This document shows positions 1 to 64,000 of a stretch of DNA of 64,000 bases, piece after piece. Numbering within the stretch: the first letter of the stretch is position 1; each line of letters starts with the position of its first letter. Source of the stretch: Hymenobacter sp. CRA2. GTDB taxonomy: Bacteria > Bacteroidota > Bacteroidia > Cytophagales > Hymenobacteraceae. The stretch lies in NCBI RefSeq assembly GCF_002007105.1, contig NZ_MVBC01000005.1, forward strand, positions 186,001-250,000, given 5' to 3'. A program made the position numbers and the translations under genes. The notes under the pieces were generated by a model, which was given only the letters and a program-made list of their open reading frames with translations, had not been told where the DNA came from and did no database searches.

Positions 1-1
1 C

Positions 2-136
2 AACCCCGGCCTCGGCCGCACGCTCACTCTCAGTACCGCCGACGGCTTCCGTGAGGAGCAACTGCTGGCCCTGCACGCTGAGCTAACTGGCTTTGATGAG
101 GAAAAGGAGGAACCCGAACCCGGCGCCGACCGGTAA
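2..136 (+). CDS. 3' end of an unidentified gene (partial)
   Basis: The second reading frame is open from the left edge to a TAA at 134-136 and encodes the last 44 residues of a protein. The tail is strongly acidic and ends EEKEEPEPGADR, which looks like a disordered C-terminus. The frame uses GC-rich codons like its neighbours, so it is probably a real gene end. Nothing in these residues identifies a family, and the start lies outside the window. Confidence 0.5.
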   Translation, partial: NPGLGRTLTLSTADGFREEQLLALHAELTGFDEEKEEPEPGADR

Positions 137-456
137 ACTCTGCCGCGCCAATGCTGTAACTTGCCGCCAACCGCCACCCGTTTCATCTTACCGAATCTGC
201 ACCCGAAGCGGGGTATTGCGGAGCAGGTTCGGAGAGGTTCGATTCCCCGCAGCGCTGGTTGCCGCCCCACAAGGGCATAAGCACTGAACATGCTGTGAGA
301 AAGGGTGAAAAGCCGGGCCCTTGCGGTCCAAACGGCGCCCGAGCCTGCAAACCCGCGGATACCGCCGCAGCTCTGGCCGCGGCTGAAGCGGGTTTCCCTC
401 GGTCGGCGGGCTTTTCGCCCTTATCGGCTATTCGCTAACGTATTTTTTGCCGCCGC
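137..456. other. intergenic region without a recognisable gene
   Basis: Short ORFs here do not look like genes. A GCGGGG/CCCCGC pair (about 199-242) encloses a GGTTCGATTCC string resembling a tRNA T-arm, but no full cloverleaf can be drawn. The last 30 bases before the SPFH gene are T-rich (run of T near 443-449) and could carry its promoter, although no exact TAnnTTTG box is present. Confidence 0.4.
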
Positions 457-1182
457 ATGGGCCTATTCACCCGCACCTACCACGTCCGCCCCAACCAGGA
501 GGGATACTTATTTCGCGACAGCGTGCTGGAACGGCAGCTGCCGCCCGGCCGCCACGAAGTGCTGGACCTGCGCCGCCGCACCGAGCTGCTGGCTCTGCCC
601 ACCGTGCCGCGCCTGCTCACCGTCACGAATCAGGAAGTGCTGACCCGTGACAACGTGGCCCTGCGCTTTTCCTTCAGTTTGCTCTACCGCATCCACGATG
701 GCCGCCAGCTGCTCAGCCAGCTGGAGCTGAACCGCCCCGTGCCCGCTTTGCTGGCCGAGGTAGAGCAGCGCATCCACAACGCGGCCCAGAGCAGCATCCG
801 CAACCGCATCGTGCAGTATGAGAGCGAGGAGCTGAACGAGCGCCGCGCCGAGCTGACCGACCTGCGCAGCGAGGTGCTGGCCGCGGCCGTGGCCCCGCTG
901 GGCGTCGTCATCGAAGAAGCCCAGCTGCGCGACCTGACCTTCCCCAAGAACATTCAGGACCTCTTCGCCCGCCACCTCGAAGCGAAAATCCGCGCCAAGG
1001 CCGACCTGGAAAACGCCCGTACCGCCGTGGCCACGGCCCGCGCCCTCAAAAACGCCTCCGAGCTGATGAAGGGCGACGACAACCTGCGGTTCTTCCAGTT
1101 CCTCGAAACCATCACCAAGATTGCCGAGAAGGGCAAGCACACTTTCCTGGTGGGGGAGTTTCCGCAGCCGCTGAAGCCGTAA
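457..1182 (+). CDS. SPFH/band-7 domain protein (slipin-like)
   Basis: A 241-residue protein with the features of an SPFH/band-7 (stomatin, prohibitin) domain. The N-terminal half holds the beta-rich part (LTVTNQEVLTRDNVALRFSF, residues about 54-73). The C-terminal half is helical, charged and Ala/Glu-rich (EAKIRAKADLENARTAVATA), as in the coiled-coil oligomerisation region of the family. Relatives form ring-like scaffolds on membranes and influence proteases and lipid domains. No N-terminal transmembrane helix is visible, so it would be cytoplasmic or peripherally attached. The ATG at 457 follows a T-rich leader. The next gene starts 11 bp after its stop, suggesting co-transcription. The substrate or partner is unknown. 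Confidence 0.75.
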   Translation: MGLFTRTYHVRPNQEGYLFRDSVLERQLPPGRHEVLDLRRRTELLALPTVPRLLTVTNQEVLTRDNVALRFSFSLLYRIHDGRQLLSQLELNRPVPALLAEVEQRIHNAAQSSIRNRIVQYESEELNERRAELTDLRSEVLAAAVAPLGVVIEEAQLRDLTFPKNIQDLFARHLEAKIRAKADLENARTAVATARALKNASELMKGDDNLRFFQFLETITKIAEKGKHTFLVGEFPQPLKP

Positions 1183-1193
1183 CTGGCTTGCCC

Positions 1194-1634
1194 ATGCGCA
1201 TTGCCTTCGACTTAGATAATACCCTTATTCGCTCGGCACACCCGTTTGCGCTGGAAAGGCCGCGCCTGGGGTGGTTGGCCCGGCTGCTCGGCTACGAAAG
1301 CCTGCGTAGCGGCACGGTAGAGCTGCTGCGGCATTGCCAGCGCCAGGGCTGGGAGGTGTGGGTGTATACCACCTCATACCGCTCAGCGGGCTACATTCGC
1401 CGGCTGTTCAGGCTGCACGGCATTCGACTCGGGGGCGTGGTCAACCAAAGCCGGCACGAGCGGGAAGTACGCGTTAGCTGCTCCAAGCACCCGCCAACCT
1501 TCGGCATTGACGTGCTGGTGGATGACTCGCCGGGCGTGCGGCTGGAAGGCGAGCGGCACGGGTTTCGGGTGATAGTGGTGCGGCCGGAGGACGAAGGCTG
1601 GCTGCGCACGGTGCAGCAAGCTTTATTATCATAG
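1194..1634 (+). CDS. HAD-superfamily phosphatase-like protein
   Basis: The protein begins MRIAFDLDNTLIRS. DLDNT matches the catalytic DxDxT motif I of haloacid dehalogenase-type phosphatases, where the first Asp forms the phospho-aspartate intermediate. VYTTSYRS (near residue 60) fits motif II, and VLVDDSPGV near residue 106 fits the acidic motif IV that binds Mg2+. At 146 residues it is a minimal HAD core without a clear cap domain. A TTG at 1188 could start it two codons earlier, but the ATG at 1194 gives the usual N-terminus. It follows the SPFH gene by 11 bp, probably in the same transcript. The substrate cannot be predicted. Confidence 0.72.
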   Translation: MRIAFDLDNTLIRSAHPFALERPRLGWLARLLGYESLRSGTVELLRHCQRQGWEVWVYTTSYRSAGYIRRLFRLHGIRLGGVVNQSRHEREVRVSCSKHPPTFGIDVLVDDSPGVRLEGERHGFRVIVVRPEDEGWLRTVQQALLS

Positions 1635-1669
1635 TATAGCTTTGTTGGGCTTTAATTCAGGTTTTGTAG

Positions 1670-2074
1670 GTGGGTTTTTTCGGAGGGTTATGTTTGCTTG
1701 GACTGGCCTGCTTACTCTATCTAGGCTGGAAGAATGGGCTTCGGGAGCAGGCTAGAATAGAACAGTTGGGCTTCCATGCCGAAGCCGTAGTGCGCTTCTA
1801 TCGCGAAGAGTACGTGCGCGTGGCTGGATCGTGGGACTGGCTGGAATACCCATACGTGGAATACACGGATGAGCACGGCGACGTGAAGCTGGAACGGTTA
1901 AAATACGCGCAACGCCCAGGACAACCTTTTTCGATAGGACAACCAGTAGAGGTTATCCGTTATAAGGAAATACTGTATTACCGCCAAGGCTTGCAAGAGG
2001 GAAGCACTGTCTCCTTGCTGCTTGCAGTTGCTACGCTTGTGGGAGGACTAAGTATGATTATACAGTCCTTTTGA
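1670..2074 (+). CDS. small membrane protein, DUF3592-like
   Basis: A 134-residue protein with a hydrophobic helix at residues about 4-19 and a second near the C-terminus (LLLAVATLVGGLSMII). Between them is a soluble segment with the pattern of DUF3592: a short beta-rich stretch, an aromatic YPYVEYTDEHGDV strand, and a G-Q-P-F-S-I-G-Q-P-V-E-V-I-R-Y turn. An in-frame stop directly precedes the GTG at 1670, which is therefore the earliest possible start. Codon use is less GC-rich than in the flanking genes. The stop overlaps the earliest possible TTG start of the next frame. The function of this family is unknown. Confidence 0.6.
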   Translation: MGFFGGLCLLGLACLLYLGWKNGLREQARIEQLGFHAEAVVRFYREEYVRVAGSWDWLEYPYVEYTDEHGDVKLERLKYAQRPGQPFSIGQPVEVIRYKEILYYRQGLQEGSTVSLLLAVATLVGGLSMIIQSF

Positions 2075-2088
2075 TCTGCCCTGTTCCA

Positions 2089-2544
2089 ATGCCAATGTCT
2101 GCTAAACTCCAACTCCACGCCCTCTGCCTCACCTTCGTTGAGCAGCGCATGGCTACTTGCCAGGCCGCCATCAACGCCGCGCAGGAATCGGCCAACTCCG
2201 AAACCAAGAGCAGCGCCGGCGACAAGTACGAAACCGGCCGCGCCATGGCCCAGAACGAGCGGGACCGAAACGCCGTGCAGCTCCACGAAGCCAAGCAGCT
2301 GCTCGGCGAGCTGCAGCGCATCGACCCGGCTCGGGACTGCGACGCCGTGCGGCCGGGCGCGCTGGTCACCACCAGCATGGGGCGGTTTTACGTCAGCATC
2401 AGCGCCGGCAAGCTCACGGTCGACGGCGTGGATTACTTCGCTGTATCGGCCGCGGCGCCGGTGGCGCAGGCACTGAGCGGCAAGCGCGCCGGCGAGTCGG
2501 CTACGTTCAACGGTAAGCCGGTTCGGATAGAAGCCGTGGCCTGA
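2089..2544 (+). CDS. GreA/GreB-like protein
   Basis: About 151 residues. The N-terminal part is a helical hairpin (AAINAAQESANSETKSSAGD) followed by a second long helix (NERDRNAVQLHEAKQLLGEL). The C-terminal part is a small beta domain (PGALVTTSMGRFYVSI). This resembles the coiled coil plus FKBP-like domain of GreA/GreB transcript-cleavage factors, which act through the RNA polymerase secondary channel. Similar short Bacteroidota proteins are sometimes labelled 3-oxoacyl-ACP synthase, which the sequence does not support. ATG codons at 2089 and 2095 are equally plausible starts; a TTG at 2071 overlaps the previous stop. It may be only Gre-like and not a true cleavage factor. Confidence 0.65.
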   Translation: MPMSAKLQLHALCLTFVEQRMATCQAAINAAQESANSETKSSAGDKYETGRAMAQNERDRNAVQLHEAKQLLGELQRIDPARDCDAVRPGALVTTSMGRFYVSISAGKLTVDGVDYFAVSAAAPVAQALSGKRAGESATFNGKPVRIEAVA

Positions 2545-2566
2545 AGCGGTGAATGGAAGCCCTGGC

Positions 2567-2704
2567 GTGGCAAACCCTACCGCGAGCTATTCAGGCACAT
2601 ACGAGGCGGTAGGGACCCTACCGGGATGTTTTCACTTCGATAGGCCGTGGTAGGAACCCTACCAGCTGCGCTACAATTCAGGATGCCCCGGTAGGAGCGC
2701 GCCG
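2567..2704. repeat. 41-bp-periodic array of short palindromes
   Basis: Two near-identical 15-bp palindromes, GGTAGGGACCCTACC at 2608-2622 and GGTAGGAACCCTACC at 2649-2663, lie exactly 41 bp apart. The right half-site CCCTACC recurs 41 bp upstream (2575-2581). The left half-site GGTAGG recurs 41 bp downstream (2690-2695). The result is three 41-bp units with fixed borders and unrelated ~26-bp interiors, apart from ATTCAGG shared by units 1 and 3. The array lies between the GreA-like gene and the dxr promoter. Forty-one bp is about four helical turns, so the sites share one DNA face. The function is unknown. Confidence 0.7.
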
Positions 2705-2739
2705 ACGCCGCGGGCGCCGGTTTGCGGGCCGGCGGCGTG

Positions 2740-2767
2740 TTGCCTCGCCCGAAGCCTCTTACCTTTG
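2740..2767 (+). promoter_or_regulatory. putative dxr promoter
   Basis: TTG at 2740-2742 and TACCTTTG at 2760-2767 match the Bacteroidota -33 (TTTG) and -7 (TAnnTTTG) boxes. The 17-nt spacing is slightly shorter than usual. Transcription would start about 35 nt before the dxr ATG. Confidence 0.5.
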
Positions 2768-2808
2768 TTACCCGACCTGCTGCGTCGAGCCGCCGACGCC
2801 TTTCCCGT

Positions 2809-3975
2809 ATGACTCCTTCTCCTGCTCGCTCCCTGGCCCTGCTGGGCTCCACCGGCTCCATCGGCACCCAAACGCTGGACGTGGTACGCGCCCACCCCGG
2901 CCGTTTCCGCGTGGCGGTGCTCACCGCCCAGCGCAGCGCCGATTTGCTGGTGATGCAGGCCCGCGAGTTCCGGCCCGCCGTGGTGGTCATCGGCGACGAG
3001 GCCCAGTACGCGGGCGTGAAAGCGGCCCTGGCTGGTCAGCCCGAAACCACCGTCATGGCGGGCGCCGCGGCCCTGGCCGAAGCCGCCGCCCGCCCCGACG
3101 TGGACATGGTGCTGACCGCGCTGGTGGGCTACGCCGGGCTGCTGCCAACCATTGCGGCCCTGAAGGCCGGCAAAGCCATTGCCCTGGCCAATAAGGAAAC
3201 GCTGGTGGTGGCTGGGCAGCTCGTCACCACGCTGGCCCGGCAGTCCGGTTCGGCCATTTACCCCGTCGACTCCGAGCACTCCGCCATTTTCCAGTGCCTG
3301 GTAGGGGAGGAGCCCGATGCAGTAGAGAAAATCATCCTGACGGCCTCAGGCGGACCCTTCCGCGGCCGCTCCGTGCAGGAACTGGCCCAAGTGACGAGGG
3401 CGCAGGCCCTGAAGCACCCCAACTGGGAAATGGGCGCCAAAATCACCATCGACTCGGCCTCCCTGATGAATAAGGGCCTCGAAGTCATTGAGGCCAAGTG
3501 GCTGTTTGGGCTGACAGATGACCAGATTGAGGTGGTGGTGCACCCGCAGAGCATCATTCACTCCCTGGTGCAGTTCCGTGACGGCTCCCTGAAGGCCCAG
3601 CTCGGCCTGCCCGACATGAAGCTGCCCATCCAGTACGCGCTGGGCTACCCCGAGCGCCTGCCCAACGACTTCCCGCGCTTCAGCTTCCTCGATTACCCCA
3701 CGCTGACGTTCGAAAAGCCAGACGGCGACACTTTCCGCAACCTGCCGCTGGCCTTCGAAGCCATGCGCCGCGGCGGCAACGCGCCCTGCGTGCTCAACGC
3801 GGCCAACGAAATTGCGGTGGCCGCTTTTCTACGCGAGCAGATCGGCTTTCTGCAGCTGCCCGAAGTGGTCGAGAATTGCCTCAGCCGGGTTTCGTACCTT
3901 GCCGAACCCTCGCTCGACGACTACGTGCAAACCGATGCGGAAACCCGCCGGGTAGCTGCGGAGTTGGTAAAATGA
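2809..3975 (+). CDS. dxr: 1-deoxy-D-xylulose 5-phosphate reductoisomerase
   Basis: Converts 1-deoxy-D-xylulose 5-phosphate to 2-C-methyl-D-erythritol 4-phosphate with NADPH, the first committed step of the MEP isoprenoid pathway. The N-terminal Rossmann motif LLGSTGSIGTQTLDVV binds NADPH. ALANKETLVVAG, YPVDSEHSAIFQCL and MGAKITIDSASLMNKGLEVIEA are the family's catalytic and metal-binding blocks; NKGLEVIEA carries the metal-binding Glu. The frame extends upstream to 2722, but the ATG at 2809 gives the standard N-terminus and 388 residues, the usual length, and lies just downstream of a TAnnTTTG box. rseP follows in the same direction after a palindromic spacer, a common dxr-rseP order. Confidence 0.97.
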   Translation: MTPSPARSLALLGSTGSIGTQTLDVVRAHPGRFRVAVLTAQRSADLLVMQAREFRPAVVVIGDEAQYAGVKAALAGQPETTVMAGAAALAEAAARPDVDMVLTALVGYAGLLPTIAALKAGKAIALANKETLVVAGQLVTTLARQSGSAIYPVDSEHSAIFQCLVGEEPDAVEKIILTASGGPFRGRSVQELAQVTRAQALKHPNWEMGAKITIDSASLMNKGLEVIEAKWLFGLTDDQIEVVVHPQSIIHSLVQFRDGSLKAQLGLPDMKLPIQYALGYPERLPNDFPRFSFLDYPTLTFEKPDGDTFRNLPLAFEAMRRGGNAPCVLNAANEIAVAAFLREQIGFLQLPEVVENCLSRVSYLAEPSLDDYVQTDAETRRVAAELVK

Positions 3976-3994
3976 ATTTGTATCAAGGCTTCGT

Positions 3995-4119
3995 TGTCAT
4001 CCTGAGCACAGCGAAGCGAAGGTCGACGTAGTCAAGGACCTTCTCAAGCTGGAACGACTGGCGTTGGGTAATTGCTATCTAACGTGATAAGGTCCTTCGG
4101 CTCCCGCCTCAGGATGACA
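3995..4119. repeat. intergenic inverted-repeat element
   Basis: A 12-bp arm TGTCATCCTGAG (3995-4006) is mirrored exactly by CTCAGGATGACA (4108-4119). Inside, AAGGACCTT (4034-4042) faces AAGGTCCTT (4089-4097). The words AAGGACCTTCTCA and AGGATGAC recur in the element near 63,760-63,839, so both probably belong to one dispersed palindromic family. It separates dxr from rseP. Confidence 0.6.
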
Positions 4120-4148
4120 CTACAACCCAACTGACAACTAAGTAACGA

Positions 4149-5465
4149 ATGGATATTCTGGTAATGGTCGGCCAGCTGCTGCTGGGCCTCTCCATCCTGG
4201 TGGGCGTGCACGAGGCCGGGCACATGATTTCGGCCAAGTGGTTCGGGATGCGGGTGGAGAAGTTCTCCATCGGCTTTCCGCCCAAGATTTTCGGCAAGCA
4301 GATCGGCGAAACCGAGTACATGATCGGGGCCGTGCCGCTGGGCGGCTTCGTCAAGATTACCGGCATGGTCGACGAGTCGCTAGACACCGACGCGCTGAGC
4401 GGCCCGCCCCAGCCCTACGAGTTCCGGGCCAAGCCGGCCTGGCAGCGCCTCATCGTGATGCTCGGTGGTATCATCGTCAACGTGCTCACGGGCATCATCA
4501 TCTTCTCCCTGCTGCTCTACGCCTACGGCGAAACCTACGTGCCGGCCCGCGAGGCCGAGCGGTTCGGCGTGATTCCGAATGAGCTGGGCCAGAAAATCGG
4601 CTTCCGCACCGGCGACAAGATTGTGAAAATCAACGGCCGCCCCTTCGAGCGGTTCAACGACGTGTACGCGCCCGACGTGGTGCTGGGCAGTGCCAGCTAC
4701 TACACCGTGGAGCGCAACGGCCAGCTGGTAGACATTCCGGTGCCCGTAACCATCATGAACGAGCTGTCGGACCAGGACAAAGCCCTGTTCGTGGCCCCGC
4801 GCATGCCCTTCAAGGTGAAGCGCGTGGTGCCCGGCAACAATGCCTCCAAGGCCGGCATCCAAGCCAACGACCGGATTGTGCGCATCGGCGACACGCCCAT
4901 TCAGTTCTTCGACGAGCTGCAGGCTGCCCTGCTGAAGTACGCCGGCAAAACGGCCCCCATTCAGGTGCAGCGCGGCTCGCAGGTGCTGCCCCTGCAGGTG
5001 GCAGTGAGCGAAAGCGGCAAAGTAGGCCTGGAGCAGGAGCCGCTGCTGAAGCTCGAAACCCGCGACTACAGCCTGGTGGAAAGCTTCCCCGAGGGCACCA
5101 AGCAGGCGTTCGGCATCATCACCACCCAGGCCAAGGCCTTTGGCAAAATCCTGAAGCGCCAGGCGTCGGCGTCGGAGTCGCTGGGCGGCCCCATCGAAAT
5201 TGCCCAGCAGTACGGCTCGACCTGGGACTGGCCCTGGTTCTGGCGCATGACGGGCATGCTCTCCATGGTGCTGGCCTTCATGAACCTGCTGCCCATCCCG
5301 GCCCTCGACGGCGGCCACGTGATGTTCCTGACCTACGAAATGCTGTCGGGCCGCAAGCCCTCCGACAAATTCCTGGAAAACGCGCAGAAGGTGGGCATGG
5401 TCCTGATTCTGTCGCTGATGGTGTTCATCCTCGTCATCAACCCCATCATGAAGGCCATGCGCTAG
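4149..5465 (+). CDS. rseP: RIP metalloprotease RseP (site-2 protease, M50)
   Basis: An inner-membrane zinc protease that cuts transmembrane segments, typically of anti-sigma factors and leftover signal peptides. The zinc motif HEAGH is at residues 21-25 in the first transmembrane helix. The last zinc ligand lies in LLPIPALDGGHV near residue 380. Two PDZ-like segments sit between: one around FRTGDKIVKINGRPF and one around ASKAGIQANDRIVRIGDTPI. A C-terminal helix (VGMVLILSLMVFILVI) completes the fold. Its 438 residues are normal for the family. A strong hairpin terminator follows 24 bp after the stop. No sigma or anti-sigma gene lies nearby, so the substrate is encoded elsewhere. Confidence 0.95.
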   Translation: MDILVMVGQLLLGLSILVGVHEAGHMISAKWFGMRVEKFSIGFPPKIFGKQIGETEYMIGAVPLGGFVKITGMVDESLDTDALSGPPQPYEFRAKPAWQRLIVMLGGIIVNVLTGIIIFSLLLYAYGETYVPAREAERFGVIPNELGQKIGFRTGDKIVKINGRPFERFNDVYAPDVVLGSASYYTVERNGQLVDIPVPVTIMNELSDQDKALFVAPRMPFKVKRVVPGNNASKAGIQANDRIVRIGDTPIQFFDELQAALLKYAGKTAPIQVQRGSQVLPLQVAVSESGKVGLEQEPLLKLETRDYSLVESFPEGTKQAFGIITTQAKAFGKILKRQASASESLGGPIEIAQQYGSTWDWPWFWRMTGMLSMVLAFMNLLPIPALDGGHVMFLTYEMLSGRKPSDKFLENAQKVGMVLILSLMVFILVINPIMKAMR

Positions 5466-5489
5466 CGCGGGCCGCGTGCTGAGTGTCAC

Positions 5490-5528
5490 GTAATGCCATC
5501 TTCTGCCCGGAAGATGGCATTACTTTTT
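5490..5528 (+). terminator. rho-independent terminator after rseP
   Basis: A perfect 14-bp stem (5490-5503 with 5510-5523) with a 6-nt loop is followed by five T residues, 24 bp after the rseP stop. Confidence 0.85.
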
Positions 5529-5564
5529 CTAAGCCGGTGTTGTCCTCCGGTAGTACCCCTCCCC

Positions 5565-6062
5565 ATGCGCCGTTTCCTTGTTTTTGCAGCCGCACTGCTG
5601 CTTGTCGCTCTTACCGCCGCCGCTCACGCCTACCACGCCAGCATCATGGAGGCGCGCCTGAACGCCAAAACCCAACAGTTGGAAGTAGCCCTGAAAGTCT
5701 TTACCGATGATATGGAAGCGGTGCTCTCCAATGGGCAGCCGCGGCACGTGAGCATTGCCGAAACGCCGGCTGCCCAGCTTACGCCCATGCTGGCCGGCTA
5801 CCTGCGCCGCACCGTCGTCATCGGCACCAAGCCCGGCGAGGTACTGCCGCTGAATTACCTTGGCCTGCAGCAGGAAAAGGACGCCTACTGGCTGTACTTC
5901 AGCGTGAAGCTGCCGCGGCCGGTGCAGGGCCTGACCATGCGCCACCGCCTGCTCATGGACCAGTTTTCCGACCAGATGAACATCGTGAACCTGGATGCCG
6001 GCGGCAAAAAGCAAAGCGCCCTGTTCCGCGACGGCAACGAGGAGCAGCAGTTGAGCTGGTAG
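5565..6062 (+). CDS. DUF6702 family secreted protein
   Basis: 165 residues with an N-terminal signal peptide (MRRFLVFAAALLLVALTAAAHA) and no lipobox. The mature start YHASIMEARLNAKTQQLEVALKVFTDDMEAVL matches the opening of DUF6702, a Bacteroidota periplasmic family of unknown function. The remainder is predicted to be beta-rich (YWLYFSVKLPRPVQGLTMRH). An upstream in-frame ATG exists at 5493, but it overlaps the rseP terminator and would hide the signal peptide, so 5565 is preferred. It ends convergently with the OmpA-family gene across a shared hairpin. Confidence 0.72.
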   Translation: MRRFLVFAAALLLVALTAAAHAYHASIMEARLNAKTQQLEVALKVFTDDMEAVLSNGQPRHVSIAETPAAQLTPMLAGYLRRTVVIGTKPGEVLPLNYLGLQQEKDAYWLYFSVKLPRPVQGLTMRHRLLMDQFSDQMNIVNLDAGGKKQSALFRDGNEEQQLSW

Positions 6063-6132
6063 CACGGGCTGTCATTACGAGGAGGAATGACGAGGTAATC
6101 GGTCCTCTCGCGGCCCAACTGGCAGCAGCCGA

Positions 6133-6186
6133 AAACAGCACCGCCCGAAACCTGAGTTACTGGTTTCGGGCGGTGCTGTTTTTCTG
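6133..6186. terminator. bidirectional terminator between convergent genes
   Basis: A perfect 20-bp stem (6133-6152 with 6162-6181) and a 9-nt loop are flanked by A-rich and T-rich runs. It serves the plus-strand DUF6702 gene and the minus-strand OmpA-family gene. Confidence 0.85.
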
Positions 6187-6217
6187 TTAGGGCCGGTGCT
6201 GCCGCCAGCCAAGCCAG

Positions 6218-8224
6218 CTAGTTCCACCCGCCGACGTCCTTCACCGGTTTCTGCTCCGAGTCGGGCTTGATCAGGCGAAACTCCACGCGGCGGTTGGTGC
6301 GCATGTCTTCCTCGGTCACTTCTTCCTTCAGCGGCACAGTGCTGCCGTAGCCGCGGCTTTCGATGCGGTTGGGTTTGAGCTTGCCCTTGGTTTCGATGTA
6401 CTTCCGGATGGCGTCGGCGCGGTCCTGCGAGAGTTTCTCGTTCACGTCCGGGTCGCCCACGGCATCGGTGTGGCCGGCAATGCGCAGCTTGGTCTCGGGG
6501 TGGTCCACCATGAATACCACGATGCGGTCCAGCGTCGCGTGCATTTCCTGGCGGATGTTGGCCTTGCCCGCGTCGAATTCGATGTTTTTGAAGATGAGCG
6601 GGATGTTGTAGTCGATGCTGGTAGTCATCAGCTTCATCACCGTGTCGGCCTTCAGATCAAATTTTTTCTCTACCGTGAAGTAATCCGGGCTCTGAATCAG
6701 CATCACGTACTTCGAGCCGTCGATGAGGTCGAAGTCGAAAGTGCCGTCGGGGCGCACGTACTTCGAGGCTACCTCGATGCCGTTGTCCACGTCGATGATG
6801 CTCACGATGCCATTGAGCGGCTTTTGCGTGACGGAGTCAATCAGCGAGCCTTCCACGTGGGTGGTAGCCAGCGGCTGGGCCTCCATCGGCAGTGGGAAGG
6901 AGTAGAGGTCGAGGTTCTTGAGCTGCTTTTCCTCCGAGCGGGCGTAGTACAGGTTCTTGGAGTCCGCGTCGATAGTGAAGTAATACTCCGAGCCCTTGCC
7001 GTTTACCAGCGGGCCGATGTTGATGGGTTCCTGCCAGCGGCCCTGCACGCGGTAGGCCTTGTAGATGTCGAAGTCGCCGAAGTTCAGCAGCTGCCCGCGC
7101 GAGCTGAAATACAGCACGTTGTAGAGCGGGTGGTAGAAGGGGCTCACCTCACTTTCGCGGGTGTTGATGATGGGTCCCATGTTCTGCGCCTTGGCCCACT
7201 GCCCGTTCTTGAGCTTGTAGGTAAACCAGATATCCGACAGCCCGAAGCCGCCGATGCGGTCCGAGGCGAAGTACAAGGTGTCCTCGGTGCGCGACAAAGT
7301 GGGCTGCGAGTCCCAGCTGGTGGAGTTGACGGCCATGCCCAGGCTCTGCGGTACCGTCCACTGCCCGTTCTTGAACTTGGTTACGAACAGGTCGCAGTTG
7401 CCGTGGCAGGTGGGGCACTCGCAGCGCGAGAAGTACATGGTGCTGCCGTCCTTGGTGAGGCAGGCCGAGCCTTCGTTGTAGGGCGAGCTGATGGGCTTGG
7501 GCAGGGGCGTGGCATCGGTCCAGGTTTCGCCCTCGCGCTTGGCCATGTACAGCTCCTCGTCCACCACGTTGTGCAGGCCGCGGCGCTTGCGCTTGGAGGA
7601 GAAAATCAGCTGCTGCGAGTCGTCGTTGTAGCTCGGGCCGTAGTCCTCCACGTCGGAGTTGATGCCCGCGCCCATGTTGGTGTACACGCCCTTGGGCGGC
7701 CGGAAGGTGGCAATGTTCTTCCGGTACTCCACAATGTCGTAGTACGTCTTCAGCGGCACGTACAAGTCGGCGTCCTTCTGCTCCAGCGAGTCGTAGTACA
7801 GCTGAATTTTGGTGACGTCCTGGCGGTAGTGCTTCAGAGCAAGGCGGTAGTATGCCTTGGCCTTGTCCTCGTTACCGGCGCGCTCAAACAGCTGCCCCAG
7901 GCGCCAGAGCATCATGTTGTCCTTGTAAAAGTTCTCGATGCCGAACTGCGCCACGTACTTTTCCAGCAGGTTGCGGGCGGCCGTCCAGTTCTTGCGTTTT
8001 TCGGCCTTGGCAATTTCGCGCAGCTGTTTTTTGTCCTGGAAGTAGGGGATGCGGTTGACGTTGACGAAGTCCGGCGTGGCGTCGGGGCGCACGCGCAGCT
8101 GGCGGGTAATTTTGCCCTTGAGGGCGCGTTGCTGATAAGGAGACGTTTTCTGCGCCAGCGCCGGGCTGGCCAGGCTAAGCCAGGTAATAAGCAGCGAAAA
8201 AAGGAGTCGTATCGAACGAGACAT
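6218..8224 (-). CDS. PorE-like OmpA-family outer-membrane protein
   Basis: 668 residues with signal peptide MSRSIRLLFSLLITWLSLAS, cleaved near ALAQ. Domains in order: a TPR-like region (residues about 75-150, WTAARNLLEKY, AKAYYRLALKHYR); a PD40/WD40-type propeller (about 190-440, repeated IFSSKRKRRG, YFSRCE, YFASDRIGGFGLSDIW); a carboxypeptidase-regulatory-like beta domain (about 465-530); and a C-terminal OmpA peptidoglycan-binding domain (ITKLR-type core seen as LRIAGHTDAVGDPDVNEKLS). This order matches PorE of the type IX secretion system, which anchors the machine to peptidoglycan. Related proteins with the same layout exist outside T9SS, so the symbol is withheld. No lipobox Cys is seen. 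porQ lies 2.9 kb away on the other side of lon. Confidence 0.8.
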   Translation of the reverse strand: MSRSIRLLFSLLITWLSLASPALAQKTSPYQQRALKGKITRQLRVRPDATPDFVNVNRIPYFQDKKQLREIAKAEKRKNWTAARNLLEKYVAQFGIENFYKDNMMLWRLGQLFERAGNEDKAKAYYRLALKHYRQDVTKIQLYYDSLEQKDADLYVPLKTYYDIVEYRKNIATFRPPKGVYTNMGAGINSDVEDYGPSYNDDSQQLIFSSKRKRRGLHNVVDEELYMAKREGETWTDATPLPKPISSPYNEGSACLTKDGSTMYFSRCECPTCHGNCDLFVTKFKNGQWTVPQSLGMAVNSTSWDSQPTLSRTEDTLYFASDRIGGFGLSDIWFTYKLKNGQWAKAQNMGPIINTRESEVSPFYHPLYNVLYFSSRGQLLNFGDFDIYKAYRVQGRWQEPINIGPLVNGKGSEYYFTIDADSKNLYYARSEEKQLKNLDLYSFPLPMEAQPLATTHVEGSLIDSVTQKPLNGIVSIIDVDNGIEVASKYVRPDGTFDFDLIDGSKYVMLIQSPDYFTVEKKFDLKADTVMKLMTTSIDYNIPLIFKNIEFDAGKANIRQEMHATLDRIVVFMVDHPETKLRIAGHTDAVGDPDVNEKLSQDRADAIRKYIETKGKLKPNRIESRGYGSTVPLKEEVTEEDMRTNRRVEFRLIKPDSEQKPVKDVGGWN

Positions 8225-8268
8225 AGAGGAAACAGCGCACGGACCGGGCGTGGGAAAGCCAAGGACAC

Positions 8269-8276
8269 CAAAAATA
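8269..8276 (-). promoter_or_regulatory. putative -7 box of the OmpA-family gene
   Basis: TATTTTTG on the minus strand matches TAnnTTTG and lies 45 nt upstream of the ATG. No clear -33 TTTG is seen at the usual distance. Confidence 0.4.
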
Positions 8277-8487
8277 TAGCTTTTCGGTGATGCGGCCCGA
8301 ATTTATCCGTTGGCGCCCGTTCAAAAGCGGCCTGCCGCCTTGGCGTGCGGCATACCGGGCCACCGCCGCTGTTTTTGCTGCCTCGCAGCGTGGCACGGCA
8401 CTTGACAAACCGGTATCTTCGTTCGGTGGACCGCACGCTGGCCGTCATGGCCTGCCATTCTGGCGCTGCCGCCTCCCTGTAGTATCT

Positions 8488-10995
8488 ATGCCAAAAAAAT
8501 CTGATCCGCGTTTGCCCGCCGGGCTGGTGCTCATGACCGACGGCCCCGACGAGCTGGTGCAGGTGGTATCGGCCGACCCCGAGCAGACCAGCCCCGAGCT
8601 GGGCGCAACGCCGGAAGTGCTGCCCATTCTGCCCGTGCGCAACACCGTGCTCTTCCCCGGCGTGGTGCTGCCCGTCACGGTTACGCGCAAAAAGAGCATC
8701 CGCCTGGTGCGCAAGGCGTACAAAGGCGACAAGCTGGTGGGCGTCATCGCGCAAAAAAACAGCAACGCCGAAGACCCGACCCCGGCCGACCTCTACGAGG
8801 TGGGCACCATGGCCCGCATTCTGAAGCTGCTGGAGCTGCCCGATGGCAACACTACCATCATCATTCAGGGCCAGCAGCGCTTCCGCGTGGCCGAGCTGGT
8901 GCAGAGCACGCCCTATTACACGGCTCGCGTGGAGTACCTGCCCGAGCTGATGCCGCTGCGGGCTAACAAGGAAGTAAAAGGCTTGGTGGCCTCGCTGAAG
9001 GATGCGGCCACCAAGATGCTCAAGCTGAACCCAGAAATCCCGCAGGAAGCCCAGGTGGCGCTGGACAACATCGAGTCGCCGGCTTTCCTGATTCACTTCC
9101 TGGCCTCCAACCTCAACGTGGAGGTAGGACAGAAGCAACGCCTGCTCGAAATCAACGAGGGTGTGGCCCGCGGCACCCAGCTGCTGGAAATGCTGCTGAA
9201 GGAAATTCAGCTGCTCGAAATCAAGCACGAAATCCAGAGCAAGGTCCACACCGATCTGGATCAGCAGCAGCGCGACTATTTCCTGCGCCAGCAACTCAAG
9301 GTGTTGCAAGACGAGCTGGGCCAGGACGGCCCCGACGCCGAGCTGGACAAGCTGCGCGCCCGCGCCAAGGACAAAAAGTGGCCCGAAACGGTAGCCAAGC
9401 ACTTCCAGAAGGAGTTGGACAAACTGGGCCGCATGAGCCCCATGGCCGCCGAATACCCGGTCAGCCTGAATTATGCTGAGTTTCTGCTGGACCTGCCCTG
9501 GGGTGAGTACACCAAGGACAACTTCAACCTGAAGCGCACCCGCAAAATCCTCGATCAGGACCACTACGGCCTGGAAAAGGTGAAGGAGCGCATCCTGGAG
9601 TACCTGGCCGTGCTCAAGCTGAAACAGGACCTGCGCGCGCCCATTCTGTGTCTCTACGGCCCGCCCGGCGTGGGCAAAACCTCACTTGGGCGCTCCATTG
9701 CCACGGCGCTGGGCCGCAAGTACGTGCGCCTCTCGCTGGGTGGCGTGCGCGACGAGGCCGAAATCCGCGGGCACCGCAAAACCTACGTGGGCGCCATGCC
9801 CGGCCGCATCGTTTCGCAGATCAAAAAGGCCGGCGCCTCCAACCCGGTGATGATTCTGGACGAGGTGGACAAGCTCAGCTCCGACTTCCGCGGCGACCCG
9901 CAAGCGGCCCTGCTGGAAGTGCTGGACCCCGAGCAGAACTCCACCTTTACCGACAACTACCTGGAAGTGGAGTACGACCTCTCGCGCGTGCTCTTTATTG
10001 CTACGGCCAATTCGCTGGATTCCATCCACCCCGCTCTGCGCGACCGGATGGAAATCATCGATTTGACGGGCTACACGCTGGAAGAGAAAACGCAGATTGC
10101 CAAAAAGCACCTGTGGCCCAAGCAGGTGACCGAACACGGCCTCACCAGCAAGGACGTGAGCATCAGCACCAGCGCCGTGCAGCGCGTCATCGACGACTAT
10201 ACCCGCGAATCGGGCGTGCGTAGCCTGGAGCGCAAGCTAGGGGCTGTGGCGCGCAACATCGCCAAGCACAAGGCCATGAACGAGGCCTTCCCGGCCAAGC
10301 TGGAGCCCGAGGACGTGACCAGAATCCTTGGCGCGGCCATCTTCGACCGCGACCTGTACCAGGACAACGACACCGCCGGTGTGGTAACGGGCCTGGCCTG
10401 GACCTCGGTGGGCGGCGACATCCTGTTTATCGAAAGCCTGCTGAGCCGCGGCCGGGGCAAGCTCACGCTGTCGGGCCAGCTCGGCGACGTGATGAAGGAA
10501 TCGGCCATTACGGCCCTGAGCTACCTGCGCAGCCGCGCCGAGGAGCTGGGCATCGATTACCGCCTCTTCGACCAGTACGACCTGCACATTCACTTTCCCG
10601 AGGGCGCCGTGCCCAAGGACGGGCCGAGCGCGGGCATTGCCATCTTCACCAGCATTGCCTCGGTGTTTACGCAGCGCAAAATTCGTTCGCACCTGGCCAT
10701 GACCGGTGAAATCACCCTGCGCGGCAAGGTACTGCCGGTGGGCGGCATCAAGGAGAAAGTGCTGGCCGCCAAGCGTGCCGGCATCAGGGACATCATCCTG
10801 AGCCACAAAAACCGCAAGGACATCCAGGAAATTTCGGCTGAATACCTGAAGGACCTCACCATTCACTACGCCGACCGCGTGGACGACGTGCTGCAGGTAG
10901 CGTTGCTGGATGAGCTGGTGAAAAAGCCGCTCAAGCTGACGGTGCGCGAGGATCAGCCGGTGCCCGCCCCGGCCCACGAGGTGGAGGTGCAGTAA
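8488..10995 (+). CDS. lon: ATP-dependent protease Lon
   Basis: A cytoplasmic AAA+ serine protease that degrades misfolded and regulatory proteins. The N-terminal substrate-binding domain begins at [20 protein letters not shown] (about residues 46-65). Walker [10 protein letters not shown] starts at about residue 391, with Walker B MILDEVDK downstream. The C-terminal protease domain has Ser714 in [10 protein letters not shown] and Lys757 in [14 protein letters not shown]; the 43-residue separation equals that of the E. coli dyad. The frame is open from 8287, but ATG 8488 gives a normal N-terminus and 835 residues. TATCTTCG at 8414-8421, one mismatch from the -7 consensus, may be its promoter. 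Confidence 0.97.
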
Positions 10996-11014
10996 GCGCC
11001 GACGATAAAATCCA

Positions 11015-11054
11015 GAACCGCCCGGATTGGCACTGCCAGTTCGGGCGGTTTTTT
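11015..11054 (+). terminator. lon terminator
   Basis: Stem AACCGCCCG (11016-11024) with CGGGCGGTT (11042-11050), a loop that can fold further, then six T residues. It lies about 20 bp after the lon stop. Confidence 0.8.
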
Positions 11055-11162
11055 GTGCCGGTAGCAGCCGTGCCTTACCGGCTCGAAAACTTAACCCGCC
11101 CGCAATCATAAAAGTGGCTCCGCCGCGTTAAGGCCGCATCTTCCTGTTGTATCTTAGCTTCA

Positions 11163-12224
11163 ATGATTCTACCTGTACGCCGCTTGTCTCGTGCTTTGTT
11201 GATTGGCCCGGCCCTGCTACTGGGCGCTACGGCTGCGCATGCCCAGATCGGTGGGCAAAGCGTATTTTCCTCGCTGAACCTGCCGCCCACGGCCAAGCTG
11301 GCGGGCGTCGGCGGCGTGAGCGTATCGGTGCGCGACAACGACCCGGGCATGCTCTTCGCCAACCCGGCCCTGCTCAACGCAGATATGGACGGGCGCCTGG
11401 CCCTGAGCTACGGCGGCTACCTCGGCGGCATCAAACAGAGCACGGCCGCGTACGTGCGCAATTCGGAGAAGCTGGGCCGCTGGGGCTTCGGCCTGTCGTA
11501 CCTCAGCTACGGCGACTTCGACATGTACGACCCCGCCGGCAACCCTATGGGGCAGTTCTCGGTGAACGACTACCACCTGAACATCAGCAACGCGCAGACT
11601 TACGGCAACTTCACCATGGGCGCTACGGCTCGTTTTGCGGTGGCAGGCATTGCCGGGGAGCATTCCATGGCCCTGCTCACCGACGTGGGCAGCGTGTTCA
11701 AGCACCCGGAGAAGGACTTTACCGTGGGGCTGGCCGTGAAGAACCTCGGCTACCAGATCAAGCCGTTTCCGGGCAGCGACCGGGAGCCGCTGCCCCTCGA
11801 TGTGCAGATCGGTACCACCATCAAGCCCGAGCACATGCCGGTGCGCTTCAGCATCACGGCCCACCACCTGCAACAGTTCGATATAGTGTACCTCGATACC
11901 CTGCAGCGCCGCAACCAGAGCCTCGACGGCAACGCGAAAGCGCCCAAGAAAACTATCGGCGACCAGATTGCGCGGCACTTTGTCATCGGTGGCGAGCTGA
12001 TGCTGGGCAAAAGCCTCAACCTGCGCGTGGCCTACAACCACCTGCGCCGCCGCGAGCTGCGTCTGGATAATACGTCCGGCGGGGCGGGGCTGTCATTCGG
12101 GGCTATGCTGCGCCTCGGGGCTTATCAGTTCGAGTACACCCGCGCCCTGTACCACGGGTCGGGTGGTGCCAACTACATCACGCTGGCCCGCAACGTGCAC
12201 GAGATGTTCGGGAAGAAAAACTAA
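11163..12224 (+). CDS. porQ: type IX secretion system protein PorQ
   Basis: 353 residues with a signal peptide (ALLIGPALLLGATAAHAQ). The mature protein opens IGGQSVFSSLNLPPTAKLAGVGGVSVSV and continues DNDPGMLFANPALL, the conserved start of PorQ. The rest is a run of amphipathic beta strands (WGFGLSYLSYGDFDMYD, FTVGLAVKNLGYQI) as expected of a PorV/FadL-like outer-membrane barrel. PorQ works with PorU, PorV and PorZ in the attachment complex that cleaves the C-terminal signal and links cargo to the cell surface. TATCTTAG at about 11150-11157 resembles a -7 box very close to the ATG. The gene ends convergently with the TonB-domain gene. Confidence 0.88.
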   Translation: MILPVRRLSRALLIGPALLLGATAAHAQIGGQSVFSSLNLPPTAKLAGVGGVSVSVRDNDPGMLFANPALLNADMDGRLALSYGGYLGGIKQSTAAYVRNSEKLGRWGFGLSYLSYGDFDMYDPAGNPMGQFSVNDYHLNISNAQTYGNFTMGATARFAVAGIAGEHSMALLTDVGSVFKHPEKDFTVGLAVKNLGYQIKPFPGSDREPLPLDVQIGTTIKPEHMPVRFSITAHHLQQFDIVYLDTLQRRNQSLDGNAKAPKKTIGDQIARHFVIGGELMLGKSLNLRVAYNHLRRRELRLDNTSGGAGLSFGAMLRLGAYQFEYTRALYHGSGGANYITLARNVHEMFGKKN

Positions 12225-12251
12225 ACGGCAGAACGCTTTGGCACCAACGCA

Positions 12252-12287
12252 AACAAGCCCCGCTCAGCTATCTGGGCGGGGCTTGTT
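12252..12287. terminator. terminator between porQ and the TonB-domain gene
   Basis: A 12-bp stem AACAAGCCCCGC (12252-12263) with GCGGGGCTTGTT (12276-12287) in the gap between two convergent stops. The following T-tract is weak. Confidence 0.65.
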
Positions 12288-12313
12288 GGTGGTTGAGCGG
12301 TGAGCAAGCCACG

Positions 12314-12904
12314 CTAGTTAGGCGTGGTTGTCACTATGCGAAACACGAAGGGCAACTCGTATTGCACCGGTACGGCCCGGCCGCCCTTGCGCCCCGGAAT
12401 CCACTCGTGGGGAATGGCGCGGGCCGTGCGCAGGGCCTCTTCGTCGCAGCCGGCCCCGATGCCCGTCAGGACCTGGTGGTCCGACGCGACGCCGAGCGTA
12501 TCAATCACAAAGCGGACTATCACGCGTCCCTGCACGTTTCGTTCGCGCGCTTGGTCAGGGTAAGTCAGCTGGCGGATATAAGTGGCCAGGACGGCTTCGC
12601 CCCCCACGTACAGCGGAGGTCTGTCGAGGCTGGCCATTTGCCATTCGCCGTTGAGTTGGATGCGGTAGGGGTGGTCCTCCGGTTTGCGGTAGTAGAGTAG
12701 CTTTTTACGGTCGTAGTCGTAGCGCTGAACCAGCACGGTGCGGCCGCTGGCCGTCTGGGCATAAAACGACCACGGCCCGAGTCGGTGGCCTTTTTCAATG
12801 CGGCCGCTGTCGAGGTCGGTCTGGCGGACGCGGCCTTGGGCGCGCATTTGGGTGAGGGGCACGCAACAGCAGGCGCCAAAGAGCAGGGGTATAAGTAGAC
12901 GCAT
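12314..12904 (-). CDS. TonB C-terminal domain protein
   Basis: 196 residues. A hydrophobic N-terminus (MRLLIPLLFGACCCVPL) with a Cys cluster could be a signal or lipoprotein peptide. The C-terminal ~80 residues carry the TonB domain pattern YPDQARERNVQGRVIVRFVIDTLG, then ALRTARAIPHEWIPGRKGGRAVPVQYELPFVF. TonB domains contact TonB-dependent outer-membrane transporters. This protein lacks the long Pro-rich linker of a true TonB, so it is more likely a periplasmic relative than an energy transducer. It sits upstream of SusC/SusD pair 1 on the same strand, which may or may not be meaningful. Confidence 0.75.
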   Translation of the reverse strand: MRLLIPLLFGACCCVPLTQMRAQGRVRQTDLDSGRIEKGHRLGPWSFYAQTASGRTVLVQRYDYDRKKLLYYRKPEDHPYRIQLNGEWQMASLDRPPLYVGGEAVLATYIRQLTYPDQARERNVQGRVIVRFVIDTLGVASDHQVLTGIGAGCDEEALRTARAIPHEWIPGRKGGRAVPVQYELPFVFRIVTTTPN

Positions 12905-12978
12905 AGGGGAATGCAGCGGCTGCAGCGGAAGCTGCTAGTAGGGACTTCAGCCGCGAGGCGCCCGCAGGCTTGCTGGTT

Positions 12979-13008
12979 GCCCCCACCGACAATAACGTCG
13001 GCGGGGGC
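12979..13008 (-). terminator. hairpin downstream of SusD 1
   Basis: GCCCCCACCGAC (12979-12990) pairs with GTCGGCGGGGGC (12997-13008) with one mismatch and a 6-nt loop, about 66 nt after the SusD stop. No T-tract follows on the minus strand, so termination is uncertain. Confidence 0.4.
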
Positions 13009-13074
13009 AGGAAAGCAGCGTTGTGAGATGCTACAACCACCTGTCGGCGCCCGGCGGGCGGCGGGGTAGTGCGC

Positions 13075-14820
13075 TTAGTAACCGGGGTTCTGGCCAAATT
13101 CCCCGGCGTTCTGCAGGGCATTCAGCTCTTCCTGGCGGATGGGCCGAAGCCGGTGGAATTCCTGCACCTGCGTAATGTCGGGGTTGCGCGCCTTGATGTA
13201 GCTGGCGAAATTCTGGTTGTTCTTCATGCGCTTCACATCAAACCAGCGGATGTATTCGCCGGCAAACTCCCGGGCCCGCTCGTCCAGAATGAAGTCGGGC
13301 GTGATGTCGGCGGCCGTTACGCGCATGGCCTGCGAGTAGTCAACCGGCGTCTTCTTGGCCGCACGCACGCGCAGCACGTTGACCAGGTCGGCGGCAGCGG
13401 CGTTGTTGCCCAGCTGGTTTTCGGCTTCGGCCGCAATCAGATACATTTCCGCCAGGCGCATCACCACGATGTCGTTGGTGCCGTTCTGCACGTTGGCCGC
13501 TGAGCGGCTGGTGTCCCAGAATTTCTTCAGGTTGACGTAGTTCAGCCCGGTTTTGATGGTGCCGTTGGCGTTGTACACGTCGTCGCGGTCGTACACCACG
13601 TAAGGTTTCAGCCGCTTATTCGGGATGGCGCGCTTGGTCACCACCATGGCCGTATCACCCTGGCGAATCTGCCGCCCCACGATGCTAGGGTCCTTCTGGT
13701 AGGTGTTGGCGTCGGCGGCGGTCCAGGTGTAGGGCGTCGTCCGGTTGGCCAGCCACACTTCCTGGAAAGAGCCGTCGTAGCGGTTGTCGCGGGTCTGGTC
13801 GTACAGGTCCAGCAGGGTGCGGGTGGGCATCAGGCGACGGCTGCTCTCATAGCCATAGGCCACGCTCGATTCCAGGCCCGGCTTGCCGTTGTAAGGGGCC
13901 TGAAACACGTGAAACAGGCGGGTGCCGTTGTCGCTGTAGTTCAAGCCCGGGTTGGTGGAAAAGCTGACCACGTACAGGCCCTCGCCGCCGTCGCGGCCCA
14001 GGGTTTTGTTGTTGGCCTGGGCCCAGAGGTCGGCGTAGTTGGCGCGCAGGTCGGTAAGCAGCGTCGCCTTGTTGCGGATTACCTCGTTGGCCGCGTTGCG
14101 GGCCAGGGTGAAGTACTGCTGGGCTTCCGAGCCGCTGCTGTAGTAAGCGCGCGAGAGGTAAGCGCGGGCCAGAAAGCCCATAGCGGCCTTCTTGGTAGCC
14201 CGGCTATACTCGTTGCCCCAGCTCACAGGCAGGTTATTGGCCGCGAACTGCAGGTCGTTGATGATCAGGTTGTAGAACTCGGGTACCGAGCTGCGTACCG
14301 CCGTCGTGATGGGGGCTTGGGTTTCCTCGGTGCGCAGCATCACGCCGCCCCAGGTTTCCACGATGTGCCAGTAGTAGAAAGCGCGCAGAAAGCGCAGTTC
14401 CCCTTCGCGCTGGTTGCGCGTATTGGCGTTGGTGAAGCCCGCCTGGTTGATACGGTTGATGCCCGCGTTGCAGAGGTTGATGGCCTTCCACAGCTGCGCC
14501 CAGATGCGGTTAGGGTTGCCGGCACCAGAGTTGAGGCCCTGGTACTGCGTCAGCTGCATGGCGTAGGTGTTCTTGTCGCGGTTGAACCACAGGTCCGTCC
14601 CGACTTCGCTCATCATGATGCCGTCTTCGTGGCCGTACCAAGTGCGCTGCTCGGAGTACGCCGCGTTGACCACCGTGACGAAGCCTTCCGGCGTCGTCCA
14701 CACGCTTTCGGCGGTGGCGTTGGAGGGGTTGTATTCGTCCAGGTCGTTGCAGGCAGCCAGGCCCAGGGCCCCGGCCATCAGGGCCACGCGGCCCAGCAAC
14801 TTCGGTGAAGTAAAGTTCAT
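13075..14820 (-). CDS. SusD/RagB family outer-membrane lipoprotein (pair 1)
   Basis: 581 residues with a lipoprotein signal ending LGLAAC, acylated at Cys about 24, then the typical SusD start NDLDEYNPSNATAESVWTTPEGF. Later blocks such as AYLSRAYYSSGSEAQQYF (TPR-like helices), NDIVVMRLAEMYLIAAEAENQLG, VLRVRAAKKTP and ILDERAREFAGEYIRWFDVKRM are standard in SusD/RagB. The C-terminus LNALQNAGEFGQNPGY has the family ending. SusD forms the surface lid of a SusC barrel and captures nutrients. Its partner lies 21 bp upstream. The nutrient cannot be told from sequence. Confidence 0.95.
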   Translation of the reverse strand: MNFTSPKLLGRVALMAGALGLAACNDLDEYNPSNATAESVWTTPEGFVTVVNAAYSEQRTWYGHEDGIMMSEVGTDLWFNRDKNTYAMQLTQYQGLNSGAGNPNRIWAQLWKAINLCNAGINRINQAGFTNANTRNQREGELRFLRAFYYWHIVETWGGVMLRTEETQAPITTAVRSSVPEFYNLIINDLQFAANNLPVSWGNEYSRATKKAAMGFLARAYLSRAYYSSGSEAQQYFTLARNAANEVIRNKATLLTDLRANYADLWAQANNKTLGRDGGEGLYVVSFSTNPGLNYSDNGTRLFHVFQAPYNGKPGLESSVAYGYESSRRLMPTRTLLDLYDQTRDNRYDGSFQEVWLANRTTPYTWTAADANTYQKDPSIVGRQIRQGDTAMVVTKRAIPNKRLKPYVVYDRDDVYNANGTIKTGLNYVNLKKFWDTSRSAANVQNGTNDIVVMRLAEMYLIAAEAENQLGNNAAAADLVNVLRVRAAKKTPVDYSQAMRVTAADITPDFILDERAREFAGEYIRWFDVKRMKNNQNFASYIKARNPDITQVQEFHRLRPIRQEELNALQNAGEFGQNPGY

Positions 14821-14841
14821 TATCGTTTCAGAGGGAAGTCG

Positions 14842-17800
14842 TTAGAAGGAAAGGTTCAGGCCTACCAGCACCTGCCGGCTCAGCGGGGTCGATTCGTCGC
14901 CGCCGCGCTCCGGGTCGTAGTTGTCGAGCAGGTGGCTCTTGGTGAGAATGAGCAGGTTGGTCGCCGTCACGTAAAGGCGTGCGTTCTGCAGCAGGGCCTT
15001 GCTGCCGATGGATTTGGGCAGGGTGTAGCCCAGGGTCATCGTGCGGATCTTGAAATAAGAGCCGTCGACGAAGTTCAGCGCCTGGTAGCCGAAGTAGCCG
15101 GAGTACGAGTTCAGGCCAGCATCCTTGCGCGGGCGCGGAAAGTCGTTGGTCGGGTTTTCGGGGGTCCAGTACTCCAGATTGGCCGGACCGTTGCCGGTGC
15201 CGCTGGGGTTGTAGCGACCCAGGAAGCGCGCGTTGATCATCTGGCCGTAGCGGGCCATGGCAAACACGTTCAGGTCGAAGCCGCGGTATTTCACCGTATT
15301 CTGCAGGCCCATTACAAACTTGGGCACCGCCGAGCCGATGTAGGACTGGTCGTTGGCCGCGTCGAGCACGAAGTCCCCGTTCAGGTCAGCCAGTTTGATG
15401 TCGCCGGGCTGGAAGGTGTAAGTGCCCGTCTTGTACTTGGCAGCCTCGTCGGCTTCGTTGGCCTGCCAGATACCCTGCTTCGTGTAGCTGTAGAACGAGT
15501 TGATGGGGTAACCCAGCAGCAGCGAGTTCTGCTCCGAGCCAATGATGTTGCGGCCGTCGAGCAGTTCGGTGATTTCCTCTTTGTTGCGGGTAAAGGTGAG
15601 CGTGGTCGACCAGCTAAAATTCTCCGTCGAAAAGTTCTGCGAGGTGATGGACAGCTCGATGCCGCGGTTGCGCGTGGCCCCGATGTTCTCGTAGATCTGC
15701 GACACACCCGTCGACTGCGGCAGCGGGCGCAGCAGCAGAATGTCGGAAGTGCGCGTGTCGTAGGCGTCGATCGTCGCCATCAGGCGGTTGTCGAAGAAGC
15801 CCAGGTCCAGGCCCAGGTTCAGCGTCGCCGATTTTTCCCAGCCCAGATTGGGGTTGCCCACAGTGGGGGAGAACTGGTACATCTGAGCCGGTACCTCGCC
15901 GAAGCTCATGCGCGGCGAGGCGGCCAGCACGCTCTGCGTGCCGTAGGGCGCAATGGCGTAGTTGCCGGTTACGCCGTAGCTGGTGCGCAGCTTCAGCTGG
16001 GTGAGCTTGCGGCTGTTGCGCAGGAAGTCCTCGTCGCCGATGTTCCAGGCGGCGGCAATGGAGGGGAAGAAGTCCCACTTGTTGCCGCTGGCCAGGCGCG
16101 AAGAGCCGTCGTAGCGGCCGGTCAGCGTCAGCAGGTACTTGCCGGCGTAGTTGTAGTTGGCGCGCGCGGCGTACGCCATGTTTTTCGAGCCCACGTAGGG
16201 TAGCGTGCTCGGCGAGGCAAATGTGCGGCCGGAAGTGCTGCTCGAGTTCAGGTCGTAAAACAGCTGCGAGGCAAGCAGCTGGTTCTGACCGCCGGCGTAG
16301 GTGTTGTCGACGTCGCTACGGATGTAGTTGGTAATGCCCGTCAGCGTGACGGTGCTCTTGCCAAACTCCTGTACGTAGGTCAGGATGTTGTCCCAGTTGA
16401 TGAAGCGGCTGAAGGTATTCTGCGTCGAGGCCACCGAAAGACCCGTCCCGTTCTGGGCCAGCGACAAACGGTCGTTGAAGATGCCCTGGCGACGGAAGTC
16501 CAGGTTGGAGCCAAAGTTGGTGCGCAGGGTCAGGCCGCGCAGCGGCTTGGCTTCCAGGTAGCCGTTGGCAATGATGTTGGTGCGAATCGTGTTGTTGCGG
16601 GCCACGTTCGGACCAGCCTCATCGGCCAGCGGGCTGATGCGCGTCTGATCGGTAATAATCGGGAAGGTGTTGACGCGGCCATTTTCGTCGTAGGGCACGC
16701 CCAGCGGGCTGATGGACGTCGCCACGCTCAGCGGGTCGCGCCGGTCGTCCTGCTTGTAGTACGTTACCTGGCTCAGCAACCCGGCCTTAAACACCTTGCT
16801 GATGGACTGGTCAACATTCAGACGGGCGTTGTAGCGGTTGAAGTTGTTGTTGGCCAACATGCCTTCTTCCCGGAAATAGCCGGTGGAGGCAAAAATCTTG
16901 GTGGTTTCGGTACCCCCGCGCAACGACACGGCGTGGCTTTGCTGGACGCCGCGGTGCTTCACCTGGTCTACCCAGTTTACCCACTGTCCGTTCTGCACCG
17001 CGTCGTACTCGCCCGGAGCCGGGAACAGGCGGGCATCGTCGGCCGGGCTGCTCCACTGGCCCACCGTGCGGTAGGCTTCGCGGCGCAGGGCCAGGTAGGA
17101 ATCGCCGATGCGGGACTCTGGAAACTGGTAATCGTTGACCCCGTAGTACCCGTTATAGTCCACGTGCACTTTGTTGGCCACGCCGCGCTTGGTCGTCACG
17201 ATAATGACCCCGTTGCCACCCTGCGCCCCGTAGATAGCCGTGGCGGAAGCATCCTTCAATATCTCGATGCTCTCGATATCGTTGGGGTTCAGGTCGTTGA
17301 TATTGCCTCCCTGGAAACCGTCGATAATCACCAGCGGGCTGTTCTTGTCGATGCTCGAGCCCGCGCTATTGATGGAGCGGTTGCCGCGGATGGTAATGGA
17401 CGAGTTGGCACCGGCCGCGCCTGAGTTACGCACGATGTCGGCGCCGGGCACGCGGCCTTGCAGCGCTTCCAAGGCGTTGTGGGTCGGCGTCTGCACGATT
17501 TCCTCGGCCTTGACGGAATGCACCGAGCCCGTTACGTCACGCTTCTTGACGGCGCCGAAACCGATAACAACCACGTCGTTCAGCGCCGCAATGTTTTCTT
17601 CCAGCTGAATCTGGACGACGTTCTGGCCATTTCCAACCGTAAGCTCCTCGGGCCGGTAGCCCAGGAAGCTTACCACTATCGTTGCCGGCTCATTACTCGG
17701 CACGTTCAGAATAAACTTGCCATCGGCATTGGTGGTGTTGCCGATAGTGGTGCCCTTTAGTATCACCGTTGCCCCCGCTATAGGCTCCTTGCTGTCAGCT

Positions 17801-17904
17801 GAGACGACCAGTCCGGAGATGACACGTGTTTGGGTACGGGACTGAGCGTGCGAAGCCGTAGCTACGCAAGACAGCAACACAATGGGGAGTAAATGACGCC
17901 TCAT
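14842..17904 (-). CDS. SusC/RagA TonB-linked outer-membrane transporter (pair 1)
   Basis: About 1,020 residues. The ATG at 17904 gives a signal peptide (MRRHLLPIVLLSCVATASHA); the frame extends to 18027 but that part has no signal and runs into the AT-rich leader. A carboxypeptidase-regulatory-like domain (ISGLVVSADSKEPIAGATVI) is followed by the plug with the SusC signature PNDIESIEILKDASATAIYG and GNGVIIVTTKRG, then the 22-strand barrel ending VLVGLNLSF. It imports a ligand captured by the SusD downstream, powered by TonB. It is the only pair separated from the main cluster. Confidence 0.96.
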   Translation of the reverse strand: MRRHLLPIVLLSCVATASHAQSRTQTRVISGLVVSADSKEPIAGATVILKGTTIGNTTNADGKFILNVPSNEPATIVVSFLGYRPEELTVGNGQNVVQIQLEENIAALNDVVVIGFGAVKKRDVTGSVHSVKAEEIVQTPTHNALEALQGRVPGADIVRNSGAAGANSSITIRGNRSINSAGSSIDKNSPLVIIDGFQGGNINDLNPNDIESIEILKDASATAIYGAQGGNGVIIVTTKRGVANKVHVDYNGYYGVNDYQFPESRIGDSYLALRREAYRTVGQWSSPADDARLFPAPGEYDAVQNGQWVNWVDQVKHRGVQQSHAVSLRGGTETTKIFASTGYFREEGMLANNNFNRYNARLNVDQSISKVFKAGLLSQVTYYKQDDRRDPLSVATSISPLGVPYDENGRVNTFPIITDQTRISPLADEAGPNVARNNTIRTNIIANGYLEAKPLRGLTLRTNFGSNLDFRRQGIFNDRLSLAQNGTGLSVASTQNTFSRFINWDNILTYVQEFGKSTVTLTGITNYIRSDVDNTYAGGQNQLLASQLFYDLNSSSTSGRTFASPSTLPYVGSKNMAYAARANYNYAGKYLLTLTGRYDGSSRLASGNKWDFFPSIAAAWNIGDEDFLRNSRKLTQLKLRTSYGVTGNYAIAPYGTQSVLAASPRMSFGEVPAQMYQFSPTVGNPNLGWEKSATLNLGLDLGFFDNRLMATIDAYDTRTSDILLLRPLPQSTGVSQIYENIGATRNRGIELSITSQNFSTENFSWSTTLTFTRNKEEITELLDGRNIIGSEQNSLLLGYPINSFYSYTKQGIWQANEADEAAKYKTGTYTFQPGDIKLADLNGDFVLDAANDQSYIGSAVPKFVMGLQNTVKYRGFDLNVFAMARYGQMINARFLGRYNPSGTGNGPANLEYWTPENPTNDFPRPRKDAGLNSYSGYFGYQALNFVDGSYFKIRTMTLGYTLPKSIGSKALLQNARLYVTATNLLILTKSHLLDNYDPERGGDESTPLSRQVLVGLNLSF

Positions 17905-18526
17905 GTAAAAGAGTAGAAGTTGGTAAGTTTTCCGTCGTATTCTGTTAGAATACAATTCGTCAAAAGTCCCTATTTGCCCAGTTGCTTCATTGTAACATCT
18001 GTTCGTTCTGTTATATGATCTTATCATGGTGATAGGATATTGCCTTGTCTAGCAATGGCCTACCATTAAACTATTTTTAGAATCATCTGATTATTAGTTC
18101 TATATATTGAGCTGTATTTTAATGTTTCGGTGGCTTTTAGGACTAGTAAGCTGTGGCCGTACTTTATAGCCATTCCTGATACTATTGTTAAAAAACCCTG
18201 TTATAGATAATGGTTAATGAAAAAGTTCAAATAATCGGCGGTGATTCTCATCGATATTATATCAGATAGTGCCGTCTAAAGCTTCACCCCAGACACAGCC
18301 AAACGAGCAGAGCCCGTAGCAAACCAGGCTGTGCACTGCAGTCCAGTCGCACGCATTTAGCCCTTTGCTCTTGGCAGGCGGCGGAACTGTTGCTTGGTTT
18401 AGCTGTTGTCCGGGAAGCTTACACGGTCTCTGCTTAGCTGCTTGAGGCCATTTTTGTAGTCAGGCAACCCTGCGGCTCCCCTTGAGTATCTAGGCGGCAG
18501 CTGCACTTTCCGTTATCTTCCGCTTC
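17905..18526. other. AT-rich divergent leader between SusC 1 and hslU
   Basis: No gene is seen. Bases ~17,920-18,270 are strikingly AT-rich against a GC-rich background and contain several short direct A/T words, as expected of a regulated SusC promoter region. The right half returns to mixed composition and must hold the hslU promoter. TATCTTCC lies 5 nt before the hslU ATG and only partly matches the -7 consensus. Confidence 0.5.
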
Positions 18527-19942
18527 ATGCTTGATTCCGCGACCTTCCTCACGCCGGCCCAGATTGTGGCTGAGCTCGACAAATACATCATCGGCCAGCA
18601 CGACGCCAAGCGTAACGTGGCCATTGCCCTGCGCAACCGCTGGCGCCGCCTGCACGCGCCGCAGGACATGCAGCGCGAAATCGTGCCGAATAACATCCTG
18701 ATGATCGGCTCCACGGGCGTCGGCAAAACCGAAATTGCCCGCCGCCTCGCCGCTATTGCCGATGCGCCTTTCACCAAGGTCGAAGCCTCGAAGTTCACCG
18801 AGGTCGGCTATGTGGGCCGCGACGTGGAAAGCATGGTGCGCGACCTGGCCGAGCAGGCTGTGAATCTGGTAAAGCAGCGCCGCAAGGAAGCCGTGAAAAC
18901 CCAGGCCGCGCAAGCCGTGGAAGACGCCATCCTCGACGCGCTCATTCCACCCATCCAGGGCTCCGGCTCCTCGGTGGTGAAGCCGGCATTCGGCTTTGGC
19001 GGTACCACGGGCCCCGATGAAATGCCCTCGTCCGATGTGGAGCTGAACGAGCGGACCCGGGAGCGGTTTCGCGAGAAGCTGCGCCGCGGTGAACTGGAAG
19101 AGCGCACCATCGACATCAAGGTGCAGCAGAACTCCGGTCCCGGCATCGGCCTGATGGGCGGACAGGCTGGCCTCGACGAAGCCTCGCTGCAGGGCCTGCA
19201 GGACATGCTCGGCTCGATGATGCCCAAGAAGACGCGCAAGCGCAAGGTAACCATCGCCGAAGCCCGCAAAATCCTGCTCGACGAGGAAGCCGCCAAGCTC
19301 ATTGACATGGACGAGGTGAAGGACGAAGCCATCCGGCTGGCCGAAAACGCCGGCATCATCTTCATCGACGAAATCGACAAGGTGGCTTCCTCCAACGCCA
19401 GCAAAGGCGGCCCCGATGTAAGCCGCGAAGGCGTGCAGCGCGACCTACTGCCCATCGTGGAAGGCTCGGCCGTCACCACCAAGTACGGCGTGGTGCACAC
19501 CGACCACATTCTGTTTATTGCCGCCGGTGCTTTCCACGTCAGCAAGCCGTCAGATCTGATTCCCGAATTGCAGGGCCGTTTCCCCATCCGCGTGGAGCTG
19601 CAGAGCCTAACCAAGGAGGACTTCTACCGCATTCTAAAGGACCCCAAAAACGCCTTGACCAAGCAGTACGAAGCTCTGTTGCAGGCCGAAGACGTCGAGC
19701 TGACTTTCGATGATGCTGCCCTGGAGCAGCTGGCCAGTATTGCCTTCGAAGTCAACAGCGAGGTGGAAAACATCGGCGCCCGCCGCCTGCACACGGTAAT
19801 GAGCCGCTTGCTCAACGATATCCTGTTCGACGTGCCCGACCGCATCGGGGCCAACGCCCGCATTCAGGTCACGCGCGAACTGGTGGAGGAGCGCCTGCAA
19901 GGCATGGTCCGCAACCGTGACTTGAGCCAGTACATACTGTGA
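18527..19942 (+). CDS. hslU: HslUV protease ATPase subunit HslU
   Basis: 471 residues. HslU (ClpY) is the AAA+ unfoldase that feeds substrates to the HslV peptidase. The start MLDSATFLTPAQIVAELDKY and IIGQHDAKRNVAIALRNRWRR is diagnostic. Walker A GSTGVGKTE is near residue 62. The inserted I-domain, rich in charged residues, spans roughly 110-250. Walker B IIFIDEIDK follows, and the C-terminus ends DLSQYIL, the tail that docks into HslV. No hslV lies beside it, although the two are often adjacent in other bacteria. Confidence 0.96.
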   Translation: MLDSATFLTPAQIVAELDKYIIGQHDAKRNVAIALRNRWRRLHAPQDMQREIVPNNILMIGSTGVGKTEIARRLAAIADAPFTKVEASKFTEVGYVGRDVESMVRDLAEQAVNLVKQRRKEAVKTQAAQAVEDAILDALIPPIQGSGSSVVKPAFGFGGTTGPDEMPSSDVELNERTRERFREKLRRGELEERTIDIKVQQNSGPGIGLMGGQAGLDEASLQGLQDMLGSMMPKKTRKRKVTIAEARKILLDEEAAKLIDMDEVKDEAIRLAENAGIIFIDEIDKVASSNASKGGPDVSREGVQRDLLPIVEGSAVTTKYGVVHTDHILFIAAGAFHVSKPSDLIPELQGRFPIRVELQSLTKEDFYRILKDPKNALTKQYEALLQAEDVELTFDDAALEQLASIAFEVNSEVENIGARRLHTVMSRLLNDILFDVPDRIGANARIQVTRELVEERLQGMVRNRDLSQYIL

Positions 19943-19948
19943 GCCGAT

Positions 19949-20046
19949 GAATTGGCGAAATGGTGAGTTCTTGTTCAACGGCGCTGGCTTTTGCGGCGTA
20001 ATGCTAGCAAGCACCACCTGAGCGACACTCACCATTTCGCCAATTC
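19949..20046. repeat. 20-bp perfect inverted repeat upstream of the dehydrogenase gene
   Basis: GAATTGGCGAAATGGTGAGT (19949-19968) is mirrored exactly at 20027-20046, with a 58-nt interior. It fills the gap between hslU and the SDR gene, and the right arm ends 12 bp before the SDR ATG. It may be a small palindromic mobile element or a transcript hairpin. Confidence 0.7.
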
Positions 20047-20058
20047 ACTATTCACCGC

Positions 20059-20802
20059 ATGCACTACTACATCATCACCGGCGCCAGCCGTGGCTTGGGC
20101 AAAGCCCTGGCCGAGGCGGTGCTGGCTCAACCCGACACCGCCGTGCTGGGTGTATCGCGCCACGCTACCATCGAGCACCCCCGCTACCAGCACCAGCCCC
20201 TCGACTTCTCCGACACCGTAGCTGTGCAGAGCAACCTGTTCAAGCTCTTTCCTGCACGCCCCGATGCCCAGAGCATTACCCTGATCAACAACGCCGGGGT
20301 GGTAGGCGACATCGGTTACGCCGGCGAGCAGACCAATGAGCAGTACGAATTCGTGTTCGACGTGAATTTGGTGGTGCCGGCCATGCTGATGAACACCTTC
20401 CTTAGTGCCTACGGCAGCCTGCAGTGCCCGCGCACGGTGCTCAACATCAGCAGCGGAGCCGCCCAGCGCCCGGTAGATGGCTGGGGGGCTTACTGCGCCT
20501 CCAAGGCCGCGCTGGATATGCTCAGCCAGGTAGCGCAGAAGGAGCAGGACTTACGCAGCTCGCATGTTCGCATCCGGAGCTTGGCGCCTGGGGTGGTGGA
20601 CACGGCTATGCAGGAGCAGATCAGGGGAGCAGCCAAGCCGAGCTTCAGTGAAATCGAGCGGTTTCAGGAGCTGTCGGCGGGTGGGCAGCTGGCTTCGCCG
20701 GATGCGGTGGCTACGCGCATTGTGCAGTGGTTGCAGCAGGGTGTAGATGCTGCTCAGCCAGTAGTGCTGCGCGTAACAGAGCTACCCGAACTCAAGGCTT
20801 AA
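20059..20802 (+). CDS. short-chain dehydrogenase/reductase
   Basis: 247 residues with the classical SDR fold. The NAD(P)-binding motif is ITGASRGLGKALAEAV at residues about 6-21, the structural INNAGVVGD motif is near residue 76, and the catalytic Ser lies in LNISSGAA with Tyr-Lys in YCASKAALDML. Overall it resembles the YueD/benzil reductase and sepiapterin reductase group, which reduce carbonyls with NADPH. Substrate specificity cannot be assigned. The ATG at 20059 directly follows the inverted repeat. The gene ends at a strong hairpin shared with the convergent SusD 2. Confidence 0.88.
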   Translation: MHYYIITGASRGLGKALAEAVLAQPDTAVLGVSRHATIEHPRYQHQPLDFSDTVAVQSNLFKLFPARPDAQSITLINNAGVVGDIGYAGEQTNEQYEFVFDVNLVVPAMLMNTFLSAYGSLQCPRTVLNISSGAAQRPVDGWGAYCASKAALDMLSQVAQKEQDLRSSHVRIRSLAPGVVDTAMQEQIRGAAKPSFSEIERFQELSAGGQLASPDAVATRIVQWLQQGVDAAQPVVLRVTELPELKA

Positions 20803-20807
20803 CAAAA

Positions 20808-20844
20808 CAAACGCCCCCGGTTATCAACTAACCGGGGGCGTTTG
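20808..20844. terminator. terminator between the SDR gene and SusD 2
   Basis: A perfect 16-bp stem (20808-20823 with 20829-20844) with a 5-nt loop between two convergent genes, with A-rich sequence on its left side. Confidence 0.8.
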
Positions 20845-20862
20845 CCTGAAATGCGCGACGGA

Positions 20863-22230
20863 TTAATAACCCGGGTTTTGGATTATGTTCGGGTTATTCA
20901 CCGTTTCGCGGAATGGAATCGGGAATAACAGGCGACGCGCATCGGGAACGTTGAGCACCTGTGCTGCTTTGCCAGTGCGGATCAAGTCGAACCACCGGTG
21001 GCCTTCCAGAGCTAGTTCCACGCGACGTTCCTGCTGGATGGCATCCAGAACGGCCGATTGCGAGGTCGAAGCGAAGTTGGCCAAGCCCGCGCGGTTGCGC
21101 ACACGGTTCAGCAGGGTCAGCGCGCCGGGCAGGTCCTGCTGCTGGGCCTTGGCTTCGGCGCCGATCAACAGAATTTCCGCAAACCGGATGGCCCGGTAGT
21201 TATCCGTGCCCGTGCCGGGGTCGAAATACTTAATCTGCTGACCAGCGGGCACGGTGCGGCCCGTAGCCGGGATTTTATACGTGCCGTCCGAAATGGTGGC
21301 GTTTTTCCGTTGGTCGCCGTTTTCATACGCGTTGGGCAGCGTCGAGCCCGTGCCCGTGGGGCTTAGCTCGTTGCGGCCGCCAGCGCTGGTTGGCAGGGCG
21401 TAAAAGGCAAACTGACTCGATACCTGAGCGTCAAACTGGATTTCCCAGATAGACTCGGCCGAGTTTTCCGTTTCGAACACGGCCCGGTAGTTCGGCAGCA
21501 GGCTGAAACGGCCGCTGGCAATAACCTGATCGGCTAGCGTTGCGGCCGTCTGCCACTGCTGGCGGTACAGCGCCAAACGGGCTTTCATCGCGGTAGCAGC
21601 CCATTTGGTGGCCCGGCCGGTATTGGCCACGGGCAGCACTGCCTCGGCCGCGTCCAGATCTTCCCGCACCTGGTCGTACACGGCGCTGACTGGGCTGCGC
21701 GACACGTTCAGGGAGTTGTCGGGCGTGGAGGTGGGAGTAAGTACCAGCGGCACGTCGCCCCAGTAGCGCACCAAGTCAAAATAAGCTACTGCCCGAATGA
21801 AACGTGCCTCCGCTACCAGCTGAACGCGGTTGGTTTCCGGAATCGAAGCTACTGTTGGCGCCAGGGTAATGACGTTGTTAGCCCGGTTTATAGTGGAGTA
21901 AATCTGCTGCCACATCGAGGTAACCTCCACGTTGGAGGTCTGGATGTTACGCTGCTTGATTTCCCCAAACGAGGGCAAAGTACCGGTCCACGCCAGGTTA
22001 TCAGCGGCCATTTCTGCGAAAAATGGGTAGCGCAGTCCGTAGTAGTTGGAGCTGGTCAGGTTGCCGTAAGCGCCCACCAGTACGGCATTGGCGCCTTCAA
22101 GGTCGGTGAACACCTGGCTGGTGTCCAGCGAGTTGGAGGGGTCGGGGTTAAGGAAGTCAGAGCAACTGCTGGCCCCAAGGCTGAGCAAGCCCAGCATGGC
22201 CATGGTGGCGACTCTCAAACGGATATTCAT
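20863..22230 (-). CDS. SusD/RagB family outer-membrane lipoprotein (pair 2)
   Basis: 455 residues with lipoprotein signal MNIRLRVATMAMLGLLSLGA and lipobox GASSC. Family blocks include the start SDFLNPDPSNSLDTSQVF, ARFIRAVAYFDLVRYWGDVPLVL, IRFAEILLIGAEAKAQQ, LNRVRNRAGLANF, QERRVELALEGHRWFDLIRTG and the end RETVNNPNIIQNPGY. It would cap the SusC encoded 26 bp upstream. That SusC carries a premature stop, so this SusD may now lack a functional partner or rely on a paralogue. It is an otherwise intact gene. Confidence 0.94.
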   Translation of the reverse strand: MNIRLRVATMAMLGLLSLGASSCSDFLNPDPSNSLDTSQVFTDLEGANAVLVGAYGNLTSSNYYGLRYPFFAEMAADNLAWTGTLPSFGEIKQRNIQTSNVEVTSMWQQIYSTINRANNVITLAPTVASIPETNRVQLVAEARFIRAVAYFDLVRYWGDVPLVLTPTSTPDNSLNVSRSPVSAVYDQVREDLDAAEAVLPVANTGRATKWAATAMKARLALYRQQWQTAATLADQVIASGRFSLLPNYRAVFETENSAESIWEIQFDAQVSSQFAFYALPTSAGGRNELSPTGTGSTLPNAYENGDQRKNATISDGTYKIPATGRTVPAGQQIKYFDPGTGTDNYRAIRFAEILLIGAEAKAQQQDLPGALTLLNRVRNRAGLANFASTSQSAVLDAIQQERRVELALEGHRWFDLIRTGKAAQVLNVPDARRLLFPIPFRETVNNPNIIQNPGY

Positions 22231-22256
22231 GGGAAGAGAAGCGACAAAGGTGGATG

Positions 22257-25200
22257 TTACAGGCCCAGGTTGATGCCGACCTGATACACGCGGGCTTGCG
22301 GGAAGGTGAGGAAGTCCGTGCCGAGAGAGGTGTTGCTACCGCTGAACGTATTAATTTCAGGGTCCAGGCCCGAGTACTTGGTAAACGTGAGCAAGTTTTG
22401 GCCGCCTACGTATATCCGTGCCGACTGCAAATGGGCCGATTTGGCCCACGTGCTCGGGATGTTGTAGCCCAACGTGAGCGTCTTCAGGCGCAGGTAGGAG
22501 CCATCCTCCAGCCACCGGTCCGAAACGCGGTTGTTCTGGTTAGGGTCGCCGGCCGCAGCCCGCGGTATGTCCGTGTCCGTGTTCGTGGGCGTCCAACGGT
22601 CACGTACCGAAGCCAACTGACCAAACTGCCCGCTCATGCCCTCGGCAAAGGAGCGCGTGTTGTTGTAAATCTTGTTGCCGTAGGTGAACTGGAAGAAGAA
22701 GGCCAGGTCAAAGCCACCCCAACTCAATTGGTTGTTGATGCCGCCAAAGAACTTGGGCTGCGCCGAACCAATGGTTGTCTGGTCATCCGAGGTGATGACA
22801 CCGTCGCCGTTTACGTCCACGAAGCGGATGTCGCCCGGGCGGGGCTGGTTGGTGGTGCTGGTGCCTTGGTAGAAAGCGTTAGCATTGCCAGTGCGGGCCC
22901 GAGCGTTGGCAATGTCCGCGTTGATTTCTTCCTGCGACTGGTAAATGCGGTCTACCCGGTAGCCGAAGAAGGACCCGAGCGGCTCGCCCACCGCTACGCG
23001 GCTGGCAAAACCTTGCAGAATAGGAGCGTTGTTGTAAAGCTTGGTGACTTTGTTGCGGATAAACGAGATGTTGAAATTCGTCGTCCAGTTCAAGCCATTA
23101 TCCGATTTCACGTTCTGCGACGTGACTTCAAACTCCAAGCCTTTGTTTTCCAGGTTGCCGATGTTCTGCGTTACCGACGCATAGCCCGAAGTAAGCGGCA
23201 GCGGACGATTGAGCAACAAGTCATTGTTGTTGCGTTTGAACACGTTCGCGCTGAAACCGATGCGGTCCTGGAAGAAGCCCAGGTCAATGCCGGCGTTGGT
23301 TTCTTCCACCTTCTCCCACGAAAGGTCACGTACGCCCAGCTGGGTAGGTGCCAGGCCGGCTACACCGTTGTAGTTAGCCAGGTTGGCTGCGCCTACGCCG
23401 AACAGCGTACGCGAGGCGAAGTTGCCGATTTCGAAGTTGCCGGTTTGGCCGTAGCCCGCGCGCAGCTTCAACTCGCTGATAACAAAGTCCTGTGGGAAGA
23501 AGCTTTCCTGCGAAACGCGCCAGCCGCCTGATACGGCCGGGAAGTAGCCCCACTTGTTGTCGACGCCGAAGCGCGAAGAACCGTCGGTGCGCATGGTGGC
23601 CGTTAGTAGGTACCGGCTCTTGTAGTCGTAGTTCAGGCGCCCGAAGTAGGAGAGCAACGTCCACTGGGTCGCGTCGGATGAGGCTTCGCTTTTCACTGCC
23701 CCCGCCGAGAGGCGCGTAATCTTGTTCGTAGCAAAGCCCGTTACCGTCGTCTGAATGCCTTCCTGCACCGACTTCTGGGCGCTCTGGCCGAGCAGCACGC
23801 TCAGGTTATGGTCCCCAAATGCTTTGTTGTACGAAAGCGTATTCTCTGTTAGCCACGAGATGTCGTAGCGGCTGTTGGCGTTGCCCAGGCCGTTGCTGCC
23901 TACGCCCTGCAGCAAGGTGCTCGGCACAAACCGGTCTTCCTTCAGGTTGAGGTAGTCAGCCCCAAGAGAGGAGCGGAACCGCAGGGTCTTGAGAATATCG
24001 ATTTCGCCGTACACGTTGCCCACCACCCGGTTATTGCGCGCCGTAAAAGTGGGCTCGGTAGCGGCGGCTACCGGGTTTTCCACCGAGGAGAATGGGTCGC
24101 GGCCGTAGGTGCCGTCCGGGTTGCGCACGGGGAACTGGGAGCCAAGCAGGACCGCCGTGCTTAGTACCCCGTAAATGTTGTTGTCGTTGTTAATACGCGT
24201 GCTGAGCGAGCGGCTGCCGGTAGCATTCAGGCCGAAGCGAATTTTGTCCGTCAGTTTGTGGTCAAGGTTCACGCGGCCGCTGCCCCGTTTGAAGCCCGAC
24301 CCGAGAATGATGCCCTGCTGGTCAAAGTACGTCCCCGACACCAGGAAACGGGTTTTGGTGTCGCCCCCCGAAGCCGACAAGGTGTAGCTGCCCACCCGGG
24401 CAGTACGGAAAATCTCGTCTTGCCAATTAGTGCTAGCCGTCGAAAACAGTTGCTGTGTCGACGTCGGGTTAGCCGTAACATAGCGCGGAGCCGCTCCCAC
24501 GTTGGTCCGGGCTTCGTTGATGAGGTCCTGGGACTCCTGGCCGTTGAGCACGTCCAGTCGCTTGATCGTTTGCTGTACTCCTTGGTAAGCATCCAAGGTA
24601 ATCTTGGTGCGGCCGGCCTGCCCACGTTTGGTAGTAATAAGAACTACCCCGTTGGCCGCACGCGAACCGTAGATGGCTGCCGCCGATGCATCCTTCAGGA
24701 TTTCCATCGAGGCAATATCATTGGGGTTGATGTCAGCCAGGTCATTGAGCTGCTGGTTACCCACTGCAATGTTCGAATAGCTGCCCGTATTGATTGGCAC
24801 CCCGTCAACTACATACAAGGGTTCGCTGCTGGCTGAAATCGAGTTATTACCCCGAATGCGCACCGCCACGCCCCCGCCTGGGGTACCCGAGTTGGCCGTT
24901 ACCTGAACCCCCGAAGCACGTCCCTGCAGTACTTGATCAAGCCCAGCGACTGGTTGCCCTTCAAATTGCTTGGCGTCCACCGATGCCACGGCCCCTGTTA
25001 CCAGCGTTTTGGATTGCTGGCCGTAGCCCACTACGACGATTTCGCTCAGAGTTTTATTATCGGCGGCCAAACCAATACTGATTTGGTCGCTGCTACCAAT
25101 TGCCTGCTCGATGGACAAATATCCCACGGAGCTGATAGCCAACGTACCCCCAGTAGTTGGGGCCGTCAGGGTAAAAGTGCCATCAGAATTGGTAGACACT

Positions 25201-25352
25201 CCATTGTTAGTGCCCTTAACCAGCACGGTGGCACCGGGAATGCCTTCGCCGGTAGCGCGGTCGGTCACGCGGCCAGAAACCTGACGCGTTTGGGCTTCCG
25301 CTTAGTGGACAAACGCCGCCAAGGGTATCAAACCCAGTAAAAGTTTGTTCAT
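22257..25352 (-). pseudogene. SusC/RagA transporter (pair 2) with a stop codon in the signal peptide
   Basis: From the ATG at 25352 the frame reads MNKLLLGLIPLAAFVH, then TAA at 25304-25302, then continues AEAQTRQVSGRVTDRATGEG in the same frame for about 1,000 residues to a normal barrel end. The paralogue at 27414-30590 has CAA (Gln) at this exact codon. Everything downstream is intact: regulatory-like domain, plug signature NDIASMEILKDASAAAIYGS and ANGVVLITTKRG, full barrel. A GTG at 25268 could restart translation but would give a protein without a signal peptide. It is a very recent pseudogene, a phase-variable or suppressed gene, or a sequencing error. Confidence 0.85.
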
Positions 25353-25688
25353 GCGACTGTGAAGTGAGTGAAAAATGTCCCTTCAATCTAGCTACAGTTC
25401 AACTTACTTCAATAGAAAAAGGAGCAAATATTTGGGAAAATGATACATCATAGATTTTGTTAAATTTTTCTGGACAGCTATTATAGTTTCATTATGGTAT
25501 GTGTTACAATGATAGTACTCGTGGTTTTTGATCGTAGAGTTTTAAATATGGTAATAGGGAGATTGTCAAGTTGTTGCTGGTAACTGCTGCATTTTTGGAG
25601 GATATGAGATACAATCAATGTATAATTTATTGGTTTAGTTATAATTTTGTTCATGTCTGACGTTGCTTCCTCTTGAGTAAAGCAATAA
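25353..25688. other. AT-rich leader of SusC 2
   Basis: No gene. The first ~20 bp (GCGACTGTGAAGTGAGTGAA) resemble the leader of SusC 3 at 30591. The rest is AT-rich, with runs such as TAAATTTTT and many TAAT words, and probably holds the promoter. A 109-codon ORF across 25481-25810 overlaps the SusD 3 terminator and 3' end and is not credible. Confidence 0.5.
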
Positions 25689-25723
25689 AAAAAGGCCCTG
25701 GCTGTATCAGCCAAGGCCTTTTT
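25689..25723 (-). terminator. SusD 3 terminator
   Basis: A 15-bp stem with one mismatch (25689-25703 with 25709-25723), followed by a run of T on the minus strand, 18 nt after the SusD 3 stop. Confidence 0.85.
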
Positions 25724-25740
25724 ATCCAACTGCCTGAATA

Positions 25741-27393
25741 CTAGTATCCAGGGTTCTGCTGCGCAGCCAGCGTAGGATTGTTGGAAACTTCTTGAGCCGG
25801 AATTGGCCACAAGAAACGGTAGTCCGTGTAGGGAATATCGTCAATGGACCCTCTAAGGCTTGCCGGAGGCGTAGCGCAGTTATAGTTAGCACCCGCTGCT
25901 TGGGTGGTATCAAACTTACGGGGAATACCACCACCCGGGCGTGGGCTGAACCGCTGGTAGGGGCCAGGGGCTGACAAACGATGAATGTCGTCCCAACGGA
26001 AGCCTTCCGAGAATAGCTCAATACGACGCTCGTTTAGCACCGCCTGAATAAGAGCATCACCCGTGAGAGCAGTGTACCGGTCAGCAGCAGCCACCGCGCG
26101 GCCACGCACGGCGTTCAGCAGAGCTAATGCCCGGGGAGCATTCGTGGCACCCAGGTTGGCTTCTGCTTCAGCTTGGTTTAGCAGCACCTCGGCGTAGCGG
26201 ATGATGGGGGCAAAGTCCGTATACGTAGCAGCGTCTTTGTACTTATTGCTGAAGTAAGGACCAGCGGCACCATTACGCGCCATCAGGGCCGTGCGGCGGG
26301 TATCGCTGCACGGGAAGGCGGGCAGGTTGAACAAAGCAGGGCTAATAGCGGCCAGACCCCGACCAGGGCCAGCTACCCCGCCATTTGAACGGAACACCGA
26401 CGCCAACGAGCCGTTGGTAGTGGAGTTGTCGTCAGCGCTGTTCTCGATGGAGAAGATATTCTCGGGCGTGACAGTGGTGCCCCCAGGTGCGGCGGCTTCT
26501 GGATTAGCAGCCAATGTGTAACCGCCAGCGGCCGTAGGGGCCGAGAAGGTAGTCGTGCCGGTAATGAGCTTGTCACCCTCCGCTTTGGCTTGAGCCCAGT
26601 TGCTTTGATGAATGCGCAGGCGCTGCTTCAAAGCAATAGCAGCCCCTTTGGTGGCACGGGTTACCTTCAGGTTGCCGGTCCGGGCTGCCGGGAGGTTGGT
26701 TTCCGCAAAGTCCAAGTCCTCCAACATCTTGGTGTACACTTCCGCTACGGTGTTACGGCCTATGGTGCGGGCACGCTCAACGGCGGCCGGCGTCGTAACT
26801 GGGAAATCACGGTACGGTACACCGAGGTTGCCGCCAGCGTTGTCGTTGTAAGGCTTAGCGAAGTTGATTACCAACTCGTGGTAGGACAATGCCCGTAGGA
26901 AGCGCATTTCGCCTTCGTACGCGTTAGCCGTTTCCGTCGTAATGGTGCCAGCTTGTGCTGCAGCACGCACGCCTTCAATCACAACGTTTGCCTGATTGAT
27001 CGTGGCGTACAGGTTGCTCCACATGTTCACGACGTTAGGAGCCGAAGGCGTAACGTTGTTCGCATACACGATTAGGAAGAAGCCTGCCATGTCCGTTACG
27101 TCTTCACCACGCACGTCACCTAGTGCCGTAGCTGCCGAGCCAAACGGATAGCCACGCGTACCAATCGCAGTACCGTTCAGGGGGTCGTAGAAACCCGACT
27201 GAGCAGCATTATATACGCCGGTTACAGCCAGTGCAATTCGGTCGGGGGTCGAAAAAGCCGCCGTTTCAGAGATGGCGTCCTGCGGCTGTAGGTCGGTTAC
27301 TTCGCAGGAGAATGTGCCCAACGACAGGAAAGCGGCCAGCGCCATTACCCGCACGCGGTGGGGGGCAAAGGATGCCAGAATGCGATTATTCAT
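25741..27393 (-). CDS. SusD/RagB family outer-membrane lipoprotein (pair 3)
   Basis: About 550 residues. The ATG at 27393 gives MNNRILASFAPHRVRVMALAAFLSLG and a lipobox near GTFSC; an upstream in-frame start at 27408 adds only five residues. SusD hallmarks are the opening EVTDLQPQDAISETAAFSTP, MRFLRALSYHELVINFAKPY, IIRYAEVLLNQAEAEANLG, LLNAVRGRAV, NERRIELFSEGFRWDDIHRL and the ending EVSNNPTLAAQQNPGY. It lies 20 bp downstream of its SusC and would form the lid of that transporter. Confidence 0.95.
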   Translation of the reverse strand: MNNRILASFAPHRVRVMALAAFLSLGTFSCEVTDLQPQDAISETAAFSTPDRIALAVTGVYNAAQSGFYDPLNGTAIGTRGYPFGSAATALGDVRGEDVTDMAGFFLIVYANNVTPSAPNVVNMWSNLYATINQANVVIEGVRAAAQAGTITTETANAYEGEMRFLRALSYHELVINFAKPYNDNAGGNLGVPYRDFPVTTPAAVERARTIGRNTVAEVYTKMLEDLDFAETNLPAARTGNLKVTRATKGAAIALKQRLRIHQSNWAQAKAEGDKLITGTTTFSAPTAAGGYTLAANPEAAAPGGTTVTPENIFSIENSADDNSTTNGSLASVFRSNGGVAGPGRGLAAISPALFNLPAFPCSDTRRTALMARNGAAGPYFSNKYKDAATYTDFAPIIRYAEVLLNQAEAEANLGATNAPRALALLNAVRGRAVAAADRYTALTGDALIQAVLNERRIELFSEGFRWDDIHRLSAPGPYQRFSPRPGGGIPRKFDTTQAAGANYNCATPPASLRGSIDDIPYTDYRFLWPIPAQEVSNNPTLAAQQNPGY

Positions 27394-27413
27394 GAATGCT
27401 AGAGACAAAATGA

Positions 27414-30400
27414 TTAGAAAGCTACGTTGAGGCCAGCCGTGAACACGCGTTGCTGCGGGTTGCTGTTGTAGTCAACGCCGAACGTCTGATTCACATCGCC
27501 GTTCGAGTTTACTTCCGGGTCTACCCCTTTGTACTTCGTGAAGATGAAAGCATTGTTTACTTGGCCGTAGATGCGCACGCGGCTCAGGCCGGCAATTGCA
27601 CTCTTCGGCAAGGTGTAGCCCAGCGTGATGTTCTGAATGCGTACGAAGTCGCCTTTCTCAACAAAGCGGGACAAGGCTTCCCCGTTCTTGTTGATGAAGG
27701 TGGAGTTGCCGAATCGCAGCTTCGGTACAGTGGTTACCTGGCCCGGCGTCGTCCAACGGTCCAAAATTTCGGTACCGTTGTTCACGAATTCCATACGCAG
27801 TTGCTCCTGACGGGTAACGTTCATGATTTTGTTACCACCCGAGAAGCGAATGAACAACGAAGCGTCAAAGCCTTTGTAGGTGAACGAGTTGGTTACACCC
27901 CCGAACCAGGTCGGGTTGGGGTTGCCCAGAATTACGCGGTCTACAGCAGCTAACGCAGCGGTTGCTCCTACTTGGCCGGCCGGCACGGGGCCAGTGCCAG
28001 TGAAAATAGTAGCGCCCGGGTTGCTAGGATCGTAGTTGTAGTAGAGGTTGTTATCTACGTTGGCCTGCAGCAACGAGCCATCGGGGCGGCGATAGATCGG
28101 ATAACCGTTCTGTGGGTTTACGCCTTGGAAGTCGTAACCGAAGAGGGCACCAATAGGCTGACCAACCCGCGTCACATTGTAGGTATTCAGGATGTCTTGA
28201 CCTTGGAACAGCTCCTTAACAACGCTCTTGTTAGTCGAGAAGTTCAGGTTGGTATTCCAGGTAAAGTCTTCGCTCTGAATGTTCTGGGAGTTGAAATTGA
28301 ATTCAAAGCCCCGGCTTTCCAAGCGACCTACGTTGGCAATGTAACGGTTGTTCGGCGCACCCAACGACAGCGGTATCGGCACGCTTAGCACCTGATCATC
28401 GTTGTCGTTGATGTAGTAGTCAAGCCCCACCGTGATGCGGTTGTCCATGAAGCCCAGGTCCAGACCTGCATCTTTCTTCTTCGAGGTTTCCCACTGCAGC
28501 TCAGGGTTGCCGAGGCCACCTTCGCGGTTGTAACCGATGCCGTTTTGCGAGCCGTACTTACCAGGGCCAAAAATGCCTGCGTAGGGGAAGGAGCCGCCAG
28601 GAATGGCGTCATTACCCACGATAGCGTAGCTGGCACGGAATTTCATGTCCGACAGGAAATTCAGCCCCAGGCCTTTGAAGAACGGTTCTTCCGAAATACG
28701 CCAGCCCACCGAAGCGCCGGGGAACAAGCCGAAGCGGTTGTCGGGCGACAACTTCGACAGCCCGTCGTACCGAGCCGTAACGCTAAACAGGTAGCGGTCT
28801 TTGAAGCCGTAGTTAATCCGGCCGAAGTACGACTGGAAGCCTTCCTGCGAAACCCCACCACCTACGGTCGGTGAGGCGACAGTACCGGTAATCAGGTTGT
28901 TCGGACCGAAGTAAGTATCCGATAAGCCCGTGCCTTGTGCGTAGTAAGACTGAGCCTTGGTTTTCTGGTATTCAATACCGGCAACAGCGTTAATCTTATG
29001 CGCTTCGGCAATGGTGGTATTGTAGGAAATCGTGTTTTGCCAGTTCCAGCGGAACGTTGGGGCAAATTGCTGGAACACGATACCATTCGGGCCAAAACCA
29101 TCGCCGTGACGCGGGTCGTTGTACTGGAAATCGTCGTTCAGGAAAAAGTCGCTACCGAACTGCGTACGGAGACGCAGGTTCTTAATGGGCTCCGCTTCAG
29201 CGTAGACGTTGCCCAAGATGCGGTAGTTGGTAGCCCGATACACGTTGTTTTCCAAGGGGAAGACAATGTTCGGGTAGTTGAAGCCAATCGTGGCAAGGTT
29301 AGCGCCCTGGCCAATAACTGCCGTGTTGTTCGTGCCCGTGGGGTTGTTATTGGGCGTGTTGAAGAAGGGCGTACCGTCAGGATTGCGAACCGGCACGTTC
29401 GGAAACAGCGACAAAGCGTTTGTCACGTTACCAGACAAGCCGTTGATGCTGGTGTTCAGGCCGTTAGTTTCGGTGCGGGTCAGGCCTACGTTTAGACCTA
29501 CGCGCAGCCACTTCACTACTTCCTGGTCCACGTTGGTGCGGAAAGTAGCACGCCGCATGGAGTTGGCCTTCAGCACTGCATCCTGGTCCGTGTACCCTAC
29601 CGAGAAAAAGTAATTGGTCTTATCCGTGGCACCGCTGATGCTCAGGGCATGGTTTTGCTGGAAGCCCGTACGGAAAATCTCGTCTTGCCAGTCGGTGTCG
29701 ACGCGCTGGCCATTTGACTCGTAGGGAAAAGCAATAGCCGGCTGGTTGTTGTTACTACGCTTCTCGTTGCTGATTTCAATGAATTGATCAGCATTAAGAA
29801 CTTCGTAGCGCTTCACCGTTTTTGCCCAACCAAACCAGTTGTCGTAGCTAATCTGCGCTTTGCCCAGACGCCCTTTCTTGGTCGTGATAAGGATAACACC
29901 GTTAGCCCCGCGCGAGCCGTAGATGGCCGTGGACGAACCGTCCTTCAGCACTTCGTACGACTCGATATCCGAAGGGTTAATGTCGGCCAGCGCGTTGCTA
30001 GCTACGACACCGCTCTGGTCACCTGTGATGATCGGTACACCATCAACTACCACCAGCGGCGACGCGCTGGAGGAGATGGAGTTAGTACCACGGATACGGA
30101 TACGTGGGGCTTGACCAATCAGGCCGGAAGGCGTAGTTACCTGCACACCAGCAGCCCGGCCAGCCAATTGCTGGTCGAAGCTCGGGGTGGGCAAGTTGGC
30201 AATAGTTTCGCCTTGGATAGAGGCAATCGAGCCGGTCACATCGCGACGCTCCTGCGTGCCGTAGCCGGTTACTACTACTTCGCTCAGGGTCTTATTGTCG
30301 GCCGCCAAACCAATGTTGATCTGGTTGTCGGCTCCAAGCGTGCGTTCTACGGCAATGTAGCCTACCGAGCTAACGGAGAGGGTACCGCTACCCGTCGGAG

Positions 30401-30590
30401 CACTCAGCGTAAAGGTGCCGTCCGAGTTGGTCGATACCCCCGTGGTGGTTCCTTTGATCAGTACGGTGGCGCCAGGAATGCCTTCGCCCGTGGCGCGGTC
30501 GGTCACGCGGCCAGAAACCTGGCGCGTTTGGGCTTCTGCTTGGTGGACAAACGCCGCCAAGGGTATCAAACCCAGTAAAAGTTTGTTCAT
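27414..30590 (-). CDS. SusC/RagA TonB-linked outer-membrane transporter (pair 3)
   Basis: About 1,058 residues from the ATG at 30590: signal peptide MNKLLLGLIPLAAFVHQAEA, then the regulatory-like domain QTRQVSGRVTDRATGEGIPG. The plug carries PSDIESYEVLKDGSSTAIYG and ANGVILITTKKG. The C-terminus ends RVFTAGLNVAF, a typical aromatic-terminated last strand. The frame opens upstream at 30650, but that part has no signal character. Its first ~92 bp are almost identical to those of pair 2, pointing to recent duplication or gene conversion. It pairs with the SusD that begins 20 bp downstream. Confidence 0.96.
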   Translation of the reverse strand: MNKLLLGLIPLAAFVHQAEAQTRQVSGRVTDRATGEGIPGATVLIKGTTTGVSTNSDGTFTLSAPTGSGTLSVSSVGYIAVERTLGADNQINIGLAADNKTLSEVVVTGYGTQERRDVTGSIASIQGETIANLPTPSFDQQLAGRAAGVQVTTPSGLIGQAPRIRIRGTNSISSSASPLVVVDGVPIITGDQSGVVASNALADINPSDIESYEVLKDGSSTAIYGSRGANGVILITTKKGRLGKAQISYDNWFGWAKTVKRYEVLNADQFIEISNEKRSNNNQPAIAFPYESNGQRVDTDWQDEIFRTGFQQNHALSISGATDKTNYFFSVGYTDQDAVLKANSMRRATFRTNVDQEVVKWLRVGLNVGLTRTETNGLNTSINGLSGNVTNALSLFPNVPVRNPDGTPFFNTPNNNPTGTNNTAVIGQGANLATIGFNYPNIVFPLENNVYRATNYRILGNVYAEAEPIKNLRLRTQFGSDFFLNDDFQYNDPRHGDGFGPNGIVFQQFAPTFRWNWQNTISYNTTIAEAHKINAVAGIEYQKTKAQSYYAQGTGLSDTYFGPNNLITGTVASPTVGGGVSQEGFQSYFGRINYGFKDRYLFSVTARYDGLSKLSPDNRFGLFPGASVGWRISEEPFFKGLGLNFLSDMKFRASYAIVGNDAIPGGSFPYAGIFGPGKYGSQNGIGYNREGGLGNPELQWETSKKKDAGLDLGFMDNRITVGLDYYINDNDDQVLSVPIPLSLGAPNNRYIANVGRLESRGFEFNFNSQNIQSEDFTWNTNLNFSTNKSVVKELFQGQDILNTYNVTRVGQPIGALFGYDFQGVNPQNGYPIYRRPDGSLLQANVDNNLYYNYDPSNPGATIFTGTGPVPAGQVGATAALAAVDRVILGNPNPTWFGGVTNSFTYKGFDASLFIRFSGGNKIMNVTRQEQLRMEFVNNGTEILDRWTTPGQVTTVPKLRFGNSTFINKNGEALSRFVEKGDFVRIQNITLGYTLPKSAIAGLSRVRIYGQVNNAFIFTKYKGVDPEVNSNGDVNQTFGVDYNSNPQQRVFTAGLNVAF

Positions 30591-30722
30591 GCGACTGATA
30601 AGTGAGTGAAGTGAGTGAAACTCCCCTAAATGTACAAAGCGACAGTACAATGTCTAAGTTCAGTCCGCTTTTTTTTGCGCTTAGGCCGTCTAAACCCGGT
30701 TTGCCTTGTATGAGGCAAATAA
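30591..30722. promoter_or_regulatory. leader of SusC 3 with tandem 9-bp repeats
   Basis: AAGTGAGTG occurs twice in tandem near 30600-30618, just upstream of the SusC ATG, while SusC 2 has a single copy. Further upstream the minus strand reads TCGCTTTG near 30,635-30,642, one base from the -7 consensus. The promoter assignment is tentative. Confidence 0.35.
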
Positions 30723-30751
30723 AAACCCCGGTCAGTAACCGACCGGGGTTT
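30723..30751 (-). terminator. SusD 4 terminator
   Basis: Stem AAACCCCGGTC (30723-30733) with GACCGGGGTTT (30741-30751), then T-rich sequence on the minus strand, 28 nt after the SusD 4 stop. Confidence 0.85.
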
Positions 30752-30779
30752 CGTTATCAATCTGATTAGTAAGCCGGTA

Positions 30780-32273
30780 CTAGTATCCGGGGTTCTGAAT
30801 CAGGTTCGGATTGCGTAGGATTTCGTTCGCCGGAATGGGAAGTACAGCCCGATTATCCTTCCACGGAATAGCCGGTGTAGGTGAGGTACCGGTGCGGGCC
30901 GGGACGCCCAAGCCGTTGCGGAACAAGTCGTACAACCGATGGCCTTCGAACGCCAGTTCAAAGCGCCGTTCCAGCAGAATGGCGTCGATTAAAGCTTGCT
31001 TGTTGGTGCCGAAGGTGCTGGCTTTGTAACGCGGAGATGAAGCTGGCTTGGAACGGTTACGCACCAGGTTCAGCAGAATCACGGCGCTGGAGTCGGTGGA
31101 CGTCCAGGTCGGCTGTTTGACCAACGCCTCCGCACGGGTCAGCAGAATCTCGGAGTAACGCAGAATCGGAATCCGGGCGCCACGATTGGCCCCACCCGGG
31201 GCGCCGCTTTGCAGCTCCGCGTTGTACTTGCGCGTCCAGAAACGTCCCGACTTTTGCGCTATCAACTCCGTCCGGCGCTTGTCGTTGGCCGGAATCACGC
31301 GCGAGTACGGCGTAACGGAAATGTCGCCCCGGCCGGGTGGCGGCGAGTAGTGTTCCCCAATGGCTGCGTTGGTATTGGGGTTGTCGTTCTGCGACATGGC
31401 CACGTAAAAAATCATCTCGCTCGTGGTGGCCTGCGTGTACTCGGGGAAGGGCGAGCGGAAGGGGGTGTACGGCGAGGCTGCCAGCTCGTGCCGATTGGAC
31501 GAGATGATTTCGCCCGAGTAGCGGGCGGCGTTGGCGTAATCGCCCTTGTATAGGTATAGACGAGCCAGCAGCCCCCGGGCGGCATCCTGCGTGGCACGGG
31601 CAGCAGAGGAGCTCGGGTCGCCGTAATCTGCGGGCAGCAGCGTAACGGCGTCTACCAAGTCGCTTTCAATCTGGGCATACACGTCGCGCACCGAAGCCCG
31701 CGGCAGCTGTTGCGCTGGGCTGTAGGCTTCTTCGCCGCTGACGGCCATCAGTTGCAGCGGGATACCTGGGTGCGACGCGTCGGACGAGAAGTTGTACGGC
31801 TGAGCGTACAGGTTGACCAAGGTAAAGTGGCACAGGGCCCGGATGAACTTGGCCTCGCCAATGTACTGGTTGTACTTGGCTGCGTCTAAGCCCGCACCGT
31901 TGCGCCGGGTGAGCTCCTGCATCAAGTAATTAGCCGTGTACATCGACTGGTACCCGGCCAGCCAGGTAGCGGCAGCGTTGCCGTCGCTGGCCGTGGCGTT
32001 CGACAGGGCAATGCCCCCAAAGAAGCCCGACGGATCTGTATCGTCGGAGCGGATGTCGGAGTAAATAAGCGCGTGACTGCCCAGGAACTCGCCGTTCTGC
32101 AGGCCGTCGTACATACCGATGGCCAGCTTATCAATGCGGGAGGGCGAACCGAATATATCGTTCGGCCCTAGCGCCTGGGGGTCGTCCTGCTCCAGCAGGT
32201 CGCAGCCGGGAGCAGTAATAATGAGCAGGCCTAGCAAACTGGCCCGCCACAACATGGTAGGAATGGATTTCAT
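30780..32273 (-). CDS. SusD/RagB family outer-membrane lipoprotein (pair 4)
   Basis: 497 residues with lipoprotein signal MKSIPTMLWRASLLGLLIIT and lipobox APGC near residue 24. SusD blocks: DLLEQDDPQALGPNDIFGSP, AKFIRALCHFTLVNLYAQPY, ILRYSEILLTRAEALVKQ, LLNLVRNRSKP, LERRFELAFEGHRLYDLFRNG and the ending NEILRNPNLIQNPGY. It begins 20 bp after the stop of SusC 4. The ligand is unknown. Confidence 0.95.
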   Translation of the reverse strand: MKSIPTMLWRASLLGLLIITAPGCDLLEQDDPQALGPNDIFGSPSRIDKLAIGMYDGLQNGEFLGSHALIYSDIRSDDTDPSGFFGGIALSNATASDGNAAATWLAGYQSMYTANYLMQELTRRNGAGLDAAKYNQYIGEAKFIRALCHFTLVNLYAQPYNFSSDASHPGIPLQLMAVSGEEAYSPAQQLPRASVRDVYAQIESDLVDAVTLLPADYGDPSSSAARATQDAARGLLARLYLYKGDYANAARYSGEIISSNRHELAASPYTPFRSPFPEYTQATTSEMIFYVAMSQNDNPNTNAAIGEHYSPPPGRGDISVTPYSRVIPANDKRRTELIAQKSGRFWTRKYNAELQSGAPGGANRGARIPILRYSEILLTRAEALVKQPTWTSTDSSAVILLNLVRNRSKPASSPRYKASTFGTNKQALIDAILLERRFELAFEGHRLYDLFRNGLGVPARTGTSPTPAIPWKDNRAVLPIPANEILRNPNLIQNPGY

Positions 32274-32293
32274 GAGGGAAAAAGCCAGAGGAA

Positions 32294-35200
32294 TTAAAAG
32301 TCCAGGTTGATGCCGGCCGTGTAGGTGCGCACCTGCGGGTTGGCGCGGTTGTCAACGCCGTAGGCCAGATTACTGTCCGTGCCTTCGTTGCCCGAGGAGT
32401 TCACCTCCGGATCAGTACCCGAGTACTTGGTGAATACAAAAGCATTTTGCACCATCACAAATACGTTGGCGCGCGAGCTGCCGAACTTCTGGCTGACCGG
32501 GGTGGGCAGCAGGTAGGCGAGGCGCAATTGACGTACGCGTAGGAAGTCACCCTTCTCCACGAAACGCGTGGACAGTTTTTGGTTATTAGCCGTATTGTCG
32601 CCGATGTAAGGCTTGGGCACGTCTGTTACCTGGCCTGGGGTGGTCCAACGGTCTTTGATTTCCGCGAAGTTGTTGCTGATGTAGTTGGTCAGCATGCTGC
32701 CACGGGTGAGGTTATACAGGTAGTTGCCCCCGCTATATTGCAGAAACACCTCCAGCTGCAGCCCCTTATAAGAAAAGGTGTTATCAACGCCCCCGAACCA
32801 CTTGGGGAAACGTTGCTTTCCAATCCACACGCCGTCCTTATCAAGGTCAATAGGATCGACGGGCTGGCCATTGACCGAGGTTTCGCCATTTTGCAGCCAT
32901 AGGCCTTTAGTAGGGCCGACGCCGGGCTGGTACTCGCGGATGTTGTTGTCCTTGTCGTACCACATCGGGTTGCCGTTCTGTGGGTTTACCCCGGCCCAGC
33001 GCAGAATCTTGTACTCCGTGATGGAGTGGCCGACGCTGGCCCGAGCAAACGCGTAGGAGGAAAGGACGTCACCATCCGTTGTGAGTTCTGTGACGCGGTT
33101 CTTGACGTAGCTATAATTAAGCGAGGACGTCCATTTGAACCCATTGGCCAACTCCAGATTGGTCGTGTTCACCGTTACCTCCACGCCGCGGTTCCACATC
33201 TTGCCCACGTTCCGAATTACCCCAGGCGAACCAATAGACGGGATAAAAGGGGCGCCGGTGCTGTGCACGGCCGAAGCGCCAAGTAGCAGGTTGTTGATGT
33301 CGTTGCTGAAAAAGTCGACGGTACCGCTGATGCGGTCCTTCAACACGGCAAAGTCGAAGCCCAAGTCCAACTTGCCCCCAGTTTCCCAGCGCAGCTTGGG
33401 GTTGTTTAGCTGGTTGATATTCAGGCCAGCAAAGTTGGCATATTGACCCTGGCCGATGAGGATGCGCGAGGCATACGACGAGATGCCGGCACTATTGCCG
33501 ACAATACCGTAACTGGCACGCAGCTTTAGGTCGTCCAGGAACGTGAAGCGGCTCATGAACCCCTCGCGCGAAATGCGCCAGCCCACCGAAGCGCCCGGGA
33601 AGAACCCGTATTGCGCATTGGCGCCGAAGCGTGAGCTGCCGTCGTAGCGGGCGGTGAAAGTAGCGTAGTACTTATCCGAGAACGAGTAATTCGCCCGACC
33701 AAATACCGATTGCCAAGCTGTTACGTCCTGGGAGCCGCCCTGAGGTGACTGGAGCGGGTCGAACAGCCCGTCAAAAATGTCCTTGAACTTGGGGTCCGTG
33801 ATAAACGCCGCCGAACCAAACTGCGACCCATACGACTCAATATTCTGCTCGTACCCGACGGTAGCGTCCAGATTATGATTTTCGCCGAACAGGTGGTTGT
33901 ACGAGGCGTAGCTCTGCCAGGTGGTCAGGGTATTATCGGCTCTGAAACGTTGGACCAGCCCGTCGTATGAGCGGCCCAGGCCTGAAATTTCCGGGCTGCT
34001 ATACTGGTATTCGCTGTTATTCAGGTAGTCGAGGCCAAACTTAGTCGTAAGGCTCAAGCCCTTAGCAGGCGTGAAAGTAATATACGTATTGCCCAGCAGG
34101 CGTCGCTGCGTGTTTTCGTTGCGCTGCAGGTCCAGGTTGGCAACCGGGTGGAAGAAGCGGTTGATCAGCCAGGTGTTGTTGTAGGTATTGCCGCCGTTAT
34201 TGTTTACCAAGATGCCGGAGCTGTCATAGATCGGCCCGTTGCCGGTGCCGATGTCCCCCGCTTCGCTGAGGTAGTAGTAACCATCCGGGCCATACGCCGG
34301 CACGTTGGGCGGGGCGTTGTAAGCAGCTACCGTCGCGCCGGCCAGGTATTTGTCCGTCAGCACACCTTGGTTGTAAGCGTGCGAAAAGCCCATGTTGATG
34401 CCTGCCTTCACCCAGGTTTTGGGCGTAAGCTCAAAATTCAGGCGGCCGTTTGCGCGGCGCAGACGGTTGTTTTTAATAGACCCGTTGAGGTCGGAGTAGC
34501 CGATGGATGCGTAGTACGAGCCCCGGTCGTTCCCGCTGGTCAGGGCCAACTGGTAGTCCTGCATGACCCCACGGTGGTAAACTTCCTTCAGCCAATCCGT
34601 TTCGTCGGGCACGCCGTCGCCGTTCACGTCGTTGAATTCCGGAATAATCGGCGCCGTTGCGTTCGGGTTGGCGTTGAAGAACTTCTCATTCGTGATATCC
34701 CGAAACTCGCTAGCGTTCAATAGTTTGGGTAGACGCGTAGCTTCCATAAAGCCCGTTGAGGCATTTACGGACAGCTTGGCCGTGCCATTCTTACCGCGCT
34801 TGGTAGTAATTAGCACTACGCCGTTGGTGGCACGCGAACCATAAATAGCGGCGGCTGACGCATCCTTCAGCACCGTCATCGATTCGATGTCGTTCGGGTT
34901 AATATCCGCCAGCGGGTTGTAACGCAAGCCGTCGGTCAGGATATTAAAATTGCCGAACTCAGTCATCGGCACCCCATCCACTACAAACAGCGGCTGTGAG
35001 CTCCCATTGATGGAATTGATGCCGCGAATACGCACCGTTACAGCATCTCCAAGAGTACCGCTCGTGTTGGTAATCTGCACCCCCGCAATGCGGCCTGCCA
35101 GGGCCTGATCAGCGCTTTGTACCGGCTGCGAGGTCAGCTTCGACTGATCTACTTTGGCGTACGAACCGGTGATGTCCTTAATGTCCTGCGAGCCGCCGTA

Positions 35201-35527
35201 GCCCGTCACCACTACCTCGCCAATCTGCTTGGTATCGGGCGACAGGGCCACGATGAGTTTCCCGTCGGTGCTGGCAGGGCGTTCCAGCGTCTCGTAGCCC
35301 ACCGAGCTGAAGCGCAGGGTTTTGGCATTGGCTGGTAACTCCAGCGTAAAGGATCCATCGGCGCCGGTCGAAACGCCGGTGGTAGTGCCCAGCGCCACCA
35401 CCGTGACGCCCGGAATGCCCTCGCCGGTTACCCGGTCAGTAACCCGGCCGGCTATGCTCCTGGTCTGCGCGTTGGCCTGGTGGACCAATGCCGCTAGGGG
35501 GAATAAGCCCAGTAAAAGTTTGTTCAT
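32294..35527 (-). CDS. SusC/RagA TonB-linked outer-membrane transporter (pair 4)
   Basis: 1,077 residues. Signal peptide MNKLLLGLFPLAALVHQANA, regulatory-like domain starting QTRSIAGRVTDRVTGEGIPG, and plug with PNDIESMTVLKDASAAAIYG and TNGVVLITTKRG. The barrel ends RTYTAGINLDF. The signal peptide is clearly related to those of pairs 2 and 3, so the three minus-strand pairs are probably tandem duplicates that have diverged in the barrel. Its AT-rich upstream region is shared with the divergent pair 5. Confidence 0.96.
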   Translation of the reverse strand: MNKLLLGLFPLAALVHQANAQTRSIAGRVTDRVTGEGIPGVTVVALGTTTGVSTGADGSFTLELPANAKTLRFSSVGYETLERPASTDGKLIVALSPDTKQIGEVVVTGYGGSQDIKDITGSYAKVDQSKLTSQPVQSADQALAGRIAGVQITNTSGTLGDAVTVRIRGINSINGSSQPLFVVDGVPMTEFGNFNILTDGLRYNPLADINPNDIESMTVLKDASAAAIYGSRATNGVVLITTKRGKNGTAKLSVNASTGFMEATRLPKLLNASEFRDITNEKFFNANPNATAPIIPEFNDVNGDGVPDETDWLKEVYHRGVMQDYQLALTSGNDRGSYYASIGYSDLNGSIKNNRLRRANGRLNFELTPKTWVKAGINMGFSHAYNQGVLTDKYLAGATVAAYNAPPNVPAYGPDGYYYLSEAGDIGTGNGPIYDSSGILVNNNGGNTYNNTWLINRFFHPVANLDLQRNENTQRRLLGNTYITFTPAKGLSLTTKFGLDYLNNSEYQYSSPEISGLGRSYDGLVQRFRADNTLTTWQSYASYNHLFGENHNLDATVGYEQNIESYGSQFGSAAFITDPKFKDIFDGLFDPLQSPQGGSQDVTAWQSVFGRANYSFSDKYYATFTARYDGSSRFGANAQYGFFPGASVGWRISREGFMSRFTFLDDLKLRASYGIVGNSAGISSYASRILIGQGQYANFAGLNINQLNNPKLRWETGGKLDLGFDFAVLKDRISGTVDFFSNDINNLLLGASAVHSTGAPFIPSIGSPGVIRNVGKMWNRGVEVTVNTTNLELANGFKWTSSLNYSYVKNRVTELTTDGDVLSSYAFARASVGHSITEYKILRWAGVNPQNGNPMWYDKDNNIREYQPGVGPTKGLWLQNGETSVNGQPVDPIDLDKDGVWIGKQRFPKWFGGVDNTFSYKGLQLEVFLQYSGGNYLYNLTRGSMLTNYISNNFAEIKDRWTTPGQVTDVPKPYIGDNTANNQKLSTRFVEKGDFLRVRQLRLAYLLPTPVSQKFGSSRANVFVMVQNAFVFTKYSGTDPEVNSSGNEGTDSNLAYGVDNRANPQVRTYTAGINLDF

Positions 35528-36190
35528 GCAGTAAAATTTGGGTGATGGAGGTGTGAGGAGGTATGAAAAAGGGTGGTTTTTGGTGCTTGTGCATGATGAA
35601 CTCAGAATACATAGAAGAAGATTATAAACTTGATAAGCAGGCAGAATACCTTCGATTTTGACGTGCTAATATAGGGGTTATAGATTCAATGACTTATGGT
35701 TTTTACTGGCGGGCAGCTAAACAGTAAGATAATAATGCACAGGAGTAGATAAGTCATTTGAATAGGAATAGATATGCTATTGAAATTGGATTTTATTAAG
35801 TTGATCAATAGGATTGTTTCTTACTTCATAGCCGGATTTTTATAAGCACGTTGTCCGTTTACAAGGAAATAGTTATAAAACTATCATTCATATCAGATAT
35901 TATATGCATGGGTTATTATGGCTTGCGGTTTAGCTTCTTTGCCAGTTACTAATCATTTGGGCTAATATTTGTCAATTTGTCAATGATAGTTTGTCTAGCT
36001 CTATGCAGAATCAAGACCCACTTCGCATTTGTAGACAATTCAGGTGGCTATAGGCTGAGAGGCAATCCTGATCATCTATAGGAGTTCGTATATGTTATAC
36101 TTTTTTATCGTTGAGGATTACTGAGCAAAACATAAAAATCGTTAGGTTTGGGGCTACTCATTCACTCACCAACAACCAAGTCTCACTTTT
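35528..36190. other. AT-rich divergent regulatory region between SusC 4 and SusC 5
   Basis: No gene in 663 bp. The stretch is very AT-rich for most of its length, the strongest composition drop in the window together with 49.5-49.6 kb. It must contain both divergent promoters. On the plus strand TAGGTTTG (36143-36150) fits the -7 box. No regulator gene or obvious long palindrome is present. Confidence 0.5.
36143..36150 (+). promoter_or_regulatory. putative -7 box of SusC 5
   Basis: TAGGTTTG matches TAnnTTTG exactly and lies 40 nt upstream of the ATG at 36191. A TTG at 36111 is farther upstream than normal for a -33 box. Confidence 0.45.
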
Positions 36191-39100
36191 ATGGGAAAAC
36201 TCCTGCTTAGTGCGCTACTTACTGCACCCCTCATGGTGCATCAGGTAGCGGCGCAGACCCGGACTGTTTCCGGTCGTGTAACCGACGCGACCAACGGTCA
36301 AGGCTTACCGGGTGTTACCGTTATCGTAAAGGGCACCACCAACGGCACGTCTACCAATGCAGAAGGTAGCTTTAGCCTCGAAGTACCCGCTGGTGCTACC
36401 GTATCGTTCAGCTCTATTGGTTACCGCACCATTGAACGTGTAGTTGGTAACAGCAGCGTAATCGACGTAGCTCTGGGTACCGACACTCGCCAACTGAGCG
36501 AGGTTGTAGTTACGGCCGTTGGTATTGAGCGCCAGGAAAAGTCGCTCGGCTACTCCGTTGATGTTATCAGTAACCGTTCGCTGACCCAGGGTAAGGAAAC
36601 GAACCCCATTGCAGCATTGCAGGGTAAAGTAGCTGGTGTACAGATTACCCGCTCCAGCGGCGGTGTAAACAGCTCGCAGCGCATCACGCTGCGTGGCCAA
36701 CGCTCGTTGCAACAGGATAACCAACCGCTGTTCGTAGTGGATGGTATTCCGATCGACAACAGCTCAATTCAGCCATCGAGCACTTCGGCTAACACCGTGG
36801 ACGTGGGTAACCGCGTGGGTGACATCAACCCCGAGGATATCGAGTCGATGACGGTGCTGAAAGGCCCGAGCGCCGCGGCTCTTTACGGTTCGCGTGCTTC
36901 CAACGGCGCTATCATCATTACCACCAAAACGGGCCGCGACGCTGCTGCCCGTGGTAAGAAGTCGGAAGTAACGCTGACGAGCTCGTTCACGGCCGAAAGC
37001 ATCCTGAAACTGCCCGAATTCCAAAACGAATTCGGTTCGGGCTACGCTGGGGAGTACATCCCGTACGAAAACACGAGCTGGGGCCCGCGTTTCGATGGTA
37101 GCCCGGTGCAGCTGGGACCGCCCGCAGTAGATGGCAGCATCCAGACGGTACCGTTCTCGCCGATCAAGGACAACGTTCGTAACTTCTTCAACACCGGTAC
37201 GACGTTCCAGAACACCGTGTCGCTGCAAGGCGGTAACGAGAAAACGAACTACTACCTGTCGTTCTCGGATGCTACGCAGAAGGGCATTGTGCCGGATGAT
37301 AAATTCCGCCGCAATACGGTGAAGTTCACGGCTGGTACGCAGTTGTCGAATAAAATCTCGGCTTCTACGTCCATCAACTACAACCACAACAAGACGGACA
37401 TTACGTTCCAGGGCACGGGTAACACCAGCGTGCTAAACAACGTGATCAACACGCCGCGCTTTGTGGATCTGAAGAAGTACAAGGACTACAAGAACGATAA
37501 GTTCTCGAACCTGGACGGCTTCTATTCGGCTTACTACGACAACCCCTGGTTTAACATCGGCGAAAGCCGCTTTACCAGCGACCTGGACCGCGTAATTGGC
37601 AACGCTACGTTGAACTACGCTCCCCTGGATTGGCTGTCGTTTACGTACCGGGCAGGTACCGACGTGTCGTTTGACCGTCGTAAAGAACGGGCCGCAATCC
37701 GCACTTACATTAGCAACCGCCGTGACCAAGACGGCGCGCTTGTAGTACGTCCTGCTAACTTCCCCGGCCGCGTTACTGAAACAGACATCTACATTCAGGA
37801 GATTACCACTGACCTGTTGGCCACCATCAAGCGCAACATCACGCCAGACATTTCGGCGCAGTTGATCTTGGGCCAGAACCTGCGTCAGCGGAACACCCGT
37901 CAGGTTTCGGCCAGCGCCAGCGCTCTGTCGATTCCGGGTTTCTACAACCTGAGCAACCGTGTAGGTGAACTAGGTGGCAGCGAAGAGTCAGTTAAAACCC
38001 GTCTTGTCGCCGGCTACGCTGACCTAACTCTGGGCTATAAGGACTTTCTGTTTTTGAATGCCACGGCGCGCAATGACTGGTCGTCAACACTGTCCAGAGG
38101 CAACCGCTCCTACTTCTTCCCGTCTGCGAGTTTAGGCTTTGTCTTTACGGAAGCAATTGCTCCTCTGAAAGACAATAAAATTCTCTCGTACGGCAAAATC
38201 CGTGTCTCCTATGCCCAAGTCGGCAATGGCACTGGCGCTTATAACCTGGAAAACACCTTCCCGGCAGCTGCTGGCTTCCCCTATGGAGCACTGGCAAGCT
38301 TCACGGTAAGTGACCTGAGCCGTAACCGGGATATCAGACCGGAGTTGACGACGAACTACGAAGGTGGTATCGAGTTTGCCATGTTCGATGACCGCATCTC
38401 GGGTGACGCTACTTACTACAAGACGCTGTCGCGCGACCTGATTACTTCGATCGACGTGCCGACGTCGACGGGTTTTACTCAGGCTGTGGTTAACATCGGT
38501 GAAGTAGAAAACACGGGTCTCGAACTGTCGCTGCGTACTACGCCCATCCGTACCCAGAGCGGTTTCCGCGTGGATATCGGTGCGAACTTCTCCAAGAACG
38601 ACAGTAAGGTTAATGAACTGTTCCGCGACGTAACCAACTTCGCACTGGGTGGTGGTGACCCCGTACCGACGGCTATCGTGGGCCAGCCCTTCCCGGTGCT
38701 GAAAGGCTCGGGCTACCAGCGCGACCCGGAAGGCCGCGTAGTAGTTGACCCGGTTACGGGTGTACCGCTGCGTGACGCTGAGCTGAAAGTATTCGGTCAA
38801 GTAAACCCGAAATACATTTTGGGCGGTACGCTGACCGTATCCTACAAAGGCTTGCGTTTGAGCAGCGTAGTAGATATGCGCCGCGGCAACGTGTTCTACT
38901 CGGGTACGCGTAGCACGCTGGCCTTCACTGGTACGTCGAAGGAGACGGCTGCTTACGGTCGTGAGCCGTTCGTTTTCCCGAACTCGGTAACCCGTAATGC
39001 TGACGGTACTTACACCCCCAACACGACGGTTAAGACGTTCGATGGTGGTTATGACTTCTGGTACGACAAACTCCACGGCGTGTTTGCTGAGGCTAACATC

Positions 39101-39355
39101 GTAAAGGCTGACTTCTTCAAACTGCGTGAAGTATCGCTGACCTACGATTTGCCGCGTGCTCTGATGGACAAGACGCCGTTCGGTCGCGTGCAAGTAGGTG
39201 TATCGGGCCGCAACCTGCTGCTCTTCACGCCCAAGTCGAACGAATTTGTCGATCCGGAGGCCAACATCTTTGGTACGAGCAACTCGCAAGGCCGTGAGTT
39301 CAATACCATTCCCTCGACGCGCAGCTACGGCGCAAACCTGACGGTTACTTTCTAA
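36191..39355 (+). CDS. SusC/RagA TonB-linked outer-membrane transporter (pair 5)
   Basis: 1,054 residues. Signal peptide MGKLLLSALLTAPLMVHQVAA, regulatory-like domain QTRTVSGRVTDATNGQGLPG, plug with PEDIESMTVLKGPSAAALYG and SNGAIIITTKTG, and a barrel ending STRSYGANLTVTF. It is on the opposite strand from the other pairs and places SusC first, with SusD 70 bp downstream. Codons such as CGT, GGT, GCT and GTA dominate, unlike the GC-ending codons of most neighbours, a pattern that often marks highly expressed genes. It is probably an abundant outer-membrane importer. Confidence 0.96.
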   Translation: MGKLLLSALLTAPLMVHQVAAQTRTVSGRVTDATNGQGLPGVTVIVKGTTNGTSTNAEGSFSLEVPAGATVSFSSIGYRTIERVVGNSSVIDVALGTDTRQLSEVVVTAVGIERQEKSLGYSVDVISNRSLTQGKETNPIAALQGKVAGVQITRSSGGVNSSQRITLRGQRSLQQDNQPLFVVDGIPIDNSSIQPSSTSANTVDVGNRVGDINPEDIESMTVLKGPSAAALYGSRASNGAIIITTKTGRDAAARGKKSEVTLTSSFTAESILKLPEFQNEFGSGYAGEYIPYENTSWGPRFDGSPVQLGPPAVDGSIQTVPFSPIKDNVRNFFNTGTTFQNTVSLQGGNEKTNYYLSFSDATQKGIVPDDKFRRNTVKFTAGTQLSNKISASTSINYNHNKTDITFQGTGNTSVLNNVINTPRFVDLKKYKDYKNDKFSNLDGFYSAYYDNPWFNIGESRFTSDLDRVIGNATLNYAPLDWLSFTYRAGTDVSFDRRKERAAIRTYISNRRDQDGALVVRPANFPGRVTETDIYIQEITTDLLATIKRNITPDISAQLILGQNLRQRNTRQVSASASALSIPGFYNLSNRVGELGGSEESVKTRLVAGYADLTLGYKDFLFLNATARNDWSSTLSRGNRSYFFPSASLGFVFTEAIAPLKDNKILSYGKIRVSYAQVGNGTGAYNLENTFPAAAGFPYGALASFTVSDLSRNRDIRPELTTNYEGGIEFAMFDDRISGDATYYKTLSRDLITSIDVPTSTGFTQAVVNIGEVENTGLELSLRTTPIRTQSGFRVDIGANFSKNDSKVNELFRDVTNFALGGGDPVPTAIVGQPFPVLKGSGYQRDPEGRVVVDPVTGVPLRDAELKVFGQVNPKYILGGTLTVSYKGLRLSSVVDMRRGNVFYSGTRSTLAFTGTSKETAAYGREPFVFPNSVTRNADGTYTPNTTVKTFDGGYDFWYDKLHGVFAEANIVKADFFKLREVSLTYDLPRALMDKTPFGRVQVGVSGRNLLLFTPKSNEFVDPEANIFGTSNSQGREFNTIPSTRSYGANLTVTF

Positions 39356-39425
39356 GTCCAACTTGGAACTTAGATCTTCTGTGTCACAGTTTGCAGGCCA
39401 ATAGCAGCACTCTTCCAATCATATC

Positions 39426-41039
39426 ATGAAAAATTTCTCTTTCAATAAGGCAGTACTGGGCGGCTTGTTAGTCTCCTCTGTTGCGCTGGCTTCGTGTGAG
39501 GATTTTCTGGATGTAAACCAGAACCCGAACAACCCTACTGAAGCGTCGGCAACTCTGGTTCTGCCGAATGCCCAGTTCCGCACGGCTACCCGCCTGGGCA
39601 ATGACCTGAACATTTTGGGTAACCTGTGGACCGAGAACTGGGCCCAGGCCCAGGATTACATCTACTACGTTCCGCAGCAATCGTATGGTCTTACACCGCT
39701 CTCGTATGAGCCTACGTGGACGGACCTCTACGCTGGCAGCCTGCGTGACCTGAGCTACGTACTGGCAGAGGCTCAGCGTTCGAATGCTACGAACACCATT
39801 GCCATTGTCAAAATCATGCAAGCCTACAACTATCAGTTGCTGGTGGATGCATGGGGTGATGTACCGTACGGCGATGCGCTGCAAGGCACCGATAACCTGG
39901 CTCCGCGCTTTGAGGACGACCAGGTAGTGTATGATAACATCATTGACCTGCTGAACGAGGGTATTGCTGCTATCAATACCACGGCTGCTACGCCTGGCTC
40001 CGCTGATATTGTCTTCCGTGGCAACATGACGCAGTGGCGCAAGTTTGCTAACACCATCAAGCTGCGTGTATACGTGCGTCAGAGCGGTGCGCGTCCGGAC
40101 GTAGCCCGCGCAGGCATCCAAGCTATGCAGACGGCTGGCGCTCAATTCCTGGGTGCTGATGAATCGGCTACTGCTAACCCTGGCTTCCTCAATACCGCTG
40201 GCAAAACCAACCCGCTGGTGGCTAACATCGGCTACAACACTACTGGCGGCCCTACGGGCGGTTACCAAGCTACGCGTGCTAACACGCTGGGTGTTAACTA
40301 CCTAAAGGCTACCAATGATACGCTGCGTCTCAAGCGTATCTATACGCCGGTTGCTGGCCGTACGGATATTGCACGTAACTACGTAGCAGTGGCTTCGGGA
40401 GACATCCGTGCTCAGGTTCCGAGCCCCATCGCCTCTGCCCGTTTGTCGGGTATTGGCCCTGGCGTAATTCGTCCTTTCGCGCAAAATGGCTTTGCTCAGC
40501 CGATTTACCTGCTGAGCTCGGCTGAGTCGTTCTTCCTGCAAGCTGAAGCTGCTGAGCGCGGCTGGCTGACGGGCGGTACGGCTGCTGCGAAAACGGCTTA
40601 CGAAGCTGGCATCACCGAATCGTTCAAAATCTTGGGTGTAGCTAGCCCCCAAGCTGCTGCTACGGCTTACTACAGCCAGACGGGTGTAGCTGGTAGAAAA
40701 GTAACGGATACTAACGCTCCTACCGCTCTGACCAGCAACGGTCAGTTCGATCCGAAGGCAGTTGATCCGTCTTACAACGGTACCGGTGACAAGATCGAGA
40801 AGATCATCACCCAGAAGTGGATTGCTAACAACGGCATCAACGGCTTCGAATCGTGGAATGAATACCGTCGTACGGGTTTCCCGTCGGGTATCTACACTTC
40901 GTTGAACAGTATCGAAGCTAGCAACCCGAACAAGATTCCGGTGCGTATTCCGTATCCGCAGACGGAAATTGCTAACAACCCGAATTCGCCGAAAGGCTCG
41001 ACCACTTTCACCCCGAAAGTGTTCTGGGATGTTAACTAG
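39426..41039 (+). CDS. SusD/RagB family lipoprotein, SusD-like_2 type (pair 5)
   Basis: 537 residues with lipoprotein signal MKNFSFNKAVLGGLLVSSVA and lipobox ALASC. The opening EDFLDVNQNPNNPTEASATL and the central blocks (VKIMQAYNYQLLVDAWGDVPYGDAL, KFANTIKLRVYVRQSG) are typical of the SusD-like_2 (PF12771) branch rather than the branch of the other four SusD proteins here. The C-terminal part has QKWIANNGINGFESWNEYRRTG and ends in a PYPQTEIANNPNSP motif. It shares the T-ending codon bias of its SusC, so the two appear to be co-expressed at a high level. Confidence 0.94.
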   Translation: MKNFSFNKAVLGGLLVSSVALASCEDFLDVNQNPNNPTEASATLVLPNAQFRTATRLGNDLNILGNLWTENWAQAQDYIYYVPQQSYGLTPLSYEPTWTDLYAGSLRDLSYVLAEAQRSNATNTIAIVKIMQAYNYQLLVDAWGDVPYGDALQGTDNLAPRFEDDQVVYDNIIDLLNEGIAAINTTAATPGSADIVFRGNMTQWRKFANTIKLRVYVRQSGARPDVARAGIQAMQTAGAQFLGADESATANPGFLNTAGKTNPLVANIGYNTTGGPTGGYQATRANTLGVNYLKATNDTLRLKRIYTPVAGRTDIARNYVAVASGDIRAQVPSPIASARLSGIGPGVIRPFAQNGFAQPIYLLSSAESFFLQAEAAERGWLTGGTAAAKTAYEAGITESFKILGVASPQAAATAYYSQTGVAGRKVTDTNAPTALTSNGQFDPKAVDPSYNGTGDKIEKIITQKWIANNGINGFESWNEYRRTGFPSGIYTSLNSIEASNPNKIPVRIPYPQTEIANNPNSPKGSTTFTPKVFWDVN

Positions 41040-41058
41040 TAGTTTCGCACTACAAGGA

Positions 41059-41092
41059 AAAGGCTCCTCAGCATTGCTGAGGAGCCTTTTTT
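41059..41092 (+). terminator. terminator of SusC/SusD pair 5
   Basis: AAAGGCTCCTCAGCA (41059-41073) is mirrored at 41075-41089 and followed by T residues, 20 bp after the SusD 5 stop. It may also stop the convergent prfB transcript. Confidence 0.85.
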
Positions 41093-41114
41093 ATTACGCT
41101 TTAGCTAGGTCAAC

Positions 41115-42192
41115 TTAGTTCTCCATCAGGAAAGCCTTGATGTAGTCGTCCAGGTCGCCATCGAGGACGTTCTGCACGTCGGTGCGCTCGACGCCGGTAC
41201 GAATGTCCTTAATGAGCTTGTAGGGGTGCAGCACGTAGTTGCGGATCTGCGAGCCAAAATCGATGCGCTTCTTGCCCGCTTCTACTTCGGCCCGGGCAGC
41301 ATTACGCTTGTCCATTTCGATCTGATACAGCCGTGATTTGAGCATACGCAGGGCGTGCTCTTTATTCATGAGCTGGCTGCGCTCGATCTGAACTGCGATA
41401 ATAATCCCGGAAGGCGCGTGGGTCAGGCGCACGGCCGTTTCCACTTTGTTTACGTTCTGCCCACCAGCGCCGCCGGCCCGGAACGTATCCCAGGAGATAT
41501 CAGCCGGATTGATCGTGATGTTGATCGTGTCATCAACCACGGGATAGGCAAAAACCGACGCAAAGGACGTGTGACGGCGGCCGCTGCTGTCGAAGGGAGA
41601 AATGCGGACCAGGCGATGCACGCCAATTTCGCTTTTCAGGTACCCATAAGCAAATTGACCTTCGATTTCGAGGGTCGCCGACTTAATACCTGCGCCTTCG
41701 CCCGGTTGGTAGTTTACCTCGCGGACGGTGAAGCCGTGCTTTTCGCCCCACATGATGTACATGCGCATGAGCATTTCGGCCCAGTCCTGGCTTTCGGTAC
41801 CGCCGGCACCGGGGTTGATTTCGACGATGGCCGACAGTTGGTCCTCCTCGTTGGAGAGCATGCGCTTGAACTCGAGCTGCTCCACGGCTTGCACCGCTTG
41901 GTCATACTCGGCGCGCATCTCTTCTTCAGAAGCTTCACCTTCCTTATAGAAGTCGAACAGCACATCTACATCGTCCACGGCTTTTGACGTAGCCTCGTAG
42001 TCGTCGGTCCAGACTTTGATGCCTTTGAGCTCTTTGAGCGTGGCTTCCGCTTTTTTGGAGTCGTCCCAAAAGCTCGCGGATTGGCTTTTTTGCTCCAGCT
42101 CGGTTACCTGGGATTTGCGGTTATCGTAGTCAAAGGTACCTCCTCAAGGCCTCCACGCGGCCTCTCAAGTCTTTCACTTGGTCTGCAGTCAT
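41115..42192 (-). CDS. prfB: peptide chain release factor 2 (programmed +1 frameshift)
   Basis: RF2 recognises UGA and UAA stops and triggers peptide release. The ATG at 42192 starts a 20-codon frame ([20 protein letters not shown]) that meets an in-frame TGA at 42132-42130. A +1 slip at CTT-TGA-C moves into the main frame, [20 protein letters not shown], which runs to 41115. The full product is about 358 residues, the usual RF2 length. The main frame carries SPF (stop recognition, in [12 protein letters not shown]) and GGQ (catalysis, in [14 protein letters not shown]). Without the shift only the C-terminal 287 residues are seen from an internal start. Low RF2 favours the slip, so the gene autoregulates. 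Confidence 0.95.
42129..42144 (-). promoter_or_regulatory. prfB programmed +1 frameshift site
   Basis: On the minus strand AGGAGG (42144-42139), TAC, CTT (slippery codon), TGA and C occur in order. This differs from the classical AGGGGGTATCTTTGAC site at only a few positions and keeps the 3-nt spacing between the Shine-Dalgarno-like stimulator and the slippery CTT. Confidence 0.93.
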
Positions 42193-42262
42193 CTGCTCAG
42201 GGAAAGGGTAGCGGGTGAAAAAAACGGGCCGGTGCCCGGGCTGCCGACCTGGCAGCGCTTTG

Positions 42263-42270
42263 CAAAGGTA
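42263..42270 (-). promoter_or_regulatory. putative -7 box of prfB
   Basis: TACCTTTG on the minus strand, 71 nt upstream of the prfB ATG, in the gap downstream of ilvE. No obvious -33 partner is seen. Confidence 0.45.
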
Positions 42271-42287
42271 GGGTAGGGGTAAAGAAC

Positions 42288-42325
42288 ACCGCGCCCGCAA
42301 CTGGCCATGCAGTTGCGGGCGCGGT
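42288..42325 (-). terminator. hairpin after ilvE
   Basis: A perfect 16-bp GC-rich stem (42288-42303 with 42310-42325) with a 6-nt loop, 33 nt downstream of the ilvE stop. T residues follow on the minus strand (TTCTTTACC). Confidence 0.8.
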
Positions 42326-42357
42326 ATGTTGGATGCGAAAAAGCTAGCCGAGCGTAA

Positions 42358-43422
42358 TTAGACCCGAACCATCCATTCGTGCGGATCAGCAATTTTACCG
42401 GCGCGGATATCGTCCAGCGTTTGGCCGACACGGCGCGAGAAAGAATCGGCAGAGATAGGAGGCAGCGTGTAATCCGTGCCTTCGAAGCCGATTACGGCGA
42501 TGGAGGCAATGGTGGCGGCGGTGCCAACGCCGAACGCTTCGTGAAGCGTGCCGTTTTGCAACGCGTCGATGATTTCGTGCACCGAGACTTTTCGCTCTTC
42601 CACCGGCATTCCCCAGTCGCAGGCCAGCTGCAGCACGCTCTTGCGGGTGATGCCGTCGAGGATGGAGGAGCTGACGGCCGGCGTGATGATACGCCCGTCG
42701 ATGACGAAAATGGCATTCATGGTGCCCGATTCTTCCACGTAGCGGTGCTCCGAGGCGTCGGTCCAGATCAGTTGGTTGTAGCCTTCCTGCTGGGCCAGCT
42801 TGGTGGGGTACATGGCCGCGCCGTAGTTACCCGCGTTCTTGGCAAAACCGGCGCCGCCTTCAGCGGAGCGTACGTACTTCTCCTCGAAGCGTACGCGGAT
42901 GGGCTTGTTGTAGAACGCACCGGCCGGGCAGGTAATGATCATGAACCGATAGGTATCGGAAGGGCGGACGCCCAGCAGACCATCCATGGCAAACATGAAC
43001 GGGCGGATGTAAAGCGAGTAACCGTCCTGCGAAGGCACCCAATCCGAATCGAGGCGCACGAGCTGAGTGAGGCCCTGCATGAACAGCTCTTCGGGAAGCT
43101 CGGGCATGCACATGCGCACAGCCGACAGGTTGAGGCGACGGAGGTTGTCGAGGGGGCGGAACAGCTGCACCTCACCGGTGGTGGTGCGGTAAGCTTTCAT
43201 GCCCTCAAAAATGGCTTGGCCGTAATGGAGCGCCGAGTTGGCCGGGCTTACGGCAATGTCGCCGAAGGGCACAATCTGCGGCTCTTGCCACTCACCGTTG
43301 GCATAGTCGACGACGAACATGTGGTCGGCGAAGGTCTTGCCGAATTCGATGTTGGCAGGGTCCAGCTCGCCCAGGCGCGAATTGGTCGTGCGCTGGGTGC
43401 GAATCGTCAGCGTATCAAGCAT
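42358..43422 (-). CDS. ilvE: branched-chain amino acid aminotransferase
   Basis: 354 residues. A PLP-dependent fold-type IV aminotransferase interconverting Leu, Ile and Val with their 2-oxo acids using glutamate/2-oxoglutarate. The Schiff-base Lys lies in GAGFAKNAGNYGAAM. Other family blocks are LHYGQAIFEGMKAYR near the start, EESGTMNAIFVIDG, and FGVGTAATIASIAVI, which closes the cofactor phosphate site. It matches the larger (mammalian-like, BCAT) group. The frame opens as far as 43668, but the ATG at 43422 gives MLDTLTIRTQRT, the expected N-terminus. It lies 74 bp downstream of the adenosyltransferase gene on the same strand. Confidence 0.95.
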   Translation of the reverse strand: MLDTLTIRTQRTTNSRLGELDPANIEFGKTFADHMFVVDYANGEWQEPQIVPFGDIAVSPANSALHYGQAIFEGMKAYRTTTGEVQLFRPLDNLRRLNLSAVRMCMPELPEELFMQGLTQLVRLDSDWVPSQDGYSLYIRPFMFAMDGLLGVRPSDTYRFMIITCPAGAFYNKPIRVRFEEKYVRSAEGGAGFAKNAGNYGAAMYPTKLAQQEGYNQLIWTDASEHRYVEESGTMNAIFVIDGRIITPAVSSSILDGITRKSVLQLACDWGMPVEERKVSVHEIIDALQNGTLHEAFGVGTAATIASIAVIGFEGTDYTLPPISADSFSRRVGQTLDDIRAGKIADPHEWMVRV

Positions 43423-43496
43423 GGAAATGGGGAAAAGCGTGGGGGAATGCAGAAAAGGTCGGGTAGAAACGAGCAGCAAGGCCCAACGCTGAAACG

Positions 43497-44051
43497 CTAG
43501 GCAGATTGGCGTGGTTGCCAGGTTACTTCTTCGGCACCGAGGGCGTGAGCCATCCAGCGTGCTAATACAAACAAGTAGTCGGAGAGGCGGTTCAAATATT
43601 TTACCACCAGGTCCGGCACGAAGGAGTCTTCGCGCAGGGCAATGCTGAGGCGTTCGGCGCGGCGGCAAACGCAGCGGGCCACGTGGGCCTGCGACACAGC
43701 CGGATGCCCGCCGGGCAAAATAAAGTGGCGCAGCTCGGGCAGTACTTCGTTCAGACGGTCCATTTCCTGCTCCAGCTCGGCCACGTCCGAATCAAGTAAA
43801 TCGGGCAGTTGCATGCGGGAGCGTTCGGGGTCAGAAGCCAAGGTGGCGCCGATAGTAAACAGGCGGTCCTGTACGTGCTTGAGCAGGGCGCGGTGTGGCT
43901 GGTTGACGTCCTGGTCGCGTACCATGCCCACCCAGGAGTTCAGCTCGTCGACGGTGCCATAGGCTTCGATGCGCAAGCTGGACTTGGGCACGCGGGTGCC
44001 GCCAATGAGTGAGGTAAGGCCTTGGTCGCCGGTACGGGTGTAGATCTTCAC
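43497..44051 (-). CDS. cob(I)alamin adenosyltransferase (PduO type)
   Basis: 184 residues. Transfers the adenosyl group of ATP to cob(I)alamin, giving coenzyme B12. The ATP-binding N-terminal motif KIYTRTGDQGLTSLIGGTRV is diagnostic. RIEAYGTVDELNSWVGM and the helix FILPGGHPAVSQAHVARCVCRRAER carry the cobalamin-side residues. The ending LNRLSDYLFVLARW is also typical. A GTG at 44051 gives the usual start; another GTG at 44099 would add 16 residues of low-complexity sequence. No B12-dependent enzyme or riboswitch is nearby. Confidence 0.92.
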   Translation of the reverse strand: MKIYTRTGDQGLTSLIGGTRVPKSSLRIEAYGTVDELNSWVGMVRDQDVNQPHRALLKHVQDRLFTIGATLASDPERSRMQLPDLLDSDVAELEQEMDRLNEVLPELRHFILPGGHPAVSQAHVARCVCRRAERLSIALREDSFVPDLVVKYLNRLSDYLFVLARWMAHALGAEEVTWQPRQSA

Positions 44052-44119
44052 GGGAACAGATGCTGAAGAAAAGTCGGCCCGGGGCCGGGCCGGTTGCACC
44101 GAAAGTTACGGGAAAAGAA

Positions 44120-44144
44120 CTGCCCCGGTGGCGAGCCGGGGCAG
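44120..44144 (-). terminator. terminator after the ABC ATPase gene
   Basis: CTGCCCCGG (44120-44128) pairs with CCGGGGCAG (44136-44144), then TTCTTTT on the minus strand, 39 nt after the ATPase stop. Confidence 0.75.
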
Positions 44145-44182
44145 GTGCTTGAAAGCCAATACGCTGCTTAAATGCAGAAAAA

Positions 44183-44905
44183 TCAGGAATGAACAACAGT
44201 GCGGTGCGAGAGCACGTCGTGGTTGGGCAAATCGGTTTCGATTTCGCCGTCGCGCAGGCGCACGATGCGGTGCGCGTACCGGGCAATGTCCTCTTCGTGC
44301 GTTACCATGATAATGGTATTGCCCTTGGCGTACAGGGCCTCAAACAGCTCCATGATTTCGTAGCTGGTCTTGGAGTCCAGGGCGCCGGTGGGTTCGTCGG
44401 CAAGCAGTACGCTGGGGTTATTTACCAGCGCCCGGGCAATAGCTACGCGTTGGCGCTGACCGCCCGACAGCTCGTTGGGCTTGTGCTTGGCGCGGTCGGC
44501 CAGGCCCACGGAGCGCAAGGATTCCATGGCCCGCTCTTCGCGCTCCGACTTGGAGTAGCCCGCGTAGATCAGCGGCAGGGCTACGTTATCGAGGGCCGTG
44601 GCGCGGGGCAGCAGATTGAAGGTCTGAAACACGAAGCCGATTTCACGGTTGCGGACGTCCGCCAACTGGTTATCGGTCATGCGGCTCACGTCCTTGCCGT
44701 TGAGGATGTACGAGCCCGTCGACGGCGTGTCGAGGCAGCCGACGATGTTCATAAGGGTGGACTTGCCGGAGCCCGAAGGCCCCATGAACGCCACGTATTC
44801 GCCGCGCGGGATGCGGATGCTAACCGACCGTAGCGCGTGGATTTCCTCCGTGCCCATCCGGTACACTTTGGAGATGTTGGTAGTTTCGATGACAGGCGGC
44901 AGCAT
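44183..44905 (-). CDS. ABC transporter ATP-binding protein (LolD/MacB type)
   Basis: 240 residues, a complete ABC ATPase: Walker [10 protein letters not shown] near residue 43, Q-loop [10 protein letters not shown], signature [15 protein letters not shown], Walker [14 protein letters not shown] and H-switch IIMVTHEED. The sequence belongs to the FtsE/LolD/MacB group, which drives mechanotransmission permeases exporting lipoproteins, macrolides or peptides. No permease gene lies next to it. It starts 11 bp after the end of the large TM-TPR gene, so the two are probably co-transcribed with gatC. The cargo is unknown. Confidence 0.93.
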
Positions 44906-44916
44906 GAAAGTAGGGG

Positions 44917-47628
44917 TTAGTTCCAGGGTGCTACGGCGGCCTGGTGGATGGCGCGCCGCTTGTCGTATTGGCTACGAAAGATAGTATATTCTGTGGATGG
45001 AAGCAACGTGCCAAGTTTGCTCAGCGCATTGGCCGCGTATTCGTCCAAACCCGCATCAACAGCGGTCAAAACAAAGCTTTTCAGCAGTGGTACTGACTCG
45101 GGGTTATAGGACAGTGCACGCTGTAGCAGCTCGTAGGCCGTGAGGGGATCCTGTCCGCGGACAAAGAACTCAGCAGCCTGCAACACGCCTGCTTCGTCGA
45201 AGGGGTCGGCGGCGACCAGACGGCGGTACTGCCGAGCGGCCGCCTTGGAGTCGGAAGCCGCTAGCTTGGCGGCAGCAGCAAAAGCGGCCTGGAACGGGCG
45301 GCCGACGGCGGCTGGACGGGGCGCCGCACCGGTCAGCAATTGCTGCAGGCCGGCGGTCGGTGTGACTTTGAGGGCGCGCCGGGCGGCGGTACGAGCCGAA
45401 TCCGGTTGGCCGGCCCACGCCAGGGCGTACGATTCAGGCAAAGCTGCGGCGGAATTGCCCGCTGCTTCGGCCGCAGCAAAGCGTGCCGCTGCCGAGGCAT
45501 ACAGGCCGCGCGTGAGCAGGTAATTTCCCAGTACCTGCTGGTAATAGCCCGCCGACTCGCCGGTGGCCAACGCTTCCAGCTGATCAAAACCGGCGGCGGG
45601 CTGAGTGCTGCGCAACTGCTGCAGGCCGCTCAAAAACGCCAACTGATCGGCAAAAGCATCGTTGCTGCGCACCTGGCGCAGGCGGCGCACGGCCGGCAGC
45701 AGCGTGGTGTCGTGACGGGCGGCCTGGGCCAAGCCCACGTGGTAGAGCTGCGCAAACTGTGCCACCGTCAGCGTGGTATCGATGGCCGGCTGGGTGGTAG
45801 CGACGGGCTGAAACTGGCCTTGCAGCAGGTTGAGTACCCACGCGTTGTTCTGCCAGGCGGGCCAGTCCGTTTGCGGTTTATCGGCCGCGGCTTGCCGGGC
45901 GGCCGGGAGCTGCGTGCTTTTCAGCAGGAAGGCCAGCCAATTGGTGCGGGCCACAGGGTTGGCTTCGTCGGCTGCCACGGCGCGCCGGTAGTAGTACTGC
46001 ACCGAGTCGGCCAGCGTGGAGCGGGCAAACAGCTGAGCCAGCTCGGCGTTGACGCGGCTGCTGGCCGGGAAGGCGCGCAGGGCCTGCCGCAGCACCTGCT
46101 GACGGTCAAAAAAGTCGGTGGGTTGATCGAAGCGGGCAGCTAGGCGCAGCAGGACCTTTTCGTTGGGCTCACGCTGCAGGGCGGTATGCAGAATGTTCAG
46201 CTCATTTTGGCGCTGAGCGCGAGCCTGGTAAAGGGCCGCCCGGCCCCAGGCGGCGCGGGCGTTGCGCGGGTCCAGTTGGTCGGCTTCGGCGTAATAACGC
46301 TCGGCGAGGGCCGCCAGGTAGAAATTATCCGGTTGCTGCTCGCTTTGGTAGCGCGTCAGGTCGCCAAGCTGGATATAAGAGCCGGCCCGGGCAAAGTCGA
46401 GCAGGTCGAAGTTGTTGCGCATCAGTACGGCCGCAATGATGCCGATGCCCAGCAGGTACGCCGCGAAGAAGGGTACGCGGCGCGGGTCGTAGGCCACGCG
46501 GTGCACTTGCAGCTTCTGGCGAATCAGCGGGGCAAAATTCAGCAGCAGGTATAGGAAGAACGCCACGCCAATGCCCGCCAGCGCCAGGTTGACGAACTGC
46601 CGGCTGGCGCGCAGCAGCGGCTCGTTGGCCGTGGCCGCGGCGTACGCAACGGAAGCCGTGGCCAGCGTCACCAGCACGAGATACAGGGGCGCGGCCGCAC
46701 GCAGCGGCACCAGGGCCTGGTAAGTGGGCAGGCGACGCGGCAGGCTCCACCAGCCCACTACGGCCGCCACCAGCAGCAGCAGGAAGGGTTCCAGGTGAAT
46801 GCCGGGCAGCACGGCCAGCTGGCCGTTGTTCCAGTAATACAGCGTGAGGATGCCCAGCAGCAGCACGCTGGAAATAAGGAAAGGTGGCAGACCGAAACGC
46901 CCGCCGGGGCTGGCGCCCTGGGTATTGAGCCACAGCAGGCCGTAAATCAACTCACCGCCCAGCCACAGGCTCAGCAGCACCAGCGCCACCACGCCGGCCA
47001 GCGTGCCGTAGGCGGCCAAGTGCAAGACGATAAAGTCGGCGGAATGCGGGGCCTTGACGAACAGCACGGCAGCCAGTATTGCCACCAGCACCAGCATCAG
47101 CAGCACGCGCCAGCCAAGGCCGACCTGCTCGAAGAAGGCGTGCAGCAAAAAGGACGGGACCAGCAGCAGGCCCAGCGCCAGCAAGAGGAAATATTGACTT
47201 TGCGCGCCGAATACGTCCAGCACATCCGCGCTGAGCGACATCAGCAGAAATATCACCAGGCCCGCGCCCACCACGAAGGGCAGGCGCTGCAACTGGCTAA
47301 TCACCGCCAGCCACACAGCGAGGCAAACGCCCAGCACCCCCGCCCAGATAGCCGCTGCGGCGGGCCAGAGCTGCGGGCCGGCTACGTCGTAGGTCTGGGT
47401 GATGAGGTAGCCATTAGCCTGTAGAGCCAGGCTGTCGGTGCCGGCCGCGAGGCGGTCGAGGGTGACGGGTAGGGGCGTGAGCTGGGCCACCGTACCGATG
47501 GGCAGGGTGTGGTCGTCGCCGGTAAAGTAGCAGTACAGCGCCCACCCCAGCACCAGCAGGAGTAGGGCGCCGAGCCCGCCCACCAGCGCGCGTTGGCTGA
47601 GGGGCCGGGCCGCAGAAGCGTCGCGCAC
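44917..47628 (-). CDS. large multi-spanning membrane protein with a TPR domain
   Basis: 903 residues. The first ~400 hold about ten or more transmembrane helices (for example [51 protein letters not shown]). The remainder is soluble and made of TPR-like helix pairs ([60 protein letters not shown]). It starts at GTG 47628, 3 bp after the gatC stop, and ends 11 bp before the ATPase. The layout suggests a membrane-anchored scaffold, but no function is recognised. It is unlikely to be the permease of the ATPase, because LolE/MacB-type permeases have four helices and a large periplasmic domain. Confidence 0.7.
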
Positions 47629-47631
47629 GCC

Positions 47632-47919
47632 TTATTCGAGAACTTTGGGTACGCGGAAGTAGTCCGAATCCTTGCGCGGGGCGTTTTTGAGGCCCTCGGT
47701 GTGGCTCACCGTGTTGCGCGGCTCATCGGTCCGTAGTACGTTGAGCTCGTGCGAAAGGTGCACCAGCGGCTCCACGCTGCTGGTGTCGAGGCTGTTGAGT
47801 TGGTCAACCCAGTTGAGGATTTCGTTGAGGTCGGAAAGCATTTTCTGCTCATTCCGCTCGTCGAATTCGAGGCGGGCAAGGTGGGCCAGTTGGCGCAGGG
47901 TATTCAGGTCGGTGCTCAC
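47632..47919 (-). CDS. gatC: Asp/Glu-tRNA amidotransferase subunit C
   Basis: 95 residues, the normal GatC size. GatC stabilises the GatCAB complex that converts Glu-tRNA(Gln) and Asp-tRNA(Asn) to the amidated forms. The N-terminal LRQLAHLARLEFDERNEQKM helix and the later LSHELNVLRTDEP and LKNAPRKDSDYFRVPKVLE blocks are diagnostic; the last wraps over GatA. The gatA and gatB genes are not in the window. The next gene starts 3 bp after its stop. Confidence 0.95.
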   Translation of the reverse strand: MSTDLNTLRQLAHLARLEFDERNEQKMLSDLNEILNWVDQLNSLDTSSVEPLVHLSHELNVLRTDEPRNTVSHTEGLKNAPRKDSDYFRVPKVLE

Positions 47920-47952
47920 GGAAAGCGGAACGTTAGGGTCGAAGAAAAGGAA

Positions 47953-48768
47953 TCAGCGGGCCACGGATTTGGCCTGCTCGGGCTCGGGCGGGGTAGCCCG
48001 CAAACGGCTGGGACCGGGGATGCCGGCCGCCGCCGGGTCAAATTCGCTGGCAATGATACGCGCCACGCGCTCTTTCAGGGCGGGAATGTCGGCCGGCGTC
48101 ATGCCCAGCGTGGAAATTGGCTCGTGCAGCACGATGCGCAGCTTGGAATAGCGCACCCGCAGCCCTTTGACGCCGGGCATGAAGCGGTGGTTGTAGGGCA
48201 TCGTGACGGGCACCAGCGGAGCGCCCGTGGCAATGGCCAGCTGAAACGGACCGTCCTTAAAGGGCATCAGCTCCTCGCCGGGCTTTTCGGCAATGGCGCC
48301 TTCGGGGAAGATGACCACGGAGCGGCCGGCCAGCAGCGTCTGGCGGGCCTGCACCACGGAGCGGCCCCGGCTCACGGCGCTGTTGCGGTCGACGGTGATG
48401 TAGGCGCGCCCGAAGATGGGCCCCCACAGCGGCGTTTTGGCCAGTGAGCTTTTGCCCATGATGTTCAGGTGCCCGGGAATGGCCTTGAACAGCAGCGGAA
48501 TGTCGATGTAGGAGCCGTGGTTGGGCACGTATATCACCGGCTGGCCCGGCGGAATGCTGCCGCGGCGCTCCACCGATACGGGCATGCCCCACATACGAAT
48601 GAAGAGGATGGACCACCACCGGTTGAGCCCGTGCAGGTAGCGGTGCCAGCGGGGCTGTTTCGACAACAGCACCTGCAGCGGATAGGTCACGATGAAAGGA
48701 AACACAAACCAGAACGTCGCCCAGGTTGTGTACAGGCGGTGACCGAGGTATTGGAGCAGCCGACGCAT
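47953..48768 (-). CDS. plsC: 1-acyl-sn-glycerol-3-phosphate acyltransferase
   Basis: 271 residues. Acylates lysophosphatidate to phosphatidate in phospholipid synthesis. The catalytic HX4D motif is NHGSYID near residue 84. The substrate motifs are GRAYITVDR, FPEGAIAEKPGEEL and GAPLVPVTMPYNH. A hydrophobic N-terminal stretch (TWATFWFVFPFIVTYPL) anchors it at the inner membrane. The ATG at 48768 lies only 6 nt from the end of a TACCTTTG box, suggesting a leaderless transcript. The gene may be annotated simply as a lysophospholipid acyltransferase family member. Confidence 0.93.
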   Translation of the reverse strand: MRRLLQYLGHRLYTTWATFWFVFPFIVTYPLQVLLSKQPRWHRYLHGLNRWWSILFIRMWGMPVSVERRGSIPPGQPVIYVPNHGSYIDIPLLFKAIPGHLNIMGKSSLAKTPLWGPIFGRAYITVDRNSAVSRGRSVVQARQTLLAGRSVVIFPEGAIAEKPGEELMPFKDGPFQLAIATGAPLVPVTMPYNHRFMPGVKGLRVRYSKLRIVLHEPISTLGMTPADIPALKERVARIIASEFDPAAAGIPGPSRLRATPPEPEQAKSVAR

Positions 48769-48773
48769 ACCTA

Positions 48774-48781
48774 CAAAGGTA
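48774..48781 (-). promoter_or_regulatory. putative -7 box of plsC
   Basis: TACCTTTG on the minus strand ends five bases before the plsC ATG, so transcription would start at or very near the start codon. Confidence 0.45.
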
Positions 48782-48841
48782 ACAAGCCGCGGGCGGACGC
48801 CCGCTACTTCCGCTACAGCGGCCCCATTACCCCCAAACTAT

Positions 48842-49420
48842 CTACTTCGTGCCGGCTTGGCGGGCGGCCAGAACATGGGCCGCTTTGAGCAGGCCCGCCA
48901 CGCTGATGGCGTCGGTGATGCGGCTGTCCAGGGCCATCTGCACCGCTTCGTGGAGTGGTAGCTTCCACAGGTGCAGCTCCTCGGTTTCTTCGGGCTCGGT
49001 CTGGCCGTGCTCCAGGTCTTCGGCCAGGAATACGAAGCCCTCCTCGTCGGTCACGGAGTTGGAGGTGTGCAGCCGGGCGATGTTGGTCCAGCGCCGCGCT
49101 GTCATGCCGGTTTCCTCGCGCAGCTCCCGCTGGGCCGATTCCAGAATGTCGACTTCGATGGGGCCGCCGCCCATGGGAATTTCCCAGGAATACTCGTTGA
49201 GCGCGTAGCGGTACTGACCGACCAGCCAGGTGTTGCCGTCGGCATCGACGGGGATGATGCCCAGCGCCTTGTTCTTCATGCTGACCACGCCGTAAATGCC
49301 GCGTCCGCCCTTGGGGTTGATAACCTGGTCTTCGCGCACGCTGATCCAGGGGTTCTGGTACTTAAGCTCGGTGCTAAGAGTCTGCCACGGGTTATGGGTT
49401 TCGTCGGGGGCTGGGTGCAT
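48842..49420 (-). CDS. Nudix hydrolase
   Basis: 192 residues resembling the ADP-ribose pyrophosphatase branch of Nudix enzymes, which hydrolyse nucleoside diphosphates linked to another group. The core of the Nudix box is visible as LESAQRELREETGM, with the metal-binding REXXEE helix intact. The first conserved Glu of the box is shifted or replaced in EIPMGGGPIEVDI. An N-terminal beta domain (ELKYQNPWISVREDQVINPKG) and QYRYALNEYSWEIPMGG support the ADP-ribose group. The substrate is not certain. The gene stands alone, 73 bp upstream of plsC on the same strand. Confidence 0.9.
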   Translation of the reverse strand: MHPAPDETHNPWQTLSTELKYQNPWISVREDQVINPKGGRGIYGVVSMKNKALGIIPVDADGNTWLVGQYRYALNEYSWEIPMGGGPIEVDILESAQRELREETGMTARRWTNIARLHTSNSVTDEEGFVFLAEDLEHGQTEPEETEELHLWKLPLHEAVQMALDSRITDAISVAGLLKAAHVLAARQAGTK

Positions 49421-49447
49421 GTGCTAATGGAAAAGTTGCCGCTTCGG

Positions 49448-49455
49448 CAAAGCTA
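49448..49455 (-). promoter_or_regulatory. putative -7 box of the Nudix gene
   Basis: TAGCTTTG on the minus strand, 28 nt upstream of the ATG. No TTTG is seen at the ideal -33 distance. Confidence 0.42.
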
Positions 49456-49922
49456 GCAGAGCCAATCAAAGCAGGGCTTCGAGCAACAGCTGCCCTAAGT
49501 TTATATTATTGAAACTATATATTTAAAGCTGCTAAATCCAGTTTTGGGACAGCTACGTAGGTGCTCTATTTGTTTCGGAACAAAATTGTACTTATTTTAT
49601 TTTATTGTGGTTATTCTTTGCTAATAGTGCAGTTGGTCAGTTAGTTTTGCGTCAGCACTTGCTGAGGCGGTCAGCAATTTGACCAAATCCCTGGTTGTCG
49701 AGCACGGGAGGTTTCCTAAATCCAGAGGGTAATTCTATTTATGGGATATGCGCATCCCGGTAGTAGAAGTTCAGCTAGGAGATACAACTGTTCAGCTAGC
49801 GAACCGGTGCATTAGCCCAGAAACCCGGAATTGAGGTGACAAGCCAAAATAGTTTTGCAGGCCTAGAAAGTCCGCTCCAAGGCCACTAAATGAGTTTTTT
49901 CATCCATTCAACTACATACTCA
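49456..49922. other. AT-rich intergenic region before the giant surface-protein gene
   Basis: No gene. Bases ~49,495-49,640 are markedly AT-rich and include a run of TTTTATTTTATT. The right part holds the likely promoter of the giant gene at 49850-49857. Confidence 0.5.
49850..49857 (+). promoter_or_regulatory. putative -7 box of the giant surface-protein gene
   Basis: TAGTTTTG matches TAnnTTTG. TTG at 49831-49833 precedes it by 16 nt, a little closer than usual. The chosen ATG is 66 nt downstream. Confidence 0.45.
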
Positions 49923-52900
49923 ATGAAAACAGCCTTACGCTTGTTAGCGTTGCTGGGTTTGTTGCTGCCGGTGCTCAGTAATCCAGCGCTGGCTCAGTCA
50001 ACACCAGGGAGTGCCGGTGCTGCATTCTCCTGTGACGGTACCTTCTACATCATCCGGCAGGTAGCCAATGCCAACGGAGTGACTGGTGTCGACCGTTCGC
50101 AACTGTTTCGGGTAAACCGCAACGTGGTTCCTGCTGCTGATCCGACCACTACCCAGTATACCAACACGCTGGTGTACGACCTGGGCACGGGCGCTGGCGT
50201 GGCTGCCAACACCAACTTTGTGGTTAACGGCTTGGCGTACAACCCGCGCGATGGGTATTTGTATGCCCTGACTTATCCCGTTAGCAACACCGGTTTTCCG
50301 GTCGTCAACCTGTACCGCATCGGGCAGGGCGGCGTCGAAAACCTAGGTACCATCACCATCGGTGGCGCTGCCCCCACCGGCAACTACCCGCAATTTGCGG
50401 CCGGCGTTATCGACCAGAACGGCTTCTACTACGCCGCCCCGCGTAACCTGGCCGATGCTTCGTACCAATCGTCGCTGTTCCGCTTCGATCTGAACCAAGC
50501 GACCAACGCTAACAAGCGTAACGCAACGGTTATTCCGATGCGCTTTTACGTGTCGACGGCACCAACCACGCAGGTAGCGCCGACGAATACGACCGACTTC
50601 AGCTTTATCGACCTGGGCTTCAACCCCGCCGACAATACCTTGTACGGGGTATACGGACTGGGAACCATCTACAAATTTGACTTCACGACGACGGCGGGTG
50701 TGGCCCGCGTGACGCGTACCGGCCCCGTACCCGATGGTACGGTTAACCTCGGTTCGGCCAGCTTCGACGTATCGGGCAACTTCTACGCGTACTCCAACGA
50801 GGGTAACTTTTACTCCATCAACACCAGCACCGGGGCCGCTACTGATATCGGGGACGTGCCGACGGCCTCGGTAACCGACGGCGCCAGCTGCGTGAATCCG
50901 GATCAACGCCTGGACGTGGTGAAGGAAGTGACGGGCGTAACGGCCGTAAACGCCACGACCTATAACGTGAGCTTCGCTATCCGGGTGAAAAATACCGGTA
51001 CGGTGACGACTACCAACGTGCAGGTAAGCGACTTCTTGCGCGGTTCTGCTACGAACAGCACCTTCCCAACGTCGTCTTCGGTAACGGTCAGCAACTTGGC
51101 AGTAGCCAATGCCGGGGGCTCGTTAGCCGTAAATACGGCCTTCACCGGGCAGGGAGCCAATGCTGACCTGCTCACCGGCAACCAGTCGCTGACGGCTGGG
51201 CAGAGCGCCACCATTACGTTTACGGCGCAGGTGGTATACCCCACCGGCAGCGTACCCACCACGGCCCAGAACAACACGGCTTACGCATCCAGCGTGGCTG
51301 GCACCACAACTAATCCCGGCTACTCGCTGCAGGGCAACGGCACGCTGATAGTACCTCCCGGCGACCTGCTGGCCGTAGATGCTTCCACCAACAGCGCCTC
51401 GCTGCCGACTACTCCCAACGGCGATACGCCGTCGCCGAGCCCGGTGTATTTTACGCCAGCCATTCTTGGTAACGTATTCGAAGACTTCAACTATGGCGGC
51501 GGCGCCGGCCGCTCGCAGGCTACCAGCCAGGGTTTGGCAACGGTTGCCGGTACCCGTGTAGAACTGTACTCCGCTGGTCTTACCGCCGCGTTGCAGCGCC
51601 TCATTGCCGTGACGACTACGGATGCGGCGGGTAACTACCGGTTTGTGGATGGCCAAAACAACGGCGCTGGCACGGCGCTGGATCTGAGCAGCAACACCAG
51701 CTATATCGTCCGAGTAGTAAGCACGTCGGCGGCTAGCCAACGCCTGAACAGCGGCGTGACGGCTTCGACGCTGATTCCAGTGCAGACATTTGTTAGCAAC
51801 GGGGTAACCAATGATACCGAGCGCGTAGGGGGCGAAAACAACACCCTGGCAGAAGCTGGGAACGGCACCACCATCGGCAACGGTACCTCATCTGGTACGA
51901 CCATTGCTTCGCTCACCGGTACTGCTGCGGTTCCCCAGTCCATCACCACCGTCACGCTGCCCGCTAGCGGCCCCCGCGTGGGCGTTGATTTCGGCTTCAA
52001 CTTCAGCACCATCATCAACACCAACGCCTCCGGACGCGGTTCGCTGAGCCAGTTCATCACCAACGCCAACGGGCTCAGCAATACGGGCCTGGCGCAGGTA
52101 GGGCAGACGGCCGGGGTAGAAACCAGCATCTTCATGATCTACAACGGGGCGGACGTAGCTGGTTACACTGCTCCCCGCACGGGCCTGACCGATATGGTTG
52201 ACGCCAACGGGGTAGCTGTTATCACGCAGACGGCTGACTTGCCCTTCCTGTCGGATGCCAACACCTCCATCGACGGCACGACGCAAACGGCCAACATCGG
52301 TAACTCCAACACGGGCACCCTCGGCGTAGGCGGTACTGTCGGCACGGCCGCTACGGCACTGAGCACGGTTAATCAGCCCGAAATTCAGATTGTGGGTTCG
52401 ACGGCTCGCCTGATTGGCTTGGACGTGCGCAGCACCGCTATCAATACCCGCATCGAAGGTATTTCGATTTACGGTTTTGGCAATACTCCTGACAACGACG
52501 GTAGTGCCAACATTCGCGTGGCGGCCGACAACACGACCATCACGGGCAGCGTGATTGGCAACACCGCCAACAACTTTACCACAGCCCCGGGCACGGCGAC
52601 CAACGCCGACAACATTCGGGTAATCGGTGGCACCGACGTGCAGATCAGCAACAACCTCATCGGTTTTGCCAACGGCAAGGGCGTGGCTATCAAGCTTGGG
52701 GTGACCAACACGACGGTGACCAACAACGAAATCCGTCAGAACGCCAACATCCCTGCGTTTTATTACCTCGACGGCATCGACGCGCAGGGCAACAACGCGA
52801 CCATTACCAACAACCTGATCATTAACAACCGCGGTAACGGTATCGACAGCTACAACGGCGGCAGCAACCATACCATCACGGGCAACACCATCACGGGCAA

Positions 52901-55900
52901 CGGCGGTGGTAACTCGGAAACGGCCGCTATCCGCCTGTTTGGGTCGGGTTCGACGGTGGGCAACAACATCATCAACGCCAACTTCGGCGCCGGCATCCTG
53001 GGTACTTCGGGCTCGAACAACAACACGTTCACCCAGAACTCCATCTTTGCCAACGGTACCGTCCTGAGTGTGGGCGGCTCGGCCGCTACCTACCAGATCG
53101 GTATCGACCTGCTCGGGACTACGGACAACAGCGCGACGGGTACGCCGAATTACGTAACCCTGAACGACAACAACGGCACGACCAACGACATTGACGCGGG
53201 CGGCAACGGCCTGCTCAACTTCCCGGTGATTCAGACCGCCACGATTCGCAACGGCAATCTGATCCTGACGGGTTTCGCCACGGCCGGCAGCAACCTGGAA
53301 TTCTTCCTGGCAGCTAACGACGACAGCGGCTTCGGCGAAGGCCAGACCTATTTGTTCAGCCGCGTCGAAGGCTCGGGCAACGACCTGAACGCCGGCACGG
53401 GCAGCTACAGCGGCCTGATCAACGGCCTGAACCAGGGCGCGGAAGTAAACCAGAGCCGCTTTACGTTCTCGATTCCGCTTTCCTCGCTGACCGCGACCCA
53501 GCAGAGCGCGCTGAACGCCGGTACGGCCCTGCTGACGGCTACGGCCACGGTAACGGGCACCGGCACTTCGGAATTCTCGGGCAACGTACCGGTACGCTCG
53601 GCCCCGGTGGCCGCCAACGACCAGGCAGTAACGGGCCCCGGCACCGCCGTGACGCTGAACGTAGCCGGCAACGACCAGAACAGCATCGACGCGGCCAGCA
53701 TCAACCTAGCGGCTCAGGGCATCGGCAACAGCTACACCGTAGCCGGCCAGGGCACCTTCACCTGGGCCAGCAGCGGGCAGATTGCCTTCACGCCGGCAGC
53801 CGGTTTCACGGGCATCGTCACGATTCCCTACACGATCAACAACACTTCGGGCAACACCTCCAACACCGCCTTCATCACGGTGGAAGTGCGCAACCCGAAC
53901 GCGGACCTGCAGGCCACCATCACGGGGCCGCTCAACAACACGGCCATCAACGGCGGGGCCAGCCTGAACTACACGGTGGTGGCCACCAACAACACCGCGG
54001 GCATAACGGCCACGGGCGTGGTGGAAACCCTGCAGCTGCCGGCCGGCCTGACCAGCAACGGCGGCACGGTGACCATCGGTAACGGCGCCAACGCGGCTGC
54101 CGCTACGTACAACAACACGACCGGCTTGGTAACCATCCCGGTGGGCACGCTCATCAATGGCTTCCCCCAGACCTACGCCGTAACGGTATCGAACATGCCC
54201 GGTAGCGGCCCGATTACGGCCACGGCCAACATCAGCGGCGCCGTAACGGAGACGAACACGACGAACAACACGGCCGCTACGACGGTAACCATCAACCCGC
54301 GTTACGACGTGGCTACCACCATCAGCGGGCCCACGGCGGGCGTGGTGCGCGGCAACGAGGTAACCTACACCGTGACGACCAGCAACCTGAGCACGACTTC
54401 GGGCTCGGTGTCGACGGCCACCAACGTGGTGCAGACGGTACAGCTGCCGGCCGGCCTGACGGGCGTCTTCGCCTCGAACGGCGGTACCTACGACGCCGCT
54501 TCGGGCGTAGTGACCTTCCCGACCATCGGCACGCTGCCGGTGGGCCAGACGGTGGTCAACTCCATCAGCTTTGCCGCACCCACGACGGGCACGAGCTTCG
54601 TGTCGCCCTCGGCCACGGTGACGGCCAGCACCAACAACCCCGGCGACCTGAACACGGTCAACAACTCGGCTTTCCTGAACGGCGCTGCGGCTCTGGGCAA
54701 CGTGGCTACCACGGCTCCGACCGGCACGCCGGCCGCACCTGGCACGGCTCAGACGGGCACGGTGGCCAACGTGTACACCAACGTGACGTCGCCGGCCGCT
54801 AACGTGGCCCCCGGCGCCCCCGTGACGCTGACGGTAACCACCGGCAACGCCGGCCCGAACGCCGCCGGCACGGTAGCCCAGACGCTGCTGCTGCCCGCCA
54901 ACCTGACGGGCGTGACGGTAACGAACGGCACCTACGCGCCGAGCACCGGTCTGGTGACCTTCAGCAGCATTGCTACGCTGAACCCGGGCACGACCAACAC
55001 TACGGGCGGCAATAACCTGCCCTTCACGGTGAGCTTCACCGCGCCGGCTCAGGGCTTCGTGCTGGCTACGGCCACCGTAACCAGCGCAACCACCGACGTG
55101 GTACCGGCTGACAACCTGGCCCAGACCAAAGTGGAAGTAAACCCCGTAGCCGACCTGGCCACGGTGCTGGCCGGCCCGAGCACAGTATCGACGGGGCAGC
55201 AAGTGACCTACACGGTGACGACGACCAACAACGGCGGCGAAGCTGCGGTGGGCACGGTGCAGCGCGTAACGCTGCCGGCCGGCCTGACGAACGTGACGGT
55301 ATCGAACGGGGGCAGCTACGACGCCAACACCGGCATCGTAACCTTCAACATCGCCGGCACGCTGGCGCAGGGCCAGCTGCAGACCAACTCGGTTTCCTAC
55401 GCCGTACCCACGGGCGCTACCAGCTTCACGGCTACGGCCAGCGTGAGCAGCAGCACCCCGGAGACGGTACTGACCAACAACACGGCCACCGTGTATACCA
55501 CGGTGCTGGCTACGGCCGACGTGACCGTGGCTGTAGCTGGTCCGGCTACGGGTCTGGTGGGCAGCCCGGTAGTGTACGCCGTAACGACGACCAACAACGG
55601 CCCCTCGCCGGCTACCTCCGTGGTGCCGACGCTGCAACTGCCCGCTGGCCTGACCAACAACGGCACCGTGACGGTGTACGGCGGCGGTAGCTACGACAAC
55701 GCCACCGGCCTGGTGACCTTCAGCATCGTTTCGTTGCCGAGCGGCCGCAGCGTATCGAACTCGGTTATCCTGACCGTGCCCGACGTGACGCAGATCAACG
55801 GCGTGGCCCGCGTAAGTTCGGCCGCCGCTGAAACCAACTACGACAACAACTTCGCCTCCGTCGTGACGACCATCAGCCCGGCCACGGCGGCGGTAGCCAA

Positions 55901-57944
55901 CCTCGGTACCACCATCGGCGCGTCGGCTACCTCGGTAGGTCCTGGCACCAGCGTGACGCTGACGGCTAACTTCTCGAATGCGGCTGGTGCCGGTGCCGCT
56001 ACGGCCGTGGTGCCGACGCTGTACCTGCCCGCCGGCCTGACCAGCAACGGCAACACGGTAACGGTAGTTGGCGGTACGAACGGCAGCTACAACAACATGA
56101 CCGGCGTGGTGACCTGGAGCAGCCCCGGCGACCTGGCAGGCGGCGCTTCGCTGCCCGCCAATACCTACCGCGTAACGTTTGTAGCCCCGAACAGCGGCAG
56201 CATCACCGCCAGCTCGGTTATCAACTCCAGCACGTCGGATTCGGCGCCCGCCAACAACGTGGCCAGCACCACTATCACGGTGAACCCCTCGGCCAACGTC
56301 TCGACGGGCATCAGCGGCCCGGCTATCGTACAGTCCGGTGCCCCCGTGACCTACGCCGTAACGACCCTGAACAACGGCGGCTCGCCCGCTTCGTCGACGC
56401 AGGCGGTTACGCTGCCCGCCGGCGCCACGAACATCACCTACTCGGGCGCTAACGGCCCGGTAACGGCGGCCAACGGTACGACGACTATCACTTTCCCGGC
56501 CATCAGCAGCCAGGCGGTAGGTGCGGCCGGCCAGGTAACCAACTACGTGTCGTTTACCGCTCCGGCGGCCGACTTCACGGTGACGGCCAACCTGACGCCC
56601 GGCACGACCACCGGTGACGTGACAACGGACAACACGGCATCGGTAACCACGCGCATCAACCGCGCGCCGGTGGCCTACAACGTGGTAAACAACCTGCAGA
56701 CGCCGCAAGCCAATACGGCCGGTTCGCTGGGCCTCTCGCCGCTGGTAGCTACCGACGCCGATGGCAACACGCTGACCTACAACATTACCTCGCTGCCAGC
56801 CACGGCTGCCGGTACCCTGTACGTAGGTACTACGCTTGTCTCCACCAGCACGCCGCTGACCGCCGCGCAAATTAACGCGCTGCGCTTCGACCCGGCCGCC
56901 GGCTTCATCGGCAACGCCTTCTTCTCCTACACGGCCACCGACAACGCGGCCACGCCGGCTACCTCCAACACGGCTATCTACACCATCGCTGTGGGCCAGG
57001 ACGCCAGCTCGGTGTACACCTCCACGGTGAAGGGCGGCAGCACCGCTACGGCTTACCAGAACGGTGACCTGATTGCCGCCGTGGCGGACGCCAACGCCTC
57101 CCGCTCCAACACCAGCGGCGTGGTGTACGACTACGCCGCTGTCAACGCCAACGGCTCGACCGGTAAGCTGGTGGGTACCGAAAACGGCGTCCGCTCGGCC
57201 ACGACCGACACGAACGGGGCGGCCACGCTGAGCCTGCTGGGCCTGACGCTGGACCCGGTGACGGGTGAAATCCGGGTGCAGGACCGCACCAAGCTGGCGC
57301 TGCGCTCGGGCACCTACTCGCTCAACGTAACGACGGTAGACGTGAACGGCGGTACCAACGCGCAGACGGTGAGCTTCACCATCGGCTTCGGTCCGTTGCC
57401 CGTGACGCTGGTGGAGTTCGGGGTGAAAGCTCAGAACAACGACGCGCTGCTGACCTGGACCACGGCCCAGGAGAAGGACAACGACCACTTCGACGTGGAG
57501 CGCAGCCTCGACGGGCGCACGTTTGAGAAAGTGGGCGAAGTCGCCGGCCACGGCACGGTGAGCAACGCCCAGCACTACCGCTTCACCGACGCCAACGCCG
57601 CCCGCCTCGGCCAGCTGGTGTACTACCGCCTGCGCCAGGTCGACTTCGACCGCGCCGACAGCTACTCGGCCATCCAGTCGGTGAGCTTCGGCCAGCTGAC
57701 CACGGTGGAGCTGACGCTCTTCCCCAACCCGGCTACCGAAGTGCTGAACGTGCGCCTGAGCGGCCCGGCTACCCAAGCTGCCGTGACGGTGTACAGCGCC
57801 ACCGGCGCGCTGGTGCTGAAAGGCCAGCTCGATGGCTCGCTGAGCACAATTCTTGACGTGCGGGCCCTGCCCGCCGGAACGTACCTAGTAAAGGTGCAGG
57901 CGGCCAACGGCCTGCCCCTTACCCGCCGCTTCGTGAAGCACTAG
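49923..57944 (+). CDS. giant T9SS-sorted surface protein with beta-helix and DUF11 repeats
   Basis: About 2,673 residues. Signal peptide MKTALRLLALLGLLLPVLSN; an earlier in-frame ATG at 49890 adds eleven residues. Domains (approximate residues): propeller-like region 25-320; a first DUF11 module 330-480; SdrD B-like module 510-600; right-handed beta-helix 690-1060 with repeated NNLI, NNEI and TITGN turns; cadherin/Ig-like module 1225-1325; seven DUF11 repeats of 120-155 residues starting near 1326, 1461, 1617, 1742, 1864, 1991 and 2123; cadherin-like modules 2247-2490; the LPVTLVEF module 2492-2590; and the T9SS type A sorting domain to the end (LFPNPATEVLNV, LPAGTYLVKVQ). No catalytic motif is seen. 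It is probably a long surface adhesin or biofilm protein. Confidence 0.9.
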   Translation: MKTALRLLALLGLLLPVLSNPALAQSTPGSAGAAFSCDGTFYIIRQVANANGVTGVDRSQLFRVNRNVVPAADPTTTQYTNTLVYDLGTGAGVAANTNFVVNGLAYNPRDGYLYALTYPVSNTGFPVVNLYRIGQGGVENLGTITIGGAAPTGNYPQFAAGVIDQNGFYYAAPRNLADASYQSSLFRFDLNQATNANKRNATVIPMRFYVSTAPTTQVAPTNTTDFSFIDLGFNPADNTLYGVYGLGTIYKFDFTTTAGVARVTRTGPVPDGTVNLGSASFDVSGNFYAYSNEGNFYSINTSTGAATDIGDVPTASVTDGASCVNPDQRLDVVKEVTGVTAVNATTYNVSFAIRVKNTGTVTTTNVQVSDFLRGSATNSTFPTSSSVTVSNLAVANAGGSLAVNTAFTGQGANADLLTGNQSLTAGQSATITFTAQVVYPTGSVPTTAQNNTAYASSVAGTTTNPGYSLQGNGTLIVPPGDLLAVDASTNSASLPTTPNGDTPSPSPVYFTPAILGNVFEDFNYGGGAGRSQATSQGLATVAGTRVELYSAGLTAALQRLIAVTTTDAAGNYRFVDGQNNGAGTALDLSSNTSYIVRVVSTSAASQRLNSGVTASTLIPVQTFVSNGVTNDTERVGGENNTLAEAGNGTTIGNGTSSGTTIASLTGTAAVPQSITTVTLPASGPRVGVDFGFNFSTIINTNASGRGSLSQFITNANGLSNTGLAQVGQTAGVETSIFMIYNGADVAGYTAPRTGLTDMVDANGVAVITQTADLPFLSDANTSIDGTTQTANIGNSNTGTLGVGGTVGTAATALSTVNQPEIQIVGSTARLIGLDVRSTAINTRIEGISIYGFGNTPDNDGSANIRVAADNTTITGSVIGNTANNFTTAPGTATNADNIRVIGGTDVQISNNLIGFANGKGVAIKLGVTNTTVTNNEIRQNANIPAFYYLDGIDAQGNNATITNNLIINNRGNGIDSYNGGSNHTITGNTITGNGGGNSETAAIRLFGSGSTVGNNIINANFGAGILGTSGSNNNTFTQNSIFANGTVLSVGGSAATYQIGIDLLGTTDNSATGTPNYVTLNDNNGTTNDIDAGGNGLLNFPVIQTATIRNGNLILTGFATAGSNLEFFLAANDDSGFGEGQTYLFSRVEGSGNDLNAGTGSYSGLINGLNQGAEVNQSRFTFSIPLSSLTATQQSALNAGTALLTATATVTGTGTSEFSGNVPVRSAPVAANDQAVTGPGTAVTLNVAGNDQNSIDAASINLAAQGIGNSYTVAGQGTFTWASSGQIAFTPAAGFTGIVTIPYTINNTSGNTSNTAFITVEVRNPNADLQATITGPLNNTAINGGASLNYTVVATNNTAGITATGVVETLQLPAGLTSNGGTVTIGNGANAAAATYNNTTGLVTIPVGTLINGFPQTYAVTVSNMPGSGPITATANISGAVTETNTTNNTAATTVTINPRYDVATTISGPTAGVVRGNEVTYTVTTSNLSTTSGSVSTATNVVQTVQLPAGLTGVFASNGGTYDAASGVVTFPTIGTLPVGQTVVNSISFAAPTTGTSFVSPSATVTASTNNPGDLNTVNNSAFLNGAAALGNVATTAPTGTPAAPGTAQTGTVANVYTNVTSPAANVAPGAPVTLTVTTGNAGPNAAGTVAQTLLLPANLTGVTVTNGTYAPSTGLVTFSSIATLNPGTTNTTGGNNLPFTVSFTAPAQGFVLATATVTSATTDVVPADNLAQTKVEVNPVADLATVLAGPSTVSTGQQVTYTVTTTNNGGEAAVGTVQRVTLPAGLTNVTVSNGGSYDANTGIVTFNIAGTLAQGQLQTNSVSYAVPTGATSFTATASVSSSTPETVLTNNTATVYTTVLATADVTVAVAGPATGLVGSPVVYAVTTTNNGPSPATSVVPTLQLPAGLTNNGTVTVYGGGSYDNATGLVTFSIVSLPSGRSVSNSVILTVPDVTQINGVARVSSAAAETNYDNNFASVVTTISPATAAVANLGTTIGASATSVGPGTSVTLTANFSNAAGAGAATAVVPTLYLPAGLTSNGNTVTVVGGTNGSYNNMTGVVTWSSPGDLAGGASLPANTYRVTFVAPNSGSITASSVINSSTSDSAPANNVASTTITVNPSANVSTGISGPAIVQSGAPVTYAVTTLNNGGSPASSTQAVTLPAGATNITYSGANGPVTAANGTTTITFPAISSQAVGAAGQVTNYVSFTAPAADFTVTANLTPGTTTGDVTTDNTASVTTRINRAPVAYNVVNNLQTPQANTAGSLGLSPLVATDADGNTLTYNITSLPATAAGTLYVGTTLVSTSTPLTAAQINALRFDPAAGFIGNAFFSYTATDNAATPATSNTAIYTIAVGQDASSVYTSTVKGGSTATAYQNGDLIAAVADANASRSNTSGVVYDYAAVNANGSTGKLVGTENGVRSATTDTNGAATLSLLGLTLDPVTGEIRVQDRTKLALRSGTYSLNVTTVDVNGGTNAQTVSFTIGFGPLPVTLVEFGVKAQNNDALLTWTTAQEKDNDHFDVERSLDGRTFEKVGEVAGHGTVSNAQHYRFTDANAARLGQLVYYRLRQVDFDRADSYSAIQSVSFGQLTTVELTLFPNPATEVLNVRLSGPATQAAVTVYSATGALVLKGQLDGSLSTILDVRALPAGTYLVKVQAANGLPLTRRFVKH
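53898..56660 (+). repeat. seven tandem DUF11-type coding repeats
   Basis: Units begin near 53898, 54302, 54770, 55147, 55513, 55893 and 56289, each 366-468 bp. Each encodes a variant of a D-x-A-T-x-x-x-GP start, a LPAGLT strand and a closing N-N-T-A turn. Recurring DNA words such as CTGCCGGCCGGCCTGAC show relatedness at nucleotide level, a possible substrate for recombination-driven length change. Confidence 0.75.
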
Positions 57945-57967
57945 GGTGGATGGAACCCACGAACGGC

Positions 57968-58004
57968 AAAAGCCGCTGTCCTGCAAAGGGCAGCGGCTTT
58001 TTTC
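57968..58004 (+). terminator. terminator of the giant gene
   Basis: AAAAGCCGCTG (57968-57978) pairs with CAGCGGCTTTT (57991-58001) and runs into further T residues, 24 bp after the stop. Confidence 0.85.
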
Positions 58005-58099
58005 TTGGGCGGCGTAACATAGACTTAACTCCATATTAGCTAAAGCCGTAACTTAAGCTAAGCTGGTCGCTGACATTCCGGCCGGCTCACTGCACTACT

Positions 58100-58345
58100 A
58101 TGGCCAACTCGCAGAAAAACAACAACCAGAACGCCGACACTCCGGGCGACCCGCTGTTCAACCTGAAGCACGCCCAGGCCGAAGCCGAGCTGCAGCAGCA
58201 AACCGGCGGCCTCGGCCCGATAACCAACGAATACATCAGCACCGACGAAGACGGGGAGCTGGACGAAGGCCCCCGTGACAGCCAGGGCCTGCGCCGCGGC
58301 GAAGCCACCGATAACCTGCCCGGCAGTACGGCCGGTAAGCATTAA
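58100..58345 (+). CDS. small acidic hypothetical protein
   Basis: 81 residues, rich in Asn, Gln, Gly, Asp and Glu, with no hydrophobic segment and few predicted structured elements (NLKHAQAEAELQQQ may form one helix). It looks like an intrinsically disordered cytoplasmic protein. No family is recognised. It stands alone between two strong terminators (57968-58004 and 58370-58415), which supports it as its own transcription unit. Codon use fits the surroundings. Confidence 0.6.
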   Translation: MANSQKNNNQNADTPGDPLFNLKHAQAEAELQQQTGGLGPITNEYISTDEDGELDEGPRDSQGLRRGEATDNLPGSTAGKH

Positions 58346-58369
58346 TTCCGCTGACGCGAATTCTTACGC

Positions 58370-58415
58370 TGCCGCCCGCCTTGGTCTTCCGACTGAGGCG
58401 GGCGGCACTTTTTTA
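58370..58415 (+). terminator. terminator after the small acidic protein
   Basis: TGCCGCCCGCCT (58370-58381) pairs with AGGCGGGCGGCA (58396-58407), followed by C and six T residues. Confidence 0.85.
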
Positions 58416-58447
58416 ATTGTGTAGCGGCCGAAGCGTGCCCGTGTGGC

Positions 58448-58455
58448 TAGCTTTG
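58448..58455 (+). promoter_or_regulatory. putative -7 box of rnhB
   Basis: TAGCTTTG lies 9 nt before the preferred rnhB ATG (58465), so the mRNA leader would be only a few bases or absent. Confidence 0.45.
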
Positions 58456-58464
58456 CGGGCACTT

Positions 58465-59040
58465 ATGCTTCCCGTTTCTTTTACCGACCATCCGTTGGAG
58501 GCCGGCCTCGACGAAGCCGGCCGGGGCTGCCTCGCCGGGCCCGTGTTTGCCGCGGCTGTGGTGCTGCCGCCCGACTTCGTGGCCGCCGGCCTTACCGATT
58601 CCAAGCAGCTCAGCGCTCGGCGCCGTGAGCAGCTGCGCGATATTATCTGCCGCGATGCCGTGGCCTGGGCCGTGGCCGAGGCCTCGCCCGACGAAATTGC
58701 CAGCATCAACATCGCCCAGGCCAGCTACCTGGCCATGCACCGTGCCGTAGCCAGCCTCGGCCTCACACCCACGCACCTGGCCGTCGACGGCAACCGCTTT
58801 CGGGCGTACGTGGGCATCGCGCACACGTGCATTGTGAAGGGCGACGGGAAGTACCTGAACATTGCCGCGGCCTCGGTGCTGGCCAAAACCTTCCGCGACG
58901 AGCGGATGCGCGAGCTGGCTGCCGAATTTCCGCACTACGGCTGGCAGCAGAATGCCGGCTACCCCACGGAGCTGCACCGGGCCGCCATCCGGGCGCACGG
59001 CCCCTCGCCGCACCACCGCATGGGATTTCGACTATTGTAG
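58465..59040 (+). CDS. rnhB: ribonuclease HII
   Basis: 191 residues. Cuts the RNA strand of RNA-DNA hybrids, especially 5' of single ribonucleotides in DNA. The signature LDEAGRGCLAGPVFAAAV (Asp16-Glu17) gives two catalytic acids. DSKQLSARRREQL and LAVDGNRFR supply further active-site residues, and TFRDERMRELAAEFPHYGWQQNAGYPT is the conserved C-terminal block. The frame opens at 58417, but ATG 58465 fits the family and lies downstream of the TAGCTTTG box. A perfect 31-bp hairpin follows 10 bp after its stop. Confidence 0.95.
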   Translation: MLPVSFTDHPLEAGLDEAGRGCLAGPVFAAAVVLPPDFVAAGLTDSKQLSARRREQLRDIICRDAVAWAVAEASPDEIASINIAQASYLAMHRAVASLGLTPTHLAVDGNRFRAYVGIAHTCIVKGDGKYLNIAAASVLAKTFRDERMRELAAEFPHYGWQQNAGYPTELHRAAIRAHGPSPHHRMGFRLL

Positions 59041-59050
59041 ACATCAGTAT

Positions 59051-59116
59051 TAAAGAAGCGCGAGGTAAGACGCCGTTCTGATTCGTCAGAACGGCGTCTT
59101 ACCTCGCGCTTCTTTA
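59051..59116. terminator. perfect 31-bp hairpin with TTCG loop
   Basis: Bases 59051-59081 are mirrored without mismatch at 59086-59116 around a TTCG tetraloop. It lies between convergent rnhB and the response-regulator gene and begins TAAAGAAG, so it may terminate both. It is far longer than an ordinary terminator stem and may be a palindromic element. Confidence 0.75.
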
Positions 59117-59125
59117 TACTCTATA

Positions 59126-59584
59126 CTATTTTGAGGCTTGTTCTTTGAGCTGGAGCAGGTCCAGAAACAGGCTGAAGCCGTCGACGGTAGAGCCGCCTTC
59201 GCCGAACTTGTCGAAGCTCAGCGGCTTGATGATGTAGCCGCTCACGGCCAGGTCGCGGGCCTTCAGGCGGTCCGACTCCAGATCCGAAGTCGTCATGATG
59301 AACACGTTCAGCCCCACGAATTCGGAGTCAGAGCGCAGGGCTTCGAGCAGCTCCAGGCCGTTCATGCGCGGCATATTGATGTCGAGCATCACCACGCTGG
59401 GCTTGGGAATCTGCTCTTTATCGCCTTCGCCGCGCAGCAGAGCCAGGGCCTCGCGGCCGTTGCGGGCCACGTACAAGGGGACAGTGATGTTGTGCTTGCG
59501 CAGCTCGCGTTGCACATTCATGATGTCCATTTGGTCGTCTTCGACGAGCAGAATGCTAGGCGGGGAAGCGGAATCGGTAGACAT
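59126..59584 (-). CDS. single-domain response regulator (CheY/Rcp1-like)
   Basis: 152 residues. A receiver domain only: acidic pocket Glu15-Asp16-Asp17 in ILLVEDDQMD, phospho-acceptor Asp68 in VVMLDINMPRMNG, switch Thr in FIMTTSDLE, and Lys in YIIKPLSFDKFGE. The short insert before Asp68 and the SFDKF ending resemble Rcp1-like regulators that partner phytochrome-type or hybrid kinases. There is no output domain, so it must act by protein contact or phospho-relay. It lies 73 bp downstream of the histidine kinase on the same strand and is its likely partner. ATG 59584 is preferred over an earlier start at 59818 inside the kinase gene. Confidence 0.92.
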   Translation of the reverse strand: MSTDSASPPSILLVEDDQMDIMNVQRELRKHNITVPLYVARNGREALALLRGEGDKEQIPKPSVVMLDINMPRMNGLELLEALRSDSEFVGLNVFIMTTSDLESDRLKARDLAVSGYIIKPLSFDKFGEGGSTVDGFSLFLDLLQLKEQASK

Positions 59585-59657
59585 GGGAGAGCGGTGATGA
59601 GAGTGGAGAAGCCGCCCCGGGAGGCGCTTCTCTGCCGTGGTATACGGGGGCCGGCCG

Positions 59658-61190
59658 TTATTGGCTGACGTTGGCCGTAGCGGCTGTGGCGGCCACCGTC
59701 CGGGCCAAGGTCTTCGGCCAGGTAAAGGTGAACGTGGCGCCCGCTCCCTCGTGCGACTCCAGCCGGATGGCGCCGCCGTGCCGCTCAATGATTTTCTTGA
59801 CGATGGCCAGGCCCACACCGGTGCTTTCCAGCGTGTCGCGCTCGGTCAGCGTCTGAAAGATGACAAAGACCCGCTCGTGGTACTCCGGCGCAATGCCCGG
59901 GCCGTTATCCGCCACCGTGAACGTGTATTCCTCGGTGGTCTCGCGCAGCCCGATGCGCACCAGCCCGTGGGCCGGGTCGTGGTGGTACTTCAGGGCGTTG
60001 CTGATGAGGTTGCTGAATACCTGCTGCAGCTCCACGCGCGAGGCCATGAGCACCGGCAGGTAGGGGGGGAGCATTACCTGGAAGCCTTCGGGCGGGGCCA
60101 GCGAGTCGATGATTTCGTGGAGCAACTCGCGGATGTTCACGCGCTCCTGCTGCTGCTCCACCCGCCCGATGCGAGCCAGCTCCAGAATGCCGCTGATGAG
60201 GTTTTCCATGCGGTGCACGCGGGTGCGCATCAGCACCAGGAACTCCCGGATGTGCTCGGGCAGCTCGGCGTCCATGTCTTCCTCGATCCAGCGCGAAGCA
60301 CTTTCGATGCCCCGCAGCGGCGCTTTCAAATCGTGCGACACCACGTAGGCAAACTGATCCAGCTCCTGGTTGCGGCGCTCCAGCTGCGTGATGGTCGATT
60401 CGATGGTACCGGCCATGGAGTTGAGCGAGGTAGCCAGCTCGGTCAGCTCGTCCTGGTCGTGGTCGGTGAGGCGCACGTGGTACTCGCCCTTGGCAATGCG
60501 GGTGGCCAGCTGCACCATGCCCGTGAGGCGGCGCGAAAGCAGCCGGGCCAGCAGGTACGCCCCGATCAGCCCGAGCACCACGGCCAGCAGCGTGAGCACT
60601 ACCGACAGGATGCGCGTTTCGCGGATGCTTTCGGCCAGCTTCTGGCGCTGCTTTTCGCGGGTGTTCAGCTCGTCGCGGTCGAAACCGCGAAAAATCACCC
60701 GAATCTGGTCCATGAGCTGCTTGCCGGTGCCGTCTTCCACCAGCGAGCGGTGCTCCATCCCGTCGACGCCCTCCTGGCGGGCACTGCGCTTGCGGGCGGC
60801 GCGCTTTTCGCCGATGAGCAGGTGCGAGTAAGCCGCCCACCGCTCGTAGAGCTGCTGGGCGCGCGTCATGCGGGCGTACTGCGGGTCGTCGGGGGTGAAC
60901 TCGTGGCGCAGGGCCATGAAGGAGCCCAGCAGCTGCCGCTCGCCTTCGTAGTAGGATTCCAGCAGGCCTTCGTTGCCCACCAGCAGGTAGCCCCGAAAAC
61001 CCGATTCCATGTCCACGATGTGGCCGAGCATGCGCGTGGCCTGCGCCGTGCGGTTCTGCGACTGGGCAATGCGCTCGGAATTGCGCAGCACCTGCCGCGA
61101 GAGTTGATAGTTGACGATGCCAACCATCACAAACAGCAGCGCAATGGCCGCAAAACCAATAAAGAGGCGGGTAGAAAGCTTGAGCTTCAT
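59658..61190 (-). CDS. membrane sensor histidine kinase (CHASE3-like, HAMP)
   Basis: 510 residues. Transmembrane helices at about 8-28 and 195-215 enclose a helical periplasmic sensor (about 35-190, SGFRGYLLVGNEGLLESY) typical of CHASE3 domains. A HAMP linker follows (215-265). The HisKA domain has phospho-acceptor His286 in YVVSHDLKAPLRG. The ATPase domain shows the N box FSNLISNALKYHH, the G1 box DNGPGI (428-433) and the G2 box STGVGLAIVKKI. The signal sensed is unknown. It follows the CZB gene by 24 bp and precedes the response regulator, forming a three-gene operon. Confidence 0.94.
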   Translation of the reverse strand: MKLKLSTRLFIGFAAIALLFVMVGIVNYQLSRQVLRNSERIAQSQNRTAQATRMLGHIVDMESGFRGYLLVGNEGLLESYYEGERQLLGSFMALRHEFTPDDPQYARMTRAQQLYERWAAYSHLLIGEKRAARKRSARQEGVDGMEHRSLVEDGTGKQLMDQIRVIFRGFDRDELNTREKQRQKLAESIRETRILSVVLTLLAVVLGLIGAYLLARLLSRRLTGMVQLATRIAKGEYHVRLTDHDQDELTELATSLNSMAGTIESTITQLERRNQELDQFAYVVSHDLKAPLRGIESASRWIEEDMDAELPEHIREFLVLMRTRVHRMENLISGILELARIGRVEQQQERVNIRELLHEIIDSLAPPEGFQVMLPPYLPVLMASRVELQQVFSNLISNALKYHHDPAHGLVRIGLRETTEEYTFTVADNGPGIAPEYHERVFVIFQTLTERDTLESTGVGLAIVKKIIERHGGAIRLESHEGAGATFTFTWPKTLARTVAATAATANVSQ

Positions 61191-61214
61191 GCAAAAGAGG
61201 GTAGCGCGCGGGCG

Positions 61215-61583
61215 CTAGCGGCTCTCTTTACGCAAGTTTCGCTCGATGGTATTGAGCAGGTCCAGCACCTGGTCGGTCAGGGTGGTCGTTTCGCGCAACC
61301 CCTGCACCGCTTCTTCCACTTGGCCCGCTTGGTGAAGATCGAGCAGTCGGTTGGCTACCTGATGGAGGTGGCGGTGTAAGCGGTTGAGTTCCTGGGTCTC
61401 GGGCAGATAACCAAACTGTGGCAACGCCACGGTATTGATCCATTGCCCCAGCGCGCAGACATCCGGGTCGCGCACGGGTGATTCGTTGGTGCCGGCGCCG
61501 TACAGGAATGTGCGCAGCTTCGCCTTAAATAAGATGTGCTTCAGGCGGGCAGCGTCGAACTCGCGCTTGAGATTATCGTCCAT
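61215..61583 (-). CDS. stand-alone CZB (chemoreceptor zinc-binding) domain protein
   Basis: 122 residues that are essentially one CZB domain. The expected zinc ligands are present: His16 ([15 protein letters not shown]), Cys43 (CALGQWIN) and His70 with His74 (HRHLH). CZB domains usually sit at the end of chemoreceptors or diguanylate cyclases, bind zinc very tightly, and sense zinc or oxidants such as hypochlorous acid through the Cys. Here the domain stands alone and leads a kinase/regulator operon (24 bp to the kinase). ATG 61583 is chosen; longer starts would overlap gcvT upstream sequence. Its role as a cytoplasmic sensor for the kinase is inferred. Confidence 0.85.
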
Positions 61584-61621
61584 GCAGGAAACCAGGGGCG
61601 GCGTGCAGCTGCCGGCACCGG

Positions 61622-61629
61622 CAAAGATA
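61622..61629 (-). promoter_or_regulatory. putative -7 box of the CZB/kinase operon
   Basis: TATCTTTG on the minus strand, 39 nt upstream of the CZB ATG. It nearly abuts the divergent gcvT promoter. Confidence 0.5.
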
Positions 61630-61634
61630 CCAAA

Positions 61635-61665
61635 TTGGGCGCGGCCGGCTTTTGGAGTACTTTTG
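61635..61665 (+). promoter_or_regulatory. gcvT promoter
   Basis: TTG at 61635-61637 and TACTTTTG at 61658-61665 are separated by 20 nt, the best full match to the Bacteroidota promoter pattern in the window. The ATG is 58 nt downstream. Confidence 0.6.
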
Positions 61666-61722
61666 CTTTGGCCTAGCGGGCGCGCTGCCCCGGGCTCTTT
61701 CCCGAACCGCAAGTATTCCCCG

Positions 61723-62829
61723 ATGAGCGACCTGAAGACCGTTGTGCTGAACGACGTGCACCAGCAACTCGGCGCCAAGATGGTGCCTTTCGCCGGCTAC
61801 AACATGCCCGTGCGCTACTCCTCCGACCTCGACGAGCACCACACCGTGCGTCGGGCCGTGGGCATCTTCGACGTGTCGCACATGGGCGAATTCCGGGTGC
61901 GCGGCCCGCAGGCCCTGCCCCTGATTCAGCGCGTGACCAGCAACGACGCCAGCAAGCTGCAGGACGGCAAGGCCCAGTACAGCTGCCTGCCCAACGAGCA
62001 GGGTGGCATCGTGGACGACCTGCTGGTGTACAAGCTGGCCGACGAGGACTACATGCTCGTCGTCAACGCCTCCAACATCGAAAAGGACTGGAACTGGATT
62101 CAGCAGTACAACCAGGAGTTTGGCGCCGATATGGAAAACGTATCGGACCAGCTGAGCCTGTTCGCGGTGCAAGGCCCCAAAGCGGCCGACGCGCTGCAGA
62201 GCCTGGCCCCGGAGGTAGACCTGAAGAGCATTCCGTACTACGGCTTCGTGCAGGGCACCTTCGCCGGCCAGCCCGACGTGATTATCTCGGCCACGGGTTA
62301 CACCGGCGCCGGCGGCTTCGAGCTGTACATCCCGAATGAGTCGGCCCACGAGGTGTGGAGCAAGATTCTGGAAGCCGGCAAGCCCTTCGGCCTGAAGCCT
62401 ATCGGCCTCGGCGCCCGCGACACCCTGCGCCTGGAAATGGGCTACTGCCTCTACGGCAACGACATCGACGACGCCACCTCGCCGCTGGAAGGCGGGCTGG
62501 GCTGGATTACCAAGTTCACCAAGGAATTCACCAACAGCGAGGCGCTCAAGCAGCAAAAAGAACAAGGCGTGACGCGCAAGCTGGTGGGCTTTGTGATGGA
62601 CGGCCCCGGCATTCCGCGCGCCCACTACGAGCTGGTGGACGAAGCCGGTGAGAAAGTAGGGGAGGTAACTTCGGGCACCCAGTCGCCTTCCATGAGCAAG
62701 GGCATTGGCCTGGGCTACGTGAAAACGGAGCTGAGCGCGCCCGGCAGCAAGATTTTCGTGCAGGTGCGCGGCAAGAACCTGCCCGCCACCGTGACGAAGC
62801 TGCCCTTCGTGAAAGGCACCGAAGAATAA
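61723..62829 (+). CDS. gcvT: glycine cleavage system aminomethyltransferase (T protein)
   Basis: 368 residues. Moves the methylene group from aminomethyl-lipoyl H protein to tetrahydrofolate and releases ammonia. The opening [24 protein letters not shown] and [21 protein letters not shown] are diagnostic. [20 protein letters not shown] and the folate-binding [13 protein letters not shown] block follow; [18 protein letters not shown] and the C-terminal barrel [16 protein letters not shown] complete the fold. ATG 61723 gives the normal length; the frame is open back to 61435 inside the CZB gene. The other glycine-cleavage genes are not nearby. Confidence 0.96.
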
Positions 62830-62850
62830 GCCAGTAATTTCCTCCAAACG

Positions 62851-62968
62851 TCATTCCGAGCGAAGTCGAGGAATCCCGCGTGCTGACGCCGGATAGCAAT
62901 GTTCTCGTTCAACGAGGATTTCACTATCTGACCAAACACGCGAGATTCCTCGACTTCGCTCGGAATGA
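62851..62968. repeat. intergenic inverted-repeat element (32-bp arms)
   Basis: Arm 62851-62882, starting TCATTCCGAGCGAAGTCGAG, is mirrored at 62937-62968 with one or two mismatches around a 54-nt interior. It lies between gcvT and comB and could terminate gcvT. Its arms resemble those of small palindromic elements seen in many Bacteroidota intergenic regions. Confidence 0.7.
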
Positions 62969-63004
62969 TGTTCTGTTTTTCTTTTCAGATAACAGTCTGA
63001 CCTC

Positions 63005-63724
63005 ATGCCCTCCGTCGACATCTGCTTCTCCCCGGAGCTGCTGCCCCTCTATGACCTGCGCGGCCGCGTGGCCGTGGTGGTTGATATTCTGCGCGCCACG
63101 TCCAGCATCGTTACGGCCCTAGCCAACGGCGTGACGCACATCTTCCCCGTCGCGGAGCTGGCCGAGTGCCAGGCCCTGGGCCAGCAGCACGGCTGCCTGA
63201 CCGCCGCCGAGCGCGACGGCCGCCAGGCCGAGGGCTTTGACCTCGGCAATTCGCCCTTCGGCTACCTCGACGGCGTGGTACCCGTGCAGGGCCGCGCCGT
63301 GGTCATCAGCACCACCAATGGCACCCAGGCCCTGCGCCGCTCCCTCACGGCCGACGCCGTGGTGGTTGGGGCCTTCCTGAATCTGCAGGCCGTAGCCGAT
63401 TTTGCCCGCGCCCAGCAAAAGGACGTGGTAGTCGTCTGCGCCGGCTGGAAGGGCAAGTTCTGCCTCGAAGACACCGTTTTCGGCGGCGCTCTGGCCGAGC
63501 GGCTGGCCCAGGACTTCGACGTGAGCAGCTCCGACGCTACGCTGGCCGCCCTGCACCTGTGGCAGCAGGCTAAGGCCGACCTGAACGGCTACCTGTTGCA
63601 GTCCTCGCACGTGCGCCGCCTGAACTCGCTCGAAGCCAACAAGGACTTTGAGTTCTGCCTGAAGACTGACGAATACCCCGGCGTACTGCCCGTGTGGCGG
63701 GAAGATCGGCTGGTACTGGCTTAG
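63005..63724 (+). CDS. comB: 2-phosphosulfolactate phosphatase (ComB family)
   Basis: 239 residues. Hydrolyses 2-phosphosulfolactate to sulfolactate, the second step of the coenzyme M route in archaea. The family blocks are VAVVVDILRATSSIVTALAN (near residue 23), the ERDGRQAEGFDLGNSP loop, STTNGTQAL, and CAGWKGKFCLEDTVFGGAL. In bacteria without coenzyme M its product may feed other sulfonates; sulfolactate or sulfonolipid metabolism is a guess here. No comA or comC neighbour is present. Confidence 0.88.
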   Translation: MPSVDICFSPELLPLYDLRGRVAVVVDILRATSSIVTALANGVTHIFPVAELAECQALGQQHGCLTAAERDGRQAEGFDLGNSPFGYLDGVVPVQGRAVVISTTNGTQALRRSLTADAVVVGAFLNLQAVADFARAQQKDVVVVCAGWKGKFCLEDTVFGGALAERLAQDFDVSSSDATLAALHLWQQAKADLNGYLLQSSHVRRLNSLEANKDFEFCLKTDEYPGVLPVWREDRLVLA

Positions 63725-63759
63725 CAAAGCACGGCCGTCCTCTATCCAACGCCTGTCAA

Positions 63760-63839
63760 AAGGACCTTCTCACGCCAGCGCAAGTCGTTATAACGATTGT
63801 CGTTCTGGCGTGAGAAGGTCCTTCTTGCGTTAGGATGAC
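63760..63839. repeat. intergenic inverted-repeat element after comB
   Basis: A perfect 19-bp arm AAGGACCTTCTCACGCCAG (63760-63778) pairs with 63805-63823. The centre holds the palindrome TCGTTATAACGA, and AGGATGAC follows the right arm. The arm shares AAGGACCTTCTCA with the element between dxr and rseP. It separates convergent comB and the MazG-type gene. Confidence 0.7.
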
Positions 63840-63865
63840 GGACGGAGCGTAGCCGGTTTAATCGG

Positions 63866-64000
63866 CTACTGCAGCTTCTGGTTTTGCTTGTGTCGGTCGG
63901 CGTCGCGCTGGGTTTTCTTCTCGAGGTTGCGCTGTAGGGCTTCGGTGAGGTTGACGCCGGTTTGGTTGGCCAGACAAATCACCACGAACAGCACGTCGGC
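63866..64000 (-). CDS. MazG-type nucleotide pyrophosphohydrolase (3' end only)
   Basis: Partial gene running off the right edge; the last 44 residues are seen, with stop TAG at 63868-63866. ADVLFVVICLANQTGVNLTEAL carries the ELxDVL-type helix of MazG/MazG-like pyrophosphohydrolases, where an Asp binds Mg2+. The tail EKKTQRDADRHKQNQKLQ matches their C-terminal basic helix. These enzymes hydrolyse (d)NTPs to monophosphates and pyrophosphate, cleaning non-canonical nucleotides. Confidence 0.75.
   Translation of the reverse strand, partial: ADVLFVVICLANQTGVNLTEALQRNLEKKTQRDADRHKQNQKLQ

Follow-up and report, generated by a model that had tools for sequence, protein, structure and literature searches.

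Organization of the array upstream of dxr

The window analyzed here is a 64,000-nt stretch of Hymenobacter sp. CRA2 (NZ_MVBC01000005.1, positions 186,001-250,000). It carries dxr on the plus strand (2809..3975; Pfam DXP_reductoisom, DXP_redisom_C and DXPR_C), preceded on the same strand by a small gene (2095..2544) that the initial annotation called gre-like and that has no Pfam match at E<=0.001. An array of palindromes occupies 2576-2695 in the gap between the two genes, and 64 bp downstream of it TACCTTTG (2760..2767, plus strand) forms a putative -7 box of dxr; the Bacteroidetes promoter consensus is TAnnTTTG. Just 3' of dxr, at 3995-4119, the inverted ends TGTCATCCTGAG and CTCAGGATGACA lie 101 nt apart and may represent a small dispersed inverted-repeat element.

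The half-sites from which the array was first recognized are where they had been placed, CCCTACC at 2575, 2616 and 2657 and GGTAGG at 2608, 2649 and 2690, with a spacing of exactly 41 bp. They had been combined into two full 15-bp palindromes and two incomplete outer sites. Setting related arrays in 41-bp lines revealed a different repeating unit, a 38-bp imperfect palindrome of the form CCTACC-N26-GGTAGG followed by a 3-bp linker. The window array comprises three such units and two linkers: unit 1 (2576..2613), the linker GAC (2614..2616), unit 2 (2617..2654), the linker AAC (2655..2657) and unit 3 (2658..2695). The 15-bp palindromes are present, but as arm-linker-arm junctions rather than as the repeating unit, the first (2608..2622) joining the 3' arm of unit 1 to the 5' arm of unit 2 and the second (2649..2663) joining units 2 and 3 in the same way; like the linkers, they carry no strand. 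The two outer half-sites are simply the ends of the array, and related arrays likewise open with a 5' arm and close with a 3' arm. By the family consensus the three units read on the minus strand, with a small margin. Model R2 gives unit 1 28.8 bits on the minus and 27.2 on the plus strand, unit 2 34.8 bits on the minus strand and unit 3 38.3 bits (E 6e-7 in the window), and model R3 matches the dimer at 2617-2695 with E 5e-10, the training sets of both models containing the window array.

The interiors are diverged, as had been noted in arguing against a simple tandem duplication, but they are not unrelated spacers, being partly palindromic and resembling the interiors of other arrays, in which a core near AAAACCAATYGKTTT, itself a dyad, is common. 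The window array scores lowest among the eight arrays compared for interiors, and we therefore regard its own interiors as degenerate. End units are often degenerate in the 41-bp line layout, where the arms are CCTACC/GGTAGG or equivalents. In L070, a 42-bp array of the same genome, linker-centered dyads are better than unit-centered ones, so that both dyad axes matter to the description of an array; L068, also from this genome, differs in this respect.

The phased array far exceeds chance expectation

With up to one mismatch, GGTAGGNNCCCTACC matches the window four times (two sites, both strands) against 0.11 expected, a count that none of 100 shuffles of the window reached. Across the whole genome, the paired 41-bp-spaced pattern (<=3 mismatches) produced four forward matches that fall in two arrays only, the one at C11:327760-327897 and that of the window; its reversed control produced none. 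Single 15-bp sites (<=2 mismatches) show no genome-wide enrichment (57 and 64 versus 92 and 83 for the reversed control), and it is therefore the phased array that constitutes the special feature. Tandem Repeats Finder and a second repeat search of the window returned no 41-bp array, the units being too diverged, and a sequence-agnostic scan for palindrome chains was too noisy for use. The phased palindrome array is real and stands far above chance.

A repeat family of Hymenobacter relatives with variable arms and a fixed period

Conservation in close relatives, on which the initial annotation had staked the feature, was borne out, as both the half-sites and their 41-bp phase recur. The strict GGTAGG pattern (<=3 mismatches) was found in 2 of 118 relatives and, across the bacterial family, in 4 of 204 genomes, with none in the reversed control. 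An exact scan of species genomes gave six stretches, one each in H. glacieicola and H. pini and two each in H. gummosus and Actinomycetospora, and viral contigs scanned gave none. The Actinomycetospora stretches were rejected as family members; they carry another motif, CGTAGGNNNCCTACG, twice at 41 bp with no further units. In each of two Actinomycetospora genomes (L034:5258-5313 and L038:6167-6222) the two sites are possibly an operator pair. R1, a covariance model of two units, detected arrays at E<=0.01 in 22 of the 204 family genomes, and the general model R3 did so at E<=0.001 in 16 of 390 genomes sampled from the order. Fifteen of these belong to the same family, and the single one outside it has a marginal match (E 8e-4), at chance level for 390 genomes; these large scans used stricter filters, under which weak matches are lost. 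Three R3-positive genomes (G043, G118 and G120) are absent from the 22 of R1. All three models were trained on these arrays, so their scores on training arrays are no independent evidence.

The genome of the window itself holds five arrays (C41, C11 twice, C43 and C45) with about 22 units by hand count, and the two-unit model may miss isolated diverged units there. We tabulated 36 arrays with 181 units, namely two arrays of three units, four of four, 21 of five and nine of six, all with a period of 41 or 42 bp, the latter in several arrays of the window's genus; the tabulation was made by hand with fixed periods, which favors in-phase arrays. The irregular or short L082, L089, L093, L097, L099 and L101 were omitted from it and from the unit folding, complementarity and unit-pair comparisons described below, L082, L097 and L099 being added back for the gene-placement count, and L100 was omitted from array complementarity, half-swap folding and consensus-strand wobble counts. 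Several loci are orthologous (the nrdA-side locus accounts for nine records), so the counts are not independent. The arms differ between arrays and stay complementary: besides CCTACC/GGTAGG we found CCTCAC/GTGAGG, CCTCCC/GGGAGG and CCCATGAG/CTCATGGG. In the open-access literature searched, we found no description of such arrays in Hymenobacter or Cytophagales. We regard the arrays as a genuine repeat family; its general kind is known, and its strict phase is unusual.

The arrays are extragenic: none of the 39 examined for placement lies inside a predicted gene, and one overlaps a gene end by 8 bp. Among the 37 arrays with two neighbors, 22 occupy tandem, 8 convergent and 7 divergent gaps, the other two lying at contig or locus edges; neighbors were called by a self-trained codon score blind to RNA genes and to AT-rich ones, and in some cases the true nearest neighbor is therefore missed, and two of the eight convergent arrays (L088 and L095) share one locus by their alignable flanks. 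This mix fits neither a promoter operator nor a 3'-end element. The neighborhoods include dxr, msrB (SelR), RodA/FtsW, the gap between a UvrD/PcrA helicase and a glycosyltransferase gene and, at another locus, RNase P RNA beside a sigma-54 response regulator.

Retention, pace of change and the question of a protein lattice

The nrdA-side locus allows arrays to be compared across species. An array is present in nine records; eight of the nine stretches include nrdA (the exception being H. gummosus), and eight include a shared small gene (the exception being G061), which suggests retention across many species. In five species the six-unit array is 91% identical with no indel in 243 bp, the 61-bp spacer from array to gene is 90% identical, also without indels, and the fourfold sites of the neighboring gene are 90% identical (averaged over 10 pairs; disruption of the gene in two species leaves fewer than 30 sites in some of them). 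Substitution in the array thus proceeds near the synonymous pace. The right flank beyond the array is not alignable, its identity falling from 49% to 37%. The small gene itself (L074:3291-3989 and L086:4000-4698; family unassigned) is broken past roughly codon 90 in G158 and interrupted by an in-frame stop in G135; judging by these reading frames, it is apparently undergoing decay in some of the species.

Over 17 array pairs, at identities of 47-84%, we counted 14 gap openings in 3153 aligned bp versus 100 in 4713 bp of flank, with overlapping pairs and many flanks that are barely homologous. These counts suggest that array length is more rigid than neutrality predicts, which makes constraint a lead and no proof. 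The initial proposal of a dimeric protein binding cooperatively to one face of the DNA can be extended along these lines: a dimeric, probably nucleoid-type protein would occupy alternating linker- and core-centered dyads and form a one-face lattice. The dyads lie 20.5-21 bp apart, which corresponds to two helical turns, and the 41- and 42-bp periods both amount to about four; indels are rare in the arrays, 161 of 175 R2 matches are exactly 38 long, and the arms are homogeneous within an array. However, arms differ between arrays of one genome, so that one sequence-specific protein cannot read them all, homogenization alone could keep the period, and the fixed-period tabulation itself selects for phase. 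We consider such a lattice possible but unlikely. A related idea, to which we would give similarly little credence, is that the arrays represent a novel type of DNA element locked in phase, to which a dimeric chromosome-organizing protein would bind as a lattice, reading helical phase and dyad shape more than sequence, with template switching keeping each array self-complementary as its sequence drifts.

Pairing is array-wide, with selection on an RNA hairpin not supported

The window array had also been proposed to be a chain of small RNA hairpins, and folding is indeed strong. Units fold below mononucleotide shuffles (MFE mean z -2.66, n=177; 60% below -2), and the window array has a fold z of -2.79 against dinucleotide shuffles. 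The predicted fold of the window array is not a simple chain, as unit 1 forms one hairpin and units 2 and 3 then fold jointly about the second linker palindrome. Covariation across 79 dimers reached 0.310, compared with 0.122 ± 0.008 for shuffled and 0.067-0.117 for slid controls, and a terminator-like match, made up of the first linker palindrome and its downstream bases, lies at 2607-2623 on the plus strand, where 0.4 are expected in shuffles. These features speak for a chain of hairpins in a transcript, which would act through mRNA stability, processing, termination or as an sRNA.

The details of pairing point elsewhere. RNAalifold recovered no consensus pairs from 33 units, and further pair types were no higher than in shuffles (320/500 in one set and 143/500 in the dimer set). 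Complementarity is 0.627 within units, 0.618-0.634 between units of one array and 0.518 between arrays. The outer eight pairs match slightly better within their own unit than expected for the array (1023 versus 992 ± 10, 5/2000), and positions 7-12 pair worse there (450 versus 473). We detected no unit-specific stability, since a unit's own halves fold no better than chimeras with halves swapped from the same array. In a five-species comparison, 22 changes altered just one member of a Watson-Crick pair, 16 of them abolishing pairing and six leading to G-T; nine other changes gained a Watson-Crick pair and no double change occurred. Without the copied unit 5 of G160 described below, there are 18 one-sided changes (15 losing pairing, three to G-T) and seven gains.

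Wobble pairs give a mixed picture. In 21 tandem arrays read on the transcribed strand, there are 157 G-T against 113 A-C (14 arrays versus 4), which favors an RNA, but by independent locus the excess is confined to 6 of 11. With the family consensus strand as reference, the counts are 167 G-T and 287 A-C, which we leave uninterpreted, the consensus itself being asymmetric. At columns 4-36, 5-35, 46-77 and 47-76, the arm pairs that switch most, C-G and A-T replace one another with few G-T states, whereas columns 7-33 and 49-74 hold many. Against Rfam, the window array had no match at E<=1, and eight array loci gave only an RNase P at the gathering cut-off.

Pairing is array-wide, halves are exchangeable and recent changes break pairs; the self-complementarity therefore belongs to the whole array, and we do not take the covariation to prove RNA hairpins. 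The data give no support for selection acting on any particular RNA hairpin. A functional hairpin chain in the transcript is accordingly an improbable explanation, more so than a protein lattice.

Tests of a link to dxr and to transposases

The main idea of the initial annotation was an operator array controlling dxr, and the array does lie upstream of this gene and of its putative -7 box. We detected dxr in 26 of 28 relatives. All eight of the eight congeners carry the TACCTTTG box, 45-60 bp ahead of the matched dxr start, and six of them have the same small gene upstream. An R3 array was found at only one of the 18 dxr loci searched out of the 26, the window's own, and the dxr gap of the seven other congeners has no array; the dxr array is thus specific to the window's species. 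Because the box is kept in congeners, the promoter would work without an array elsewhere, and from this comparison of gaps the array appears to be an addition to it. Sister arrays stand beside unrelated genes (msrB, UvrD/PcrA and the glycosyltransferase, RNase P RNA, the sigma-54 regulator), and operators would be expected at promoters and not in the convergent gaps where 8 of 37 arrays lie. On present evidence the array is probably not a dxr switch, and control of dxr by an operator array is very unlikely.

The presence of an array varies at the pcrA|glycosyltransferase gap, for which 12 relatives were searched and 11 compared. G160 has a 5-unit and G141 a 6-unit array there, G184 and G201 have short gaps, G061 has about one unit plus other hairpins, and G158 and G046 have a longer unrelated stretch; in G165, G179, G135 and G173 the locus has a different neighbor. 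No target duplication was recognized at this gap in the 11 relatives, and no transposition event was seen among the compared loci. Mobilization as REP elements by a RAYT/Y1 transposase is the other explanation that we consider highly improbable: the units are extragenic palindromes as small as REPs, Y1 genes are widespread in the bacterial family (145 of 204 genomes) and a Y1-type gene lies at L081:2792-3136 (G028), some 0.8 kb away from the array beside the sigma-54 regulator, but the window's genome (G000) has no PF01797 match at E<=1e-5, the arrays carry no unpaired GTAG tag, and Y1 genes occur in 14 of 22 array-bearing versus 131 of 182 other genomes, which is no positive association (PF01797 covers all Y1 transposases without distinguishing RAYTs, and the 22 genomes are those of R1, with H. 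gummosus outside). A RAYT/Y1 transposase seems not to be needed for the arrays today, and present-day dependence on one is unlikely.

Template switching as the likely origin of array self-complementarity

The explanation that we favor, and hold to be more probable than not, is that the array is a REP/BIME-like, lineage-specific extragenic tandem quasi-palindrome, shaped by template switching, which would be largely neutral or of general chromosomal use and would not be a dedicated dxr regulator. It builds on direct observations, namely the anatomy and distribution of the arrays, their placement blind to gene direction, arms that are homogeneous array-wide, inverted copies of units, and the absence of arrays from the dxr gap of congeners. 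The inverted copies are most explicit at G160, in which unit 5 is the reverse complement of its own unit 3 over 24 of 24 leading bases, and is inverted relative to unit 3 of the other four species over 22-23 of 24. Among 375 unit pairs, 14 match clearly better inverted (in 9 of 36 arrays) and 41 clearly better direct.

In the proposed mechanism, units would fold back as DNA hairpins during replication, slippage would alter unit number, and template switching between inverted arms would homogenize the arms and flip units, with the result that base pairs seem to covary without selection on RNA. Template switching would account for arms that change in concert, for flipped units and for C-G/A-T switches with few G-T states, the many G-T states at columns 7-33 and 49-74 being an exception. 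Two studies describe template switching between inverted repeats that homogenizes arms and inverts the spacer (PMC8604942) and template switching that makes multibase compensatory changes in one event (PMC8794818). Arm homogenization, spacer inversion and multibase compensatory changes would be shared between those systems and the arrays, although the two studies concern coding DNA of yeast and RNA genes, whereas here the process is proposed for bacterial intergenic arrays.

Significance and comparison with known systems

These arrays represent a repeat family whose sequence differs between loci although its period and self-complementarity are constant, and they offer a natural test of template switching on inverted repeats. 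They also carry a warning, that strong covariation is possible without a functional RNA, and they remove a likely false lead on dxr regulation.

The regular repeat spacing recalls CRISPR. The judgment that the array is not a normal CRISPR array is supported by the interiors, which share a core across units and species and are related, partly palindromic sequences, in contrast to unique spacers; the shared part is limited to arms of 6-8 bp. BOX elements of pneumococcus contain a variable number of tandem hairpin units (boxB repeats) between genes, and by this general description the arrays resemble them as tandem intergenic hairpin units, although we did not notice boxA/boxC-like ends. The F-plasmid centromere sopC consists of 43-bp tandem repeats, each with a 16-bp palindrome. 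Again by general description, the arrays share with it tandem units of about four helical turns that each hold a short palindrome, but they occur at several chromosomal-type loci and their units are diverged.

A second dispersed hairpin repeat, of the GTAGCGCGAACT..AGTTCGCGCTAC type with a GTAG end, was observed at L076:3648-3740 and in dozens of places in Hymenobacter relatives, including many places of G061, G158, G160 and G179, and adjoins array units at the pcrA locus in G160 and G061. This repeat looks like a true REP family.

A close counterpart of the arrays themselves is REP/BIME, small extragenic palindromes known in GTAG- and CGTC-tagged families (PMC3733652). As characterized there, these are 20-40 bp extragenic hairpin palindromes that are sometimes clustered or in tandem, a description that the 38-bp units of the arrays match. 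REP copy number exceeds 100 per genome according to another report (PMC2817692), whereas the window's genome has only those roughly 22 units in five arrays. In contrast to the unpaired GTAG/CGTC end tag described for REPs (PMC3733652), the GTAG of the window array lies inside a paired arm, and many arrays have GAGG arms. The RAYT association of REP/BIME also has no parallel in the host genome, with its lack of a Y1 match. The arrays also differ from REP/BIME in their strict head-to-tail 41/42-bp phase and in arms that vary by array.
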